NCBI GenBank assembly: GCA_902626065.1 | Contig: CACODT010000001.1 | Location: forward strand, 285,728 to 342,202 | From: an uncultured Candidatus Actinomarina sp. | GTDB lineage: Bacteria > Actinomycetota > Acidimicrobiia > Actinomarinales > Actinomarinaceae | Direction: 5' to 3' | Length of the DNA: 56,475 bases | Notes under the pieces: model-generated | The model's database searches: none | Told to the model about the DNA's origin: nothing | The model's input: only the letters and a program-made list of their open reading frames with translations | Shown: in pieces, positions 1-56,475 of the stretch | Position numbering within the stretch: position 1 is the first letter of the stretch | How the letters are laid out: every line of letters begins with the position of its first letter | Position numbers and translations under genes: made by a program

Positions 1-770
1 GGTCGTTCAGATAAATCCAATGCATCTACTGATAGTGATAAATCAGGTGAACTACCCTCAGAAATAGTAAGCTCTCCTAGCTCAAGACCTACTCCTTCAT
101 CAATATCTGCAAATAATTTCCACAGTTCTCCTAAAGTTTTTCCAACAGAAGAAATTGCTTCACTAGGTTCTATTGATCCATCTGTTTCAACATCTAGGCT
201 GAGTTTGTCATAGTTTGTTACTTGACCTACTTGAGTTGGTGAAACTGAATAACTTACTTTAACTACTGGAGAGAAAATTGAATCGATTGGAATAAAACTA
301 GAATCACTTGTTTTATTTTTATCAGCAAGTCGGTATCCGACACCATGAGCAATTGAAACTTCCATGTCTAAGGTTGAATCATTTGAAAGTGTACAAATCT
401 TAAGATCTGTGTTTACAACTTCAACTCCTGCTGGACATTGTATTTGTGCAGCTTTTACTTCTCCTGGTCCTTTTGCTTTAACTGTCAAAGTGTGACTTTC
501 TTGATCATCAACTTTTAAAACTAATCTTTTTAAATTTAATAAAACATCAAGAACATCTTCTACAACTCCAGGTACAGAAGTAAATTCATGATTTACTCCA
601 TCAATTTTTACACCTGTCACCGCTACGCCAGGGACTCTTGATAATAAAGCCCTCCTCATTGTATTACCGAGGGTTAGTCCAAACCCAGGTTCAAGTGGTT
701 CAATAACAAAATTAGATCTGGATTTTCCAAGATCTTCTTGAGATATTTCTGGTCTTTGCAAGATTAACAT
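1..770 (-). CDS. rpoA: RNA polymerase subunit alpha (partial, C-terminal part cut by window edge)
   Basis: This is the N-terminal 256 residues of the RNA polymerase alpha subunit, which dimerises to seed assembly of beta and beta-prime. Translation from the ATG at 768-770 gives typical alpha-NTD sequence, including FVIEPLEPGFGLTLGNT near residue 21 and RRALLSRVPGVAVT after it. A GAGGAG Shine-Dalgarno element lies four bases upstream of the start. The gene follows rpsD by 17 bases as the last visible gene of the alpha operon. The reading frame stays open to the window edge, so the C-terminal domain is not seen. Confidence 0.96.
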   Translation of the reverse strand, partial: MLILQRPEISQEDLGKSRSNFVIEPLEPGFGLTLGNTMRRALLSRVPGVAVTGVKIDGVNHEFTSVPGVVEDVLDVLLNLKRLVLKVDDQESHTLTVKAKGPGEVKAAQIQCPAGVEVVNTDLKICTLSNDSTLDMEVSIAHGVGYRLADKNKTSDSSFIPIDSIFSPVVKVSYSVSPTQVGQVTNYDKLSLDVETDGSIEPSEAISSVGKTLGELWKLFADIDEGVGLELGELTISEGSSPDLSLSVDALDLSER

Positions 771-787
771 TGTTCTCCTCTCTTATT

Positions 788-1402
788 CTATTTAGAATAA
801 AGTTCTACTATTAACTGCTCTTCTATTTGTTGACTTGCATCATTTCTAGTTGGTTGATTTAAAACTTCTATATTTTTTTTCTTTTCGTCAATCTTTAACC
901 AAGAAACTGGTTCTCTATCTTGTCCAGTATCTATTGTATGTTGAATAACTATTAAGTCGTTGCTTTGATCTTTCAGTTCAATTCTATCTCCAGGTTTTAC
1001 TTGAATTGACGGAATATCTACCAGACTACCATTTAACTTGAAGTGTCTATGTGAAACTAGTTGTCTTGCCTGCGGTCTTGTTGAAGCAAAACCAGCCCTG
1101 TAAATTACATTATCAATTCTTGATTCAAGTAAAACTAATAAATTCTCACCTGTTATACCAGGCATTCTCGTAGCTTCTTTGTAATAATTTCTAAATTGTT
1201 TTTCCATTACGCCATACATATACCTAACTTTTTGTTTTTCTTTAAGCTGAGTTCCGTAATCAGTTTCTCTCATTCTTTTTTTGCCATTCTCTCCAGGAGG
1301 GTACGGTCTGTCTTGTAATGCCTTGTCGCCTTTTCTATTTTCAAAAACGTTAAAGCCAATTCTTCTTGAAACTCTTACCCTTGGTCCTGTATATCTAGCC
1401 AC
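788..1402 (-). CDS. rpsD: 30S ribosomal protein S4
   Basis: S4 binds 16S rRNA early in small-subunit assembly. The 204-residue product has the S4 RNA-binding domain with SRIDNVIYRAGFASTR and the loop ARQLVSHRHFKLNG. Its N-terminus (MARYTGPRVRVSRR) lacks the cysteine zinc knuckle and matches the zinc-free form of Actinobacteria. The start is GTG, sharing one base with the TAG stop of rpsK (TAGTG), which implies coupled translation. Confidence 0.97.
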   Translation of the reverse strand: MARYTGPRVRVSRRIGFNVFENRKGDKALQDRPYPPGENGKKRMRETDYGTQLKEKQKVRYMYGVMEKQFRNYYKEATRMPGITGENLLVLLESRIDNVIYRAGFASTRPQARQLVSHRHFKLNGSLVDIPSIQVKPGDRIELKDQSNDLIVIQHTIDTGQDREPVSWLKIDEKKKNIEVLNQPTRNDASQQIEEQLIVELYSK

Positions 1403-1785
1403 TAGCTTCTTCTCCTCTTTTTAGGGCGACAGCCATTATGAGGAGTTGGTGTAATGTCTTTTATAGTTCCAACATCCATTCCCATATTTTGAAGAGTTCT
1501 AACAGCTGTTTCTCTACCAGCTCCGGTCCCACTAATAATTATGTCTAATTTATGAATACCAAACTCGGTAGCTCTTCTGACGGCTTCTTCAGCTGCAACT
1601 TGAGCTGCATAGGGCGTTGATTTTCTTGAACCTTTGAATCCAACAGAACCACCAGAAGTCCATACGACAGTTTCACCATTTGTATCAGAAATATTAATTA
1701 TTGTGTTGTTAAAACTAGCTTTAATGTGCGCTACTCCAGAAGGAATATTTTTTTTATTTTTTTTCTTAGATTTTTGTTCAGCCAC
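1402..1785 (-). CDS. rpsK: 30S ribosomal protein S11
   Basis: S11 is a platform protein of the small subunit near the decoding site. The 127 residues include [15 protein letters not shown] and the conserved C-terminal [17 protein letters not shown]. The start is GTG, overlapping the rpsM stop by one base (TAGTG). It lies in the usual rpsM-rpsK-rpsD-rpoA order. Confidence 0.97.
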
Positions 1786-2162
1786 TATTTCATAACTTTC
1801 TTTTTACCTGCTATTGCAAATCTAGGTCCTTTTCTTGTACGAGCATTAGTATGCGTTCTCTGACCTCTTACAGGTAAGCCAGTTCTGTGTCTCATACCTT
1901 GATATGTACCTATTTCAGTTTTTCTTCTTATATTTTGTGATACATCTCTTCTCAGATCACCTTCAACTCTAAAGTTTGATTCGATATACTTTCTTATCTT
2001 TGCAATCTCATCATTTGTAAGATTGTTAACTCTTGTGTCTGGATTTATTTCTAAATCGTTGCAAATGTCTTCTGCTCTTTTTGCACCTATTCCATGTATA
2101 TATCTTAAAGATGCAATAACTCTTTTTTCTCTTGGTATATCAATACCTGAAATTCTTGCCAA
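1785..2162 (-). CDS. rpsM: 30S ribosomal protein S13
   Basis: S13 is the head protein that contacts the P-site tRNA and bridges to the 50S subunit. The 125-residue product starts [15 protein letters not shown], contains [14 protein letters not shown], and ends in a basic tail with [18 protein letters not shown]. The only start giving the canonical N-terminus is TTG at 2160-2162. It follows rpmJ by two bases. Confidence 0.97.
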
Positions 2163-2164
2163 AG

Positions 2165-2281
2165 TTAACCTTGCCTCTGCTTGTTTCTCGGGTTCCTTTT
2201 ATTGATTACATATAGTTTGCCTTTCCTGCGAACTATTTGATCATTAGGACCTCGTTTTTTAATACTTGCTTTAACTTTCAT
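2165..2281 (-). CDS. rpmJ: 50S ribosomal protein L36, zinc-ligand-free form
   Basis: Translation of this short frame gives 38 residues beginning [12 protein letters not shown] and ending NPRNKQRQG, which is L36, the smallest large-subunit protein. Its ATG overlaps the infA stop (ATGA), and the stop lies two bases before the rpsM TTG, the standard infA-rpmJ-rpsM order. The classic C-x2-C-x12-C-x4-H zinc ribbon is gone: the four ligand positions read Gly, Asp, Asn and Asn. This resembles the C-minus/YkgO-type paralogue family, but here it occupies the main operon position. Confidence 0.93.
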
Positions 2282-2502
2282 TTATGTCTCCAAGTAATCC
2301 TACCCCTTGTAGGATCATATGGTGATACTTCCATTTCGACAACATCGCCTGGAAGAATACGAATATATTTCATTCTCATCTTTCCAGATACATGTGCCAA
2401 AATTTCTGCTCCACTCTCAAGCTTCACCTTAAAAGAGGCATTTGGCAGAGTTTCAGTTACAGTTCCCTGTACTTTTATTATGTTTTTTTCTTTTTCTACC
2501 AA
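2278..2502 (-). CDS. infA: Translation initiation factor IF-1
   Basis: IF-1 binds the ribosomal A site during initiation. The 74-residue OB-fold protein contains [37 protein letters not shown] and [12 protein letters not shown], all typical. The start is TTG at 2500-2502 with an AGGTAA element just upstream. A 71-base gap separates it from map, so a promoter for the alpha operon could lie there, but I cannot choose between several weak -10-like sequences. Confidence 0.96.
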
Positions 2503-2573
2503 AATTACCTGATTTTAGGACCGATAAACTAGATTAGTCAGATTGTGTATTATTACCAATATATTTTGAAAAT

Positions 2574-3320
2574 TTACAATTCTGTCATAATGCATACTTC
2601 ATCCTCCATTATTCCTATTGTATGTTCCCAGTGGGCCGATTTTTTACCATCTGACGTCCGAACAGTCCAGCCATCATCATCAACTTTTGTATCTGCTGAA
2701 CCAATGTTAAACATTGGTTCTATGCAAATAGCCATGCCTTTTTTAAGAGTAAAACCTTTATTTTTGATTCCATAGTTAGGTACCTGTGGATCTTCGTGCA
2801 TTTCTAAACCTATTCCATGACCAACATATTCTCTAACTACTCCGTAGGAATTTTTTCTTCCAACTTTTTCAATTTTATTTCCAATTGTTCCTAGTTTTTG
2901 TCCATCCTTTACAAGTTTTATTCCCTCGTAAAGTGCCTTTTTTGTAACATCTATTAACTTTTGATCCTCCTTGGAAATCTTCCCAATTCCATAAGTCAAG
3001 GCTGCATCTGCATGATATCCATTTACTACACATCCAACATCTATTGATAAAATATCGCCCTCTTCTAAAGTGAAGTTTTTAGGAATTCCATGGACTACAA
3101 CATCATTTGGTGAAGCACAAATATATGAGGGGAAGCCTCTATAATTGAAAAAATTTGATGTTGAATTTGATTTTGTAATTATCTCTTCTGCTTTTTTATC
3201 AAGAATTTCAATTTTTGTACCAGGGAGTGAAATATTTTTAAGTTCCGCATGAATAGTTGCAACAATTTTTCCAGCTTTCTTCATGTTTAAGAAATCTTCA
3301 TTTGATTTATATGTGATCAT
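2574..3320 (-). CDS. map: Methionine aminopeptidase, type I
   Basis: This enzyme removes the initiator methionine from new proteins. The 248-residue pita-bread-fold protein carries the expected metal-site segments: SIDVGCVVNGYHADAA (two Asp ligands), YVGHGIGLEMHEDPQ (His), CIEPMF (Glu) and HWEHTIGI (Glu). It has no N-terminal SH3 or zinc extension. Its ATG overlaps the adk TGA by four bases, within the usual secY-adk-map-infA order. Confidence 0.96.
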   Translation of the reverse strand: MITYKSNEDFLNMKKAGKIVATIHAELKNISLPGTKIEILDKKAEEIITKSNSTSNFFNYRGFPSYICASPNDVVVHGIPKNFTLEEGDILSIDVGCVVNGYHADAALTYGIGKISKEDQKLIDVTKKALYEGIKLVKDGQKLGTIGNKIEKVGRKNSYGVVREYVGHGIGLEMHEDPQVPNYGIKNKGFTLKKGMAICIEPMFNIGSADTKVDDDGWTVRTSDGKKSAHWEHTIGIMEDEVCIMTEL

Positions 3321-3862
3321 AATTCCATAAACTTTGAAATCTTATTAAAAATGTCATTGATTTCACCAAAAGCATTTACTGAATTTAATACTCCCTTGTT
3401 GTTGTAATAGTCGATCAAAGGTGCTGTCTCATTTTTGTATACTTCAAACCTTACTTTAATTGATTCTTCTGTATCATCGTCTCTTCCTCTTTCAAGCATC
3501 CGTTTAATTAATTCTTCTTCATTAACTTCAAATAAAATTACATTTCTAATCTCTAAATCATCAATTTCTAAGCTTTCTGCTTGAGCTATTGTTCTTGGAA
3601 AGCCATCTAAAATAGCTCCATCTTTACAATCTGAATTATCTAACCTATCAATCAACATTGCCGTAACAAGATCATCTGATACTAGATTCCCCTTATTCAG
3701 GATTTCCGCAGCTATAACTCCTAATTCTGTTTTATTTTCAACGTGTTCTCTGAGCATTACACCTGTTGAGATATGAGGTAGGTTAAAACTTTCTGATATT
3801 TTTTCAGCTTGAGTACCTTTTCCTGCACCTGGAGGTCCAAGAAAAATAGTGATATTTGTCAA
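3317..3862 (-). CDS. adk: Adenylate kinase, short-lid form
   Basis: Adenylate kinase interconverts ATP + AMP and 2 ADP. The P-loop GPPGAGKGTQ is at residues 9-18, and the AMP site includes STGVMLR and DGFPRT. At 181 residues the zinc-finger or long LID insert is absent: ERGRDDDTEESIKVR runs straight into the last helices, as in mycobacterial Adk. The start is TTG at 3860-3862, overlapping the secY TGA. Confidence 0.96.
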   Translation of the reverse strand: MTNITIFLGPPGAGKGTQAEKISESFNLPHISTGVMLREHVENKTELGVIAAEILNKGNLVSDDLVTAMLIDRLDNSDCKDGAILDGFPRTIAQAESLEIDDLEIRNVILFEVNEEELIKRMLERGRDDDTEESIKVRFEVYKNETAPLIDYYNNKGVLNSVNAFGEINDIFNKISKFMEL

Positions 3863-5172
3863 TCAATAAATCCTTCGTAATTTCTCATACTTAATTGACT
3901 TTCAATCTGCTTCATTGTTTCAAGTGCCACACCCACTGTAATCAAAATTGAAATTCCACTAAAACCAAGTGGGATATCCCAAATAGCAGAAGCTATTGAG
4001 GGTAAAACTGCAACGGAAGCCAAAAAGACTGAACCTGGAAGTGTAATTCTGCTGATAATGTGAGACAGATAATTAGTTGTTGAAATACCAGGACGAACAC
4101 CAGGAACAAATCCACCTTGTCTTCTTATCATGTCTGATTGTCTTACTGGATCAAATTGTATGGTGGTATAAAAATATGTGAAAAATATTATCAGCATGCC
4201 CAAAAAGAAAATATAAAACCAACTTGTACCTTGAGAGTTTGCTAAGTTAACATCAATCCAATTTCTGATTCCCGCTGTAATTGAATTATCTTGAGGAAGT
4301 GAAGTAGCAATTAGTGCTGGAAAAAATAAAACACTAGTTGCAAATATTACAGGTATAACTCCTGCGCTATTTACCTTCAATGGAATATAAGTACTTTGAC
4401 CTCCCATAACTTTTCGTCCTCTAACTCTTTTTGCAAATTGAATAGGTATCCGTCTTTGGCCTTGTTCGACATAAATTATGCCAACAATCATAAGAAAAAA
4501 CATCAATACAAGAAAACTAAATTGTCCGATTCTACCCTGACCAGCTGTAACCTGGTAAGCACCACCAAAACTTGCAGGTAATTGACTAATTATGCTTGCA
4601 AATATAATTAGAGACATTCCATTCCCAATTCCTCTTTGAGAAATTAATTCTCCTAGCCACATTATGAATGCTGTTCCAGCAGTCATGGTTAAAACAATTA
4701 AACCGACTCGGGAGGGTGTATAGTTTGGTATTAAGGATATGCCTCCTGTTAAACTTCCCCTGGAGAATATGTATGTAAGACCTGTAGATTGAAGTAAAGC
4801 TAGAACAACTGTTATATATCTTGTCCACTGTGTAATAACCTTTCTTCCTGACTCTCCCTCTTCTTGAAGTTTTTGTAACCTTGGAATTACAACTGTTAAA
4901 AGCTGCAAAATAATACTGGACGTAATGTATGGCATGATTCCTAATGCGAAAACTGAAAAAGTTTCAAGCGCTCCACCAGAAAATAAATTTAACAACCCAT
5001 ATATGCCTGCTTGAGAGCCAGAGTCAGTCAATCTTTGAACAGCTTCTAAATCAACACCGGGTACAGGTACAGCAGCACCTAACCTGTAAACTCCAAACAT
5101 TAGTAATGTAAATATAATCCTTTTTCTAAGATCAGGAATTTTAAACATATATTTAAAAATTGACAGTTTCAT
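3859..5172 (-). CDS. secY: Protein translocase subunit SecY
   Basis: SecY forms the protein-conducting channel of the Sec system in the plasma membrane, with SecE (encoded at 28790-29089) and SecG. The 437 residues show about ten hydrophobic helices, the plug-region motif LLNLFSGGALETFSVFALGI, and the cytoplasmic loop with GQRRIPIQFAKRVRGRK. The ATG follows the rplO stop directly. Confidence 0.97.
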   Translation of the reverse strand: MKLSIFKYMFKIPDLRKRIIFTLLMFGVYRLGAAVPVPGVDLEAVQRLTDSGSQAGIYGLLNLFSGGALETFSVFALGIMPYITSSIILQLLTVVIPRLQKLQEEGESGRKVITQWTRYITVVLALLQSTGLTYIFSRGSLTGGISLIPNYTPSRVGLIVLTMTAGTAFIMWLGELISQRGIGNGMSLIIFASIISQLPASFGGAYQVTAGQGRIGQFSFLVLMFFLMIVGIIYVEQGQRRIPIQFAKRVRGRKVMGGQSTYIPLKVNSAGVIPVIFATSVLFFPALIATSLPQDNSITAGIRNWIDVNLANSQGTSWFYIFFLGMLIIFFTYFYTTIQFDPVRQSDMIRRQGGFVPGVRPGISTTNYLSHIISRITLPGSVFLASVAVLPSIASAIWDIPLGFSGISILITVGVALETMKQIESQLSMRNYEGFID

Positions 5173-5622
5173 CTAAATCTCGATCACTTCTACTGTTCCA
5201 CCAGCATCTTCAATCTTTTTCTTTGCAGATTCACTTACTGCGTGTGCTTTTACATTCACGGTATTAGTAATTTCTCCATTTCCTAGTATTTTTACTAGTC
5301 CTTTTTTACGAGTCAATCCATTTTTTTGAAGAACATCTGGATCAATTTCTCCCTTAAGATTTTTTTCTTGTAAATCAGATACGTTCACCACAACATACGA
5401 CATTTTAGGTGTATTTTTAAGTCCTTTTAGCTTAGGAATTCTTCTATAAAGCGGAATCTGTCCACCCTCAAAATAAGCTGGAACTGTTTTTCTCGCTCCA
5501 GTACCTTTTGTACCTCTTCCTGCAGTTTTACCTCTTTTGCCAGATTCACCTCTTCCTTTTCTGAGTTTTGATTTTGTTGAGCCAGGTGTTGGTTTTAAAT
5601 GATGGAATTTTATTTTACTCAT
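5173..5622 (-). CDS. rplO: 50S ribosomal protein L15
   Basis: L15 is a late-assembly 50S protein. The 149 residues have the glycine-rich basic N-terminus (HHLKPTPGSTKSKLRKGRG, then GKTAGRGTKG) and the C-terminal KAHAVSESAKKKIEDAGG. It starts with ATG one base into the rpmD stop and ends directly at the secY ATG. Confidence 0.97.
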   Translation of the reverse strand: MSKIKFHHLKPTPGSTKSKLRKGRGESGKRGKTAGRGTKGTGARKTVPAYFEGGQIPLYRRIPKLKGLKNTPKMSYVVVNVSDLQEKNLKGEIDPDVLQKNGLTRKKGLVKILGNGEITNTVNVKAHAVSESAKKKIEDAGGTVEVIEI

Positions 5623-5804
5623 TATTTAATTTCTTCTACTTCAACAAGATGATTAACTTTATTTAGCATGCCTTGCAAGCTATCGTCTACTTCTCTTTCA
5701 ACAGATGAGTTTATTTTCTTTAAACCAAGTGACTTAATTGTCTCCTTAGCTTTAAAACCTTGACCAATTAATGATCGGTTCAATGTAATCCTAACCTTTG
5801 GCAT
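5622..5804 (-). CDS. rpmD: 50S ribosomal protein L30
   Basis: The 60-residue product starts [14 protein letters not shown] and continues to [12 protein letters not shown], the compact bacterial L30. The frame is open further upstream, but the conserved N-terminus begins at the ATG at 5802-5804, so I use that start. This leaves a 14-base overlap with the 3' end of rpsE. Confidence 0.94.
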
Positions 5805-6342
5805 CTTCTCTAAGTTTTCTTTCCGCTTTTGTTTTTTCGTATGCATCAACTAAACCTTTTGGCGCAATTTCCATAACATTTTTGCCTCTTAATTTTGCAA
5901 CTTCATCGGGAGTTCTCTGTCCTAATAATCCATTAAGAGTTGCTTTTGCGACGTTTAAATGAGTTGGTGAACCTAAAGACTTAGCGAGTATATCTTTAAC
6001 ACCTGCAGCTTCTAAAACCTGTCTAACTGCTCCTCCAGCAATAACACCCGTTCCTGGTGCTGCTGGTTTCAATAGAACCTTAGAAGAACCATGTTCACCA
6101 GTTGTTGTATGAACTATTGTTGATCCAGCCATTGGTATAGGATGAATATTTTTCTTTGCATTCTCAATGGCCTTTTGTATTGCTAGTGGAACTTCTGACC
6201 CTTTGCCATACCCTATCCCGGCGTTTCCATTCCCATCACCAACAGCAACTAAAGCGGTAAAAGCAAAATTTCTTCCACCTTTAACAACTTTCGCTACTCT
6301 GTTGATGTGTATAACGTTCTCTTGTAATTCAATTTCAGCCAT
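5791..6342 (-). CDS. rpsE: 30S ribosomal protein S5
   Basis: S5 helps set decoding accuracy and mRNA entry. The 183-residue protein has the N-terminal double-stranded-RNA-like domain ([34 protein letters not shown]) and the C-terminal domain ([29 protein letters not shown]). The ATG overlaps the rplR stop by one base (TAATG). Confidence 0.97.
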
Positions 6343-6689
6343 TAGAATTGTATACCTTTTTCTCTTATGCCATCAGCTAAAGCTTTTACTCTTCCATGAT
6401 AAATATATCCTCCGCGATCAAAAACTGCTTCTTTAATTTTGTTCTTGTTAAGAATATCTCCCATTAATTCTCCAACCTTTTTAGCGCTATCTATGCTTAA
6501 TGAGTCACTTTTCAGTTCTTTAGATAATGTACTTGCAGAACCAATAGTTGTATGATTTAAATCATCAATTGCTTGAACATAAATATTTTTGTTACTTTTG
6601 TAAACAGCCAAACGAGGTTTTGTAGCATCACCATATACTTTTTTTCTTATCCTTATTTTTCTTTTTAATCTGGCATTTGAATTTTTCAT
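6342..6689 (-). CDS. rplR: 50S ribosomal protein L18
   Basis: L18 binds 5S rRNA in the central protuberance with L5. The 115 residues include [27 protein letters not shown] and [21 protein letters not shown], all typical. It starts one base after the rplF stop. Confidence 0.97.
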
Positions 6690-6690
6690 T

Positions 6691-7245
6691 TTAAGCTCCT
6701 GTTGTGGCTACTGCTGCTTTACCAGCTTTTCTTCTGACGTATTCATCCTGATATCTTATTCCCTTACCTTTGTAAGGTTCTGGTGGTTTTATTGATCTAA
6801 TATCTGCTGCAACTTGGCCCACTAATGCTTTATCGATACCTGAGACATTTATTGTATTCTGGTCAGGTACATCAAATGAAATATTCTCAACCTTTTTAAA
6901 AATGACGGGATGAGAAAAGCCGCATAGTATTTCTAAATCGTTTCCTTTTAATGTGACTCTATGACCAACTCCCTGTAAAGTCAGCGTTTTAGAATAGCCT
7001 TCACTTACTCCTAAAATATTGTTTGCAACTAATGATCTATATAGTCCATGCAAACTCTTTACATTTTTTTCGTCTGATTCCCTTGTGAAGCTAAAAATAT
7101 TATCTTTAATTTCAAATTTTATTTTTTCTTCTAAGACTTCCGTGGTAAGTTCCCCCTTTGGTCCCTTAACAATAATCTTGTTGTTTTCTATTTTTATCTC
7201 AACTTTTTCTGGAATCTCTATGGGTTTATTGCCAATCCTGCTCAT
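6691..7245 (-). CDS. rplF: 50S ribosomal protein L6
   Basis: L6 lies near the GTPase-associated region of the 50S subunit. The product has MSRIGNKPIEIPEKVE at the N-terminus, two repeated alpha/beta domains, and the signature KPPEPYKGKGIRYQDEYVRRK near the C-terminus. An in-frame TTG lies two codons upstream, but the ATG at 7243-7245 gives the family N-terminus and overlaps the rpsH stop as ATGA. Confidence 0.96.
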   Translation of the reverse strand: MSRIGNKPIEIPEKVEIKIENNKIIVKGPKGELTTEVLEEKIKFEIKDNIFSFTRESDEKNVKSLHGLYRSLVANNILGVSEGYSKTLTLQGVGHRVTLKGNDLEILCGFSHPVIFKKVENISFDVPDQNTINVSGIDKALVGQVAADIRSIKPPEPYKGKGIRYQDEYVRRKAGKAAVATTGA

Positions 7246-7640
7246 GACCAAACCTCACATATTAATTCTCCACCAAGTTTTCTTTTCCTTGCTTCAGAAT
7301 CAGATAATAATCCCCTAGAAGTAGAAACAACAACAGTTCCAAGGCCTCCATTATTTCTTGGAAGCTTATCAAAGGAAGAGTAGACTCTTCTTCCAGGTTT
7401 AGATAATCTATTTAATCCAGCGATAACTGACTTTCCTTCATCTGAAAACTTAATTGTTAAATTTAAAACTTTTTTTGAGCCGTCTTCTTTTACTTCCACA
7501 TCGCTTATATAGCCTTCATCTTTTAATAATTTTGCAAGTTCATGTTTGAAATTTGAATGAGGAATTTCTACATTTGATTTAGATACAAGTGTGGCGTTTC
7601 TTACTCTTGTTAAAAAATCTGAAATTGGATCATTTACCAT
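7242..7640 (-). CDS. rpsH: 30S ribosomal protein S8
   Basis: S8 is a primary 16S-binding protein and in many bacteria the translational regulator of the spc operon. The 132 residues run from MVNDPISDFLTRVRNA to the conserved GTVVVSTSRGLLSDSEARKR. I chose the ATG at 7638-7640, which leaves a two-base gap to rpsN, over a GTG three codons upstream that overlaps rpsN. Confidence 0.95.
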   Translation of the reverse strand: MVNDPISDFLTRVRNATLVSKSNVEIPHSNFKHELAKLLKDEGYISDVEVKEDGSKKVLNLTIKFSDEGKSVIAGLNRLSKPGRRVYSSFDKLPRNNGGLGTVVVSTSRGLLSDSEARKRKLGGELICEVWS

Positions 7641-7642
7641 TT

Positions 7643-7948
7643 TTACCACGAAGCTTTCTTTATTCCTGGCAATTCGCCTTTGAGTGCTAGATCGCGAAAA
7701 GTGTTTCTAGACATACCAAATTTCCTTAAATTTCCTCTTGGTCGACCAGTAACCTGACATCTATTTCTGTGACGAGTTGCTGAGGCATCTCTTGGCATCT
7801 TAGCAATCTTTTTTTGAGCTTCTCTTTTTTCATCGTATGATGACTCGGGATCTCTAATTACCGAAAGTAATTCTTTTCTTTTTACTAAATAAAAATCTGA
7901 TGTTTCTTGTCTTTTATTATTTTTAACTATTTTACTTTTTTTTGCCAT
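7643..7948 (-). CDS. rpsN: 30S ribosomal protein S14, long zinc-free form
   Basis: S14 helps form the 30S head. This is the 101-residue C-minus type: [21 protein letters not shown] keeps one cysteine but has no C-x2-C pairs. Many Actinobacteria keep the short zinc-binding S14 at this operon position, so the long form here is notable. It sits between rplE and rpsH with tiny gaps. Confidence 0.96.
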
Positions 7949-7950
7949 AA

Positions 7951-8496
7951 TTAATTCTCCCTAAATGGAAATCCCAGTGAGTTAAGTAATTCATATCCAC
8001 CTATATTGTCTTTAGCTGTAGTGCAAATTGTTATATTCATGCCTCTAATATCTCTGACTTTATCATATTCAACTTCAGGAAATACGAGTTGTTCATTAAG
8101 GCCAAGCGAGAAGTTGCCATTTCCATCAAAGGATTTTTTACTGAATCCTCTGAAATCTCGAATTCTTGGAACGACAACTTGAACAAATCGATCATAAAAT
8201 TCCCACATCCTATTACCTCTTAATGTAACTGAAACTCCAATTGGCATACCTTCACGAATTTTAAAGCCTGCTATTGATTTTTTTGCTCTTTTAATAACAG
8301 GTTTCTGACCAGAAATTGCTGTTAACTCATCAACCATAGATTCCAAAGCTCTACCATCTGTAGCTGCTTTTCCGTCTCCAATATTTATAACTATTTTTTC
8401 TAATTTTGGAACAGCATTTGTATTGCCAATATCTAATTGTTTCTTCAACTCACCAATTAATTGATTTCTATATTGTTCTTTAAGCCTAGGAATCAT
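7951..8496 (-). CDS. rplE: 50S ribosomal protein L5
   Basis: L5 binds 5S rRNA and contacts S13 across the subunit interface. The 181 residues include [36 protein letters not shown] and [16 protein letters not shown]. The ATG overlaps the rplX stop by four bases. Confidence 0.97.
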
Positions 8497-8795
8497 GCTT
8501 CATCTCCAGTTTGAGCGAGTACTCTAAATTTATTTCCATTTTTATCAAACTTATATCTTACTCTTCCACTCTTTTTTTTGACAACTAATGAAACATTAGA
8601 GATATCTATAGGCATACTTTTATCAATTACACCACCTTGCATTGTTTGACCTTGTGGTTTTTGATGTTTCTTGTTTATATTTATTCCTTCTACCAGAACT
8701 TTATTCTTTTTTGGAAATACCTGAAGTACTTTACCTTCCTTACCATTATCTTTTCCAGAAATAATTTTCACAGTATCGCCTTTTTGAATTTTCAT
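8493..8795 (-). CDS. rplX: 50S ribosomal protein L24
   Basis: L24 is an assembly-initiating 50S protein at the exit-tunnel rim. The KOW motif is visible as KGDTVKIISGKDNGKEGKVL at residues 5-24, followed by VLVEGININKKHQKP. The 100-residue length is normal. The start overlaps the rplN stop by one base. Confidence 0.96.
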   Translation of the reverse strand: MKIQKGDTVKIISGKDNGKEGKVLQVFPKKNKVLVEGININKKHQKPQGQTMQGGVIDKSMPIDISNVSLVVKKKSGRVRYKFDKNGNKFRVLAQTGDEA

Positions 8796-9163
8796 TACAA
8801 AACCTCTGGAGCTAATGAAACTATTCTCATAAACTTTTTTTCTCTAAGTTCTCTACCGACAGGTCCGAATATTCTTGTTCCTCTAGGTTGAGCCTGATCA
8901 TTTAAAATTACACATGCATTTTCATCAAATCTTATATACGTACCATCTTTACGTCTTGTCTCTTTACTAGTTCTTACTACTACGGCTTGAACAATATCAC
9001 CTTTTTTAATCTGACCACCAGGAACAGCATCTTTTACAGTCGCAGTGAATACATCACCTAATCCAGCGTACCTAATTTTTGAACTACCCTTCACTTTTAT
9101 GCAAAGTACTTCTTTGGCACCAGAGTTATCAGCAACTTTTAATCTTGATTCTTTTTGTATCAT
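8795..9163 (-). CDS. rplN: 50S ribosomal protein L14
   Basis: L14 forms part of an intersubunit bridge and is the binding site for ribosome-silencing factor in other bacteria. The 122-residue sequence is highly typical: [37 protein letters not shown] and [15 protein letters not shown]. The start overlaps rpsQ by four bases. Confidence 0.97.
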
Positions 9164-9423
9164 CTTGCTCTCTCAACAATTTCTGTAACTCTCCACATTT
9201 TTGTTTTTGAAATTGGTTTAGTTTCAGTAATTTTTACAGTATCTCCAACTTTTGCATCAAAATTATCATCATGGGCGTGTAATTTTCTAGTTTTTTTGAC
9301 AATTTTTCCATATTTTGGATGTTGAAATTGTAATTCAATTGATACAGTTACTGTTTTATCTCTTTTATCAGATACAACTACTCCTGTTCTGACTTTTCTT
9401 GAGGCTCTTAATTCACTACTCAT
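9160..9423 (-). CDS. rpsQ: 30S ribosomal protein S17
   Basis: S17 is an early-binding OB-fold protein of 16S rRNA. The 87 residues include [37 protein letters not shown] and [20 protein letters not shown]. It overlaps the 3' end of rpmC by eight bases. Confidence 0.97.
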
Positions 9424-9634
9424 TAGCTTCCTCTTTCATTTTTTCTTGGTGTAATTTTTGATTAAGTATCGTATTTGCTTGAGCAATTTCTTTTTTAATT
9501 TTTTTAAAAATAGAAGTATCTTCTATTTGACTAGTAGCCAAAGCAAACCTCGAATCCATTAATTCTTTTTTCAAATCAAGAATTTTATTTTCAAGCTCAA
9601 TTACTGATAATTCTTTTAGATCATTGATGCTCAT
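9416..9634 (-). CDS. rpmC: 50S ribosomal protein L29
   Basis: L29 is a small helical protein beside the tunnel exit, near the docking sites for trigger factor and SRP. The 72 residues form two helices with the family motif [17 protein letters not shown] charged tail of about ten residues extends the C-terminus. The ATG overlaps the rplP stop. Confidence 0.95.
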
Positions 9635-10041
9635 ATATTCCTCTTTACGAATTTTGTTTTAATTGGCAATTTATGTCCAGCTTTTCTCATAGCTTCTTTT
9701 GCTATCTCTTCAGATACTCCAGAAACTTCAAAAATAATTTTTCCAGGTTTTACAACTGCAACATAATACTCAACATTACCTTTACCGGAACCCATTCGGA
9801 CTTCAGCCGGTTTTTTTGTAATAGGTTTGTGAGGGAATATATTAATCCAAACTTTCCCTCCTCTTTTCATTGTTCTTGTAATTGTTATTCTTGCTGCTTC
9901 GATTTGGCGTGCAGTAATATATGAAGTTTCAACAGCTTGTAACCCATAATCACCAAAGCTTACTTCATTTCCACCTTTTGAAAGTCCTCTTCTTCGACCC
10001 CTATGTGATTTTCTATGTTTTGTCTTTTTAGGCATTAACAT
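9631..10041 (-). CDS. rplP: 50S ribosomal protein L16
   Basis: L16 supports the A-site tRNA and the peptidyl-transferase centre. The N-terminus [20 protein letters not shown] matches the family pattern M-L-x-P-K, so I keep the first ATG at 10039-10041 and not the one two codons later. [20 protein letters not shown] and [12 protein letters not shown] are also typical. Confidence 0.96.
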
Positions 10042-10043
10042 AA

Positions 10044-10934
10044 TTATTCTTCTTCCAATATTGATTTTTCTTCTTCAAATTGCTTAGCTGCTTCATTAGG
10101 TCTAATTCGATTTCCGCCTCCAGCTTCAACAATTTTAGATGATGGCTCATTAGTTTTTTTACCTCCACCAGCTTCTAATATTCTAGATTTTTTAGTTTCT
10201 CCAGCAGCTGCTTCAACCCTTGATTTTACAGACTTCACTCTTCCAGTTGCTGGCCCACCACTTGCTAAATTAGCTTCAGCAGCAATTTTTTCTTGGCGAA
10301 GTTTGTTTGTAGCTACAACATCTCCTTTGTAAACCCAAACTTTTACTCCTATAGAACCAACGGTTGTATGTGCTGCCGCTCTTCCAAAATCAATGTCAGC
10401 ACGTAAGGTATGTAAAGGTACTCTTCCTTCTCGATACCATTCTCTTCTGCCCATCTCTGCTCCACCTAATCTACCTGAACATTCTACTCTGACACCTTCT
10501 GCTCCAGCTTTTAATGCTCCCGTTACAGCTCTTTTCATCGCTCTTCTGAACGCAACTCTGCTTTCTAGTTGATCCGCAACAGCTCTAGCAAGTAATTGTG
10601 CGTCAAGTTCTGGTTCTCTTACTTCAATAATATTTAGTTTCACGGGCTGACTTGATAATTCCTCAAGCCCTTTTCTTAATCTATCAGCTTCTGCCCCTTT
10701 TCTACCAATAACAACTCCTGGTCTAGCAGTGTGAATATCGACCTGCACCTTGTCTCTAGTTCTTTCTATGTCAATCCTTGAGACTGCTCCTTTAATTAAT
10801 TGAGATGATAAAAACTCTCTTATTCTGTAATCTTGATTAACTAATTTTGTATATTCTTTATCACTGAACCAACGTGATTTCCAGTCATTAACTATTCCAA
10901 TTCTAAAAGCGTATGGATGTGTTTTTTGTCCCAT
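10044..10934 (-). CDS. rpsC: 30S ribosomal protein S3, with long C-terminal tail
   Basis: S3 forms part of the mRNA entry tunnel and has helicase-like activity. The KH domain shows [20 protein letters not shown], and the C-terminal domain has [20 protein letters not shown]. The protein is 296 residues against about 233 in E. coli. The extra tail holds two copies of an EAGGG(K/N) motif (ILEAGGGKK and IVEAGGGNR) and ends in an acidic run. Actinobacterial S3 is often extended, but I do not know this exact tail. Confidence 0.96.
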
Positions 10935-11284
10935 TATGATTCTCCAGAAGTTGTTAATTCAATTAGCAAGTGAGATGTTCTTTTATTGATTCTTCCCGCT
11001 CTACCTCTTGCCCTTGGTCGAAATCTTTTTAGAGTAGGTCCTTCATCTGCAATAGCTTTAGAAATATAAAGGTCATTGGAGTTCAAACCAAAATTATTTT
11101 CTGCATTTGCTACTGCACTCTCTATTACTTGAGATATTTCACCAGCTGCTCTTCTTTTTGTAAATTTTAAAACATCTAATGCTTCAGATACTGGTAACCC
11201 TCTGATTAAATTCAATACAAGCCTTAACTTATAAGGAGACTGTCTAACGTATTTACTTTTTGCAGTTATAGTTTCGTTTTCCAT
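10934..11284 (-). CDS. rplV: 50S ribosomal protein L22
   Basis: L22 reaches into the exit tunnel, and its loop is a known macrolide-resistance site. The 116 residues include [20 protein letters not shown], then [19 protein letters not shown] and the tunnel loop [18 protein letters not shown]. The start shares one base with the rpsC... upstream neighbour rpsS stop. Confidence 0.97.
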
Positions 11285-11547
11285 TAGCTCTGTCCCGGGT
11301 GTCCCTTAAATGTTCTTGTTGGCGCAAACTCACCTAATTTATGGCCAACCATAGCTTCTGTTACAAAAACTGGTATGTGCTGTCTTCCGTTATGAACAGC
11401 TATTGTCAATCCAACCATTTCTGGAACAACAGTTGACCTTCTACTCCATGTCTTAATTACACTTTTGTTACCTGAATTTTGGGCTTCTTCAACTTTGACC
11501 AATAAATGATTGTCAACAAAAGGTCCTTTTCTCAAACTTCTTGACAT
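11284..11547 (-). CDS. rpsS: 30S ribosomal protein S19
   Basis: S19 lies in the 30S head next to S13. The 87 residues carry [31 protein letters not shown] and [20 protein letters not shown], all canonical. It sits two bases after rplB and overlaps rplV by one base. Confidence 0.97.
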
Positions 11548-11549
11548 AA

Positions 11550-12383
11550 CTAATTCCTACCCTTTTGAGATCTTGCCCTTACAATTGATTTATTACTGTA
11601 TTTTTTCTTTTTTCTTGTTTTTGCTTCAGGTTTTCCCCAGGGACTTACAGGTGTTCTTCCACCAGATGATTTACCCTCTCCACCACCAAGCGGGTGGTCA
11701 ACTGGATTCATTGCTACACCTCTTGTTTGTGGCCTCACACCTTTCCATCTTTTTCTACCAGCTTTTCCAAGCTTTGTAAGTTCTGCTTCTGCATTTCCAA
11801 CACTTCCGACTGTTGCTCTACAATCCATAGACACTGTCCTCATTTCTCCAGATGGTAATCTTAAGAGTGCAAGACCGGACTCCTTACTCATTAATTGAAC
11901 AGACGATCCAGCAGATCTTGCCATTTTTGCTCCACCACCTGGTCTCAACTCAACAGCATGAACAAATGTACCAGCAGGAATATTCCTAAGAGGTAAACAA
12001 TTTCCGTCTTTAATTTCCGCTTTTGATCCAGACTCTACTGTGCTACCCACATCAATACCTTCAGGTGCGATTATGTAACTTTTTTCTCCATCTACATAAT
12101 GCAATAAGGCTATTCTCGAATTCCTATTAGGATCATATTCTATTCCTGCCACTTTTGCAGGGATTCCATCTTTAACCCTCTTAAAATCTACAACTCTATA
12201 TTTTTGTTTATGTCCCCCTCCTCTATGTCTGGATGTGATTCTTCCTTTATTGTTTCTTCCGCCAGAAGACTTCTTTGATTGTAAAAGTTTTTTTTCAGGT
12301 TTTGATTTTGTAATTTCGCTAAAGTCACCTGTAACATGTCCACGCATTCCAGGTGTAATAGGTCTTATTTTTTTTGATCCCAT
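11550..12383 (-). CDS. rplB: 50S ribosomal protein L2
   Basis: L2 is required for subunit association and peptidyl transfer. The 277 residues include [31 protein letters not shown] and the conserved C-terminal block [16 protein letters not shown], which contains the histidine near the catalytic centre. Length and motifs are normal. Confidence 0.98.
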
Positions 12384-12385
12384 AC

Positions 12386-12673
12386 CTATACCCCAAATGC
12401 CTCTATAGTTTGACCATCTTGAAGTGTTACAATGGCTACTTTTCTTGTACTTTGTTGTCCAATAACATATCCAAATCTCTTCTTTTTTCCTTTTTTGTAC
12501 ATAGTATTTACAGACAAAACATCAACATCAAATAGTCCCTCAACAGCTTTTTTAATCTCCGGTTTTGTTGAGCTCGAATGAACAAAAAAAGTGTAAGAAT
12601 TTGAATTTGCAATTCTATCATAGGATTTTTCAGAGATAAGTGGGGCAATAAGTACATCTTCTAAATATTTCAT
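12386..12673 (-). CDS. rplW: 50S ribosomal protein L23
   Basis: L23 docks trigger factor and SRP at the tunnel exit. The 95 residues start [19 protein letters not shown] and contain [20 protein letters not shown] and a basic loop before VIGQQSTRK. Its ATG overlaps the rplD stop by four bases. Confidence 0.96.
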
Positions 12674-13290
12674 TCTTGCTCCAAAAATTGATTTATTGCA
12701 TTTTCAGTAAAAACTAAAGCGTCATTAGATATCACGTCAAATGTTGAAAGTTTTTTCACAGAGGTTAGTTTTGAATGTTCTAGGTTTCGGAATGATTTTA
12801 CTAAAGAATCGTCATTTTCTGCATAAACAAATATAAATGATTTAGAAATTGATAATTCTTTAATTGCATTTGAAGCTGATTTTGTAGATGGTTTATCGAT
12901 ATCTGATCCTTCAATTACAAATACCGAGTCTTCCAATATTCTATTTGATATTGACATATGCAGAGATTTTTTCTTCATTTTTTTCGGAGTTCTATCTTTA
13001 TAAACTCTTCCACCTGGACCATGTGCGATTCCACCACCAACAAAAATAGGTGAACGAAGTGATCCATGTCTTGCCCTACCGGTCCCTTTCTGGACCCACG
13101 GTTTTGCACCTGTTCCTGAAACTTGTGACCTTGTTTTAACTGATGCAGTATTATTTCTAGCGTTAGTTCTGTTTCCTTTAGTTACTTGATGTAGAAGACC
13201 CATGTTTATATCCTCGGTAACATCAAAGTCGTATTGTTTGTTTGAAGTTTTATTGTCTTTAAAAGAAAATGATTTTAATTTTACACTCAT
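12670..13290 (-). CDS. rplD: 50S ribosomal protein L4
   Basis: L4 lines the exit tunnel opposite L22, and in E. coli it represses the S10 operon. The tunnel loop is visible as NNTASVKTRSQVSGTGAKPW and GTGRARHGSLRSPIFVGGG. The 206-residue length is normal. It overlaps rplC and rplW by four bases each. Confidence 0.96.
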   Translation of the reverse strand: MSVKLKSFSFKDNKTSNKQYDFDVTEDINMGLLHQVTKGNRTNARNNTASVKTRSQVSGTGAKPWVQKGTGRARHGSLRSPIFVGGGIAHGPGGRVYKDRTPKKMKKKSLHMSISNRILEDSVFVIEGSDIDKPSTKSASNAIKELSISKSFIFVYAENDDSLVKSFRNLEHSKLTSVKKLSTFDVISNDALVFTENAINQFLEQE

Positions 13291-13919
13291 GAGTGAACCT
13301 TAACTGCTGATGTAACTTGTACAATATTTCCCTTATTTCCAGGAACAGAGCCATTTACGAGTAGATAATTTTTTTCTTCATTTATCTCAACAATTGTTAC
13401 AGATTGAATAGTCTTTTTTTGATTACCCATCCTTCCTGACATTTTTGTTCCTTTAAACACATGCCCAGGGTAAGAAGCATTACCTATTGACCCACCTGCC
13501 CTATGAACTTTATGAACACCATGGCTTGCCTTTTGTCCTGAAAAATTATGCCTTTTCATAACACCTGAGTAGCCTTTTCCTTTTGAAAATCCCGTTATAT
13601 CAACTTTTTGACCGACTTCGAAAAACTCCGTAACTTTAATTTCTTTACCAGACTCTAATGGTGTCTCATCATCAACAGGAACTTCAAATAATGCTTCACC
13701 GGGATCAACATTATATTTTTTATAATGTTCAGCTAAAGGTTTGACCACATTTTTAGCCGAACCGATAGTTAACTGAGCGGCACTATATCCATCTTTTTCA
13801 TCAGATTTAACTTGTACAACTCTACAACTAGATACGTCCAAAATAGTAACACCCATAGCCTTCGAATTTTCGTCAAATAATTGAGTCATACCTATCTTTT
13901 TTGCAATTAATGATTTCAT
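13287..13919 (-). CDS. rplC: 50S ribosomal protein L3
   Basis: L3 is an early 50S assembly protein whose loop reaches the peptidyl-transferase centre. The 210 residues start [20 protein letters not shown] and contain [39 protein letters not shown] and [14 protein letters not shown]. It overlaps rpsJ by four bases. Confidence 0.97.
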
Positions 13920-14230
13920 AATTTAATTTCGACCTCTACTCCCGCGGGTAAATCGAGTCTCATTAATGAATCTACAGTTTTTGGGGTTGGCTCTACAATA
14001 TCAATTAATCGTTTGTGAATTCTCATTTCAAAATGTTCTCTAGATTTTTTATCAACATGAGGAGATCTTATAACGCAATATCTATGTATTTGTGTTGGTA
14101 ATGGAATAGGACCTTTGACTTTTGCTTGAGTTTTCATAACTGTCTCAGCAATCTTTCGAGCAGACTCGTCTACAACATAATTGTCATATGCTTTTAACTT
14201 TATTCTTATTTGTTGTTGCTGCTTTGCCAT
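13916..14230 (-). CDS. rpsJ: 30S ribosomal protein S10
   Basis: S10 belongs to the 30S head and also partners NusB in antitermination in other bacteria. The 104 residues include [39 protein letters not shown] and [16 protein letters not shown]. The start has a GAGG element five to nine bases upstream that follows directly on the T-tract of a terminator-like hairpin. There is therefore almost no room for a separate promoter between tuf and rpsJ. Confidence 0.97.
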
Positions 14231-14237
14231 TTTTTCC

Positions 14238-14273
14238 TCAAAAAAAACCGGGAGTAGAATTCTACTCCCGGTT
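14238..14273 (-). terminator. Intrinsic terminator or attenuator between tuf and rpsJ
   Basis: A perfect 28-base palindrome occupies 14246-14273, with its centre between 14259 and 14260. It gives a GC-containing stem of 12-13 pairs around GGGAGTAG. Read on the minus strand it is followed by an uninterrupted run of eight T. It starts seven bases after the tuf stop codon and ends eight bases before the rpsJ ATG. This has all features of a Rho-independent terminator. Confidence 0.9.
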
Positions 14274-14280
14274 AAATTTT

Positions 14281-15465
14281 TTACTCTATAACTTTTGTCA
14301 CCTGTCCCGCTCCAACAGTTCTTCCACCTTCTCTAATTGCAAATTTAACGCCCTCTTCCATTGCAATTGGAGATATAAGTTCTACAGAAATTGGAACATT
14401 ATCACCAGGCATGACCATTTCGGTACCATCAGCTAGAGAAACCTCTCCAGTAACATCTGTGGTTCTGAAATAGAACTGTGGCCTATATCCTTTAAAGAAT
14501 GGGTTGTGTCTTCCACCTTCTTCTTTTGTAAGCACATATACCTCAGCCTCAAATTTTGTATGAGGTGTTATGGATCCAGGAACAGCAATAACCTGTCCTC
14601 TTTCCACATCATCTTTATCAATACCTCTTAAAAGTAAACCAACGTTGTCTCCAGCTCTACCCTCGTCCAAGAGTTTTCTGAACATTTCAACTCCAGTACA
14701 AACTGATTTGGTAGTTTCACGAATACCAACAATTTCTACTTCATCGTTTACGTTTACAATACCTTGTTCGATTCTTCCAGTAACGACTGTTCCTCTACCA
14801 GTAATTGAGAAAACGTCTTCAACTGGCATTAAGAAAGGTTTGTCAACTACTCTTACAGGCTCTTCTATGTATGAATCAACCTGTTCCATAAGTTCTAAAA
14901 CAGCATTCACACCATCTTCATTTCCTTCAAGAGCAGCTAATGCAGAACCTTTCACGACTGGAACATCATCACCTGGGAAATCATACTCATTTAAAAGTTC
15001 TCTGACTTCCATTTCGACAAGATCTAATAATTCATCGTCGTCAACTTGATCAACTTTGTTTAGAAAAACAGCAATTGCTGGTACACCAACCTGTCGCGCA
15101 AGTAGAACGTGCTCTCTTGTTTGCGGCATAGGTCCGTCAGCTGCTGAAACCACAAGAATAGCTCCATCTACCTGAGCGGCACCTGTAATCATGTTTTTAA
15201 CATAATCTGCGTGACCAGGCATATCTACGTGAGCATAATGACGATTTTCGGTCTCATACTCAACGTGCGCTATCTGTATAGTGATTCCTCTTTCTTTTTC
15301 TTCTGGTGCTTTATCAATTTCATCGAAAGCAGTTGCCTCACCCGCACCAGCATCAGCCAAAACTTTTGTTATTGCGGCCGTCAATGTTGTTTTTCCATGG
15401 TCAATGTGGCCCATTGTACCAATGTTCACATGAGGCTTGCTTCGGTCAAATTTTTCTTTTGACAT
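14281..15465 (-). CDS. tuf: Elongation factor Tu
   Basis: EF-Tu delivers aminoacyl-tRNA to the ribosome using GTP. The 394-residue protein has the G1 loop [10 protein letters not shown]3 DMPGHADY, G4 NKVDQVDD and the conserved domains 2 and 3 ([29 protein letters not shown]). The ATG is preceded by AGAAGGAGAAAAT. It is the last gene of the str operon (rpsL-rpsG-fusA-tuf), and a strong hairpin follows its stop. It is the only tuf in the window. Confidence 0.98.
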
Positions 15466-15481
15466 ATTTTCTCCTTCTCTA

Positions 15482-15512
15482 AAAGTTTAAACTCTGTAAT
15501 AAAGTTTAAACT
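15482..15512. repeat. Two copies of a 12-base palindromic word in the fusA-tuf gap
   Basis: AAAGTTTAAACT occurs at 15482-15493 and again at 15501-15512, where it overlaps the fusA stop codon. Each copy is itself palindromic over GTTTAAAC. In RNA the two can pair into a ten-base-pair AU-rich hairpin with a nine-base loop, just upstream of the tuf Shine-Dalgarno element. Its function is unknown. Confidence 0.75.
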
Positions 15513-17596
15513 TCAACCTCTACTCCACGAACACTTGCAGTTATCTCTTTAGTTATAGCGTCTGGGACGTCCTCATAACTATCAAACTGCATCGTGAATG
15601 TTGCACGGCCTTGTGTTCTCGAACGCAAATCTGTTGCGTAACCGAACATTTCTGATAATGGAACCTTTGCACTGACAACTTTTGCCGATCCTCTTTGTCC
15701 CATTTCAGCTATCTTTCCTCTTCTTGAAGAAAGATCTCCGACAACATCTCCCATAAAATCTTCAGGGGTTACTACTTCAACAGTCATGATAGGCTCCAGT
15801 AGTTTTACTCCAGCTTTTTTTGCTCCATCTTTTAACGCCATGGACCCTGCGATTTTAAAAGCCATTTCTGATGAGTCAACATCATGGTATGTCCCATCTT
15901 TTAGTGTTGCTCTCATATTTACAAGTGGGTATCCAGCTAGGACACCTGATTCCATTGCAGCTTCAACCCCTGCATTTACTGATGGGATATATTCTTTAGG
16001 AATTCTTCCACTTTTAATTAAATCTACAAATTCATATCCATCTTCAATAGGTTCGAGCTCCATTATGACATGTCCATATTGGCCTCGACCGCCACTTTGT
16101 CTTATATATTTAGCCTCAATATCAGTCTTCTTTTTAAGTGCTTCTCTATATGCAACTTGAGGTTTACCAATATTTGCCTCTACTTTAAATTCTCTTTTTA
16201 GACGATCTACAAGAATATCGAGATGTAATTCTCCCATTCCTGAAATGATTGTTTGACCAGTCTCTTCATCAGAATTGACTTTAAAAGTAGGATCCTCTTC
16301 AGCTAATTTTTGTAAACCTTCTGAGAGCTTTTCCTCATCAGCTTTTGATTTTGGCTCAATAGCAACTGAGATAACAGGCTCAGGGAATGTCATTGATTCC
16401 AATTGAATGGGGCTTCCTGAATCAGATAAGGTATCTCCTGTTTTTGCATTTTTTAGACCAACTCCTGCAACAATATCTCCAGTAGAAATAAAATCTATAT
16501 CCTCTCTTGAGTTTGAATGCATTCTCAATATTCTTCCAAGTCTTTCATCTTTGCCTGTTGTCGTATTAACAACTTTGTCACCTTTATTTAAGGTCCCCGA
16601 ATAGACTCTAAAATAAGTTAACTTTCCTACATGTGGATCGCTTACAACCTTAAATGCGAGTGCAGAAAATGGTTCATCGTCAGAATGTTCTCTGCTAATT
16701 TCATCTTCTTCTTTTCCAGGAGTAAATCCTGATACCGGTTCAATATCTAGTGGTGAGGGAAGATAGTCAACAACGGCATCCAATAGTAGTTGAACTCCTT
16801 TGTTTTTAAAAGCACTCCCTGCAAGAACTGGTACGAATAAACCTGTAAGAGTGCCTGTTCTGATTGCTTTTTTTATTTCTTTTACTGAAAGCTCTTCGTC
16901 TCCAAGATATTTCTCAAGTACTTCATCATCTGCTTCAGCTACAACATCCAAAAGTTCTGCTCGCTTAGCGTTTGCTTCATCAAGGCGATCCTCTGGTATA
17001 TCTGCAATATCCCATTCAGATCCGTCATCTTTTGTCCAAGTATGTGCTTTCATCTCAACAAGATCAATTACCCCAACAAAGTCTGCTTCAGAACCTATAG
17101 GAATTTGAAGAACAGCTGGTTTTGCTTCAAGTCTTTCGATTATTGACTGTACGTCATCGTCAAAGTTCGCACCTGTTCTATCCAATTTATTAATAAAACA
17201 AATTCTTGGTACATTATATTTATCAGCTTGTCTCCAAACTGTCTCTGACTGTGGTTCGACTCCTGCAACACCATCGAATACAGCTACTGCGCCATCTAAT
17301 ACCCTAAGAGATCTTTCCACCTCAACTGTAAAATCAACGTGACCAGGAGTATCAATAATATTTATTGTGTGATCATTCCAGCTACATGTAGTAGCTGCAG
17401 ATGTTATAGTTATACCACGCTCTTGCTCTTGTTCCATCCAGTCCATAACAGCTGCACCATCATGAACTTCACCAATCTTGTATGTTTTACCTGTGTAATA
17501 CAAAATTCTTTCAGTCAGTGTAGTTTTTCCGGCGTCTATATGAGCCATAATTCCGATATTCCTGAGGTTTTTGAGATCTACTGTTCTAGTTGACAT
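15506..17596 (-). CDS. fusA: Elongation factor G
   Basis: EF-G drives translocation on the ribosome. The 696-residue product starts [20 protein letters not shown] and has the P-loop AHIDAGKTT, switch II DTPGHVD and [10 protein letters not shown], followed by domains II-V ([28 protein letters not shown]). The frame is open 33 codons upstream into rpsG. The ATG at 17594-17596 is correct because it gives the family N-terminus and has AGGTGG seven bases ahead. Confidence 0.97.
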
Positions 17597-17600
17597 ATTA

Positions 17601-18068
17601 TTACCACCTGTAATGAGCAAAAGCTCTGTTTGATTCTGCCATTTTGTGTACGTCTTCTTTTTTCTTGACTGCAGCCCCAGTATTATTACTTGCATCTAAA
17701 AGTTCTCGACCTAATCTGTCAGACATCGTCTTTTCTCCTCTTTTTCTAGCAGCATCAACGATCCACCTAATTGCAAGTGTGGTGCTTCTTCTGTGTGGAA
17801 CTTCCATCGGAACTTGATAATTAGTACCGCCAACTCTTCGTGATTTTGTTTCAATTTGAGGTTTAACATTTTCAAATGCTGCTTTTAACACATTTAATGG
17901 ATCTCCACCGGCTTGTTTTTCAACAAGTTCTAATGATTTATATACAATACTTCGTGCGACGTCTTTTTTTCCATCGAGTAAAACTTGATTTGTTAATTGT
18001 GATACAAGAACGCTATTGAAAAGTGGGTCTGCTTCAGGTTTTCTTTTAAGTGATGGTCCTCTTCTCAT
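17601..18068 (-). CDS. rpsG: 30S ribosomal protein S7
   Basis: S7 nucleates assembly of the 30S head. The 155 residues begin [19 protein letters not shown] and include [35 protein letters not shown] and the C-terminal [13 protein letters not shown]. It lies between rpsL (five-base gap) and fusA (four-base gap) in the str operon. Confidence 0.97.
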
Positions 18069-18073
18069 TATAA

Positions 18074-18442
18074 TTAACCTTTTTTACTTCCATATCTTGA
18101 TCTAGCTTGTTGTCTATCGGTAACTCCAGCTGTGTCTAAAGCTCCCCTAATGACCTTGTACCTTACACCAGGAAGGTCTTTAACTCTTCCTCCTCTTACT
18201 AAGACAATTGAGTGCTCTTGAAGATTATGTCCTTCACCTGGTATGTAAGCAGTTACTTCTGTTCCAGTAGAAAGTCTAACTCTACACACTTTCCTTAAAG
18301 CTGAGTTTGGTTTTTTTGGAGTTACTGTATAAACACGCGTGCAAACGCCCCTCCTTTGAGGAGACCCTTTGAGACCAGGTGTTTTTTCTTTCGTCACCTT
18401 AGACTTTCGTCCTTTTCTCACTAATTGCTGAGTTGTAGGCAT
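18074..18442 (-). CDS. rpsL: 30S ribosomal protein S12
   Basis: S12 monitors codon-anticodon pairing. The 122 residues contain [17 protein letters not shown], with the lysine at the streptomycin-resistance position in wild-type form, and [24 protein letters not shown]. It is the first gene of the str operon. A TTGGA element precedes the ATG, and a good promoter lies about 46 bases upstream. Confidence 0.97.
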
Positions 18443-18488
18443 AAAAATTCCAATCTAAATAAATTAATTTTTTTATTACCGAAAAAGA

Positions 18489-18517
18489 AGTATATGACAG
18501 ATTTGAACTTACAACAA
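18489..18517 (-). promoter_or_regulatory. Predicted promoter of the str operon (rpsL-rpsG-fusA-tuf)
   Basis: On the minus strand a -35 element TTGTTG (18512-18517) is separated by 17 bases from a -10 element TATACT (18489-18494). The predicted leader to the rpsL ATG is about 40 bases. It lies in the 93-base gap after rpoC. Confidence 0.7.
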
Positions 18518-18535
18518 TGAATTCTTCATAAGTTT

Positions 18536-21500
18536 TTACTCTGTTTCTTCGTCTCCTTCTTCGCCTAACATAGCTAGCCATTGTGCTGGATTTGGAAGTC
18601 CCTCACTCTCTGATTCTTCAGATTCAGTGGGTGCCGTCGCAAATCCTATTTCGGATACTTCTTGAGCTCCTGGCAATGAAGGAACTAATTTTTGATAAGC
18701 TTCAGAGCCAGTACCAGCAGGAATCAAAGTACCAATAATTACATTTTCTTTTAGCCCTGAAAGAGCATCTGTACTTTTCTTCATTGCTGCCTCAGTTAGT
18801 ACCCTTGTTGTTTCTTGGAAAGACGCTGCAGATAGCCATGAATCTGTCGCTAAGCTAGCTTTTGTGATACCCATCAGTTCAGGCCTACCTTCAGCTGGTG
18901 TTTTTCCATCTTTTACAATTCCTTGATTAATGATCCTAAATAAGGTTGCATCAATCAACTCATTTGGTAAAAAGTCAGAATCATTTGGTCTAACAATTCT
19001 TACTCTTCTTAGCATTTGTCTTACAATCATTTCAACATGTTTATCGTGAACTTCAACTCCCTGATCACGATAAGTTTTTTGGACCTCGTCAACCAAATAT
19101 TCTTGGCATGTGCGAACTCCGTTTATTTGTAAGACTTCTTTTGGATCTTTTGGTCCAGTAGTCAAAGCTTGTCCCGCTTCAACACTATCACCTTGATTAA
19201 CAAGAAGCGTTTGTCTTCTCAAAACCAATAATTCGATCTCTTCCTTTTCATTTTGAATTGAAACTATTCTATTTCCATCTTCAGTTTGATCTATAGATTT
19301 TATCTTTCCATTAATAAGTGATAATACGGATTTACCTTTTGGTGTTCTAGCTTCAAATAATTCTACAATTCTTGGTAATCCAGAAGTGATATCTAGACCA
19401 ACAACTCCACCAGTATGAAATGTCCTCATAGTAAGCTGAGTGCCTGGCTCACCAATCGATTGTGCCGAAATAATTCCTACAGCTTCGCCTTCTTCAACCG
19501 GTTTTCCTGTTGCAAGACTGTATCCATAACAAAGCTGATCCATTGATTCTGGATCAAGGGAGTTAAAAGGCGTAAGTACATTTACAGAATCAACACCAGA
19601 TTTTGAGATTACATCCAATGCCTCAGCATCAATGTAAGTTCCTTTGGATAATTTTTTACCATCACCAAACTCAATTACTTTTTTGTCTTTCTTTATATCC
19701 TCACTTAAAACTCTTCCAAATAATGTTGAATGTAAATATTTAGTTGGCCTTCCTTCTTCATCAACTATACGTTTTGTTGTTCCTCTCCAATCAATATTTT
19801 CATCACCTTTATTTTGAACAACAATTCCTGCAGCAACATCCACAAGTCTTCGTGTCAAATAACCAGAGTCGGCTGTTCTTAATGCTGTATCTGCAAGTCC
19901 TTTTCTAGCACCGTGTGTAGAAATGAAATATTCGAGAACAGACATTCCCTCTCTGAAGTTACTTTTGATTGGTCGTTCAATAATATCTCCCTTTGGATTT
20001 GCAACTAAACCTCTCATACCAGCAAGTTGCCTTACTTGCATCATGTTTCCTCTCGCCCCAGATTTAACCATCATGTCAACAGGATTGAATCTTTCAGATT
20101 CTAGTTCAGCACTCATTGCATATTGAACTTGGTCTGTTGCCTCATTCCAAATTTCGATAATTTTTTGTTTTCTTTCAGTTTCCGTAATTATGTCGTCTGA
20201 GAAGAGTTTTTCTACTTTTTCAGCTTCAATCTCATACTTTTCAAGAATCTGAGTTTTTGTTGGAGGGGTTTTTACATCTGTCATAGCTACTGATAGTCCT
20301 GCTTTTGCTCCAAAGTTAAATCCAACTTTCTTCATCGAATCTAAAAACCTTCTTAATTGTGCTTTATCATAAGTCTCAATACATTCAGAAATTATTTTTT
20401 TCATTTCAGGTTTTCTAACTGATGCCTGTATGAATGGAAAGTCATCAGGCAGTATGGAGTTAAAATGCAATCTTCCTAAAGTTGTAGTTGTTAAAGTATC
20501 ACCTGAAACATATTCTTCAGTTAACAATTCAGAGAATCTATTTTTTATTTTATTGTAAATTTCTTCAGATCCGGCTAAATTTCCAACTCTTACTTTTATT
20601 GGTGTTTGAAGAGTTATATGACCAGCTTCATAAGCAAGTTGTGCTTCATCAAAATCTGCAAATGCGTATTTTGCTGTATCTAACTCATCATGACATTCGG
20701 TAATGTAATAAAGCCCAATAACCATATCTTGACTTGGAGACACTATCGGGTTTCCAGAAGCTGGTGATAGGACATTATTAGTTGCAAGCATAAGTACTCT
20801 CGCTTCAGCTTGAGCCTCCGCAGATAGTGGAACATGAACAGCCATTTGATCACCATCAAAATCAGCATTGAATGCTTCACAAACTAGTGGATGAACTTGT
20901 ATTGCTTTACCTTCAACAAGTATTGGTTCAAAAGCTTGAATCCCGAGTCTGTGTAAAGTAGGTGCTCGGTTAAGTAATACTGGATGCTCTTCAATAACTT
21001 CAGCAAGTACATCCCAAACCTGAGCTCGCGATCTTTCAACCATTCTTTTTGCAGACTTTATATTTTGTGCAAGTCCAAGCTCAACAAGCCTTTTCATTAC
21101 AAAAGGTTTAAAAAGCTCAAGAGCCATCATTTTTGGCAAACCACATTGCTGTAAGTCAAGGTGTGGTCCTACTACAATGACTGACCGAGCTGAATAATCA
21201 ACTCTTTTTCCAAGAAGGTTCTGGCGAAACCTTCCTTGTTTACCCTTGAGCATGTCAGAAAGAGATTTTAATCCTCTTCCACCAGCCCCTGCTACTGCTC
21301 TTCCTCTTCTTCCATTATCAAAAAGAGCATCAACAGATTCTTGTAACATTCTTTTTTCGTTGCTGATAATAATGTCAGGAGCACCTAATTCTATAAGTTT
21401 TTTTAATCTGTTGTTACGGTTAATTAGTCGTCTATAAAGATCATTTAGATCTGATGTCGCAAACCTTCCGCCGTCAAGCTGGACCATTGGTCTTAATTCA

Positions 21501-22459
21501 GGTGGTATAACTGGTATTACTTCTAATATCATTGCTTCAGGTGGATTTTTACCATCGGCAAATGGTTTAATTACTTTCATTCTTTGAATGGCTCTTTGCC
21601 TTCGTTGAGCAGATTTTGAATCTAAATCACTTTTTAATTTTTCCATTTCAGATTTTAGATCAACTAATTGTACGAGTTCTCTTACCGCTTCAGCTCCCAT
21701 TCCTCCAGTGAAATATTCGTCATACTTATCAATCATTTCACGCCATAATGTATCATTTTCAATTAATGTTTTTGGTTTTAAAGTTTTTAATGTTGAAAAA
21801 GCTTCTTGAATAACTTTTATTTCTGCATCAGACTTTCCTTGTTTTTGTTTAATTTCTTTTTCAATCTCTTTTTTTCTCAGTTGAATTTCAGCTTCTGGAA
21901 CTTTTGCATTTTCCATTGCTTTAATCTCAACATCCATTTGCTTAAGTCTTTTTACTTCCCACTCCGTAAATTCTTCTTCAACAATTTCTACTTCTGCTTC
22001 AACGGCTTCTTCAATCTCTGACAAATCTTTTGTTCTTTTTTTCTCATCTACAGAAACAACTAAGTAAGCAGCAAAATATATGACTTTCTCTAACTCTTTT
22101 GGAGACATATCAAGAAAATATCCAAGCCTACTTGGGACTCCTTTAAAGTACCATATATGAGTTACAGGAGCTGCTAATTCAATGTGCCCCATTCTTTCTC
22201 TACGCACTTCACGTCTTGTAACTTCAACTCCACATCTTTCACAAACAATACCTCTATATCTAATTCTTTTATATCTGCCACAAGAACATTCCCAATCCTT
22301 GGTTGGACCAAAAATTCTTTCATCAAAAAGGCCTTCCTTTTCAGGTTTCAATGTTCGATAGTTTATTGTCTCAGGTTTTTTAACCTCTCCAAAAGACCAG
22401 CTTCTCATTTGATCTGAGGTTGCGAGACTGATACTTAATTCATCAAAAATTTTTTCCAT
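18536..22459 (-). CDS. rpoC: RNA polymerase subunit beta-prime
   Basis: Beta-prime carries the catalytic Mg site, seen here as [16 protein letters not shown]. The 1307 residues include the first zinc ribbon [20 protein letters not shown], followed at about residues 140-235 by a charged coiled-coil insert of the actinobacterial type. Downstream, [19 protein letters not shown] marks the bridge-helix/trigger-loop side. The second zinc site, usually four cysteines, is degenerate: the segment that normally reads C-x6-C-x2-C is [15 protein letters not shown] with one cysteine left, and the earlier cysteine segment reads GDENIDWRG. The ATG overlaps the rpoB stop. Confidence 0.98.
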
Positions 22460-25400
22460 TATACTTCAGCCTCATCTTCTTCTGGTCTTGTCATATCAAT
22501 TCCTAGTGTTTCAGCTGTTTTAACATATTCATCGCTAATATCTTTCATAGAAATTTCTTCGCCAGCAGATAATATTTCTACGTTCAAACACAAACTTTGC
22601 ATTTCTTTAAGTAAAACCTTAAATGATTCAGGAATTCCAGGCTCAGGAATATTGTCACCTTTTACAATTGATTCATAAACCTTCACTCTTCCAACAGTAT
22701 CGTCAGACTTAATAGTTAAGAGCTCTTGTAATGCATAACTTGCTCCGTATGCCTCTAATGCCCAAACTTCCATCTCACCAAACCTTTGTCCCCCAAATTG
22801 AGCTTTTCCACCCAATGGTTGTTGGGTAATCATTGAATATGGTCCTGTAGAACGAGCGTGAATCTTCTCATCGACTAAATGAATAAGTTTCAATATATAT
22901 GTGTAACCAACTGTAATTTTTGAATCAAATTTTTCGCCAGTTCTTCCATCAAACAAATCAGCTTTTCCGTTTTCGTCAACAAGTAATTTTCCATCTCTGT
23001 TTGGATTAACATTTCTTAATATTTGGTGAATTTCATTTTCATCAGCACCATCAAATACAGGGGTTGAAACTAAGGTCCCTGGTTTTGCTCCATCTGATGC
23101 TTTTGACTTTCCTTTAAAATCTTGCCATCCCTCATTTGCTGCCCATCCTAAATGTGTCTCTAAAATTTGTCCTAAATTCATTCTGCTAGGTACGCCTAGT
23201 GGTGATAACAATATATCTACTGGTGTACCATCTTCTAGAAATGGCATATCCTCTATAGGATTTATTTTTGATATAACGCCTTTATTTCCATGGCGTCCAG
23301 ATAGTTTATCTCCTACTTGAATTTTTCTTTGTATGGCTACATAAACTCTTACTTTTTGATTTACCCCAGGAGGAAGATCTGCACCATCATCTCTTCTTAA
23401 AATTTGAACATCAATTACTTTACCTCTTTCACCATGAGGAACTCTTAGAGAAGTGTCTCTGACTTCTCTAGCTTTTTCACCAAATATTGCTCTAAGTAGT
23501 CTTTCTTCAGGAGTCAACTCTGTCTCACCTTTTGGAGTCACTTTTCCTACTAAATAATCACCTGGCGTTACCTCTGCTCCAATCCTTACAATCCCCATCT
23601 CATCAAGATCCATTAATACTTCTTCAGCTACATTAGGAATATCTCTTGTAATTTCTTCTTCACCAAGTTTTGTATCACGTGCTTCAATCTCATGTTCAGC
23701 AATGTGCACAGAAGTCAAAACATCTTCTTTAACCAAACGTTCTGAGATGACAATAGAATCCTCAAAGTTGTATCCATCCCATGGCATATAAGCTACCAAT
23801 AAGTTTTTACCTAAAGCCAATTCACCACCTTGAGTACTTGGACCATCAGCGAGTACATCCCCTGGTTTTACTTTAAGACCCACTTTTACAAGTGGTTTCT
23901 GGTTAACTGAGGTTGCTTGGTTGGATCTTTTAAATTTTCTAACTTCAAATGAGTATTTTTTATTTGTACCCTGTTCTTTAACAGTTATTTGATCGCCTGT
24001 TACGGACATTACTTCTCCAGCAATTGGAGAAATTAAAGCTTCCCCTGAGTCTCTTGCTACGTTTTCTTCCATGCCTGTCCCAACATATGGAGCTTCAGTT
24101 GTTACAAGTGGTACAGCTTGTCGTTGCATGTTAGAACCCATTAACGCTCTGTTAGCATCATCATGTTCCAAGAAAGGAATTAAAGCAGTTGTCACTGAGC
24201 AAATTTGCTTTGGACTAACATCCATAAAGTCAATTTCTTTATCACTAACAAAGGAAACCTGTCCACCATTTTGTCTTGATAAAACTCTTTTATTTTGAAA
24301 TGTCCCATCATCATTCAATGGTGCATTTGCTTGAGCAATGGTATATTCATCTTCTTGAGATGCAGTTAAATAAACTGCTTTATTTGTCTTTACAATACCG
24401 TTTTCTACTTTCCAATATGGTGTTTCAATAAATCCAAACTTGTTAACTCTGCCGTAAGTAGCAAGTGTTCCAATCAACCCAATATTTGGTCCTTCAGGTG
24501 TTTCAATTGGACACATTCTTCCATAGTGAGATGGATGGACATCTCTTACTTCAAACCCTGCTCTCTCTCTTGATAATCCCCCTGGACCAAGTGCAGATAA
24601 CCTTCTTCTGTGAGTCAATGCAGCAATTGGGTTTGGTTGATCCATGAATTGACTTAATTGACTAGTGCCAAAGAATTCTTTTAATGACGCTTGAATAGGC
24701 CTTATGTTTATTAATGATTGAGGGGTTATTGCTTCAGGTTCTTGCGTTGTCATTCTCTCTCTAACAACTCTTTCTAAACGACTTAAACCAACCCTTACTT
24801 GATTTTGAACAAGTTCACCGACAGTTCGAATTCTTCTATTTCCAAAATGATCAATATCGTCAAGCCTTACAGGAATTGTTCTACCTAATTTGTTATCAAA
24901 AGATTCTTCACCAGCATGTAGAGCTATTACATATTTAATTGTGTCGATAATATCTTCAATCTGTAACATCCCCTCAACTTCTGTAGAATAAGTTTCAGCA
25001 TCTTTTTCTCCGTAATCTCTTCCAAGTTTCTGTTCAACTTTGTATCTACCAACCTTTGTAAGATCATATCTTTTTGGGGTGTAAAACATTTGCTTAACAA
25101 GATTTCTAGCAGATTCAACGGTTGCCGGTTCTCCGGGTCTTAATTTTCTATATAAGTCAATTAAGGCTGCCTCAGAAGTAGTATCTGGATCTCTTTCAAT
25201 TGTGTTTTGAATTGATGGATAATCTCCAAAAAGTTCAATTGCTTCTTCCTTTGTCTCAATAACTCCTAACGCTCTTAAAAATGCAGTTATATGTTGTCTT
25301 CTTTTTCTGTCAACCCTTACTCCAACTGTGTCTCTTTTATCAGTGTCAAATTCAAGCCAAGCTCCTCTGCCAGGAATCATCTTTCCAATAAAAATTTCTT

Positions 25401-25848
25401 TGTCTGAGGTCTTATCAATTTCCTGAGAAAAATAAACACCTGGAGATCTAACTAGTTGGCTGACAATTACTCTCTCTGTACCGTTGATAATAAATGTTCC
25501 AGTATCTGACATAATGGGAAAATCGCCAAGAAAAACAGTTTGTTGTTTTATCTGACCAGTTTCACGATCCAAAAATTGAGCAGTTACATATAGTGGCTGT
25601 GAGTATGTTGAGTCTGTTATTTTGCATTCTTCAAGACTCTTAAGAGGCTCTTCAAAGAAATGATTTAAGAATTCAAGAGAAAACCTCCCAGAAAAGTCTT
25701 CTATGGGAGATATTTCATCAAGTATTTCTTTTAATCCCTCTTCAATAAACCATTTAAATGAATCTTTTTGAACAATAAGTAAATCTGGAATATCTAGAAC
25801 TTTTGGAATTTTTGCAAACGAAAGCCTAGAATTCTGAACAGCGGACAA
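22459..25848 (-). CDS. rpoB: RNA polymerase subunit beta
   Basis: Beta forms one pincer of the polymerase and the rifampicin pocket. The pocket segment [15 protein letters not shown], then [13 protein letters not shown], carries the wild-type Asp, His and Ser residues. [17 protein letters not shown] and [20 protein letters not shown] are also canonical. The start lies in a TTG-TTG pair after GAGGAGG. I take the second TTG (25846-25848), four bases from the Shine-Dalgarno element, because the first is only one base away. A promoter 40 bases upstream serves rpoB-rpoC. Confidence 0.97.
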
Positions 25849-25888
25849 CAAGCCTCCTCAAAAATGTTAATTGTTTACCGAAAGATAC

Positions 25889-25917
25889 AGTATATAAGTA
25901 CTTAATATTTAAGTAAA
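25889..25917 (-). promoter_or_regulatory. Predicted promoter of rpoB-rpoC
   Basis: On the minus strand TTTACT (25912-25917) lies 17 bases before TATACT (25889-25894), in the 80-base gap between rplL and rpoB. The spacer contains a small inverted repeat (ACTTAAATATTAAGT). No strong terminator is seen after rplL, so read-through from rplJL is also possible. Confidence 0.65.
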
Positions 25918-25931
25918 CAAATAAAAAATAT

Positions 25932-26318
25932 TTATTTAAGTTCTACAGTAGCGCCAGCGCCCTCGAGAGCCTCTTTAGCTTTTTCAGCATCTTCTTTAGA
26001 AGCACCCGTAAGAATGTCTGATGGAGCACCATCTACAAGCTCTTTAGCTTCTTTTAAGCCAAGACTTGTCAGCCCTCTAACTTCTTTGATAACTTGTATC
26101 TTCTGTCCACCAGCATCTGCTAGAACAACATCAAATGAATCTTTTGCTTCCTCTCCACCAGCAGCTTCTCCGCCACCAGCAGGTGCCGCAGCAACTGCAA
26201 CTGGTGCAGCAGCAGTGACATCAAACTTTTCTTCAAAAGCATCTAGGAACTCTTTAAGTTCTAAAACCGACATTTCCTCAAAAACGCCAAGTATTTCTTC
26301 TGTTGTCATTTTTGCCAT
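25932..26318 (-). CDS. rplL: 50S ribosomal protein L7/L12
   Basis: L7/L12 forms the flexible stalk that recruits translation GTPases. The 128 residues show the N-terminal dimerisation helix pair ([20 protein letters not shown]), an Ala/Gly-rich hinge near residues 35-57, and the C-terminal domain with [20 protein letters not shown] and GATVELK. The ATG follows rplJ with a one-base overlap. Confidence 0.97.
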
Positions 26319-26863
26319 TATTCCTCCTCTTTACTAATTTCTTCGCCAGACTCCTTTTTTTCTAAAAGAGCTTGTAAAGCAAAACCTGTTTTATTTGTGA
26401 GACCTTTTAAAGCATAAGCCAATTTATTAAGAGGAGCATTGAAACCTCCAGCAATTTTTGCGAGTAAAATATCTTTGGGTTCAATTGAGGCAAGTACATT
26501 TAATTGGTCTACTGTTAGAGGTTTTTGATCCATTAACCCTCCTTTGACAACGAATGATTCGTTGTCTGTGGAAAATTCTTTTAACACTTTTGCTGCCTCA
26601 ACAGGATCTGAATCAATTATTGTTACTCCTGTCGGACCTGAAAAATACTCAAGGATATCGTCATACCCAACATTAGATGCAGCTCTCTTTGCAAGACTCA
26701 TCTTGACAACATTAAAACTAGCTCCTGCCTTTGTTAAATTTCTTCGTAAAGCTGTTTGTTGGCTTACAGTGAGTCCTCTATATTCTGATAAAATAAGAGT
26801 GTTAGCTTCTGCGAACAAAGCCTCTAATTCTTTTACTTTATCTTTTTTATCTTTTCTAACCAT
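26318..26863 (-). CDS. rplJ: 50S ribosomal protein L10
   Basis: L10 anchors the L12 stalk. The 181-residue product starts [17 protein letters not shown] and contains [17 protein letters not shown] and [20 protein letters not shown]. The frame is open nine codons upstream, but that stretch is the structured leader. The ATG at 26861-26863 lies seven bases after an AAGGA element that is itself the 3' arm of a hairpin. Confidence 0.96.
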
Positions 26864-26938
26864 AAAAAAATCCTTGCAACCAAGGACCATCTTTTTACCT
26901 GCGATAGAAATTAAGGCAAGCCACTATCGGTCTTTGGT
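26864..26938 (-). promoter_or_regulatory. L10-type ribosomal leader with terminator/antiterminator and sequestered Shine-Dalgarno
   Basis: On the minus strand, arm ACCAAAGACC (26929-26938) can pair with GGTCCTTGGT (26879-26888), nine of ten bases matching, enclosing a second stem CGATAG/CTATCG. The 3' arm also belongs to a competing hairpin, TCCTTG-GTTG-CAAGGA (26871-26886), followed by seven T (26864-26870). The two structures are mutually exclusive, and the only Shine-Dalgarno candidate of rplJ (AAGGA) is inside the second hairpin. L10(L12)4-responsive leaders before rplJL are known in other bacteria; this assignment is by position and structure. Confidence 0.82.
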
Positions 26939-26953
26939 TTTAATTGTTCTTAA

Positions 26954-26983
26954 ATTATATATGTTATGAAAGAATAGTGTAAA
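26954..26983 (-). promoter_or_regulatory. Predicted promoter of rplJ-rplL
   Basis: On the minus strand TTTACA (26978-26983) is 18 bases from a perfect TATAAT (26954-26959). It lies directly after the rplA stop codon. Transcription would begin about ten bases before the L10 leader stem, so the leader is the 5' end of this transcript. Confidence 0.78.
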
Positions 26984-26987
26984 TGAA

Positions 26988-27674
26988 TTATAAATTTATA
27001 TCTATTGGGATTGAGGGCCCCATGGTAGATGATAAATATGATGACTTAATATAGTCACCTTTTGCTGAAGCTGGTTTTGCTTTGTTAACTTCTGCTATCA
27101 CTTCATTTAGGTTTTCTAAAAGCTTTGATTCATCAAATGAAATTTTTCCAATACTTAAATGTATATTGCCTAATTTATCATTTTTTATTTCAACTTTACC
27201 TTTTTTAAAATCTTCAACTGCCTTGGCCACATTTGGAGTAACCGTACCAGTTTTTGGATTTGGCATTAGTCCTTGGGGTCCAAGAATTTTACCAAGTTGA
27301 CCTACTTCGGCCATCATTTCTGGTGTAGATATTACTATGTCAGCATCAAGTTTCTCTTCTGAAGCAACTTTAGTTGCAAGGTCTTTTCCTCCAACAATAT
27401 CTGCACCAGCTTTTTCTGCTTCAGTGAGGGCCTCTCCACCTGCGAAAACAGCAATTTTGATATCTTTCCCCGTTCCATTTGGTAGAGATACAGTTGTTCT
27501 GATGTTTTGCTCGGGATCTTTTGTGTCTAAATTTAGAGAGAAAACTACATCAACCGATTCATCAAATTTTGCATTTGCAGTATCTTTACAAATTTTTATT
27601 GCATCAGTGGTGCTTTGTTTAATATCAGGGATCTGCCCTTTTATAGATTTATACCTTTTACCTAGTTTTTTCAT
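26988..27674 (-). CDS. rplA: 50S ribosomal protein L1
   Basis: L1 forms the mobile E-site stalk and in many bacteria represses its own operon. The 228 residues include [39 protein letters not shown] and [12 protein letters not shown] at the C-terminus. It is encoded 41 bases after rplK. Confidence 0.97.
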
Positions 27675-27715
27675 TATTCTCCTTTTGGTTATATCGACTT
27701 TTGTCTCCCAAAATA

Positions 27716-28141
27716 TTAATTTTCTACAGTAACTCCCATTGATCTGGCTGTTCCTGCAATTATTTTTACTGCAGCTTCTAAATCATTTGCATTGAGATCT
27801 TTCATTTTTGTTTCAGCAATAGTCTCAAGTTGTGATTTTGTTATAGATGCAACTTTTTCTTTATGAGGTTCTGCAGATCCAGATTCTAATCCAATTGCTT
27901 TTTTTATTAAATATGAAGCTGGTGCAGTTTTTGTTTCAAATGAAAAGGAATTATCTTCATATATTACTATTTCAACAGGTACTGTTTCACCCTGCCTACT
28001 TAAAGTGTCATTATTAAATGCCTGAACAAAATCCATGATATTGACCCCGTACTGACCTAATGCAGAACCAACAGGAGGCGCTGGAGTTGCTCCACCTCCA
28101 GGAATCTGTAATTTTAATTTTGCTTTAATCTCTTTTGCCAT
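27716..28141 (-). CDS. rplK: 50S ribosomal protein L11
   Basis: L11 binds the GTPase-associated centre of 23S rRNA, the thiostrepton region. The 141 residues include [32 protein letters not shown] and the C-terminal [14 protein letters not shown]. It follows nusG by six bases in the conserved secE-nusG-rplK-rplA order. Confidence 0.97.
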
Positions 28142-28147
28142 AATATT

Positions 28148-28780
28148 TTAATTCTTTACAATATCGGTGAACCCAAGTTCAACCGGTGTTTCTCTTCCAA
28201 ATATATTAACTAAAACTGTAACTTTTGATTGATCTAGATTAATTTCCTCAATAATTCCATTGAAATCAGCAAAAGGGCCTGTTGTAACACGTACTGTTTC
28301 ACCGACTTCAAAGTCTGGCTTGAACTTTGGACTTTCTTTTTTAACTTCAACTTCTTCGTTGCTTCCAAGAATTCTCTCAACTTCCCTTTTTGACAATGGA
28401 ATAGGAACTTTTCCTGAACCCACAAATCCAATTACTGATGGTGTATTTCTAATTTCATACCAAGTAGTATCATCTAAATCCATTCTCACAAGGACATATC
28501 CTGGAAAAGTTTTTTTCTCAATATTGACTTTCTTTCCATTTCTAATTTCAACTACCTCATCAGTAGGAATAACAACTTCATATACCTGCTCTTCTAAGTG
28601 AAGGTTCTTAATTCTGGTTAATATATTTGTTTGAACTTTTTTTTCATGACCTGACTGGGCATTTAAAACAAACCATTCTCCTGGCATATCGTATGGATGA
28701 ACTGATTGGTTTTGTTCTATATCTATATCTTGATCTTGATCTTGATCTTCAACTTCGTCTAGTACAGTATCTTCACTCAT
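28148..28780 (-). CDS. nusG: Transcription termination/antitermination factor NusG
   Basis: NusG binds the polymerase clamp and links it to Rho or the ribosome. The NGN domain shows WFVLNAQSGHEKKVQTNI and FPGYVLVRMDLDD, and the KOW domain GETVRVTTGPFADFNGIIEE. The first 30 residues form an acidic low-complexity tail with alternating Asp-Gln, encoded by a 6-base tandem repeat near 28725-28749. Actinobacterial NusG often has an acidic N-terminal extension. Confidence 0.96.
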   Translation of the reverse strand: MSEDTVLDEVEDQDQDQDIDIEQNQSVHPYDMPGEWFVLNAQSGHEKKVQTNILTRIKNLHLEEQVYEVVIPTDEVVEIRNGKKVNIEKKTFPGYVLVRMDLDDTTWYEIRNTPSVIGFVGSGKVPIPLSKREVERILGSNEEVEVKKESPKFKPDFEVGETVRVTTGPFADFNGIIEEINLDQSKVTVLVNIFGRETPVELGFTDIVKN

Positions 28781-28789
28781 AATATTTAT

Positions 28790-29089
28790 TTATCCTCCAA
28801 GAGATAACATGCTAATTAAAGTATTTTTAAATCCAAAGTCCATTCCAAAAATAAGTAATGTCATTGTAATAATTGTAACGATAGTAACAATAGTAAAAGT
28901 GGAAAGGATCTGTGTAGATGGCCAATTTACTCTTTTTAATTCAGTCCTAACCTCTCCAAGATAATTTGAAATTTTCTTTAGTCTCGAAACCTTTTCATTG
29001 TTATATTTGCCAATATTTCTATCAGCCTTTTTTGCCAAACGTTCTTCACGTTCTGACATCCTTCTCATCTCTCTGTTCATTTCATTCAT
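28790..29089 (-). CDS. secE: Protein translocase subunit SecE
   Basis: SecE clamps the SecY channel. The 99-residue protein has a charged cytoplasmic N-terminus, the conserved amphipathic segment YLGEVRTELKRVNWPSTQ and one hydrophobic helix (about residues 63-85), the single-helix type. The ATG has GAGG five bases upstream and starts 13 bases after tRNA-Trp, as in other Actinobacteria. Confidence 0.95.
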   Translation of the reverse strand: MNEMNREMRRMSEREERLAKKADRNIGKYNNEKVSRLKKISNYLGEVRTELKRVNWPSTQILSTFTIVTIVTIITMTLLIFGMDFGFKNTLISMLSLGG

Positions 29090-29102
29090 ATTTACCTCTT
29101 AG

Positions 29103-29176
29103 CAGGGGCGGTGAGATTCGAACTCACAACCTCCGGTTTTGGAGACCGGCGCTCTGCCAGTTAGAGCTACACCCCT
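29103..29176 (-). tRNA. trpT: tRNA-Trp (anticodon CCA)
   Basis: The minus strand folds into a cloverleaf. The seven-pair acceptor AGGGGTG/CGCCCCT includes one U-G pair, the anticodon loop is CTCCAAA on a CCGGT/ACCGG stem, and the T arm is GTGAG-TTCGAAT-CTCAC. The 3' CCA is not encoded. It sits directly before secE, the actinobacterial position for trpT. Confidence 0.95.
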
Positions 29177-29180
29177 AATC

Positions 29181-29555
29181 TTATTCAATATCATCAGTCT
29201 CTTTAGATGAGCTCTTTATTCCAAAAACTAAAATTAGCAATGATATTAAACCAATCAAAGATAATAGTATTATTTTTGTTCCCTTATTAGTAGTCGTTTT
29301 TACTTTTTTATCTAGTGAGTCAATTACCTTGGAAGCAAAATCAGTGGGTATTTCAACTTCTTTATTTATTTCAGACTCAAGTTCTTCTCTAAATGCTTTA
29401 TATCTTTTTCCAGCAATCTGACATTTTGGACAATACGAGATGTGATTATCAGCATCAAACATAAAATATTTACCGCTTAAATATGTTCTCATCATATGGT
29501 TTCTTTTTCTTCTACAAATTAAATTATCTTTGAGATTTTCAAATAATTCTTTCAT
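29181..29555 (-). CDS. Putative zinc-binding anti-sigma factor, membrane-anchored
   Basis: This 124-residue protein directly follows the ECF sigma gene with a four-base overlap. It contains H38-x3-C42-x2-C45, the core of the zinc anti-sigma (ZAS) fold, and one hydrophobic helix at about residues 95-113. Such proteins hold a partner sigma factor at the membrane until a signal releases it. The short outer part (about ten residues) leaves little room for a sensor domain, so the signal may be redox-driven loss of zinc or act on the cytoplasmic side. The function is inferred from motif and context. Confidence 0.72.
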   Translation of the reverse strand: MKELFENLKDNLICRRKRNHMMRTYLSGKYFMFDADNHISYCPKCQIAGKRYKAFREELESEINKEVEIPTDFASKVIDSLDKKVKTTTNKGTKIILLSLIGLISLLILVFGIKSSSKETDDIE

Positions 29556-30136
29556 GCTTCTATCTCCTCGAGAATATTTCTAAGTTTTTGATGAGCTCTA
29601 TGCAGTCTTACTTTTGCTGCTGTGACGCTGATATCTAAATAGTCTGCGATCTCTTTATGGGATCTTCCTTCAATATTTTTAAGTTCAACAATTATTCTTT
29701 GTTCTAATGGAATTTGATTCAAAGCTTTTCTTAAGACTGACGACAGATCAGAGTTGATAGCTACAAGTTCTGGATCTTTTTTTTCATCAACTACAACTGG
29801 CTCTTGTGTGTCTTCAATATTTAGAGAATAATGTTTTTTTGCTTTCTTTCGAAGAGTCCAAGCTGTATTCACTGTTATTCTATAAATCCAAGTACCAAAT
29901 GTAGAATCACCTCTAAATTTTCCAATTGCTTTCCATGCTCTAATGAATGCCTCTTGAGCAACATCATTGGCTAATTCTTGATTTCCAGTTAATTTAAAAG
30001 AAAGGGAAAAAACTAATTCTTGGTGTCGTTTTACAAGTTCCTCAAACGCACTTTTATCACCTAATTGTGATTTTTTAACAAGTTCAGAATTTGAAACTTC
30101 TTCACCAAAATCGTTCAATTTTGTTACGTTTTTCAT
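29552..30136 (-). CDS. ECF-family RNA polymerase sigma factor
   Basis: The 194 residues carry sigma region 2 (FEELVKRHQELVFSLSFKLT, DVAQEAFIRAWKAIGKFRG, TFGTWIYRITVNTAW) and region 4 (LEQRIIVELKNIEGRSHKEI, VTAAKVRLHRAHQKLR) with no region 3, the ECF layout. It would direct the polymerase to a stress regulon, with the downstream HxxxCxxC protein as its anti-sigma factor. It lies between rpmG and tRNA-Trp, where mycobacteria carry other genes. Confidence 0.93.
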   Translation of the reverse strand: MKNVTKLNDFGEEVSNSELVKKSQLGDKSAFEELVKRHQELVFSLSFKLTGNQELANDVAQEAFIRAWKAIGKFRGDSTFGTWIYRITVNTAWTLRKKAKKHYSLNIEDTQEPVVVDEKKDPELVAINSDLSSVLRKALNQIPLEQRIIVELKNIEGRSHKEIADYLDISVTAAKVRLHRAHQKLRNILEEIEA

Positions 30137-30169
30137 CTACATTAAGAATAAAGTAATTTTCTATAATTT

Positions 30170-30331
30170 CTATCTTTTTTCTCTATGAAGTATATGTTTT
30201 CTACAAACTGAACAGTACTTTTTGAACTCCATTCTGTCTGGTGTGTTTGTTTTATTTTTTGTAGTCACATAGTTCTGTGCTTTACACTCTGTACACACCA
30301 TTGTAAGTGGTGGTCTTTTATCAGATGCCAT
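30170..30331 (-). CDS. rpmG: 50S ribosomal protein L33, zinc-binding form
   Basis: Translation of this short frame gives 53 residues with [17 protein letters not shown] and [11 protein letters not shown], so both C-x2-C pairs of zinc-type L33 are present. The ATG at 30329-30331 has AAGGAG a few bases upstream. It lies 14 bases after tRNA-Met, in the actinobacterial thrT-metT-rpmG order. Confidence 0.93.
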
Positions 30332-30345
30332 ATTTCTCCTTTTCG

Positions 30346-30419
30346 TAGCGGCGGGCAGACTTGAACTGCCGACCTCACGATTATGAGTCGTGCGCTCTTA
30401 CCAACTGAGCTACGCCGCC
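30346..30419 (-). tRNA. metT: tRNA-Met (anticodon CAT), elongator by context
   Basis: The minus strand gives a cloverleaf with acceptor GGCGGCG/CGCCGCT (the outer pair is G-U), anticodon loop CTCATAA on a CACGA/TCGTG stem, and T arm GGCAG-TTCAAGT-CTGCC. The anticodon stem lacks the three G-C pairs of initiator tRNA. Its place between tRNA-Thr and rpmG matches metT in Actinobacteria. A CAT anticodon could also be tRNA-Ile2, which is less likely here. Confidence 0.88.
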
Positions 30420-30446
30420 AAATCTAAATATAATTATAGACTTATG

Positions 30447-30519
30447 AGCCCTCTTCCGGGTTTGAACCGGAGACCTCTTCCTTACCATGGAAGTGCTCTA
30501 CCAACTGAGCTAAGAGGGC
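30447..30519 (-). tRNA. thrT: tRNA-Thr (anticodon GGT)
   Basis: The minus strand folds with acceptor GCCCTCT/AGAGGGC, D arm with AGCTCAGTTGGTAGAGC, anticodon loop ATGGTAA on CTTCC/GGAAG, and T arm TCCGG-TTCAAAC-CCGGA. The discriminator base is T and CCA is not encoded. Confidence 0.95.
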
Positions 30520-30522
30520 AAG

Positions 30523-30604
30523 TGCCGGGAGAAGGATTCGAACCTACGTAGGCATAGCCGGCAGATTTACAGTCTGCTCCCTTTGGCCGCTCGGGCATCC
30601 CGGC
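30523..30604 (-). tRNA. tyrT: tRNA-Tyr (anticodon GTA)
   Basis: The minus strand has acceptor GCCGGGA/TCCCGGC, anticodon segment ACTGTAAAT with GTA, and a long variable arm, giving 82 bases as expected for a class II bacterial tRNA-Tyr. The T stem GTAGG/CCTTC contains one T-T mismatch. Confidence 0.92.
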
Positions 30605-30671
30605 ATAACAATAAAGTCTCTATAAAGTTTAGATTACAAATAAAAATTAGTGAGATGAATTTTTAAATGAT

Positions 30672-30677
30672 TAGGAT
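30672..30677 (+). promoter_or_regulatory. -10 hexamer TAGGAT, six bases before the ATG at 30684
   Basis: TAGGAT ends at 30677 and the start codon begins at 30684, so a transcript would start at the ATG itself (leaderless). AGGA in the same stretch could instead act as a Shine-Dalgarno element, so this example is ambiguous on its own. Confidence 0.4.
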
Positions 30678-30683
30678 ATTTTT

Positions 30684-31661
30684 ATGGATAAAAAAATTTT
30701 CAACTCATTAAATAAGTGGAAAGAAAACAATTTAATAACCGACACTACTTACCAAGAAATTATAGAATTCGAGAGTAATTCAAGCCCAACACAAAAATCA
30801 AAAGTCGCAAAAGCAATAACCTTAATTGGAAGCCTTTTTTTACTATCTGGATTACTAGGAACTCTTCCTTTAATTTGGGATAATTTAACATACTGGGCGC
30901 AACTCCTTCTTTTAGTTGTAACTACATTTTTTTTGATATATGCCGGAAATTACAGTGAAAATTTTGAAGATAAAAATATTTTTATTTTTAAATCCTCTGA
31001 AAGAGTGTCTTCTGTACTGTTTTTAATTTCAACAATTTCTTTTGGTTCAGTAATAGTGTTTTCTTTAAATATAATCAATAACACTACTGGCTTCTCATTG
31101 TCAGAAGATATGCAGATATTAATAGTTTCATTTATGGTATTAATTTACTCTCTATATATGTATTCAAGAACTAAACAAATTTTTCAACATATAGCGCTGT
31201 TTTATTCATCTATCTTTTTCCTTGGATCAATTGGAAATATTATATTTCCTAACATTGAACCCTGGGCAGGTGGCTTATTCCTCATTGCGACAGGGCTGAT
31301 TTGGGGACTTTATACTTTTAATAAAATTTTAGGCCCTAGCTGGCTTGGCTATTTATTAGCTACTTCTACCATTTCAATTGGTTCGATAATTTTGATCGAA
31401 AATTTATTTGGAAATAATAATCTACTTAAAATAATTTTATTAATTATTGGTTCAGTAATTTTTGTGTGGGCAAGCATACAACTATCAGAGCAGGTAATCT
31501 TCTACATAGGTGGCTTGGGATTAGTAATTAACCTACCAAGATTAATAACAGAGTTACTTCCAGATAACATCTGGCCGCCACTCATACTTTTCTTAGTTGG
31601 TGGAGTCCTTGTAGCCGTAGGTTTGTATTTAAATTCAATAAGAGAAAGTCTAAAAAATTAA
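30684..31661 (+). CDS. DUF2157-like multi-pass membrane protein
   Basis: This 325-residue protein has a short soluble N-terminus (about residues 1-38) and then roughly ten hydrophobic segments. The N-terminal part with a W-x-x-x-x-I-T helix followed by AKAITLIGSLFLLSGLLG resembles predicted membrane proteins of the DUF2157 family. The substrate and role are unknown. It is the first plus-strand gene after the tRNA cluster and is translationally coupled (TAATG) to the next gene. Confidence 0.75.
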   Translation: MDKKIFNSLNKWKENNLITDTTYQEIIEFESNSSPTQKSKVAKAITLIGSLFLLSGLLGTLPLIWDNLTYWAQLLLLVVTTFFLIYAGNYSENFEDKNIFIFKSSERVSSVLFLISTISFGSVIVFSLNIINNTTGFSLSEDMQILIVSFMVLIYSLYMYSRTKQIFQHIALFYSSIFFLGSIGNIIFPNIEPWAGGLFLIATGLIWGLYTFNKILGPSWLGYLLATSTISIGSIILIENLFGNNNLLKIILLIIGSVIFVWASIQLSEQVIFYIGGLGLVINLPRLITELLPDNIWPPLILFLVGGVLVAVGLYLNSIRESLKN

Positions 31662-32416
31662 TGACAAGTAGGTTATTGTTACTCGTCTCAATCGCAATAC
31701 TTTTAGTTACTACTGTTATTGTAGCTTTATTTGGAGTTGTCCCATTACCTGAATATGAAACCTTTGCATCAGATAAAGGTTTTAATGGAAAGTTAATTTA
31801 CCATGTTGAGTTTCAATCTGAAAATATAATTCCTCCAGCACCTGACATCATGGATTCCTGTATTTTTTTTATAGATTTATCTGTAAGCCCAGCACAAGAG
31901 AAAGAAATAGTTTGCAATAGTGATTTTTACAACATCTCTAATGATATAAGTTTTTATGATGCACAAATACATAATGATGACCAGATTCTGCTTTCATACT
32001 GGGACTATGGAGAAAGTAATGATCGTAAGGTTTTAATTGTTGATATTGAGTCTGGAATAATTTCTGAAAGTATGGATGTTGCTCCCTTAAGCGAAAATAA
32101 CAGAATGAATGTCTACGGTGAGAAATTGATTGAGCCTTGGGAAACAACTGATTTTAACTCTCGGCTAATTGGTGTATATTATGTTAACAGAATTGACACA
32201 ATTGAAGTCTACAATTCTAGAGCACCATCAAATTATTACTTTGAATCTCTGCACTGGTCTCCTGATGGGGACAAAATTGTTGCAGGAGACTCTGAAAATA
32301 ATTTGATTATATTTTCTAAAAGAAAACTATTTACTCCAGTAAAAATTCCTTTGAATTATGAGAAACTTGATGACGAGAGGGTTGAATTAATAAATGTATT
32401 AGGTTGGACTAATTAG
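31661..32416 (+). CDS. Membrane-anchored protein of unknown function
   Basis: I do not recognise this 251-residue protein. It has an N-terminal hydrophobic segment (about residues 4-27), which could be a signal anchor, and an acidic extracytoplasmic part. Near the C-terminus, LHWSPDGDKIVAGDSENNLI looks like a single beta-propeller-type repeat, so a small propeller fold is possible. Its start overlaps the stop of the preceding DUF2157-like gene, and the two are probably co-expressed. It converges on the sugar-kinase gene with a four-base overlap. Confidence 0.7.
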   Translation: MTSRLLLLVSIAILLVTTVIVALFGVVPLPEYETFASDKGFNGKLIYHVEFQSENIIPPAPDIMDSCIFFIDLSVSPAQEKEIVCNSDFYNISNDISFYDAQIHNDDQILLSYWDYGESNDRKVLIVDIESGIISESMDVAPLSENNRMNVYGEKLIEPWETTDFNSRLIGVYYVNRIDTIEVYNSRAPSNYYFESLHWSPDGDKIVAGDSENNLIIFSKRKLFTPVKIPLNYEKLDDERVELINVLGWTN

Positions 32417-33369
32417 TTAAAATCATTCTTGGGTCTGACCCCAATTTCACTTATTACATGAGCAGCGCTTCTATTAGCAATTTCAGCTGAATCTACTAAG
32501 GATAGATTTTTTTGGAGTCCATACAAATAGCCACCTGCAAAAAAATCACCCGCACCAGTTTTATCTACAACGTTAGCTTCCGTTGCTTCAAAATGATGAG
32601 ATTGTCCTTCTTCAATGATCAAGACACCACTTGAACCAAGCGTACAAATGAGTTGTTTGACATTAGGAAATAGATTCAAAAAATTTTCAATAGATTTATC
32701 AATATTGTTTACCTCAAAAAGAGAATTTAATTCATCTTCATTGCAAAAAACATAATCTATATCACTTTTAATAAAATCTTTAAAACTTTCCCTGTGCATA
32801 TCTACACAAAATACATCAGATAAGCTTATTGCATTCATTCCACCAGTTTCTTTGTTAATTTTTGCGGCATGTAGAAACGCTTCCTTACTTGAAGGCTTGT
32901 CCCATAGATATCCTTCCATATATAATATGTTTGCATTTTTTATTGAATCAAGGTTTAAATCATTAACTGACAGATATTCACCAGCCCCAAGATAGGTATT
33001 CATTGTTCTTTCTCCATCGGGAGTAATGAAAATAGCGCATAACCCAGTCTGGTTGTCCTCTGCTTCAAAAACTGTAAAATCTTTTAATCCTGAGTCTTTT
33101 AAGCTGGATCGGAATTGATTACCTAAATCATCATTTGAAATTTTTCCAATAAAACCAACTTCTCCACCTAGTTGAGAAATCCAATAAGCAGTATTTGCTG
33201 CTGAGCCACCAGCTTCATAAATTGGGTTCTCCATATTTTGAAGAAGAAAGTTGGAATGTTCTTTATCAACTAAAGTCATTCTTGCCTTGTTTAAATTTAG
33301 TTCATCAATCTTTGATTCTTCTATTTGAGTTAATGAATCTACTAGTGCGTTTCCAATACAAATTATCAC
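32413..33369 (-). CDS. PfkB-family carbohydrate kinase, adenosine-kinase-like
   Basis: The 318-residue ribokinase-fold enzyme phosphorylates a sugar or nucleoside with ATP. It shows the N-terminal glycine motif EAGGSAANTAYWISQLGG (about residues 52-69) and the anion-hole/catalytic motif VDKTGAGDFFAGGYL near residue 275. The overall pattern, including DGERTMNTYLGAG, is closest to bacterial adenosine-kinase-like proteins. The start is GTG, with no clear Shine-Dalgarno element. The substrate is inferred by similarity only. Confidence 0.88.
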   Translation of the reverse strand: MIICIGNALVDSLTQIEESKIDELNLNKARMTLVDKEHSNFLLQNMENPIYEAGGSAANTAYWISQLGGEVGFIGKISNDDLGNQFRSSLKDSGLKDFTVFEAEDNQTGLCAIFITPDGERTMNTYLGAGEYLSVNDLNLDSIKNANILYMEGYLWDKPSSKEAFLHAAKINKETGGMNAISLSDVFCVDMHRESFKDFIKSDIDYVFCNEDELNSLFEVNNIDKSIENFLNLFPNVKQLICTLGSSGVLIIEEGQSHHFEATEANVVDKTGAGDFFAGGYLYGLQKNLSLVDSAEIANRSAAHVISEIGVRPKNDFN

Positions 33370-33378
33370 AAAATGATT

Positions 33379-33738
33379 TTAAATGATAATACCTGGATTT
33401 CCATCAGAACTAATAATTTTATTTGATTCTTTCGAAAGCTTTTTCATTCCGCCAATAAGATTATATGATTGATAGCCAATCGAATTCAAATATTCTGAAA
33501 CCTTGCCTGATCTGTGACCCGATCTACACACGATAATATAAGATGATTCTTGGTCAAATAATTCTAGGCTTTCTGGTATTTCGCTCATCTTTACATGTTT
33601 TGCTTCTTTATGATGCCCATATGTCCACTCATCATCTTCCCTGACATCTATCAAACTCCAGCCTGATGATAATTTAGCATCTAGTTCTTTTGGTAAAACA
33701 CCTGTAGAATCTTCGGTGTTATCTGTATCTAATTCCAC
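33379..33738 (-). CDS. Rhodanese-domain sulfurtransferase
   Basis: A single rhodanese domain fills the 119 residues. SGWSLIDVREDDEWTYGHHK gives the CH2A-type region, and the active-site loop is IIVCRSGHRSGK with the catalytic cysteine in CRSGHRS. Proteins of this GlpE-like size transfer sulfane sulfur to small acceptors. The start is GTG at 33736-33738, with GGGAGG six bases upstream, and overlaps htpX by 20 bases, so the two are co-transcribed. Confidence 0.9.
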   Translation of the reverse strand: MELDTDNTEDSTGVLPKELDAKLSSGWSLIDVREDDEWTYGHHKEAKHVKMSEIPESLELFDQESSYIIVCRSGHRSGKVSEYLNSIGYQSYNLIGGMKKLSKESNKIISSDGNPGIII

Positions 33739-34558
33739 TAGCTCCCTCCCTTAATCTTCTGACTCTTTCTTTAGTTGGAGGGTGGGTTGAAAATAATCTA
33801 CTAAGTCCCGATCTTGAAATTGACTTTAAAGGATCAGATATAAAAAGTTGACTTACTGCAGGATTAACATTTAGAGGATTTTTTGAATACATTTCAATTT
33901 TTTCAAGTGCAGTAGCTAAAGCTAATGGATTGCCTGATATTGCAGAACCAGTTTTATCAGCACCAAATTCTCTTGTTCTTGAAATAGCCATTCTGATGAT
34001 TAAAGATGCTATTGGAGCTGCAACAAATGCTAATAAGATAATGATAGGATTTGTTCCTCTATTTCTTTGCCCACCTCCCCAAAAAGCCATTCTTGACATA
34101 AATGAAATAGCAGCAGCAAGCATTGCAGCGATGCTTGAAACTAAAATATCTCTATTTTTAATATGTGAGAGCTCGTGAGCAAGCACCCCCTCAAGTTCGT
34201 CTCTATTTAAAACTTTCATTATTCCTGTTGTAACTGCTACAGCTGAATTTTTAGGATTTCTGCCTGTCGCAAATGCATTTGGTTGATCACTATCAATAAC
34301 ATAAAGCTCTGGCATTGGCATTTTTTCTTTTTGCACAAGAAAGCTCACAATATCTCGTACTTCATCATATTCTCCATCTTCAAGCTTTCTTGCTCTGGTT
34401 GAGGCGAGAGCAATTCTTGAAGAATAAAAATACATTACAAAATTAAATATAAATGCGAAGAATAATGAAAATAGCAAATCAAAGCCTAATGCTTGAGCTG
34501 AAAATATAACCAACAGTGTCATCAAGGTTAATAAAGTTGTAGTTCTTAAAATATTCAT
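33719..34558 (-). CDS. htpX: Membrane zinc metalloprotease HtpX
   Basis: This M48 protease degrades misfolded membrane proteins. The 279 residues have two N-terminal membrane helices, the zinc motif HELSHIKNRD (His128, Glu129, His132), two further hydrophobic helices, and RTREFGADKTGS supplying the third zinc ligand Glu. The gene starts with ATG, and a perfect TATAAT lies six bases upstream, suggesting a leaderless mRNA. Confidence 0.95.
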   Translation of the reverse strand: MNILRTTTLLTLMTLLVIFSAQALGFDLLFSLFFAFIFNFVMYFYSSRIALASTRARKLEDGEYDEVRDIVSFLVQKEKMPMPELYVIDSDQPNAFATGRNPKNSAVAVTTGIMKVLNRDELEGVLAHELSHIKNRDILVSSIAAMLAAAISFMSRMAFWGGGQRNRGTNPIIILLAFVAAPIASLIIRMAISRTREFGADKTGSAISGNPLALATALEKIEMYSKNPLNVNPAVSQLFISDPLKSISRSGLSRLFSTHPPTKERVRRLREGASGIRYR

Positions 34559-34564
34559 AAGATA

Positions 34565-34570
34565 ATTATA
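34565..34570 (-). promoter_or_regulatory. -10 hexamer TATAAT, six bases before the htpX ATG
   Basis: On the minus strand TATAAT at 34565-34570 is followed by six bases and then the htpX ATG (34556-34558). There is no Shine-Dalgarno element. The geometry predicts that transcription starts at the A of the ATG. Confidence 0.6.
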
Positions 34571-34581
34571 AATATTGTAAT

Positions 34582-35616
34582 TTATACTTTTTCAGCAACA
34601 ATGCAATTAAACCCTCCCAAACCTCTCGGATCATGTATTGCCTCCAACCCGACCAATTCGGATTTGATTTTTAGCTGTTCTATTCCATTAGATTGTGTAT
34701 ATTTGTTCTGTAAATTTTCATAATGATCTTGAAATCCAAATTTATCCAGAAATTCATATTGATACATCATTTCACATTGAAAGTTTTTCTCACTGAAATA
34801 TTTCTTAATAAAAGAAAAGTTAACGTCATAAGTTATATCAGTTTTGGTTGGCATATCAATTGGGTCTACGGAGAGATGATGCTCTTTGTAAGTTCTTACA
34901 AGAGAGCTATAGGGCTTTTTATTTCTGTCTTTGTATTCAAAACCATAATCAAAAATTAATAAATATTCTGGATGAATTTTATTTAACAAATCATTTAAAA
35001 ATAGTTCAGTATTTAATTGAATTTCCAATTCATTATTTTGGTTGTTTAAAAAATTATATCTTTGGATCCAATCAGCATTTTCTTTTCTCATCTCAACTTG
35101 CCCATAAATCAATTCATTACTTTTCGTGATTTCGATTGTCTTTTCTAACCATTTATCCTCATTCTGTATGCCTATGGAACATGGGATGTTATCTAATACC
35201 TCATTCATATAGATAATTTTTACATTGTTTTTGTAATGATTATCTAAATTGTTGTCATAATTTATATTTTGTTCTTTTAAAGCTTTTTGTGCATTTGATG
35301 ACAACTCTGTTGTAAAAATATTTCTGTTTAAGTTTTTTGATATTTGAGAAACAAGTGACCCTGTTCCAGCGCCTATCTCTAAAATATTTAAGTTTTCATT
35401 ATTATCTATCTCTTTTATCCAATTTGAAATAAACAGTCCGAAATAATCCGAGACTTCTGGCGAAGTTAAAAAATCACCTTTTTTACTTGATCGAACTTCT
35501 CCTTTAGAAAAAAATCCATAATCTGAATAAAGACACTCATCCATAAATTCATCAAAAAATAAATAATTTCTAGAATAATTTTTTTTAAGATAATCGATAA
35601 ATTCTTTTTCTACCAC
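34582..35616 (-). CDS. MidA/NDUFAF7-family SAM-dependent methyltransferase
   Basis: The 344-residue protein carries CLYSDYGFFSKGEVRSSKKG and GDFLTSPEVSDYFGLF near the N-terminus, LNILEIGAGTGSLVSQI as the SAM-binding loop (about residues 76-92), and MNEVLDNIPC further on. These are hallmarks of the family. In mitochondria the homologue methylates an arginine of the 49-kDa complex I subunit (NuoD homologue) and is needed for assembly. Here it starts (GTG) four bases after nuoN, so it is effectively the last gene of the nuo operon, which fits the same role. Confidence 0.9.
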   Translation of the reverse strand: MVEKEFIDYLKKNYSRNYLFFDEFMDECLYSDYGFFSKGEVRSSKKGDFLTSPEVSDYFGLFISNWIKEIDNNENLNILEIGAGTGSLVSQISKNLNRNIFTTELSSNAQKALKEQNINYDNNLDNHYKNNVKIIYMNEVLDNIPCSIGIQNEDKWLEKTIEITKSNELIYGQVEMRKENADWIQRYNFLNNQNNELEIQLNTELFLNDLLNKIHPEYLLIFDYGFEYKDRNKKPYSSLVRTYKEHHLSVDPIDMPTKTDITYDVNFSFIKKYFSEKNFQCEMMYQYEFLDKFGFQDHYENLQNKYTQSNGIEQLKIKSELVGLEAIHDPRGLGGFNCIVAEKV

Positions 35617-35620
35617 TTAC

Positions 35621-37087
35621 TTAGCTATTAAAAAATATAGATGATGCTTCACCTAAGTTGCTAAATATTCCTGGAAAAATACCAGAAACTATTGTTAAAA
35701 CTAAGCTAACGAATCCAACAACTTTTAACGGGCTTGGAATAAACGACTCTTCGTCACTCTGAATTTCTTCCTTAGGGCTATCCATCCATATAATCTTTGA
35801 AATTCTTGAATAATATACCAAACCTATTACAGCATTTACCGCTCCCACAATAGCTAAAGATAATCCAAAAATTTCACCCGTACTTAACAAGCTTCTAAAT
35901 ACAACAAATTTAGCAAACCATCCTCCTAAAGGTGGAATACCGGCGAGAGAGAAGAAGAATATGACCGCAAAAATTCCAGCTAGCGGCATCTCTTTTGCAA
36001 GACCACCCCAATCATACATGTCTTCAGAATCGATACTTCTTTGTAATATGTTTATCACTAAAAAAGCACCGATATTCATAAAAGCATAAATTATTAAATA
36101 GGTAACGCTTGCATAAACTCCATCTTCAAAATTACCTGTTATGTTAGCTACTGCTATTGGTGACAGGATGAAACCGGCTTGTGCAATTGATGAGTAAGCA
36201 AGTAGCCTTACTGGATTTGTTTGTTGTAAAGCAGATAAATTTCCGACAAACATTGTTATTCCTGATATGAATACCAAAACAATACCTAATCCTTGACCGG
36301 AATCAAAAAATATCTTTGACAATAAAATAATCAACGCAACAAAACCTGTTGCTTTGGAGCTTACTGATAAATACGCTGTAACAGGTAATGGTGCTCCCTC
36401 ATAGGTATCAGGTGCCCAAGAATGAAAAGGTACAATTGATATTTTGAATCCGATACCAGCTAAAATCAAAATCGCACTTAGTAAAGCTAAGGGTGATTGT
36501 GCAAGATCCTGTTGAATTAAAATATTAGCGATTTCAGAAAAAACTAATTTTCCTGTCACTCCATAAAGTAATGAGAAACCATACAGAATTAACGAGGCTG
36601 ATAAAACTCCAAGAAGAAAAAATTTAATTGAACCTTCATTAGATTTTTGATCACCTTTTTTCCATCCTGATAATAAGAACATTGGTGTTGATGCCAATTC
36701 AATTCCGATAAACATTGTTAACAAATCCCTTGAAGAAGTGACAACTAATGCCCCTAAAAGTGAACATAGTAATAAAAAGTAATACTCTCCTTGGTAGTAT
36801 TCATCACTCTCAACAAAATTCACTGATAATAAAAAGGTTAAATAGGTAACAAGAATGAATAATCCTTTCAGAATTAATGAAAACTTATCAATTACGTAAC
36901 TTCCTTCAAACATAATTTCTGGTGATGAATAATTAGCAAATTGAAAAATAATTGGAAGGAACGCTGTTAATGATCCAAGAATTGAAACTAATGCGATAAT
37001 AAATTTTAATCTTCTTGGCAAGAGTATATCTAGAATAATTGCACCAATAATGGTCAAAACAACAATTAACTCACTTGATATAGCCAA
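35621..37087 (-). CDS. nuoN: NADH-quinone oxidoreductase subunit N
   Basis: NuoN is one of three antiporter-like proton-pumping membrane subunits of complex I. The 488 residues form about 14 helices with IGIELASTPMFLLSGWKKGD, PFHSWAPDTYEGAPLPVTAY and LAYSSIAQAGFIL. The helix-5 glutamate and helix lysines of the family are in these motifs. It is the last nuo gene, after nuoM. Confidence 0.95.
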   Translation of the reverse strand: MAISSELIVVLTIIGAIILDILLPRRLKFIIALVSILGSLTAFLPIIFQFANYSSPEIMFEGSYVIDKFSLILKGLFILVTYLTFLLSVNFVESDEYYQGEYYFLLLCSLLGALVVTSSRDLLTMFIGIELASTPMFLLSGWKKGDQKSNEGSIKFFLLGVLSASLILYGFSLLYGVTGKLVFSEIANILIQQDLAQSPLALLSAILILAGIGFKISIVPFHSWAPDTYEGAPLPVTAYLSVSSKATGFVALIILLSKIFFDSGQGLGIVLVFISGITMFVGNLSALQQTNPVRLLAYSSIAQAGFILSPIAVANITGNFEDGVYASVTYLIIYAFMNIGAFLVINILQRSIDSEDMYDWGGLAKEMPLAGIFAVIFFFSLAGIPPLGGWFAKFVVFRSLLSTGEIFGLSLAIVGAVNAVIGLVYYSRISKIIWMDSPKEEIQSDEESFIPSPLKVVGFVSLVLTIVSGIFPGIFSNLGEASSIFFNS

Positions 37088-37104
37088 ATAATTAATACTA
37101 ATTT

Positions 37105-38682
37105 TTAGCCTCCGAACGCTTTAGAAACCAAAGCAATCACTGCATCATTTGTTGCTCCAAATATGAGCTTAGGAAAAACTCCTATTAAAACTGTAAGTAT
37201 TACCAAAGGTATCCATGCAACAAGCTCATAATTATCAGCATCGTGTAATTCTTGATCTAGCCATTCGTCTTTTGGCTCACCAAGGTTTACTCTTTGAAGC
37301 ATCCATAATAAGTATCCAGCTGTTAAAACAGTACCAACTGCACCAGCCACCATGGATGACCTAAAGATCATAACATTCAATCCAGGTAATGGATTGTAAG
37401 CACCTAATAAAGCCATAAACTCTCCCCAAAATCCTGCGAGTCCAGGAAGTCCAAGAGAAGCCATTGCTGTGAATGCCAAGATTGCTCCTGTTTTTGGAAG
37501 GAGTTTCATGTTTCCGCCCAATCTTCCCATATCTCTTGTGTGATAAGTATGAGCCATTGAACCAGAGACGAAGAATAGTAATCCTGTGATAATTCCATGA
37601 GCTACCATTCCGATCATCGCTGCATTTATGCCTATAGAAGTAAGAGAAGAAATACCAAGCATTACAAAGCCCATATGTCCTACTGAGGAAAATGCAATCA
37701 ATCTTTTTAAATCAGTTTGTGCCAAACAGGCTAAAGATCCATAAATAATTCCAATTGCAGAGAGAATTGCAATTGCGGGTGCCCATGTGACAGCCTGATC
37801 AGGCAATATTGGTAGTGCAATTCTTACAAAACCATAAGATCCTAGTTTTAATAAAATCGCGGCCAATAAAACAGAACCAACCGTTGGTGCTGCAGTATGA
37901 GCATCTGGAAGCCAGGTATGTAATGGCCACATTGGAACTTTTACAGCAAAACCTAAGAATAAAACTGCAAAAACTAAAGTTGCAAATGTTCCAGAGAACG
38001 CTCCATTTGTTCCAAGCTCAATTAATTCTGGAATACTAAATGTTCTATTGCCCCTAAAATATAATCCTAAGAATCCAAGAAGCATAAATGCAGATCCAAA
38101 AAGAGTAAATACAAAAAATTTAATACTTGCGTAAAGTCTTGTCTCAATATCATTTTTCAGACCTGCAACACTTCTTATGGTTTTATCTCCCCAGATTCCA
38201 ATCATGAAATACATTGGAAGCAGAACTAGTTCAAAGAATACAAAGAATAAAATTAAATCAAGAGCTACGAATGTTCCATTCATACCTGTTTCTAAGATTA
38301 GGATTAGTGACATCATCCCCTTAGCGTTTTTAGGTTCTGGTAGATGTTCAAAAGAATAAATTATTGCAAGTACTGAAATGAATGTTGATAGTAGCAATAA
38401 TGGAAGGGATATACCGTCAATTCCAATTTCGTAATTTGAATTTATGCTACTTATCCAAGATACTTTCATCCCAAGTTGAAGTGTTGATGCATCATTAAAA
38501 TTAAATTGTATCGCAACCAATAAACTCACGACAAATGTAAATAAAGCAGAACCTAAAGTTACCAATTTTATGAGAAGCTCTTGTTTCTTTGGAATCAAAA
38601 ATATGATTATTGCAGTTATTAGTGGAAAAAAAACTACAATACTTAAACCTAATCCATTGTTTAAAAAAGATAAACTATTCAA
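37105..38682 (-). CDS. nuoM: NADH-quinone oxidoreductase subunit M
   Basis: This is an antiporter-like subunit of complex I with 525 residues and about 14 helices. Diagnostic parts are FFELVLLPMYFMIGIWG (helix-5 Glu), PMWPLHTWLPDAHTAAPTVG and RLIAFSSVGHMGFVMLG. It lies between nuoL and nuoN with small gaps of 16-17 bases. Confidence 0.96.
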   Translation of the reverse strand: MNSLSFLNNGLGLSIVVFFPLITAIIIFLIPKKQELLIKLVTLGSALFTFVVSLLVAIQFNFNDASTLQLGMKVSWISSINSNYEIGIDGISLPLLLLSTFISVLAIIYSFEHLPEPKNAKGMMSLILILETGMNGTFVALDLILFFVFFELVLLPMYFMIGIWGDKTIRSVAGLKNDIETRLYASIKFFVFTLFGSAFMLLGFLGLYFRGNRTFSIPELIELGTNGAFSGTFATLVFAVLFLGFAVKVPMWPLHTWLPDAHTAAPTVGSVLLAAILLKLGSYGFVRIALPILPDQAVTWAPAIAILSAIGIIYGSLACLAQTDLKRLIAFSSVGHMGFVMLGISSLTSIGINAAMIGMVAHGIITGLLFFVSGSMAHTYHTRDMGRLGGNMKLLPKTGAILAFTAMASLGLPGLAGFWGEFMALLGAYNPLPGLNVMIFRSSMVAGAVGTVLTAGYLLWMLQRVNLGEPKDEWLDQELHDADNYELVAWIPLVILTVLIGVFPKLIFGATNDAVIALVSKAFGG

Positions 38683-38698
38683 TACGTCCCACTCTCTC

Positions 38699-40717
38699 TC
38701 ATAACACTAACAAAACTATCAAGCTAATAACCACTACTCCCGTTAAAAAATACATAATATATTGTTGGGTTTTTCCTGTCTGAATTAGCTTAACTTTACT
38801 ACCAATGACATCCGTACCCGTTGAGGATAAATTCAAGGCTTTATCGATACCGCCCTGATCAAGATTATTATAAACAATACCGCCGGCTTTAGAAGCTGTT
38901 ACACCTACACCATTAACAAACCTATCAAGTAAATTCGTGTTGAAAGAATCAACTAGCCTTGCAATAGTTATTTTTACCGGATCAACAATGAACTTAAAAT
39001 AAAATAAATCTAAATAATATTTATTTTCTAAAACTTTCCAAATTGGTTTAATTTTTATTTTTTGGTCGCCTTCAATCGCTTTACCTGAGAATTTATAAAC
39101 ATAATAAGCAAGACCAATACCTAAAATACCCGCAGTAAAACCACTAAACATTGCAACCAAATCAAATGATTCAGGATGGTATTCGACAATCGCAGTTTTT
39201 CTTGTTGTAACCCATTTCGTAAAACCTGTATAAACACCAGGTATATTGACCCAACCAGCAACAATCGCAAAACCTGATAGTGTGATGAGAGGTATTGTCA
39301 TCATGCGATCTGATTCGTGTGGATGTCCATGTCCACGATATTCACCATAAAAAGTTAACAAGACTGCTCTTGTCATATAAAAAGCCGTAATAAAAGCACC
39401 TAAGACAGATACGATAAAATAAAAGTTATGACCTTCGTGGTTTAGTGATGCAAGAATTTCATCTTTAGAGAAAAAACCCGCCAATGGAGGCAGTCCAGCA
39501 AGTGCAATAGTTCCAATTATAAAAGTTGTGAAAGTTCGAGGCATCTCTTTTCTCAAACCACCCATTTCTGACATATTATTTGTATGAACAGCATGAATAA
39601 CAGAACCTGCTCCTAAGAATAAAAGAGCTTTAAAAAATGCATGAGTCCAAAGATGAAATAAGCCAGCTGTATAAGCTCCTGATCCCATCGCAGTCACCAT
39701 ATAACCAAGTTGGCTAACAGTAGAGTAAGCGAGTACCTTTTTAAGATCATCTTGAACAACCGCTACAAGTCCTGCCCCAAGAAGCGTAATAACACCAAAA
39801 AGAAGAACGACATCAAGGGCTTGAGACGCCATACCTTGATAGAAAGGAAACATTCTGCCAAGTAAATAAACTCCCGCAGTAACCATTGTTGCAGCATGCA
39901 TCAAAGCCGAAACTGGAGTTGGTCCAGCCATAGCGTCTGGTAACCAAACGTGTAGTGGAAATTGAGCACTTTTACCCATCGCTCCTATAAAAAGAAGAAC
40001 ACCTCCTAAATAAGCAACCGTTTTTATTTCTGAATAATCATGAGTTGATTGATACAAAATCTCAGAGATTCTCATAGTTTTTGTTGATAATGCCAAAACA
40101 ATAATTCCTATCATTAAACCAATATCAGCAATCTTATTTGTAATAAACGCCTTCATAGCTGCTGAAGAGTTTTCTTTCTTCTCCCAATAATGGCCAATCA
40201 ATAGATAAGAACAAACACCTACTAATTCCCACCCAATCAATAATTGAAGAAGTGTTGGAGATGAGACAAGAACTAGCATGCTCCCAGCAAATAAAGTTAA
40301 AGAGGTAAAAAAGAAAGTATATCTAATTTCTCCCTTCATGTAGTTAGTGGCGTATATAAAAACTAACGAAGCAACTGTACCTACTACAAAATACATCATT
40401 ATAGATAATCCATCAACGACCCAACCAAATTCAAGATCAAACGTCCCTATGCTTCCAACGTTTATGAAAAACTCATTCGCTATACCTTTGGTTGCATGTT
40501 GAAAAAGTAATGTTGAACTATATATGAATATAAACAAGACAGTTCCCAAAGCTATTTCTGCCCCTTTTAACGGAAGATATTTTCCAAAAAAAGTAATTAA
40601 CAGTGCTGATATAAATGGCAAAATGACAATCAGCCAAGCAAATTCAGCGATCACTCCTCCATCGGTATATTCAGGTTGGCCCTCAGCAAATAAATTTACT
40701 AAATAAATATTTACCAT
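38699..40717 (-). CDS. nuoL: NADH-quinone oxidoreductase subunit L
   Basis: NuoL is the distal proton pump with the long lateral helix. The 672 residues include LIGWELVGVCSYLLIGHYWE, FPLHVWLPDAMAGPTPVSAL and VLAYSTVSQLGYMVTAMGSG, and a C-terminal extension of about 150 residues with a last hydrophobic helix, the expected layout. It overlaps nuoK by seven bases. Confidence 0.96.
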   Translation of the reverse strand: MVNIYLVNLFAEGQPEYTDGGVIAEFAWLIVILPFISALLITFFGKYLPLKGAEIALGTVLFIFIYSSTLLFQHATKGIANEFFINVGSIGTFDLEFGWVVDGLSIMMYFVVGTVASLVFIYATNYMKGEIRYTFFFTSLTLFAGSMLVLVSSPTLLQLLIGWELVGVCSYLLIGHYWEKKENSSAAMKAFITNKIADIGLMIGIIVLALSTKTMRISEILYQSTHDYSEIKTVAYLGGVLLFIGAMGKSAQFPLHVWLPDAMAGPTPVSALMHAATMVTAGVYLLGRMFPFYQGMASQALDVVLLFGVITLLGAGLVAVVQDDLKKVLAYSTVSQLGYMVTAMGSGAYTAGLFHLWTHAFFKALLFLGAGSVIHAVHTNNMSEMGGLRKEMPRTFTTFIIGTIALAGLPPLAGFFSKDEILASLNHEGHNFYFIVSVLGAFITAFYMTRAVLLTFYGEYRGHGHPHESDRMMTIPLITLSGFAIVAGWVNIPGVYTGFTKWVTTRKTAIVEYHPESFDLVAMFSGFTAGILGIGLAYYVYKFSGKAIEGDQKIKIKPIWKVLENKYYLDLFYFKFIVDPVKITIARLVDSFNTNLLDRFVNGVGVTASKAGGIVYNNLDQGGIDKALNLSSTGTDVIGSKVKLIQTGKTQQYIMYFLTGVVVISLIVLLVL

Positions 40718-41016
40718 TTCATTAAATCAAATTCATTTATATTGGCAGTTTCTCTATTTCTAAACAGCATTAACACAATTGCAAGGCCAATTCCAACTTC
40801 TGCTGCAGCTACAGTAATTATAAAAATTGAAAATATCTGTCCATTCAACATGACGTCTGATAAAAGTGCATTAAAAGCAACAAAATTTATATTTACAGAA
40901 TTTAGAATAAGTTCGATAGATAATAGAACCATTACTGCATTTCTACGAACTAATATTCCATATATCCCAATTGAAAATAAAGCCGCTGCAGCAATCAATA
41001 TTGGTTGAATACTCAT
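40711..41016 (-). CDS. nuoK: NADH-quinone oxidoreductase subunit K
   Basis: This small membrane subunit of complex I has 101 residues and three hydrophobic helices. LFSIGIYGILVRRNAVMVLL and SIELILNSVNINFVAF carry the conserved glutamate, with a second glutamate in TVAAAEVGIGLAI. Its ATG overlaps nuoJ by four bases. Confidence 0.96.
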   Translation of the reverse strand: MSIQPILIAAAALFSIGIYGILVRRNAVMVLLSIELILNSVNINFVAFNALLSDVMLNGQIFSIFIITVAAAEVGIGLAIVLMLFRNRETANINEFDLMKW

Positions 41017-41531
41017 ATCTGATCCTCATCAATTAATGCATTATCTTTTCGTGCTAATGTAATTCCTCCAATTAGCGCACCTAATAGCACAAATGAAACA
41101 AGTTCAAATGGGAAAACAAATCTGCTCAATAAAATTTCACCAAGAAGTTTGGTTGATGTTCCCTCACTAATCACCACGGTTGAGTCAAAAGTTTGTATGA
41201 GTATAAAGGTAAAAATTCCGAAAATTGAGAGTGATAATAAGGCTGCAAATATTTTATTTTTATCATTATCTAATTCTGCATTTGGACCAAGTGGTGCTCT
41301 AGTAATCATGACTCCAAAGAGAAATAGAACGATAACTGCTCCTATATAAACAAGTATAAGAACTAAGGCAACAAATTCAGCTGCCAACAAAATAAACAAA
41401 ATAGCAGTAGTTGCTAACGTGAAAACTAAAAATATCGCAGCATGTATGACATTCGATGTTGTTACAACTTTTATTCCGCTTAATAGTAGAACCAAAAGAA
41501 GAAAGTATGAAATTATATCTAAGGTTTCCAT
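41013..41531 (-). CDS. nuoJ: NADH-quinone oxidoreductase subunit J
   Basis: This membrane subunit of complex I has 172 residues and about five helices. The conserved third-helix block LAAEFVALVLILVYIGAVIV and LFLFGVMI are clear. It overlaps nuoI by one base and nuoK by four. Confidence 0.94.
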   Translation of the reverse strand: METLDIISYFLLLVLLLSGIKVVTTSNVIHAAIFLVFTLATTAILFILLAAEFVALVLILVYIGAVIVLFLFGVMITRAPLGPNAELDNDKNKIFAALLSLSIFGIFTFILIQTFDSTVVISEGTSTKLLGEILLSRFVFPFELVSFVLLGALIGGITLARKDNALIDEDQI

Positions 41532-42310
41532 TAGCTTTCTAGGCTAGGACTTTGAGGGACAGTCTTTAACCATTCATCAAGTCTTTCTTTGTCATGCAAC
41601 ATATCTCCCATTGCAAACTCAGAATATTCATATTCCGGGGACCAAAATAATGCATCAAAAGGACACACTTCTACACAGATTCCACAATACATACATAAAG
41701 CGTAATCAATATCGAATCTATCCAGGACTGCTCTACTTCTTTGACGACCACCTGGTTTTGAAGGTGGCTGTAACTCTTTATGTCCTTCGATATATATACA
41801 CCAGTCAGGACAAGATCTAGCACAAAGCATACAGCTTGTGCATGCTTCTTCATCGAGTGCAATGACTCCCCTTGTTCTGGGCGCTAAGATTTCCTTTTCA
41901 AATGGATAATTAACATTTGGATTTTCAAAAAAAGGTAATAATGTTTTAAACATATTTACAACAACTATTTTCATCCCAATTAAAAATCCGGGAACTTTTG
42001 GTTTGAAAGACTTCTCTTCTTCTGGCTGAGTTACTGTTGTTATCTTTTTAGGTTCAACAATTGTTTCCACAACTTCCTCGGCCACTGGTGTTTCCACGAC
42101 TTCCTCGGCCACTGGTGTTTCCACGACTTCCTCGGCCACTGGTGTAGCATTTTCTATTGGTACTACATCAATAATCTTTGGTATCTTTTGTATGATGGTT
42201 GGTTTTGACTCTCCTTTTAATTCTGCAATTGCTTGTTTAATTGAAATACCAAGTGCCTTTGCTCTTTTTTCAGCAGTGGCTATCAATAAATGTTCGGGCA
42301 TATTTACCAT
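41531..42310 (-). CDS. nuoI: NADH-quinone oxidoreductase subunit I with an N-terminal extension and repeats
   Basis: NuoI carries two [4Fe-4S] clusters that pass electrons toward NuoB. The ferredoxin domain has [15 protein letters not shown] and [16 protein letters not shown]. Before it lies an unusual extension of about 105 residues: a small helical module (residues 4-34, [20 protein letters not shown] and on), then a Pro/Val/Glu-rich linker with three nine-residue repeats (PVAEEVVET type) encoded by an exact 27-base tandem repeat. Bacterial NuoI is usually about 160-210 residues. Confidence 0.95.
42063..42143. repeat. Three tandem 27-base repeats inside nuoI
   Basis: Three consecutive 27-base units (42063-42089, 42090-42116, 42117-42143) differ at a single base, A or G in the CCAC(A/G)AC segment. 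They encode three near-identical nine-residue blocks in the NuoI linker. Near-identity at third codon positions points to recent duplication or ongoing slippage. Confidence 0.95.
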
Positions 42311-43291
42311 TTAAAACACAACTTTCATTATGGATGTAGCCATTATATTCAAAAGTGACAGAGGAATTAAAACTTTCCAAGCTAGTGTTTGAAGTTGATC
42401 TTCCCTAAACCTTGGAAATGACCAACGAACAACAACTAATAAAAAGACTAAACCAAATGTTTTACCAAGCATTACTAATGGACCATAAAAGTTAACCCAT
42501 TCAGTTGGTAAAAAAGGAAAATGATAGCCCCCGAGAAAAATTGTTGCAGCGATTGCACACATTACAAAAAGATTGATATATTCAGATATATAAAATATTA
42601 AAAATCTAATTCCAGAATATTCTGTCATGAATCCCATTACTAATTCAGATTCACCAATTGGCATATCAAATGGAGTTCTCATCATCTCCGCAGTAGCTGC
42701 AATCATAAAAATGGCAAATGCTAATCCTTGGCCAGCAATGATGAAGGGGAAACCAAATTCTATTTGTTTTTCTACTATTCCAACAGTAGACATGGTCTCT
42801 GCCTGTATTACAACTCCAACAACAGATAATATTAAAGGCAACTCATATGCGATTAACTGACCTGCTGCTCTCAAACCACCCATAAGTGAGAATTTATTTG
42901 CTGATGACCATCCTGCAGTTAAAACTCCGATTGTAGATATAGAGCTAATTGCTAATAAGAAAAATACACCCAACTCCAGATCTCTAACTATAAGGGTTGG
43001 GCTTAGTGGAATAATTGTGAACAGACCCATAACAGCAGCTATAACCCATGCAGGTGCCCATTTAAAGACAGGCTCATCTACTTCGTCTGGAATAATTGTT
43101 TCTTTTTGAAGATATTTTGTAGCCGCAGCTAATGGAAAAATAAACCCTCTTAATCCAACATGTAATGGGCCTGGTCTTCTTTGCATCCAAGCAGATCCCT
43201 TTACATCAAGTAAGGTGCAAGCCAAAGCCATTGCAGGTGCAATCGCCAATACAATACCAACTTTAATTAATAACTCTGTACTAAAACTCAC
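42311..43291 (-). CDS. nuoH: NADH-quinone oxidoreductase subunit H
   Basis: NuoH forms much of the quinone-binding chamber. The 326 residues have about eight helices with MQRRPGPLHVGLRGFIFPLA, AGWSSANKFSLMGGLRAAGQ, MMRTPFDMPIGESELVMGFM and RWSFPRFREDQL, all canonical. In full 14-gene operons nuoE, nuoF and nuoG would lie between nuoD and nuoH; here the nuoD stop overlaps the nuoH start region directly. Confidence 0.96.
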   Translation of the reverse strand: MSFSTELLIKVGIVLAIAPAMALACTLLDVKGSAWMQRRPGPLHVGLRGFIFPLAAATKYLQKETIIPDEVDEPVFKWAPAWVIAAVMGLFTIIPLSPTLIVRDLELGVFFLLAISSISTIGVLTAGWSSANKFSLMGGLRAAGQLIAYELPLILSVVGVVIQAETMSTVGIVEKQIEFGFPFIIAGQGLAFAIFMIAATAEMMRTPFDMPIGESELVMGFMTEYSGIRFLIFYISEYINLFVMCAIAATIFLGGYHFPFLPTEWVNFYGPLVMLGKTFGLVFLLVVVRWSFPRFREDQLQTLAWKVLIPLSLLNIMATSIMKVVF

Positions 43292-44484
43292 CTATCAACA
43301 TCTCCTAATACAAAATCTAAGCTTCCCATTATTGCTATTAAGTCTGGCAGCAATGCTCCTTCTAGCATAACTGGAAGTATCGAAATATTACTAAAAGAAG
43401 CTGTTCTTATTTTTAGTCTATAAGGGCCAAGTCCTCCTTCAGATATGATGTAATAACCCATCTCTCCTTTTGGATTTTCTGCACGAACATACGTTTGGCC
43501 TTTAGGAACTTTAATCACTTTTGGTACTTTTGATTGAATTGGTCCTGATGGCATAGAATCTATTGCTTGTAAAATAATTTTCGCTGATTCTCTCATTTCT
43601 GCAGTTCTTACATACCATCGATCATAACAATCGCCATTTTGACCAATCGGTATATCAAAATCAAAATTATCATAAGGTAAATAATCTGAGTATTTTCTTA
43701 AGTCAAAAGGAACTCCCGATGCTCTTAAAATCGGTCCTGATACTCCAAATTCCTCAGCAACTTCTTTTGTAAGAATTCCTACATTTTTTGTCCTTGCTTT
43801 AAAAACTTCATTTCCACCTATTAAATTTTCAAATCTCTCAACTGCTTCTAATACTTTCTCCATTGCAATTTTTGTATCATGATAAAAACCAGCTGGAAGA
43901 TCTTGAATATCCTTCTTAGTAGTAGGACCAGCTCCTGCTGCAGGCTTTACTCCTCCAATTCGATTAAAGTTTGGATGAAATCTTCCTCCAGTAACTGATT
44001 CAAGTAAATCAAGTACTCTCTCTCTATCTTCCATAGCAAGAAAAAGTGGAGTTAATGCTCCAATCTCTAAAGGAAAAGCTCCATTAAAAACAAAGTGTGA
44101 TGAAATTCTCGCCATTTCTGTCAAAATTAGCCGAATATACTGAGCTCTTTCTGGAACTTCTATCTCCATAAGTTTTTCTGCACCAGCAATAAAAGGTATC
44201 TCGTTTGCAAATCCTGAGACCCAGTCAATTCTATTAACAAGAGTTGTGACCTGTGGGTAAGTTCTCACTTCAGCCAGTTTCTCATAACCTCTATGCATGT
44301 AACCTAAAACAGGTTCAACATTGTATATTTTTTCACCATTTACCTTTGCTACCAATCTTAAAACACCGTGAGTAGATGGGTGTTGAGGTCCAATATTTAA
44401 AGTCATATCTTCAGTTTCAATTTCAACTGATACAGAGGCTTCAGATAAAAAAGGTAAATTGTTTGGATCCATAGTTGTTGCCAT
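43288..44484 (-). CDS. nuoD: NADH-quinone oxidoreductase subunit D
   Basis: NuoD is the 49-kDa quinone-site subunit related to NiFe hydrogenase large subunits. The 398 residues include LNIGPQHPSTHGVLRLVAKV, GYMHRGYEKLAE and the conserved C-terminus IMGSLDFVLGDVDR. It overlaps nuoH by four bases, and its start overlaps nuoC by one base. Confidence 0.97.
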   Translation of the reverse strand: MATTMDPNNLPFLSEASVSVEIETEDMTLNIGPQHPSTHGVLRLVAKVNGEKIYNVEPVLGYMHRGYEKLAEVRTYPQVTTLVNRIDWVSGFANEIPFIAGAEKLMEIEVPERAQYIRLILTEMARISSHFVFNGAFPLEIGALTPLFLAMEDRERVLDLLESVTGGRFHPNFNRIGGVKPAAGAGPTTKKDIQDLPAGFYHDTKIAMEKVLEAVERFENLIGGNEVFKARTKNVGILTKEVAEEFGVSGPILRASGVPFDLRKYSDYLPYDNFDFDIPIGQNGDCYDRWYVRTAEMRESAKIILQAIDSMPSGPIQSKVPKVIKVPKGQTYVRAENPKGEMGYYIISEGGLGPYRLKIRTASFSNISILPVMLEGALLPDLIAIMGSLDFVLGDVDR

Positions 44485-45041
44485 TATTTTTCCTCTTCAG
44501 TGGCTACTTTATCTTCTGGCATAGCTTCAACATCTACATCACCAGGCCATGGTTTCACTTCCCTACTTATTAGTTCAAAAGACTTTAAGAGTGGGTTTCC
44601 CTCATAACCATCTGGTAAATATAGTTTTTTTAAATTTGGATGATTTAAAAAATTAATACCAAACATTTCATACGCCTCTCTTTCATGCCAATCTGCCCCT
44701 CTGTAGACAGGCGTGAGAGATTCTATATCAGGAATTTCTTTGGAAATATTTGTAGATATAATCACGAGATTATTTGAATCAGTTTGTGATAAACATGACA
44801 TTATTTCAAACATTGGAGTTACTTGTTCTTTAGGAGGATCTCCAACTGCAACTTCGTTATCCCAGTCAACTGCGGATAACCAATTAAAAAAATTAAGTTT
44901 AAATTCATTTTTTAATATCTCGTGTGCTTCAACCCAGTTTTTAGGTTGAACATTTATTTTTACAGTATCGAATTCAAAAGTTGTTTTTGTAAATTTTAAT
45001 TTGATCGAGTTAAAAAATTCATTTATTTCAGACTGGCTCAA
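44484..45041 (-). CDS. nuoC: NADH-quinone oxidoreductase subunit C
   Basis: NuoC is the 30-kDa subunit that packs against NuoD. Diagnostic segments are [31 protein letters not shown] and [20 protein letters not shown]. Two starts are possible. An ATG at 45075-45077 has no Shine-Dalgarno element and overlaps nuoB by 50 bases. A TTG at 45039-45041 follows GGAGAGAGAAAGACA and overlaps by only 14; I prefer the TTG. Confidence 0.93.
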
Positions 45042-45525
45042 TGTCTTTCTCTCTCCATTTAGTTTTAATATCTTCATTTTTTATTTTTTTCTGCAACAGT
45101 ACGATTCCTTCTTGTAAAGCTTCTGGTCTTGGAGGACAACCAGGAACATAAACATCCACAGGTATAAGCTGATCTACACCTTTTGTAACAGAATATGAAT
45201 CCCAATATGGCCCACCACTATTTGAACATGAACCCATCGAAATAACATATTTAGGTTCAGGCATTTGGTCATAGAGTCTTTTGACTGCAGGAGCCATTTT
45301 ATCCGTAACTGTTCCCGCTACAACCATTAGATCTGCTTGACGTGGAGATGCAGGTAGTGGGATTATACCTAACCTCATAAAATCATGTCTAGGCCCACTT
45401 GTAGCCATTACCTCAATCGCGCAACATGCAAGTCCGAATTGAAAATACCACATATCGTAAGCTCTAGCCCAATTTAAAACTTTGGAAATTGGTTTAGGGA
45501 TTCCGAATTTTTCAATTACTCCCAT
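45028..45525 (-). CDS. nuoB: NADH-quinone oxidoreductase subunit B
   Basis: NuoB holds the terminal [4Fe-4S] cluster N2 that reduces quinone. The 165 residues contain [12 protein letters not shown] (tandem cysteines), [19 protein letters not shown] and [16 protein letters not shown], supplying the cluster ligands. The ATG overlaps the nuoA stop by ten bases, with AAGGA nine bases upstream. Confidence 0.97.
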
Positions 45526-45881
45526 TTCAAAACATCCTTACGAATTGCATATATAAGTCCGATTAACAATATAAATATAAAAATAAACATTTCAATTAAA
45601 CCAAAATAACCAAGATTTTCCAGATTTAAAGCCCATGGAAAAATGAATACAGCCTCTACATCAAAAATAACAAATAACAGACCAAAAATATAATACCTTA
45701 CATATGTTTGGCTCCAACCCCCGCCTACAGGATCCACTCCACATTCATAAGATTTTAGTTTTTCAGGTGTTGGTTTTTTTGGACTTAATAGCGAAGAAAT
45801 AGATATAAAAACCAAGAACAAAAACATTCCTAGTCCTAACATTGACCCAACGGTCACATAGTCTTGAAAATAAGAAATCAT
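45516..45881 (-). CDS. nuoA: NADH-quinone oxidoreductase subunit A
   Basis: This is a small membrane subunit (121 residues, three helices) at the quinone end of complex I. The loop [20 protein letters not shown] and [19 protein letters not shown] are diagnostic. It is the first gene of the operon. The minus strand reads TAAAAT, six bases, then the ATG, suggesting a leaderless transcript. Confidence 0.96.
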
Positions 45882-45887
45882 ATTATA

Positions 45888-45893
45888 ATTTTA
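45888..45893 (-). promoter_or_regulatory. -10 hexamer TAAAAT, six bases before the nuoA ATG
   Basis: On the minus strand TAAAAT at 45888-45893 is followed by six bases (TATAAT) and the ATG at 45879-45881. No Shine-Dalgarno element is present. This is the likely promoter of the whole nuoA-to-midA operon. A clear -35 element is not seen. Confidence 0.5.
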
Positions 45894-45921
45894 GTATGCT
45901 CATAAAAAGTTTAGTTTTATT

Positions 45922-45951
45922 TTGAACTTCAGTGGAATTGTTTTGTAATAT
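45922..45951 (+). promoter_or_regulatory. Predicted leaderless promoter of the gene at 45958
   Basis: TTGAAC (45922-45927) is 18 bases from TAATAT (45946-45951), which is followed by six T and then the ATG at 45958. Transcription would start at the ATG. There is no Shine-Dalgarno element. The promoter is back to back with that of nuoA in a 76-base gap. Confidence 0.68.
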
Positions 45952-45957
45952 TTTTTT

Positions 45958-47043
45958 ATGGATAATTATCAGAAATACCTAAATTCACCTAATTTAACAG
46001 ATTTAATAAAACTACTAGTTAACAAGGTTTGTAACGAAAGTATTTATAGAGAAAATCAAAATCTAGTTTTAAAAAAACTCGAAAATTCAATGAAAAAGAT
46101 TAATTTCATTCTGGTTGATGGTCTTGGTAGTAGAAATATCGAAAATCTTGAAAATCTGTTTACGATAAATCAAACTGAAGAAATTGTATCTACGTTTCCA
46201 AGCTCAACAAGTGTAGCTTTAGGTTCGATAAATTTTGCATCTAAGCCATTAGAAAATGGCCTAATCGGATATTATCACTTTGATAGGAATTTAGATCAAC
46301 TTATAAATACTTTAAATTGGAAAGGATCAGAAAATTACTTAAAAGAAAATGATTTTTTTTCTAGTCAAAAGTCAATATGGGAAACTTTCAATGAAAGAGA
46401 TATAAACTTTAACGTAATCCAACCAAAGAATCTTCTGAATACATCTCTATCAAATCACATTTATAGAAATGCTAATTTAATAGGTTATGAAAATTTACTT
46501 GAACTGGAAGATATTTTTTCACTTCCTGAAGTTATAGATAGTCCGTTCAATTATCTCTATTACCCAGTAATAGATGTAGCAGCTCATGTATATGGTACGA
46601 ATAGTGACGAATGGAACTTAGAAGTTTCAAAATTCTCAGAATTTTTATCAAAGATTACTAATAATGAAACTAATAGGTACACATGTATTACTGCCGACCA
46701 TGGAGTAGTAAATATTAATGAGAAAAATAAATATAAACTTGAGTACGATGAATCAGTAAAAATTTATGGAGATCAAAGATCAGTTTATATAAATGGGGAT
46801 ATTGAAAAGATTCAATATATTTTTAAAGATATCCCCGGATATTTTTTAAATGATAATCAGAAAGAAAGTCTTTTAGGACTTCCTGAAACTGATGAATTAA
46901 AAAACTTTTTCCCAGATCAAATATTTTTATTAGATGATGAAACTATAGTTTTTCCTAATCACTTAAGTGCAAATTTAAAAGGATACCATGGAGGTTTATC
47001 AAGTTTGGAAATCTTTATACCGTTGATTGAGATTGTAAATTAG
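45958..47043 (+). CDS. Alkaline-phosphatase-superfamily phosphodiesterase-like protein
   Basis: The 361 residues carry superfamily metal-site motifs: FILVDGLGSRN (first Asp, about residue 54), STFPSSTSVALGSI (nucleophile Ser/Thr region), IDVAAHVYG, ITADHGVVNI and a late HGG in GYHGGLSSLEIFIPL. This is the layout of type I phosphodiesterase/nucleotide pyrophosphatase proteins. No signal peptide is visible, so the enzyme is probably cytoplasmic. Its substrate is unknown. Confidence 0.83.
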   Translation: MDNYQKYLNSPNLTDLIKLLVNKVCNESIYRENQNLVLKKLENSMKKINFILVDGLGSRNIENLENLFTINQTEEIVSTFPSSTSVALGSINFASKPLENGLIGYYHFDRNLDQLINTLNWKGSENYLKENDFFSSQKSIWETFNERDINFNVIQPKNLLNTSLSNHIYRNANLIGYENLLELEDIFSLPEVIDSPFNYLYYPVIDVAAHVYGTNSDEWNLEVSKFSEFLSKITNNETNRYTCITADHGVVNINEKNKYKLEYDESVKIYGDQRSVYINGDIEKIQYIFKDIPGYFLNDNQKESLLGLPETDELKNFFPDQIFLLDDETIVFPNHLSANLKGYHGGLSSLEIFIPLIEIVN

Positions 47044-47045
47044 CT

Positions 47046-47117
47046 ATGTTTTTGTCATATATAGGTATGCTGATTATTTTTATAATTATGATTTTTCTAT
47101 TCAAAAAAATAAAATAA
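47046..47117 (+). CDS. Possible 23-residue hydrophobic mini-protein
   Basis: A frame starting two bases after the phosphodiesterase stop encodes MFLSYIGMLIIFIIMIFLFK followed by KIK and a stop. It looks like one membrane helix with a basic end. It has no ribosome binding site and the base composition alone could produce it, so it may be chance. Confidence 0.2.
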   Translation: MFLSYIGMLIIFIIMIFLFKKIK

Positions 47118-47118
47118 T

Positions 47119-47925
47119 CTAATTTGGTTGATATGTTCCAAAAAATACTTGCCAAGCCAATGCAGTTTTTGCCAATAGACTAAGCCATATATATGCTCTT
47201 TCACCATAAAGGTAGTCTCTCCACTTACCAACACCTTTATATTGCAAAACCATATTTATTGAAAACGTATTGAAAAATAAAAATATACTTACAAAAATCC
47301 ATACAACAAATTGTGGAACACCTTGTGGATTTGAATCTGTAGCAACTCCATCTCCAATTAAATTAATAAAAATAAAAATCCATGGTGCAACACCAACCAG
47401 ACATCCCATTATGTAACTTGTCCAGTCAACTTTTTCAGTATATTGATTATTTACTTCCATCATCCAACCAAACCAACACATAGCTGCATTCATAAAAAAG
47501 ATTCCTAAAAGAGCCCAAACATCATAGATCCCAACGAGCAAAGCAATTAAAACTATCATTACTGATGCACTGATTGAATATTCAATCCATCTGACTTTAT
47601 TTATTCCTTTTGCAAGATCTTCTTGATATTTTCCATAAAAAGGTCCAGAGATTAAAAAATGTGCAACAGCTGACGCTAATAAGAAAGTTGCAACGGCGGG
47701 ACCAAAATTTGTGATTTCTCTCCATACCTCAAGTTCTGGAACTAATGCAAAGGTAGAAGGATCTTCAGGATTTCCCACTCCGGTTAATTGAGTCAGTGTT
47801 ATAGGTACAACAAAATCTGAATTTACAACTGTTCCTAGCCAAAACAATGCAGAACCCTGGATTAAATGCATGAAACCCATGATGATATTAAAACGTCTTA
47901 GTTTTTTAATTTTTTCAGATATCAA
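47119..47925 (-). CDS. Heliorhodopsin
   Basis: This is a seven-helix retinal protein of the heliorhodopsin family, which has inverted topology relative to type-1 rhodopsins. In the longest reading frame (274 residues) the key residues are His26 (FMHLIQG), His95 (VAHFLIS), the counterion Glu121 (RWIEYSISASVMIVLIA) and the retinal lysine Lys259 in GERAYIWLSLLAKTALAWQV. The frame opens at GTG 47941-47943, but a GGGAGG element lies after it and four bases before a TTG at 47923-47925, which I take as the start. No retinal-synthesis gene is nearby. The physiological role of heliorhodopsins is still debated. Confidence 0.95.
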   Translation of the reverse strand: MISEKIKKLRRFNIIMGFMHLIQGSALFWLGTVVNSDFVVPITLTQLTGVGNPEDPSTFALVPELEVWREITNFGPAVATFLLASAVAHFLISGPFYGKYQEDLAKGINKVRWIEYSISASVMIVLIALLVGIYDVWALLGIFFMNAAMCWFGWMMEVNNQYTEKVDWTSYIMGCLVGVAPWIFIFINLIGDGVATDSNPQGVPQFVVWIFVSIFLFFNTFSINMVLQYKGVGKWRDYLYGERAYIWLSLLAKTALAWQVFFGTYQPN

Positions 47926-47982
47926 ATTTCCTCCCTTTGACACTCACATATTAATATAGAAATTACAAACATCTACTAAATA

Positions 47983-48177
47983 ATGAATAAACAAGAAATT
48001 TATCAAGAAATACAGGAAATACTTGGCGAGCTTAATTCTCTTTCAAAGTCATTATCAACCTCAAGAGAACTCATTTCGGAAAATTCAAATAAAAGAGCGA
48101 GTGTAAGACTTGCAGAAATTGAAAGTGAGCTGCAGATAATAGCTGGTAGAGTATCTAAAATTAATTCAGCTTTTTGA
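47983..48177 (+). CDS. Small coiled-coil protein, hypothetical
   Basis: This 64-residue frame encodes a highly charged helical protein with heptad-like spacing (QEIQEILGELNSLSKSLSTS and RLAEIESELQIIAGRVSKI). It lies divergent from heliorhodopsin and converges on the iron ABC ATPase gene with a 12-base overlap. Amphipathic regularity supports real coding, but I do not recognise a family. Confidence 0.5.
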   Translation: MNKQEIYQEIQEILGELNSLSKSLSTSRELISENSNKRASVRLAEIESELQIIAGRVSKINSAF

Positions 48178-49191
48178 TGGAAAAGTTGTAACTTCGGTAA
48201 CGTCAATACAAACTTTGTCACCTGGTTCAAAAATCATAGATGGTAAAGATCTTGCTCTAAAGATCTCCCCATTTTGATTTTCAAAAGATATTACTTGATC
48301 ATGTCCATAAAAAATGCATTCTTTAACAATATAATCTCCCTTTGAATCAAGATTTACCTCAATGCATTCAGGCCTAATTGAGACGTCCAACTCACCCTCA
48401 TATGCAGAGTTAAATGTTCCTAATGAAGTTTTTACCCTTCCATTTGTTGAAAATCCCTTAATGATATTTGGATCTCCCACAGAATTTGCGACAGTTTGAC
48501 TGATTGGATTTAGATATATCTCCTGAGGAGTTGCGCTCTGTATAACTTTACCATTTTCCAAAACGCTCACAATATCACAAACTGATAATGCTTCTTCCTG
48601 ATCATGAGTTACTATAATTCCGGTTGTTTTAGTGGCCCTCAATAAAGAAACAACTTCTTCTCTAAGATCCCTCGCCATCTGAGCATCTAGACTTGTAAAC
48701 GGTTCATCTAAAAGTATCACTTCTGGCTTTGGAGCTAAAGCTCTTGCGAGTGCTACTCTCTGTTGCTGACCTCCAGATATATCTTGAGGAAATTTTTTTC
48801 TATATAAATTTAAATTAGTCATATCGATGACCTCATCTAATCTTCCATTTTTAATTTCTTCTTTAGATAAACCAAAAGCTATGTTCTTTTCAACTGTTAG
48901 GTGCGGAAATAGAGCATAATCTTGAAAAACCATCCCAATTTTTCTTTCTTCAGGTGGAATATTTATTTTTTCATTAAAAATTATATTATTGTGCATTTCA
49001 ATAGTTCCCTGATCTGGACTTTCAAATCCGGCTAATAATCTTAAAGCCGTAGTCTTACCAGAACCTGAAACACCCAAAATTCCAAATATTGATCCATACC
49101 AAATATCTAAATTAAAATCTGTTAAAACGTTTTCATCCCCATAGGATTTTGATAAGGATCTTGCTCTTATAATTAAATTATCGAATACCAT
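48166..49191 (-). CDS. fbpC: Ferric iron ABC transporter ATP-binding protein
   Basis: The 341-residue ATPase energises the adjacent permease. It has Walker A GVSGSGKTT, the Q-loop VFQDYALFPHLTV, signature SGGQQQRVALARAL, Walker B VILLDEPFTSLD and the H-loop TGIIVTHDQEEAL. A C-terminal TOBE-like domain follows (about residues 240-341, VSIRPECIEV). It lies one base after fbpB, and the Fe(III) assignment rests on the partner binding protein. Confidence 0.9.
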   Translation of the reverse strand: MVFDNLIIRARSLSKSYGDENVLTDFNLDIWYGSIFGILGVSGSGKTTALRLLAGFESPDQGTIEMHNNIIFNEKINIPPEERKIGMVFQDYALFPHLTVEKNIAFGLSKEEIKNGRLDEVIDMTNLNLYRKKFPQDISGGQQQRVALARALAPKPEVILLDEPFTSLDAQMARDLREEVVSLLRATKTTGIIVTHDQEEALSVCDIVSVLENGKVIQSATPQEIYLNPISQTVANSVGDPNIIKGFSTNGRVKTSLGTFNSAYEGELDVSIRPECIEVNLDSKGDYIVKECIFYGHDQVISFENQNGEIFRARSLPSMIFEPGDKVCIDVTEVTTFPSKS

Positions 49192-49192
49192 T

Positions 49193-50749
49193 TTAAATTG
49201 TTAAATTCCTTGTACTTAATATATAAGTAGGGATTGCACTTATTGCCAACAAAATAAAAGCAGAAAATGCTGCTTGTGTGAACATTGCTTCAGATGCGAA
49301 AGACCAGACATCCACTGCCATCGTGTTATATTCTGTCGGTCTTAAAAGAAGTGTTTGTGGCAGTTCTTTCATCGTTGATAAAAAAACGAGTGCACCCCCG
49401 GCAAATAAACCTCTATATATGAGAGGAAATGTAACTTTTCTGAATGTTTCTAACTTTGAACGACCAAGGCCTAAACTTGCTTCAATATAATTGGATTTTA
49501 CTTGCTCCATTGAGGCTTGACCTCCTCCAATAGCTTGTGGCAAGAAAACAATTAAATAAGAAATTACTAAAGCAAAGAAACTTTGATAAACACTTGGAAA
49601 TATCTTTATTGAAATAAATAAAATCGATACACCAACTGCTAAATGAGGTAATCCATATAGTGACAACATTATTTTTTCTAGAATGTCTCCAAATCTTGAC
49701 TTATATTGGGAGATCAATATAACAATTGGCATTGAAATAATAATTGCAAGAAGTGAAGTTACTATTGATGCAGAAAAGGAACCCAGAATACCCGGAATCG
49801 ATGAAGTAACATCGGTACCATAATAAAGACCCCTAAATAACCAAAAACTTAATACTGCTACAGGGATTATCAGACCAAGAGAGATAATGACTCCAAGGAA
49901 TGAATAAATTAATATTTTTCCATTTTTTTCAAGTTTTACTTTTTTCGGGACTCTTGGAGTGCCCGATACTTTAGCAGATCTTGAAGTTGCTGATCCTCTT
50001 TGGATAAAACTAATCAGTAAAGCTAGGACTATAAGTAAGCTTGAGTAAAAAATCACAGGATCGCCAAGAATACTAAATTCATAATATGCATAAATTGCTT
50101 TTGTAACAGTTGAGTATCTCATTAAAGATACTGCTCCAAAATCAGAAATCACATAAAGTCCAACTAACAAGCTTGAATATATAATTGGTTTTTTTAGTCT
50201 AGGAATGACAACATTTGTATAAACTTTAAATTGATTTACACCTAACGACCGAGCTGCGTCTTCCACAGTTGAGTCAAGATTTCTTAAAGCACTACTACAA
50301 ATTAATTGTACGTATGGATAAGTGAAGAGAGTTAGAACAAGCCAACTTCCTAGAAATCCCTCAATACCAGCAATTTCATTAATACCGTATCTGTTAAAAA
50401 TTTGTACAAACAAACCTTTTGGAGAAAACGCTGATATATAAGTTAGGGCACCTATATATGAAGGTATTACCAGTGGTAGTGCACATAACGTAAATAGTAT
50501 TTTTGAGCCCTTGAATTCAAATCTCACAGTAACTATTGAGATTAATAAACCAACCAAAACGCTTGTTAAAACAACCGCAAAAAAGACTGTTATTGTATTA
50601 AACATTAAATTAAAAACGTTCCAAGATTGAAAAAAACTTGATAAAGATCTAGAAAAATTTACAAATCGCCAAAGCATATAAATTATAGGTGCGATAAAAG
50701 TAAATAAAATTAATGAATTTATCGTTAATAAACTCTTGGGAATCCTCAT
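49193..50749 (-). CDS. fbpB: Ferric iron ABC transporter permease (fused two-domain)
   Basis: The 518-residue membrane protein contains two copies of the binding-protein-dependent permease domain. The ATPase-docking EAA loops are EDAARSLGVNQFKVYTNVVI (first half) and YIEASLGLGRSKLETFRKVT (second half). This duplicated form, about 12 helices, is typical of FbpB/SfuB/FutB iron permeases. A hairpin in the 111-base gap after fbpA may lower its expression relative to the binding protein. Confidence 0.9.
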   Translation of the reverse strand: MRIPKSLLTINSLILFTFIAPIIYMLWRFVNFSRSLSSFFQSWNVFNLMFNTITVFFAVVLTSVLVGLLISIVTVRFEFKGSKILFTLCALPLVIPSYIGALTYISAFSPKGLFVQIFNRYGINEIAGIEGFLGSWLVLTLFTYPYVQLICSSALRNLDSTVEDAARSLGVNQFKVYTNVVIPRLKKPIIYSSLLVGLYVISDFGAVSLMRYSTVTKAIYAYYEFSILGDPVIFYSSLLIVLALLISFIQRGSATSRSAKVSGTPRVPKKVKLEKNGKILIYSFLGVIISLGLIIPVAVLSFWLFRGLYYGTDVTSSIPGILGSFSASIVTSLLAIIISMPIVILISQYKSRFGDILEKIMLSLYGLPHLAVGVSILFISIKIFPSVYQSFFALVISYLIVFLPQAIGGGQASMEQVKSNYIEASLGLGRSKLETFRKVTFPLIYRGLFAGGALVFLSTMKELPQTLLLRPTEYNTMAVDVWSFASEAMFTQAAFSAFILLAISAIPTYILSTRNLTI

Positions 50750-50781
50750 AGGTTTAAGAATATATTTGATTTTGAGATAAC

Positions 50782-50821
50782 AAAAGAAAAATTCTGGCCA
50801 GAGAAACCCCTGGCCAGAATT
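50782..50821 (-). terminator. Hairpin terminator or attenuator between fbpA and fbpB
   Basis: A perfect 12-base-pair stem (arms 50790-50801 and 50810-50821, core CTGGCCAG) with an eight-base loop is followed on the minus strand by TTTTTCTTTT. It sits between the binding-protein gene and the permease gene, so partial termination would make more FbpA than FbpB-FbpC. Confidence 0.85.
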
Positions 50822-50860
50822 CTATTCGGTTTCGAGCTTACTAGTTAATTTAATGACTGA

Positions 50861-51976
50861 CTAGAAACCTGCTTGCGCTATCAATTCAACAGCTTTTTCC
50901 TGCCAAAGTGCTAACGCTGACCAGTTCAAATTCGATGGAGAATTCAAACTATTAATATCTGGAAGTAAAGCGTTTGGTGCTATACCGGCAACGAGAGGGA
51001 ACTCATAAACAGTATTAGTAAAATGCTCTTGAGCACTTGTTGAATGTAAATATTCAATAAATGCTAAAGCAGCTGGTTTGTTTTGACTTGTTGACAAAAC
51101 ACCTGCACCTGCTGGCATAACCATAGCGCCACAACCACCATCTAAGTACACATTCTTCATTTGAGCATTTGGCTCTTCAGCTAATACTCTTAATGTGTAG
51201 TAATGATTAATCATTCCAATGTCTAGCTCACCAGCATTTGCTGCTGCAACTTGAGGTGAGTTCTTTGGATATTCTGTATATCCAAGACCATTGATTGCTG
51301 TTAACCATTCGAGAACTTTTTCTTCACCGTCAGACTCAATCATGCATGCAATCATTGCAATAAATGATGAGTTTGTTGGTGCTAGTCCAAGTCTGTTTCT
51401 AAACTTTTCATCTGCTAAACCATAAATATCTCCTGGTAGTTCAGCATCAGTAACATCTCTTGTGTCTACAACGAGTGATCGTGACCTTCCAGATGTACCA
51501 ACCCAAAAACCATTTCTATCTACAGCCCATGAAGGAACATTGTCCAATATATCAGCAGGCAATCTATCAAATAGACCTGCTTTGGCTACTACGCCAAGAC
51601 TTACTGGATCTTGTGAAAAGAATACATCAGCTGGGCTGATTGCACCTTCAAGTTCTAATGTTCCAGCTAAAGCAGCACTCTTTGCATACCTTACTTCGAC
51701 ATCTACTCCTGAAGAAGCTTCAAAAGCTGCAATCACATCAGCGACTAAGCTCTCTTTTCTTCCACTATAAATAACAAGTGTTCCTCCAACTTCTGCCTCT
51801 GGCTCGGCGAGTGCAGCTTCAACTGCAGCATCTATAGCTGCTTGAGAAACTTCACCTGCTGGACCTGCTGGTCCTGCCTCACCTGCTGGTCCCGCTGGCC
51901 CTGCTTCACCTTCGGAAGCACATGCTGCAAAAACCATTAGCATTACAGAAATCAAAGCAATAAATTTTTTGTTCAA
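50861..51976 (-). CDS. fbpA: Iron-binding lipoprotein of the ferric ABC transporter, with collagen-like linker
   Basis: The preferred start is TTG at 51974-51976, preceded by AAAGGA six bases upstream. It gives a lipoprotein signal ending MVFAAC with Cys19 as lipid anchor. Residues 23-42 are Gly-X-Y triplets (GEA and GPA repeats), then an Ala/Glu helix, then the binding domain from GGTLVIYSGRKESLV. The segment GMINHYYTLR holds the paired tyrosines used for iron in FbpA/FutA proteins. An upstream ATG at 52019-52021 lacks a Shine-Dalgarno element. A regulator-type inverted repeat lies 27 bases upstream of the start. Confidence 0.9.
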   Translation of the reverse strand: MNKKFIALISVMLMVFAACASEGEAGPAGPAGEAGPAGPAGEVSQAAIDAAVEAALAEPEAEVGGTLVIYSGRKESLVADVIAAFEASSGVDVEVRYAKSAALAGTLELEGAISPADVFFSQDPVSLGVVAKAGLFDRLPADILDNVPSWAVDRNGFWVGTSGRSRSLVVDTRDVTDAELPGDIYGLADEKFRNRLGLAPTNSSFIAMIACMIESDGEEKVLEWLTAINGLGYTEYPKNSPQVAAANAGELDIGMINHYYTLRVLAEEPNAQMKNVYLDGGCGAMVMPAGAGVLSTSQNKPAALAFIEYLHSTSAQEHFTNTVYEFPLVAGIAPNALLPDINSLNSPSNLNWSALALWQEKAVELIAQAGF

Positions 51977-52002
51977 TTTAATTCCTTTATTAGCTTGTAT
52001 GG

Positions 52003-52020
52003 TGTTAATAGTAGTTAACA
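52003..52020. promoter_or_regulatory. Operator-like inverted repeat TGTTAA-N6-TTAACA before fbpA
   Basis: Perfect six-base arms (52003-52008 and 52015-52020) flank a six-base spacer. On the minus strand the spacer region contains TACTAT, a plausible -10 for fbpA, so binding would block it. The same 18-base pattern occurs upstream of the DtxR-family gene at 53406-53423. hemH reads away from the other side of this intergenic region. Confidence 0.75.
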
Positions 52021-52100
52021 AACCAAGTTAATAGGAATTATTTTAAAAAATTTTTTAAATTATCATTTATAAAATTAAAAGTTAAAATAATTAAATCAGT

Positions 52101-53147
52101 ATGAAAATAAAAGAAGCTGTCTTATTAGTCAATCTTGGCTCTCCTAAAGAGTTAAACAAAAAAAGTGTAAGAAAATACTTAAATGTTTTCTTATCTGATG
52201 ATTATGTAGTTGATATTCCTAAGGTTTTACAGCAATTATTACTCAAACTTTTTATTTTACCTTTTAGACCTAAACAAACTCTGCATGCATATGAACAAAT
52301 TTGGACAGATGAAGGGTCGCCCTTAATCATTTCAACTTTTAAAATAAAAGAAAAACTCATCAAAAAAACTGGATGGCATGTTGAAATAGCCATGAGATAT
52401 GAATCTCCAAGTATTGAGAATGCTTTAAGAAATTTAAAAGCAAATGGCTTTAATAAAATATATGTAGTGCCTTTATATCCTCATAATGCGATGGCAACAA
52501 CAATTACTACACAGGTTGAAGTTGAAAAACTGGCAAACGAAATAATACCTAAAGCAGAACTATTCTTTATTAAACCGTTTTACAACAATGATAAGTACAT
52601 AAAAGCCGTATCTAATAAAGTTAGAGAATATATTACTACTGAGAAATTTGATAAATTAGTTTTTAGTTATCATGGGATCCCAAAAAGACAAGCAAAGAAA
52701 ACTGATGAAACCGGTTCACATTGTTTTTCAAACAAAGAGTGTTGTGAAGTTGATGAACTTGGATCGGCAGACTGTTACAAAGCTCATACAGTTCAGGCTT
52801 CAATCAAAATTGCGAAAGAATTAGGGTTAAAATCTACTGATTGGGAGATCGCTTATCAATCTAGAATAGGACCTGGTTGGCTTACTCCATTTACAGATAA
52901 GAGGTTGGAGGTATTACCTGATGAAGGTGCAAAATCAATTGGCGTACTTTGCCCATCTTTTATATCTGATTGTTTAGAAACCTTAGAAGAGATAGATATT
53001 CGAGGAAGAAAAACCTTTATTGATGCTGGCGGTGAAAAAATGACTTATATTCCTTGTCTAAATGAATCAAATGATACGATTGATCTTTTGGTTTCAATTG
53101 TTGAAGATGCAAAGAAATTTAGAATTAAAGCTTTGAAAACTGCTTAA
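52101..53147 (+). CDS. hemH: Ferrochelatase
   Basis: Ferrochelatase inserts Fe(II) into the porphyrin at the end of heme synthesis. The 348 residues contain LLVNLGSPKE, FSYHGIPKRQ with catalytic His191, and GVLCPSFISDCLETLEEI. A cysteine-rich stretch follows the His motif (Cys208, 214, 215, 225 in SHCFSNKECCEVDEL and beyond), which could hold an iron-sulfur cluster. The overall sequence looks more like the form in Gram-negative lineages than actinobacterial coproporphyrin ferrochelatase, so substrate and origin deserve care. Confidence 0.93.
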   Translation: MKIKEAVLLVNLGSPKELNKKSVRKYLNVFLSDDYVVDIPKVLQQLLLKLFILPFRPKQTLHAYEQIWTDEGSPLIISTFKIKEKLIKKTGWHVEIAMRYESPSIENALRNLKANGFNKIYVVPLYPHNAMATTITTQVEVEKLANEIIPKAELFFIKPFYNNDKYIKAVSNKVREYITTEKFDKLVFSYHGIPKRQAKKTDETGSHCFSNKECCEVDELGSADCYKAHTVQASIKIAKELGLKSTDWEIAYQSRIGPGWLTPFTDKRLEVLPDEGAKSIGVLCPSFISDCLETLEEIDIRGRKTFIDAGGEKMTYIPCLNESNDTIDLLVSIVEDAKKFRIKALKTA

Positions 53148-53232
53148 TACGAGCTGCTCTAGGAAGTAGTTTTCCACCATTCCGCACAACCCACATAAAA
53201 GCAAATAACAAGTAAGCAAATGGACAAGCCAT
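53125..53232 (-). CDS. Possible 35-residue membrane mini-protein overlapping the hemH 3' end
   Basis: The minus strand encodes MACPFAYLLFAFMWVVRNGG and a basic tail ending QFSKL. The first 16 residues are hydrophobic and the rest positively charged, like a small single-span protein. It overlaps hemH by 23 bases and would be convergent to it. There is no clear ribosome binding site, so support is only compositional. Confidence 0.28.
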   Translation of the reverse strand: MACPFAYLLFAFMWVVRNGGKLLPRAARIKQFSKL

Positions 53233-53245
53233 ACATTTATTTTAC

Positions 53246-53383
53246 ATGAATATTAAGATAAAAGAAATGGATAACAATATTAAAGAGATTGATAATAACC
53301 CAAAAATAATTACAAAGTTCGAGCCACTTATCTGGTTAGCTTTTATCGCTCTTACTGCAGTTGTTGGTTGTCCAGTGTTCTAG
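53246..53383 (+). CDS. Possible 45-residue single-span membrane protein between hemH and the DtxR-like gene
   Basis: The frame encodes a charged N-terminus (MNIKIKEMDNNIKEIDNNPK) and a C-terminal hydrophobic segment PLIWLAFIALTAVVGCPVF, the pattern of a tail-anchored mini-protein. It ends 49 bases before the regulator gene and 20 bases before its operator. No homologue is recognised. It explains most of the otherwise empty 285-base gap. Confidence 0.4.
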   Translation: MNIKIKEMDNNIKEIDNNPKIITKFEPLIWLAFIALTAVVGCPVF

Positions 53384-53403
53384 AAAACATTCAAAATCGC
53401 CAA

Positions 53404-53425
53404 AATGTTAATACCTGTTAACATT
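53404..53425. promoter_or_regulatory. Operator-like inverted repeat before the DtxR-family gene
   Basis: Eight-base arms AATGTTAA (53404-53411) and TTAACATT (53418-53425) flank the spacer TACCTG, centred 18 bases before the ATG. The core TGTTAA-N6-TTAACA is identical to the repeat before fbpA. The right arm overlaps candidate -10 hexamers (TAACAT or CATTAT) for the gene, so autorepression is likely. Confidence 0.78.
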
Positions 53426-53432
53426 ATTACAT

Positions 53433-54146
53433 ATGCAGATAGATGAACTAAATACTCCAAATTCAAATAATGATGAAAGTATTCTAACCCATGAAGAGGT
53501 AGAGAAATTTCCAAAATCTTTTTATACCCATGCAGAAGCAATATTTCACCTTCAAGAGGTTGGTATAGATATAAAACAAACAAGGGTTGCGGAATGGTTA
53601 GGAGTAAGTCGTGCAAATGTTTCACAAGTTGTTGGAAGAATGCAAAACAGTGGTTTAATCAAGTTGAATGATAATCTTCAACTTACTGAAACTGGCTTAT
53701 GTTTGGCAAAGTGTATATCTAGAAGGCACAGAATCACAGAAAGATTTTTATCCGAAGTTTTGAATCTACCATGGGATCAAGTCTATAAAGAAACAAGTCG
53801 ATGGGAAGACGTTTTAAGTCCAGTAACTGAAAAAGCAATGTTAAAGATGTTAGGAAATCCAAAAACAGGACCCTTTGGAAATCCAATCCCTCACTCTAGA
53901 TATCAAGAAAAAAATATGAAAAATTTACTTAATGTTGAGACGAATAAAACATACTCTATTGAAAAAATTACCGAGGAACTAAAAAGAGATCCATCTATGA
54001 TAGATTTTTTACAATCACATGAGATGCTTCCAGGATCAAAACTAAACGTAGCCGATGCTGGTGATTTTTCGATAACTATAAGTACAAATGGCAATGAATT
54101 TTTTGGTGTCGATAAATTTATTGCCAAAAGAGTCTTCGTTAGCTGA
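53433..54146 (+). CDS. DtxR/MntR-family metal-dependent transcriptional regulator
   Basis: The 237 residues show the winged helix (VAEWLGVSRANVSQVVGRMQ near residues 52-71), the metal-binding/dimerisation domain (RRHRITERFLSEVLNLPWDQ, KTGPFGNPIPHSR) and a C-terminal FeoA/SH3-like domain (LPGSKLNVADAGDFSI). Ancillary-site His99 and Glu103 are kept, but the DtxR primary-site positions Met10/Cys102/Glu105/His106 read Thr32/Ser122/Glu125/Asp126, and DtxR His98 is Tyr118. Metal specificity is therefore uncertain. Context (iron importer, ferrochelatase, shared operator) suggests control of iron uptake. Confidence 0.9.
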   Translation: MQIDELNTPNSNNDESILTHEEVEKFPKSFYTHAEAIFHLQEVGIDIKQTRVAEWLGVSRANVSQVVGRMQNSGLIKLNDNLQLTETGLCLAKCISRRHRITERFLSEVLNLPWDQVYKETSRWEDVLSPVTEKAMLKMLGNPKTGPFGNPIPHSRYQEKNMKNLLNVETNKTYSIEKITEELKRDPSMIDFLQSHEMLPGSKLNVADAGDFSITISTNGNEFFGVDKFIAKRVFVS

Positions 54147-54174
54147 AACAGCTTATGATTATCTCAAATATATT

Positions 54175-54180
54175 TAATAA
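54175..54180 (+). promoter_or_regulatory. -10-like hexamer TAATAA, six bases before the ATG at 54187
   Basis: TAATAA ends at 54180, with six bases (TTAAAG) before the ATG. The last base departs from the -10 consensus and AAAG could be a weak ribosome site, so this is the weakest of the leaderless-type examples. Confidence 0.3.
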
Positions 54181-54186
54181 TTAAAG

Positions 54187-54675
54187 ATGGAAGATTTCTT
54201 ACAACAAATTCCAAGAAATTTATTTCTTTATATAGGTGTAGGAATTTTTGTTTTAATTATAATTTATCGATTTTTCCCTCAAGTATTTTTAAAAATTCAT
54301 AAACCATTTTTTTTCACTATAGGAATTTTGTCACTATCTCTGGGGTATGTAGGTATCTTAATTCCTGGTCTTCCAACCACCGTATTTATTCTTATTGCTG
54401 CATGGGCATTTTCAAAATGCTCAGATAAATTTACAAATTGGCTTGAAAATCATAGACTTTTTGGTCCTATGATTCTTAATTGGAAAACCTATAGGGGATT
54501 ATCAAGACGAGCAAAAAAACTTGCTATTCTTATGATCGTTCCAACATTTGCACTGACAATTTTTTTAGTATTTTCTCTAGTTGGGGATTTAATTTTTGGT
54601 TCATTTGGGGTTGCACTTTGTGTGTGGTTAGCAACTAGGCCTGAGCCTCCTTTAGAAAAAGCAAACTCTAGTTAG
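54187..54675 (+). CDS. YbaN/DUF454-family inner membrane protein
   Basis: The 162 residues have three to four hydrophobic segments and the family core [36 protein letters not shown] and [11 protein letters not shown]. In E. coli ybaN is a neighbour of priC/apt; no biochemical function is established. The gene converges on tdk with an eight-base overlap. Confidence 0.87.
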
Positions 54676-55270
54676 CTTCAGGTATCTGATAGTCAATTGG
54701 AGAAACTTTATCTAATTCAAATACATCTCTTGCCTGAGCTTCATAATTTAACCCAATAGATATTTGGTCTCCTTCGGTAACTCTATTTCCATTTTCATCT
54801 AAACGAGCATTGAAGGTTGCTTTTTTTCCAGATTTACAAATAGTTTTAAGTTCAATTAACTCATCTGCCCATCCAAGTAAATATATACTTCCAGGAAATG
54901 GCTCTCCCCTAAAGTCTGTTCTTAATCCATAGCAAAGTACAGGTATTTTTAATTTATCAACTACTAAAGAAAGTTGTAATACTTGCTTGGGAGTTAAAAA
55001 CTGAGCTTCATCTACTAATATACATGAAATTTTTTCTCTTTGATGTTCGTGTGCAGACCATACATATAAATCATCCTCACCCTCAAATCTTTCAACATTT
55101 CTTTCAAGCCCGATTCGGGAAGTTACTTTTCCTTCACCAAAACGATCATCAAGTTTTGGAGTAAAAATCAAAGTTTTCATACTTCTCTCTTCATAGTTGT
55201 GTGCAGATTGAAGTAAGTTAGTACTCTTTCCAGCGTTCATAGCTGCATAATAAAAATAAAGTTTTGCCAT
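54668..55270 (-). CDS. tdk: Thymidine kinase, type II, with degenerate zinc site
   Basis: This enzyme phosphorylates thymidine in salvage. The 200 residues resemble the E. coli type closely: P-loop [27 protein letters not shown], Walker B VDEAQFLT, and [16 protein letters not shown]. The C-terminal lasso normally has a structural zinc with CxC and C...H ligands. Here [10 protein letters not shown] keeps one cysteine, and the later ligand region is YEAQARDVF with none, so zinc binding is probably lost. A TAATAT lies six bases before the ATG. Confidence 0.95.
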
Positions 55271-55276
55271 GTTTTT

Positions 55277-55282
55277 ATATTA
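55277..55282 (-). promoter_or_regulatory. -10 hexamer TAATAT, six bases before the tdk ATG
   Basis: On the minus strand TAATAT at 55277-55282 is followed by six bases and the ATG at 55268-55270, with no Shine-Dalgarno element. This predicts a leaderless tdk mRNA. It is arranged divergently with the promoter at 55311. Confidence 0.55.
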
Positions 55283-55310
55283 CCTTTTTATTTTTATCTT
55301 TATCCTTTTG

Positions 55311-55316
55311 TATGAT
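55311..55316 (+). promoter_or_regulatory. -10 hexamer TATGAT, six bases before the ATG at 55323
   Basis: TATGAT at 55311-55316 is followed by ATAAAT and the ATG, without a Shine-Dalgarno element. This geometry also supports 55323 over the earlier in-frame ATG at 55269 as the true start. Confidence 0.55.
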
Positions 55317-55322
55317 ATAAAT

Positions 55323-55703
55323 ATGGAAAATATATTAAAATTTTCTCACATGATTGGACTTTCAATATGGTTGGGGTCGATGGTTATGTGGGCAATGTTC
55401 GCACCAAAATTATATAAAATTGATCCTACGAGGAATACAACTAATACTTTGAGAAAAACTTTTAGTACTCTTTCCTGGGGTTCTTATACTTTAGCACTTA
55501 TAAGTGGTCTAGGAATTTTTCTTATCGTTGAAAATTCTATATCGACTTGGGGGGTTGAACTACTTGTTCTAATTTTTGCTGGGTTAACTATAGGCCTCCA
55601 TAGTTATGCTTCAAAGTTAAGTTCCGCATTAAGAGGTATGTTGAATGGGGTGATGTTATTAAGTGCATTTATAGTTGTGTACTTAGCAACAATAAATATT
55701 TAA
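55323..55703 (+). CDS. Small four-helix membrane protein, CopD-like
   Basis: From the ATG at 55323 the product has 126 residues and about four hydrophobic helices. The first helix, KFSHMIGLSIWLGSMVMWAM, has the His-x6-W-x-G pattern of CopD-type and related membrane proteins, and LHSYASKLSSALRG links later helices. The frame opens at 55269, but that start overlaps the tdk ATG and adds only a non-conserved hydrophobic stretch. Function is unknown. Confidence 0.72.
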   Translation: MENILKFSHMIGLSIWLGSMVMWAMFAPKLYKIDPTRNTTNTLRKTFSTLSWGSYTLALISGLGIFLIVENSISTWGVELLVLIFAGLTIGLHSYASKLSSALRGMLNGVMLLSAFIVVYLATINI

Positions 55704-56242
55704 TAAGATTGAATTATTTCTAATTCTCTCTCAGTAATAATTCCTTCACCTTGGATCAAAATGTTGTTAGAACCTTTTTCAATTAAAAACCAATAAATTG
55801 TATCCTCATTTGGTATATCAAGATCTTTCTTAAACTCCTCTTTATTAAGATAAGCTGTAATTGTTCGATTTCTTATCCTATCGTCTCTAATCCCAGCTCT
55901 CATTACGCCATCTAAATATATTTCATTTAGCTTATTTGTTTTTCTAATTGTTGGAACTTCAATTATGTTATGAGTCAAATCCATCTCATTACTTTCTAAA
56001 AGATTAATTGATTGATCAACCAAACCTTGATGCCATTGTTGAAAAGCTACGATGATTATTAAATCTTTATTCACAAAATCATCTGGTACAACTTTTTTTT
56101 CTTTATTAAGATTATTTCCTTCAATTGAAGGAAATTCATTAATTTCACCACTCATATACATATTCTCGCTTGGTTGACAGCTTATTGTAAGTAGAAATAC
56201 TAATAAAAAAATTAATTTAGGCCGGACCAAGAACTGCCTCAA
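55700..56242 (-). CDS. Putative lipoprotein of unknown function
   Basis: The 180 residues begin with a lipoprotein-type signal (basic start, hydrophobic core, LLTISC with Cys22). The mature part begins with a low-complexity stretch and then a mixed alpha/beta segment, including DLIIIVAFQQWHQGLVDQSI and IYWFLIEKGSNNILIQGEGI. That strand-helix pattern resembles thioredoxin-fold proteins but lacks a C-x2-C motif. It overlaps the next minus-strand gene by 26 bases and converges on the CopD-like gene. Confidence 0.65.
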   Translation of the reverse strand: MRQFLVRPKLIFLLVFLLTISCQPSENMYMSGEINEFPSIEGNNLNKEKKVVPDDFVNKDLIIIVAFQQWHQGLVDQSINLLESNEMDLTHNIIEVPTIRKTNKLNEIYLDGVMRAGIRDDRIRNRTITAYLNKEEFKKDLDIPNEDTIYWFLIEKGSNNILIQGEGIITERELEIIQSY

Positions 56243-56475
56243 GATTTTTTATTTGTGTATTCATTAACTTTGTCCATATAGGACCAAAAAATAGTCCTAA
56301 TATCATAAAAATTCCCTTATATCTTACCTCCACAGAGTAGGTAAGTTCAGTACCTCTAGAGTTTGCAGATAAAAATATTGTGTCGATTAAAGTAAAGTTT
56401 TTTGTATCTGCTTTTAGTGAAGCTCTCAAAGGCGCACCCCATTCAATTACCTCATAATTTATAATCATTTCTCTA
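56217..56475 (-). CDS. SRPBCC-like protein, partial (N-terminal part outside the window)
   Basis: The visible C-terminal 85 or so residues include EWGAPLRASLKADTKNF, RGTELTYSVEVRYKGIF and a C-terminal hydrophobic helix, a pattern seen in START/polyketide-cyclase-like (SRPBCC) proteins that bind hydrophobic ligands. A methionine codon lies at 56466-56468, but the frame stays open to the window edge and the fold needs more N-terminal sequence, so the gene is probably cut off. Confidence 0.6.
   Translation of the reverse strand, partial: REMIINYEVIEWGAPLRASLKADTKNFTLIDTIFLSANSRGTELTYSVEVRYKGIFMILGLFFGPIWTKLMNTQIKNLEAVLGPA

Follow-up and report, generated by a model that had tools for sequence, protein, structure and literature searches.

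Conserved candidate operators and a DtxR/IdeR-family regulator with replaced metal ligands at the ferric-uptake locus of Candidatus Actinomarina

Regulators of the DtxR family, which includes IdeR, are classically metal-activated (PMC10317159). IdeR dimers recognize TTAGG-N4-CCTAA, one half-site binding one dimer (PMC8464063, PMC10317159), and according to a review, such half-sites remain to be investigated in other IdeR-using species (PMC10317159). In IdeR, base 2 of CCTAA is contacted by Thr40 and bases 1 and 2 by Gln43, and the protein is said to read DNA mostly indirectly (PMC8464063). Another described member of the family is the Mn2+ regulator SloR of Streptococcus mutans, which binds 6-6-6 elements (SRE) of the form AATTAA-N6-TTAATT and TTTTAAGCATACTTAACA, and for which the spacer matters as well (PMC12096823).

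The Actinomarina regulator described here resembles the IdeR of Saccharopolyspora erythraea (PMC8464063) in being a three-domain protein (E about 1e-30; fold TM 0.77-0.84) with putative iron-uptake targets and a site made of two 5-base repeats with a TAA core and a 4-bp spacer. It differs in having RT in place of the CC of CCTAA, in the lack of the 19-bp double site, in the recognition helix (SRANVSQ versus SGPTVSQ in IdeR), and in the replacement of metal positions 10, 98, 102, 106, and 175. With SloR it shares the 6-6-6 layout, that is, inverted hexamers with a TTAA core and a 6-bp spacer at a metal-transport promoter; SloR sites also overlap metal-transporter promoters, and the spacer that matters for SloR is conserved within each operator class of Actinomarina. 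The Actinomarina protein has 24-25% identity to SloR in a structural alignment and has not kept the canonical ligands; SloR, for its part, responds to Mn2+ and has several tandem sites. Since SloR binds a similar 6-6-6 site, the Actinomarina motif is a variant and not a new kind of operator.

The fbpABC-regulator locus and its candidate operators

Candidatus Actinomarina is an uncultivated and very streamlined lineage of tiny cells, abundant in the surface ocean. A survey of Actinomarinales genomes already names, in the passages concerned, a cluster of an Fe3+ ABC transporter, a ferrochelatase, and an iron-dependent repressor; those of its passages on the cluster that a keyword search retrieves mention neither operators nor metal-site changes (PMC7771536). 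The window analyzed here, a stretch of 56,475 nucleotides, carries the locus with the following features:

48166-49191, minus strand, fbpC, ABC ATPase
49193-50749, minus strand, fbpB, ABC permease
50861-51976, minus strand, fbpA, ferric-iron-binding lipoprotein with a likely TTG start at 51976; its top hits in the PDB are ferric-binding proteins (E 1e-62)
52003-52020, no strand assigned, candidate operator 1, in the fbpA promoter
52027-52031, minus strand, conserved TTAAC at a fixed offset upstream of operator 1 (TTAAC-N6-TGTTAA)
52101-53147, plus strand, hemH, ferrochelatase, an optional member of the locus
53246-53383, plus strand, conserved mini-protein of 45 amino acids with one hydrophobic segment and a GCPxF end
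53406-53423, no strand assigned, candidate operator 2, in the regulator promoter, with the ATG 9 nt downstream
53433-54146, plus strand, DtxR/IdeR-family regulator of 237 amino acids with replaced metal ligands (wHTH, Fe_dep_repr_C, and FeoA/SH3-like domains)
54187-54675, plus strand, DUF454 membrane protein, located 40 bp downstream of the regulator and syntenic in the genus

The fbpABC operon (48166-51976, minus strand) is divergent from hemH, with operator 1 between them, and codes for a ferric uptake system of the FbpABC type, with a ferric-binding solute-binding protein, a permease, and an ATPase. FbpA also has a short collagen-like GPAGPAGEAGPAGPAG stretch after the lipoprotein signal.

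The first-pass annotation had described an identical inverted repeat, TGTTAA-N6-TTAACA, before fbpA and before the regulator gene. Perfect copies are indeed found at 52003-52020 (TGTTAATAGTAGTTAACA) and 53406-53423 (TGTTAATACCTGTTAACA), although identity is limited to the 12 specified bases, the 6-base spacers being unlike (TAGTAG and TACCTG, respectively). Dinucleotide shuffles gave an expectation of 0.02 perfect 18-mer matches per window, and 0 of 100 shuffled windows had two. Across the whole genome (1.02 Mb; an assembly of 1,023,914 bases in 20 contigs, 89% complete), the only two perfect matches are those at the fbpA/regulator locus, versus 0 for the reversed control pattern. There are seven matches with one mismatch, and the three that we read (one in L107, two in L108) all fall inside unrelated coding ORFs, identified by inspection as queG-like, malQ-like, and a short-chain dehydrogenase.

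Extending the scan of the 18-base pattern to relatives revealed a non-random and strongly conserved distribution. The regulator was found in 33 of 42 genomes of the family, including all eight of the most complete ones. As first noted, operator-like sites precede both genes: the site is perfect in all 32 aligned fbpA promoters and lies directly upstream of the regulator in each of the 30 loci fetched, 25 times in perfect form and 5 times differing in the first base alone. Within the sites, the information content amounts to 1.7-1.8 bits per base, versus 0.4-1.0 in their flanks. Perfect sites number 67 in the 42 genomes, compared to 14 matches to the reversed pattern; 59 of the 67 are at the fbpA/regulator locus, and three of the remaining eight look functional. 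Two spacer classes are apparent, since fbpA-side sites are mostly TGTTAA(C/G)TA(C/G)TATTAACA and regulator-side sites mostly TGTTAAT(A/T)(A/C)CTGTTAACA. The genome is AT-rich and matches with two mismatches occur at the chance rate, as would be seen if the two sites were chance palindromes; however, the expectation for perfect matches in the window and, above all, the retention of the site at both promoters across the genus rule out such an origin, to which we give practically no credence. This genus-wide conservation at both promoters argues for a small autoregulated regulon made up of the regulator and the ferric transporter fbpABC.

The position of the sites is consistent with repression, as had been proposed, because in every one of the 33 sequences aligned the regulator-side site is followed by the first ATG at a distance of 7-13 nt; the site would therefore overlap the transcription start if the regulator gene has its own promoter. 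The more specific proposal that the sites cover the likely -10 boxes of fbpA and the regulator gene was not borne out, as a consensus sigma-70 promoter scan detected no promoter at operator 1 or operator 2. Immediately after the regulator-side site, all 33 sequences have a T; the resulting TGTTAACAT may be an extended -10. On the other side, the fbpA TTG start (about 51976, minus strand) is 26 nt downstream of operator 1, and the TTAAC at 52027-52031, present at the same offset in 30 of the 32 fbpA promoters, could be either a -35-like box or an extra half-site. A search of the region against Rfam matched no riboswitch or other known RNA.

The cluster had also been read as a self-contained iron-uptake/heme regulon with one or two mini-proteins. 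Its core, fbpABC plus the regulator, holds, but the ferrochelatase is optional. hemH is present in 22 of 42 genomes, always at the fbpA/regulator locus, and was not found in the other 20 (some of them incomplete), which include three of the eight most complete. Both operators persist without it (for example, in G005, G012, G028, G035, and G037), and in G012 they are just 135 bp apart with nothing between. hemH was thus rejected as part of the regulon core. Only in two genomes, G002 and G011, where the gene is inverted, does it have an operator of its own (AGTTAA-N6-TTAACA, approximately 24 bp ahead of the matched coding region), so that at best the gene is an accessory member. Of the possible mini-proteins, only that at 53246-53383 is conserved; it shows 42-91% identity and is located just before the regulator in nearly all genomes of the genus, G012 being a genome without it, and it had no match in Pfam or NCBIfam. 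Wherever the genus loci examined reach far enough, the regulator is followed by the DUF454 protein, which is possibly cotranscribed with it.

Operator sequence in Actinomarina and related Acidimicrobiia

The motif differs in sequence from the published DtxR/IdeR consensus (TTAGGTTAG), as the first-pass annotation pointed out, but it is not alien to the family, since the 5-4-5 geometry of the IdeR half-site is kept. Read as a half-site, it becomes TTAAY-N4-RTTAA, with the IdeR spacing and the outer TTA/TAA; it is neither the IdeR operator TTAGGTTAGSCTAACCTAA nor the half-site TTAGG-N4-CCTAA. The latter has no match in the source genome and is not enriched in the genus (30 matches versus 44 for the control), and it was rejected as the Actinomarina operator.

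The picture is different in relatives, where the corresponding sequence is GTTAGG-N4-CCTAAC, compared to GTTAA(C/T)-N4-(A/G)TTAAC in Actinomarina, the inner GG/CC alone being changed. We found four perfect matches to the former in 12 Acidimicrobiia genomes, all at fbpA or FTR1: in two cases the site separates fbpA from the regulator, in one it separates FTR1 from the regulator, and in the last it precedes FTR1, at about 1 kb from the regulator. The choice of these genomes was guided by such sites already seen in some of them or by membership in the same families, so the count is an illustration and not an estimate of frequency. The four matches, located at iron-uptake promoters in four Acidimicrobiia relatives, bear on the question raised in the review about half-sites in other species. 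Among the first 20 relatives fetched, the half-site was found near the regulator in four (up to one mismatch) and, in perfect form, ahead of an fbpA-like gene in a fifth; the Actinomarina form was detected near the regulator in none of the 20 (up to one mismatch).

The Acidimicrobiia orthologues have about 38-44% identity to the Actinomarina regulator and the same operator geometry, and several are also divergent from an iron-uptake gene (fbpA or FTR1). They differ, apart from the operator, in having Glu43 instead of Gln43 and in keeping Glu10, His79, Glu83, His98, Glu105, and Glu175. Position 40 is Asn in all 30 Actinomarina orthologues and Ser or Ala in relatives; Asn40 may be tied to the changed operator bases. 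Together with the half-sites of these relatives, the rewritten half-site, fixed across the genus, offers a natural series for the change of DNA specificity in the DtxR family.

Sequence directly shows where the sites lie and how well they are conserved, what the neighboring genes are, how the operators vary between lineages, and which residues have changed; from this we infer that the two sites are very likely operators of the adjacent regulator. One dimer would probably bind each TTAAY-N4-RTTAA site in the geometry of the IdeR half-site and block the transcription of fbpABC and of the regulator gene itself, so that ferric uptake in Candidatus Actinomarina would be run by a small autoregulated regulon. 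Such a site would derive from an older GTTAGG-N4-CCTAAC operator, the form still found at fbpA or FTR1 in related Acidimicrobiia. The regulator is assigned as the binder mainly because of the linkage of the sites to its gene. Two FUR-family genes in the genome could take part in iron control, and one of them adjoins a gene resembling a metal-ABC solute-binding protein. However, ownership of the sites by one of these proteins, or by some other transcription factor, appears improbable: the sites go with the DtxR-family gene and its promoter, and in relatives the corresponding promoters have a half-site of the IdeR type.

The regulator and its metal-binding positions

The regulator belongs to the DtxR/IdeR family, with Pfam domains PF01325, PF02742, and PF04023 above their cutoffs and PDB sequence and fold matches to IdeR, and it is the sole Fe_dep_repr_C/DtxR-family protein found in the genome. 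Its score against the DtxR equivalog model NF053665 is 125.5 bits with a cutoff of 290, which makes it a family member and not an equivalog, and its Pfam metal/dimerization domain scores 74 bits versus 99-107 in relatives. A confident AlphaFold model (pLDDT 87) matches DNA-bound, metal-activated IdeR in a fold comparison, although models of this kind favor known states. dN/dS values of 0.05-0.09 point to purifying selection; the closer pairs carry this argument, because the larger dS values are near saturation.

We take the primary metal site of DtxR/IdeR to consist of IdeR positions 10, 102, 105, and 106, and the ancillary site of 79, 83, 98, 172, and 175. These ligand positions are confirmed in part by the literature (PMC10317159). 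In Actinomarina, the primary positions are occupied by Ser/Thr/Lys (10), Ser/Lys/Ala/Thr (102), Glu (105), and Asn/Asp (106), and the ancillary ones by His (79; Arg in two orthologues), Glu (83), Tyr (98), Glu (172), and Lys (175). Hence, neither site is conserved. Side chains are replaced in all 30 orthologues at three of the four primary positions (10, 102, and 106), Glu105 alone being kept, and at two of the five ancillary ones, with His98 changed to Tyr and Gln/Glu175 to Lys; the ancillary ligands kept are His79 (28/30), Glu83, and Glu172 (both 30/30). All 20 relatives sampled keep Glu10, His79, Glu83, His98, Glu105, Glu172, and Glu175. Since most canonical ligands are replaced, calling the regulator "iron-responsive" is an assumption. 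Either a new, unrecognized metal site may have formed or metal sensing may have been lost, and we consider both about equally plausible.

The protein could still be an ordinary metal-activated repressor, a reading that we hold tentatively, with a rearranged site built from the kept His79, Glu83, Glu105, and Glu172 and new neighbors, for which His11 or His17, Tyr98, and Asn106 are candidates. The invariance of the three glutamates and the near invariance of His79, the new and invariant His at position 17, the location of the operators at a ferric transporter, and the classical mode of action of the family are consistent with it. However, Lys is found at position 102 in 12 orthologues and at 175 in all 30, and lysine there disfavors a cation in the pocket; in addition, His79 is Arg in two orthologues and His11 is Gln in four.

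It is just as possible that the regulator acts independently of metal, with Lys175 and other changes standing in for the ions, as a constitutive or differently gated autorepressor; it would then set a low constant level of FbpABC. The genus-wide loss of ligand side chains at both sites, their retention in all 20 relatives sampled (with acidic residues at 10, 172, and 175), and the low dN/dS despite this loss point in that direction. A hyperactive DtxR mutant, E175K, known from a title cited in PMC10317159, affects a neighboring rather than the same position. Against metal independence, alternative ligands are possible on sequence grounds. The literature covered, largely outside subscription journals, gave no direct precedent by title for DtxR-family proteins without metal ligands and no paper on Actinomarina together with DtxR.

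With some reserve, we suggest that a repressor of the DtxR/IdeR lineage changed its operator specificity (GTTAGG to GTTAAY) and lost canonical metal sensing, all under strong purifying selection. If so, the autoregulated controller of ferric uptake in one of the most streamlined ocean bacteria would be a DtxR-family protein that either acts without metal or is gated in some other way. It is the altered regulator that merits testing. The replaced ligands make DtxR-family control of iron uptake without metal sites a directly testable idea.

Other sites and FUR-family loci

The FUR-family loci (L186 and L187) are located one near ECF-type-transporter-like genes and the other near a gene like those of zinc/manganese-type solute-binding proteins.

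G008, G010, and G025 each have a third perfect site (L102:4801-4818, L103:4825-4842, and L104:3983-4000), whose spacer resembles that of the fbpA sites, just downstream of a TATAAT and before uncharacterized membrane or small proteins, divergent from the adjoining putA. The downstream genes vary among the three genomes and the operator is constant, likely lying over the transcription start. Other than in G010 and G025, no site (up to one mismatch) was detected at homologues of this cluster in the loci fetched. The same 18-mer recurs in two genomes at the equivalent position (L105:3188-3205 and L106:3136-3153), downstream of an ispD-like gene and ahead of genes resembling a glucitol-type PTS, with a spacer unlike those of the iron operators.
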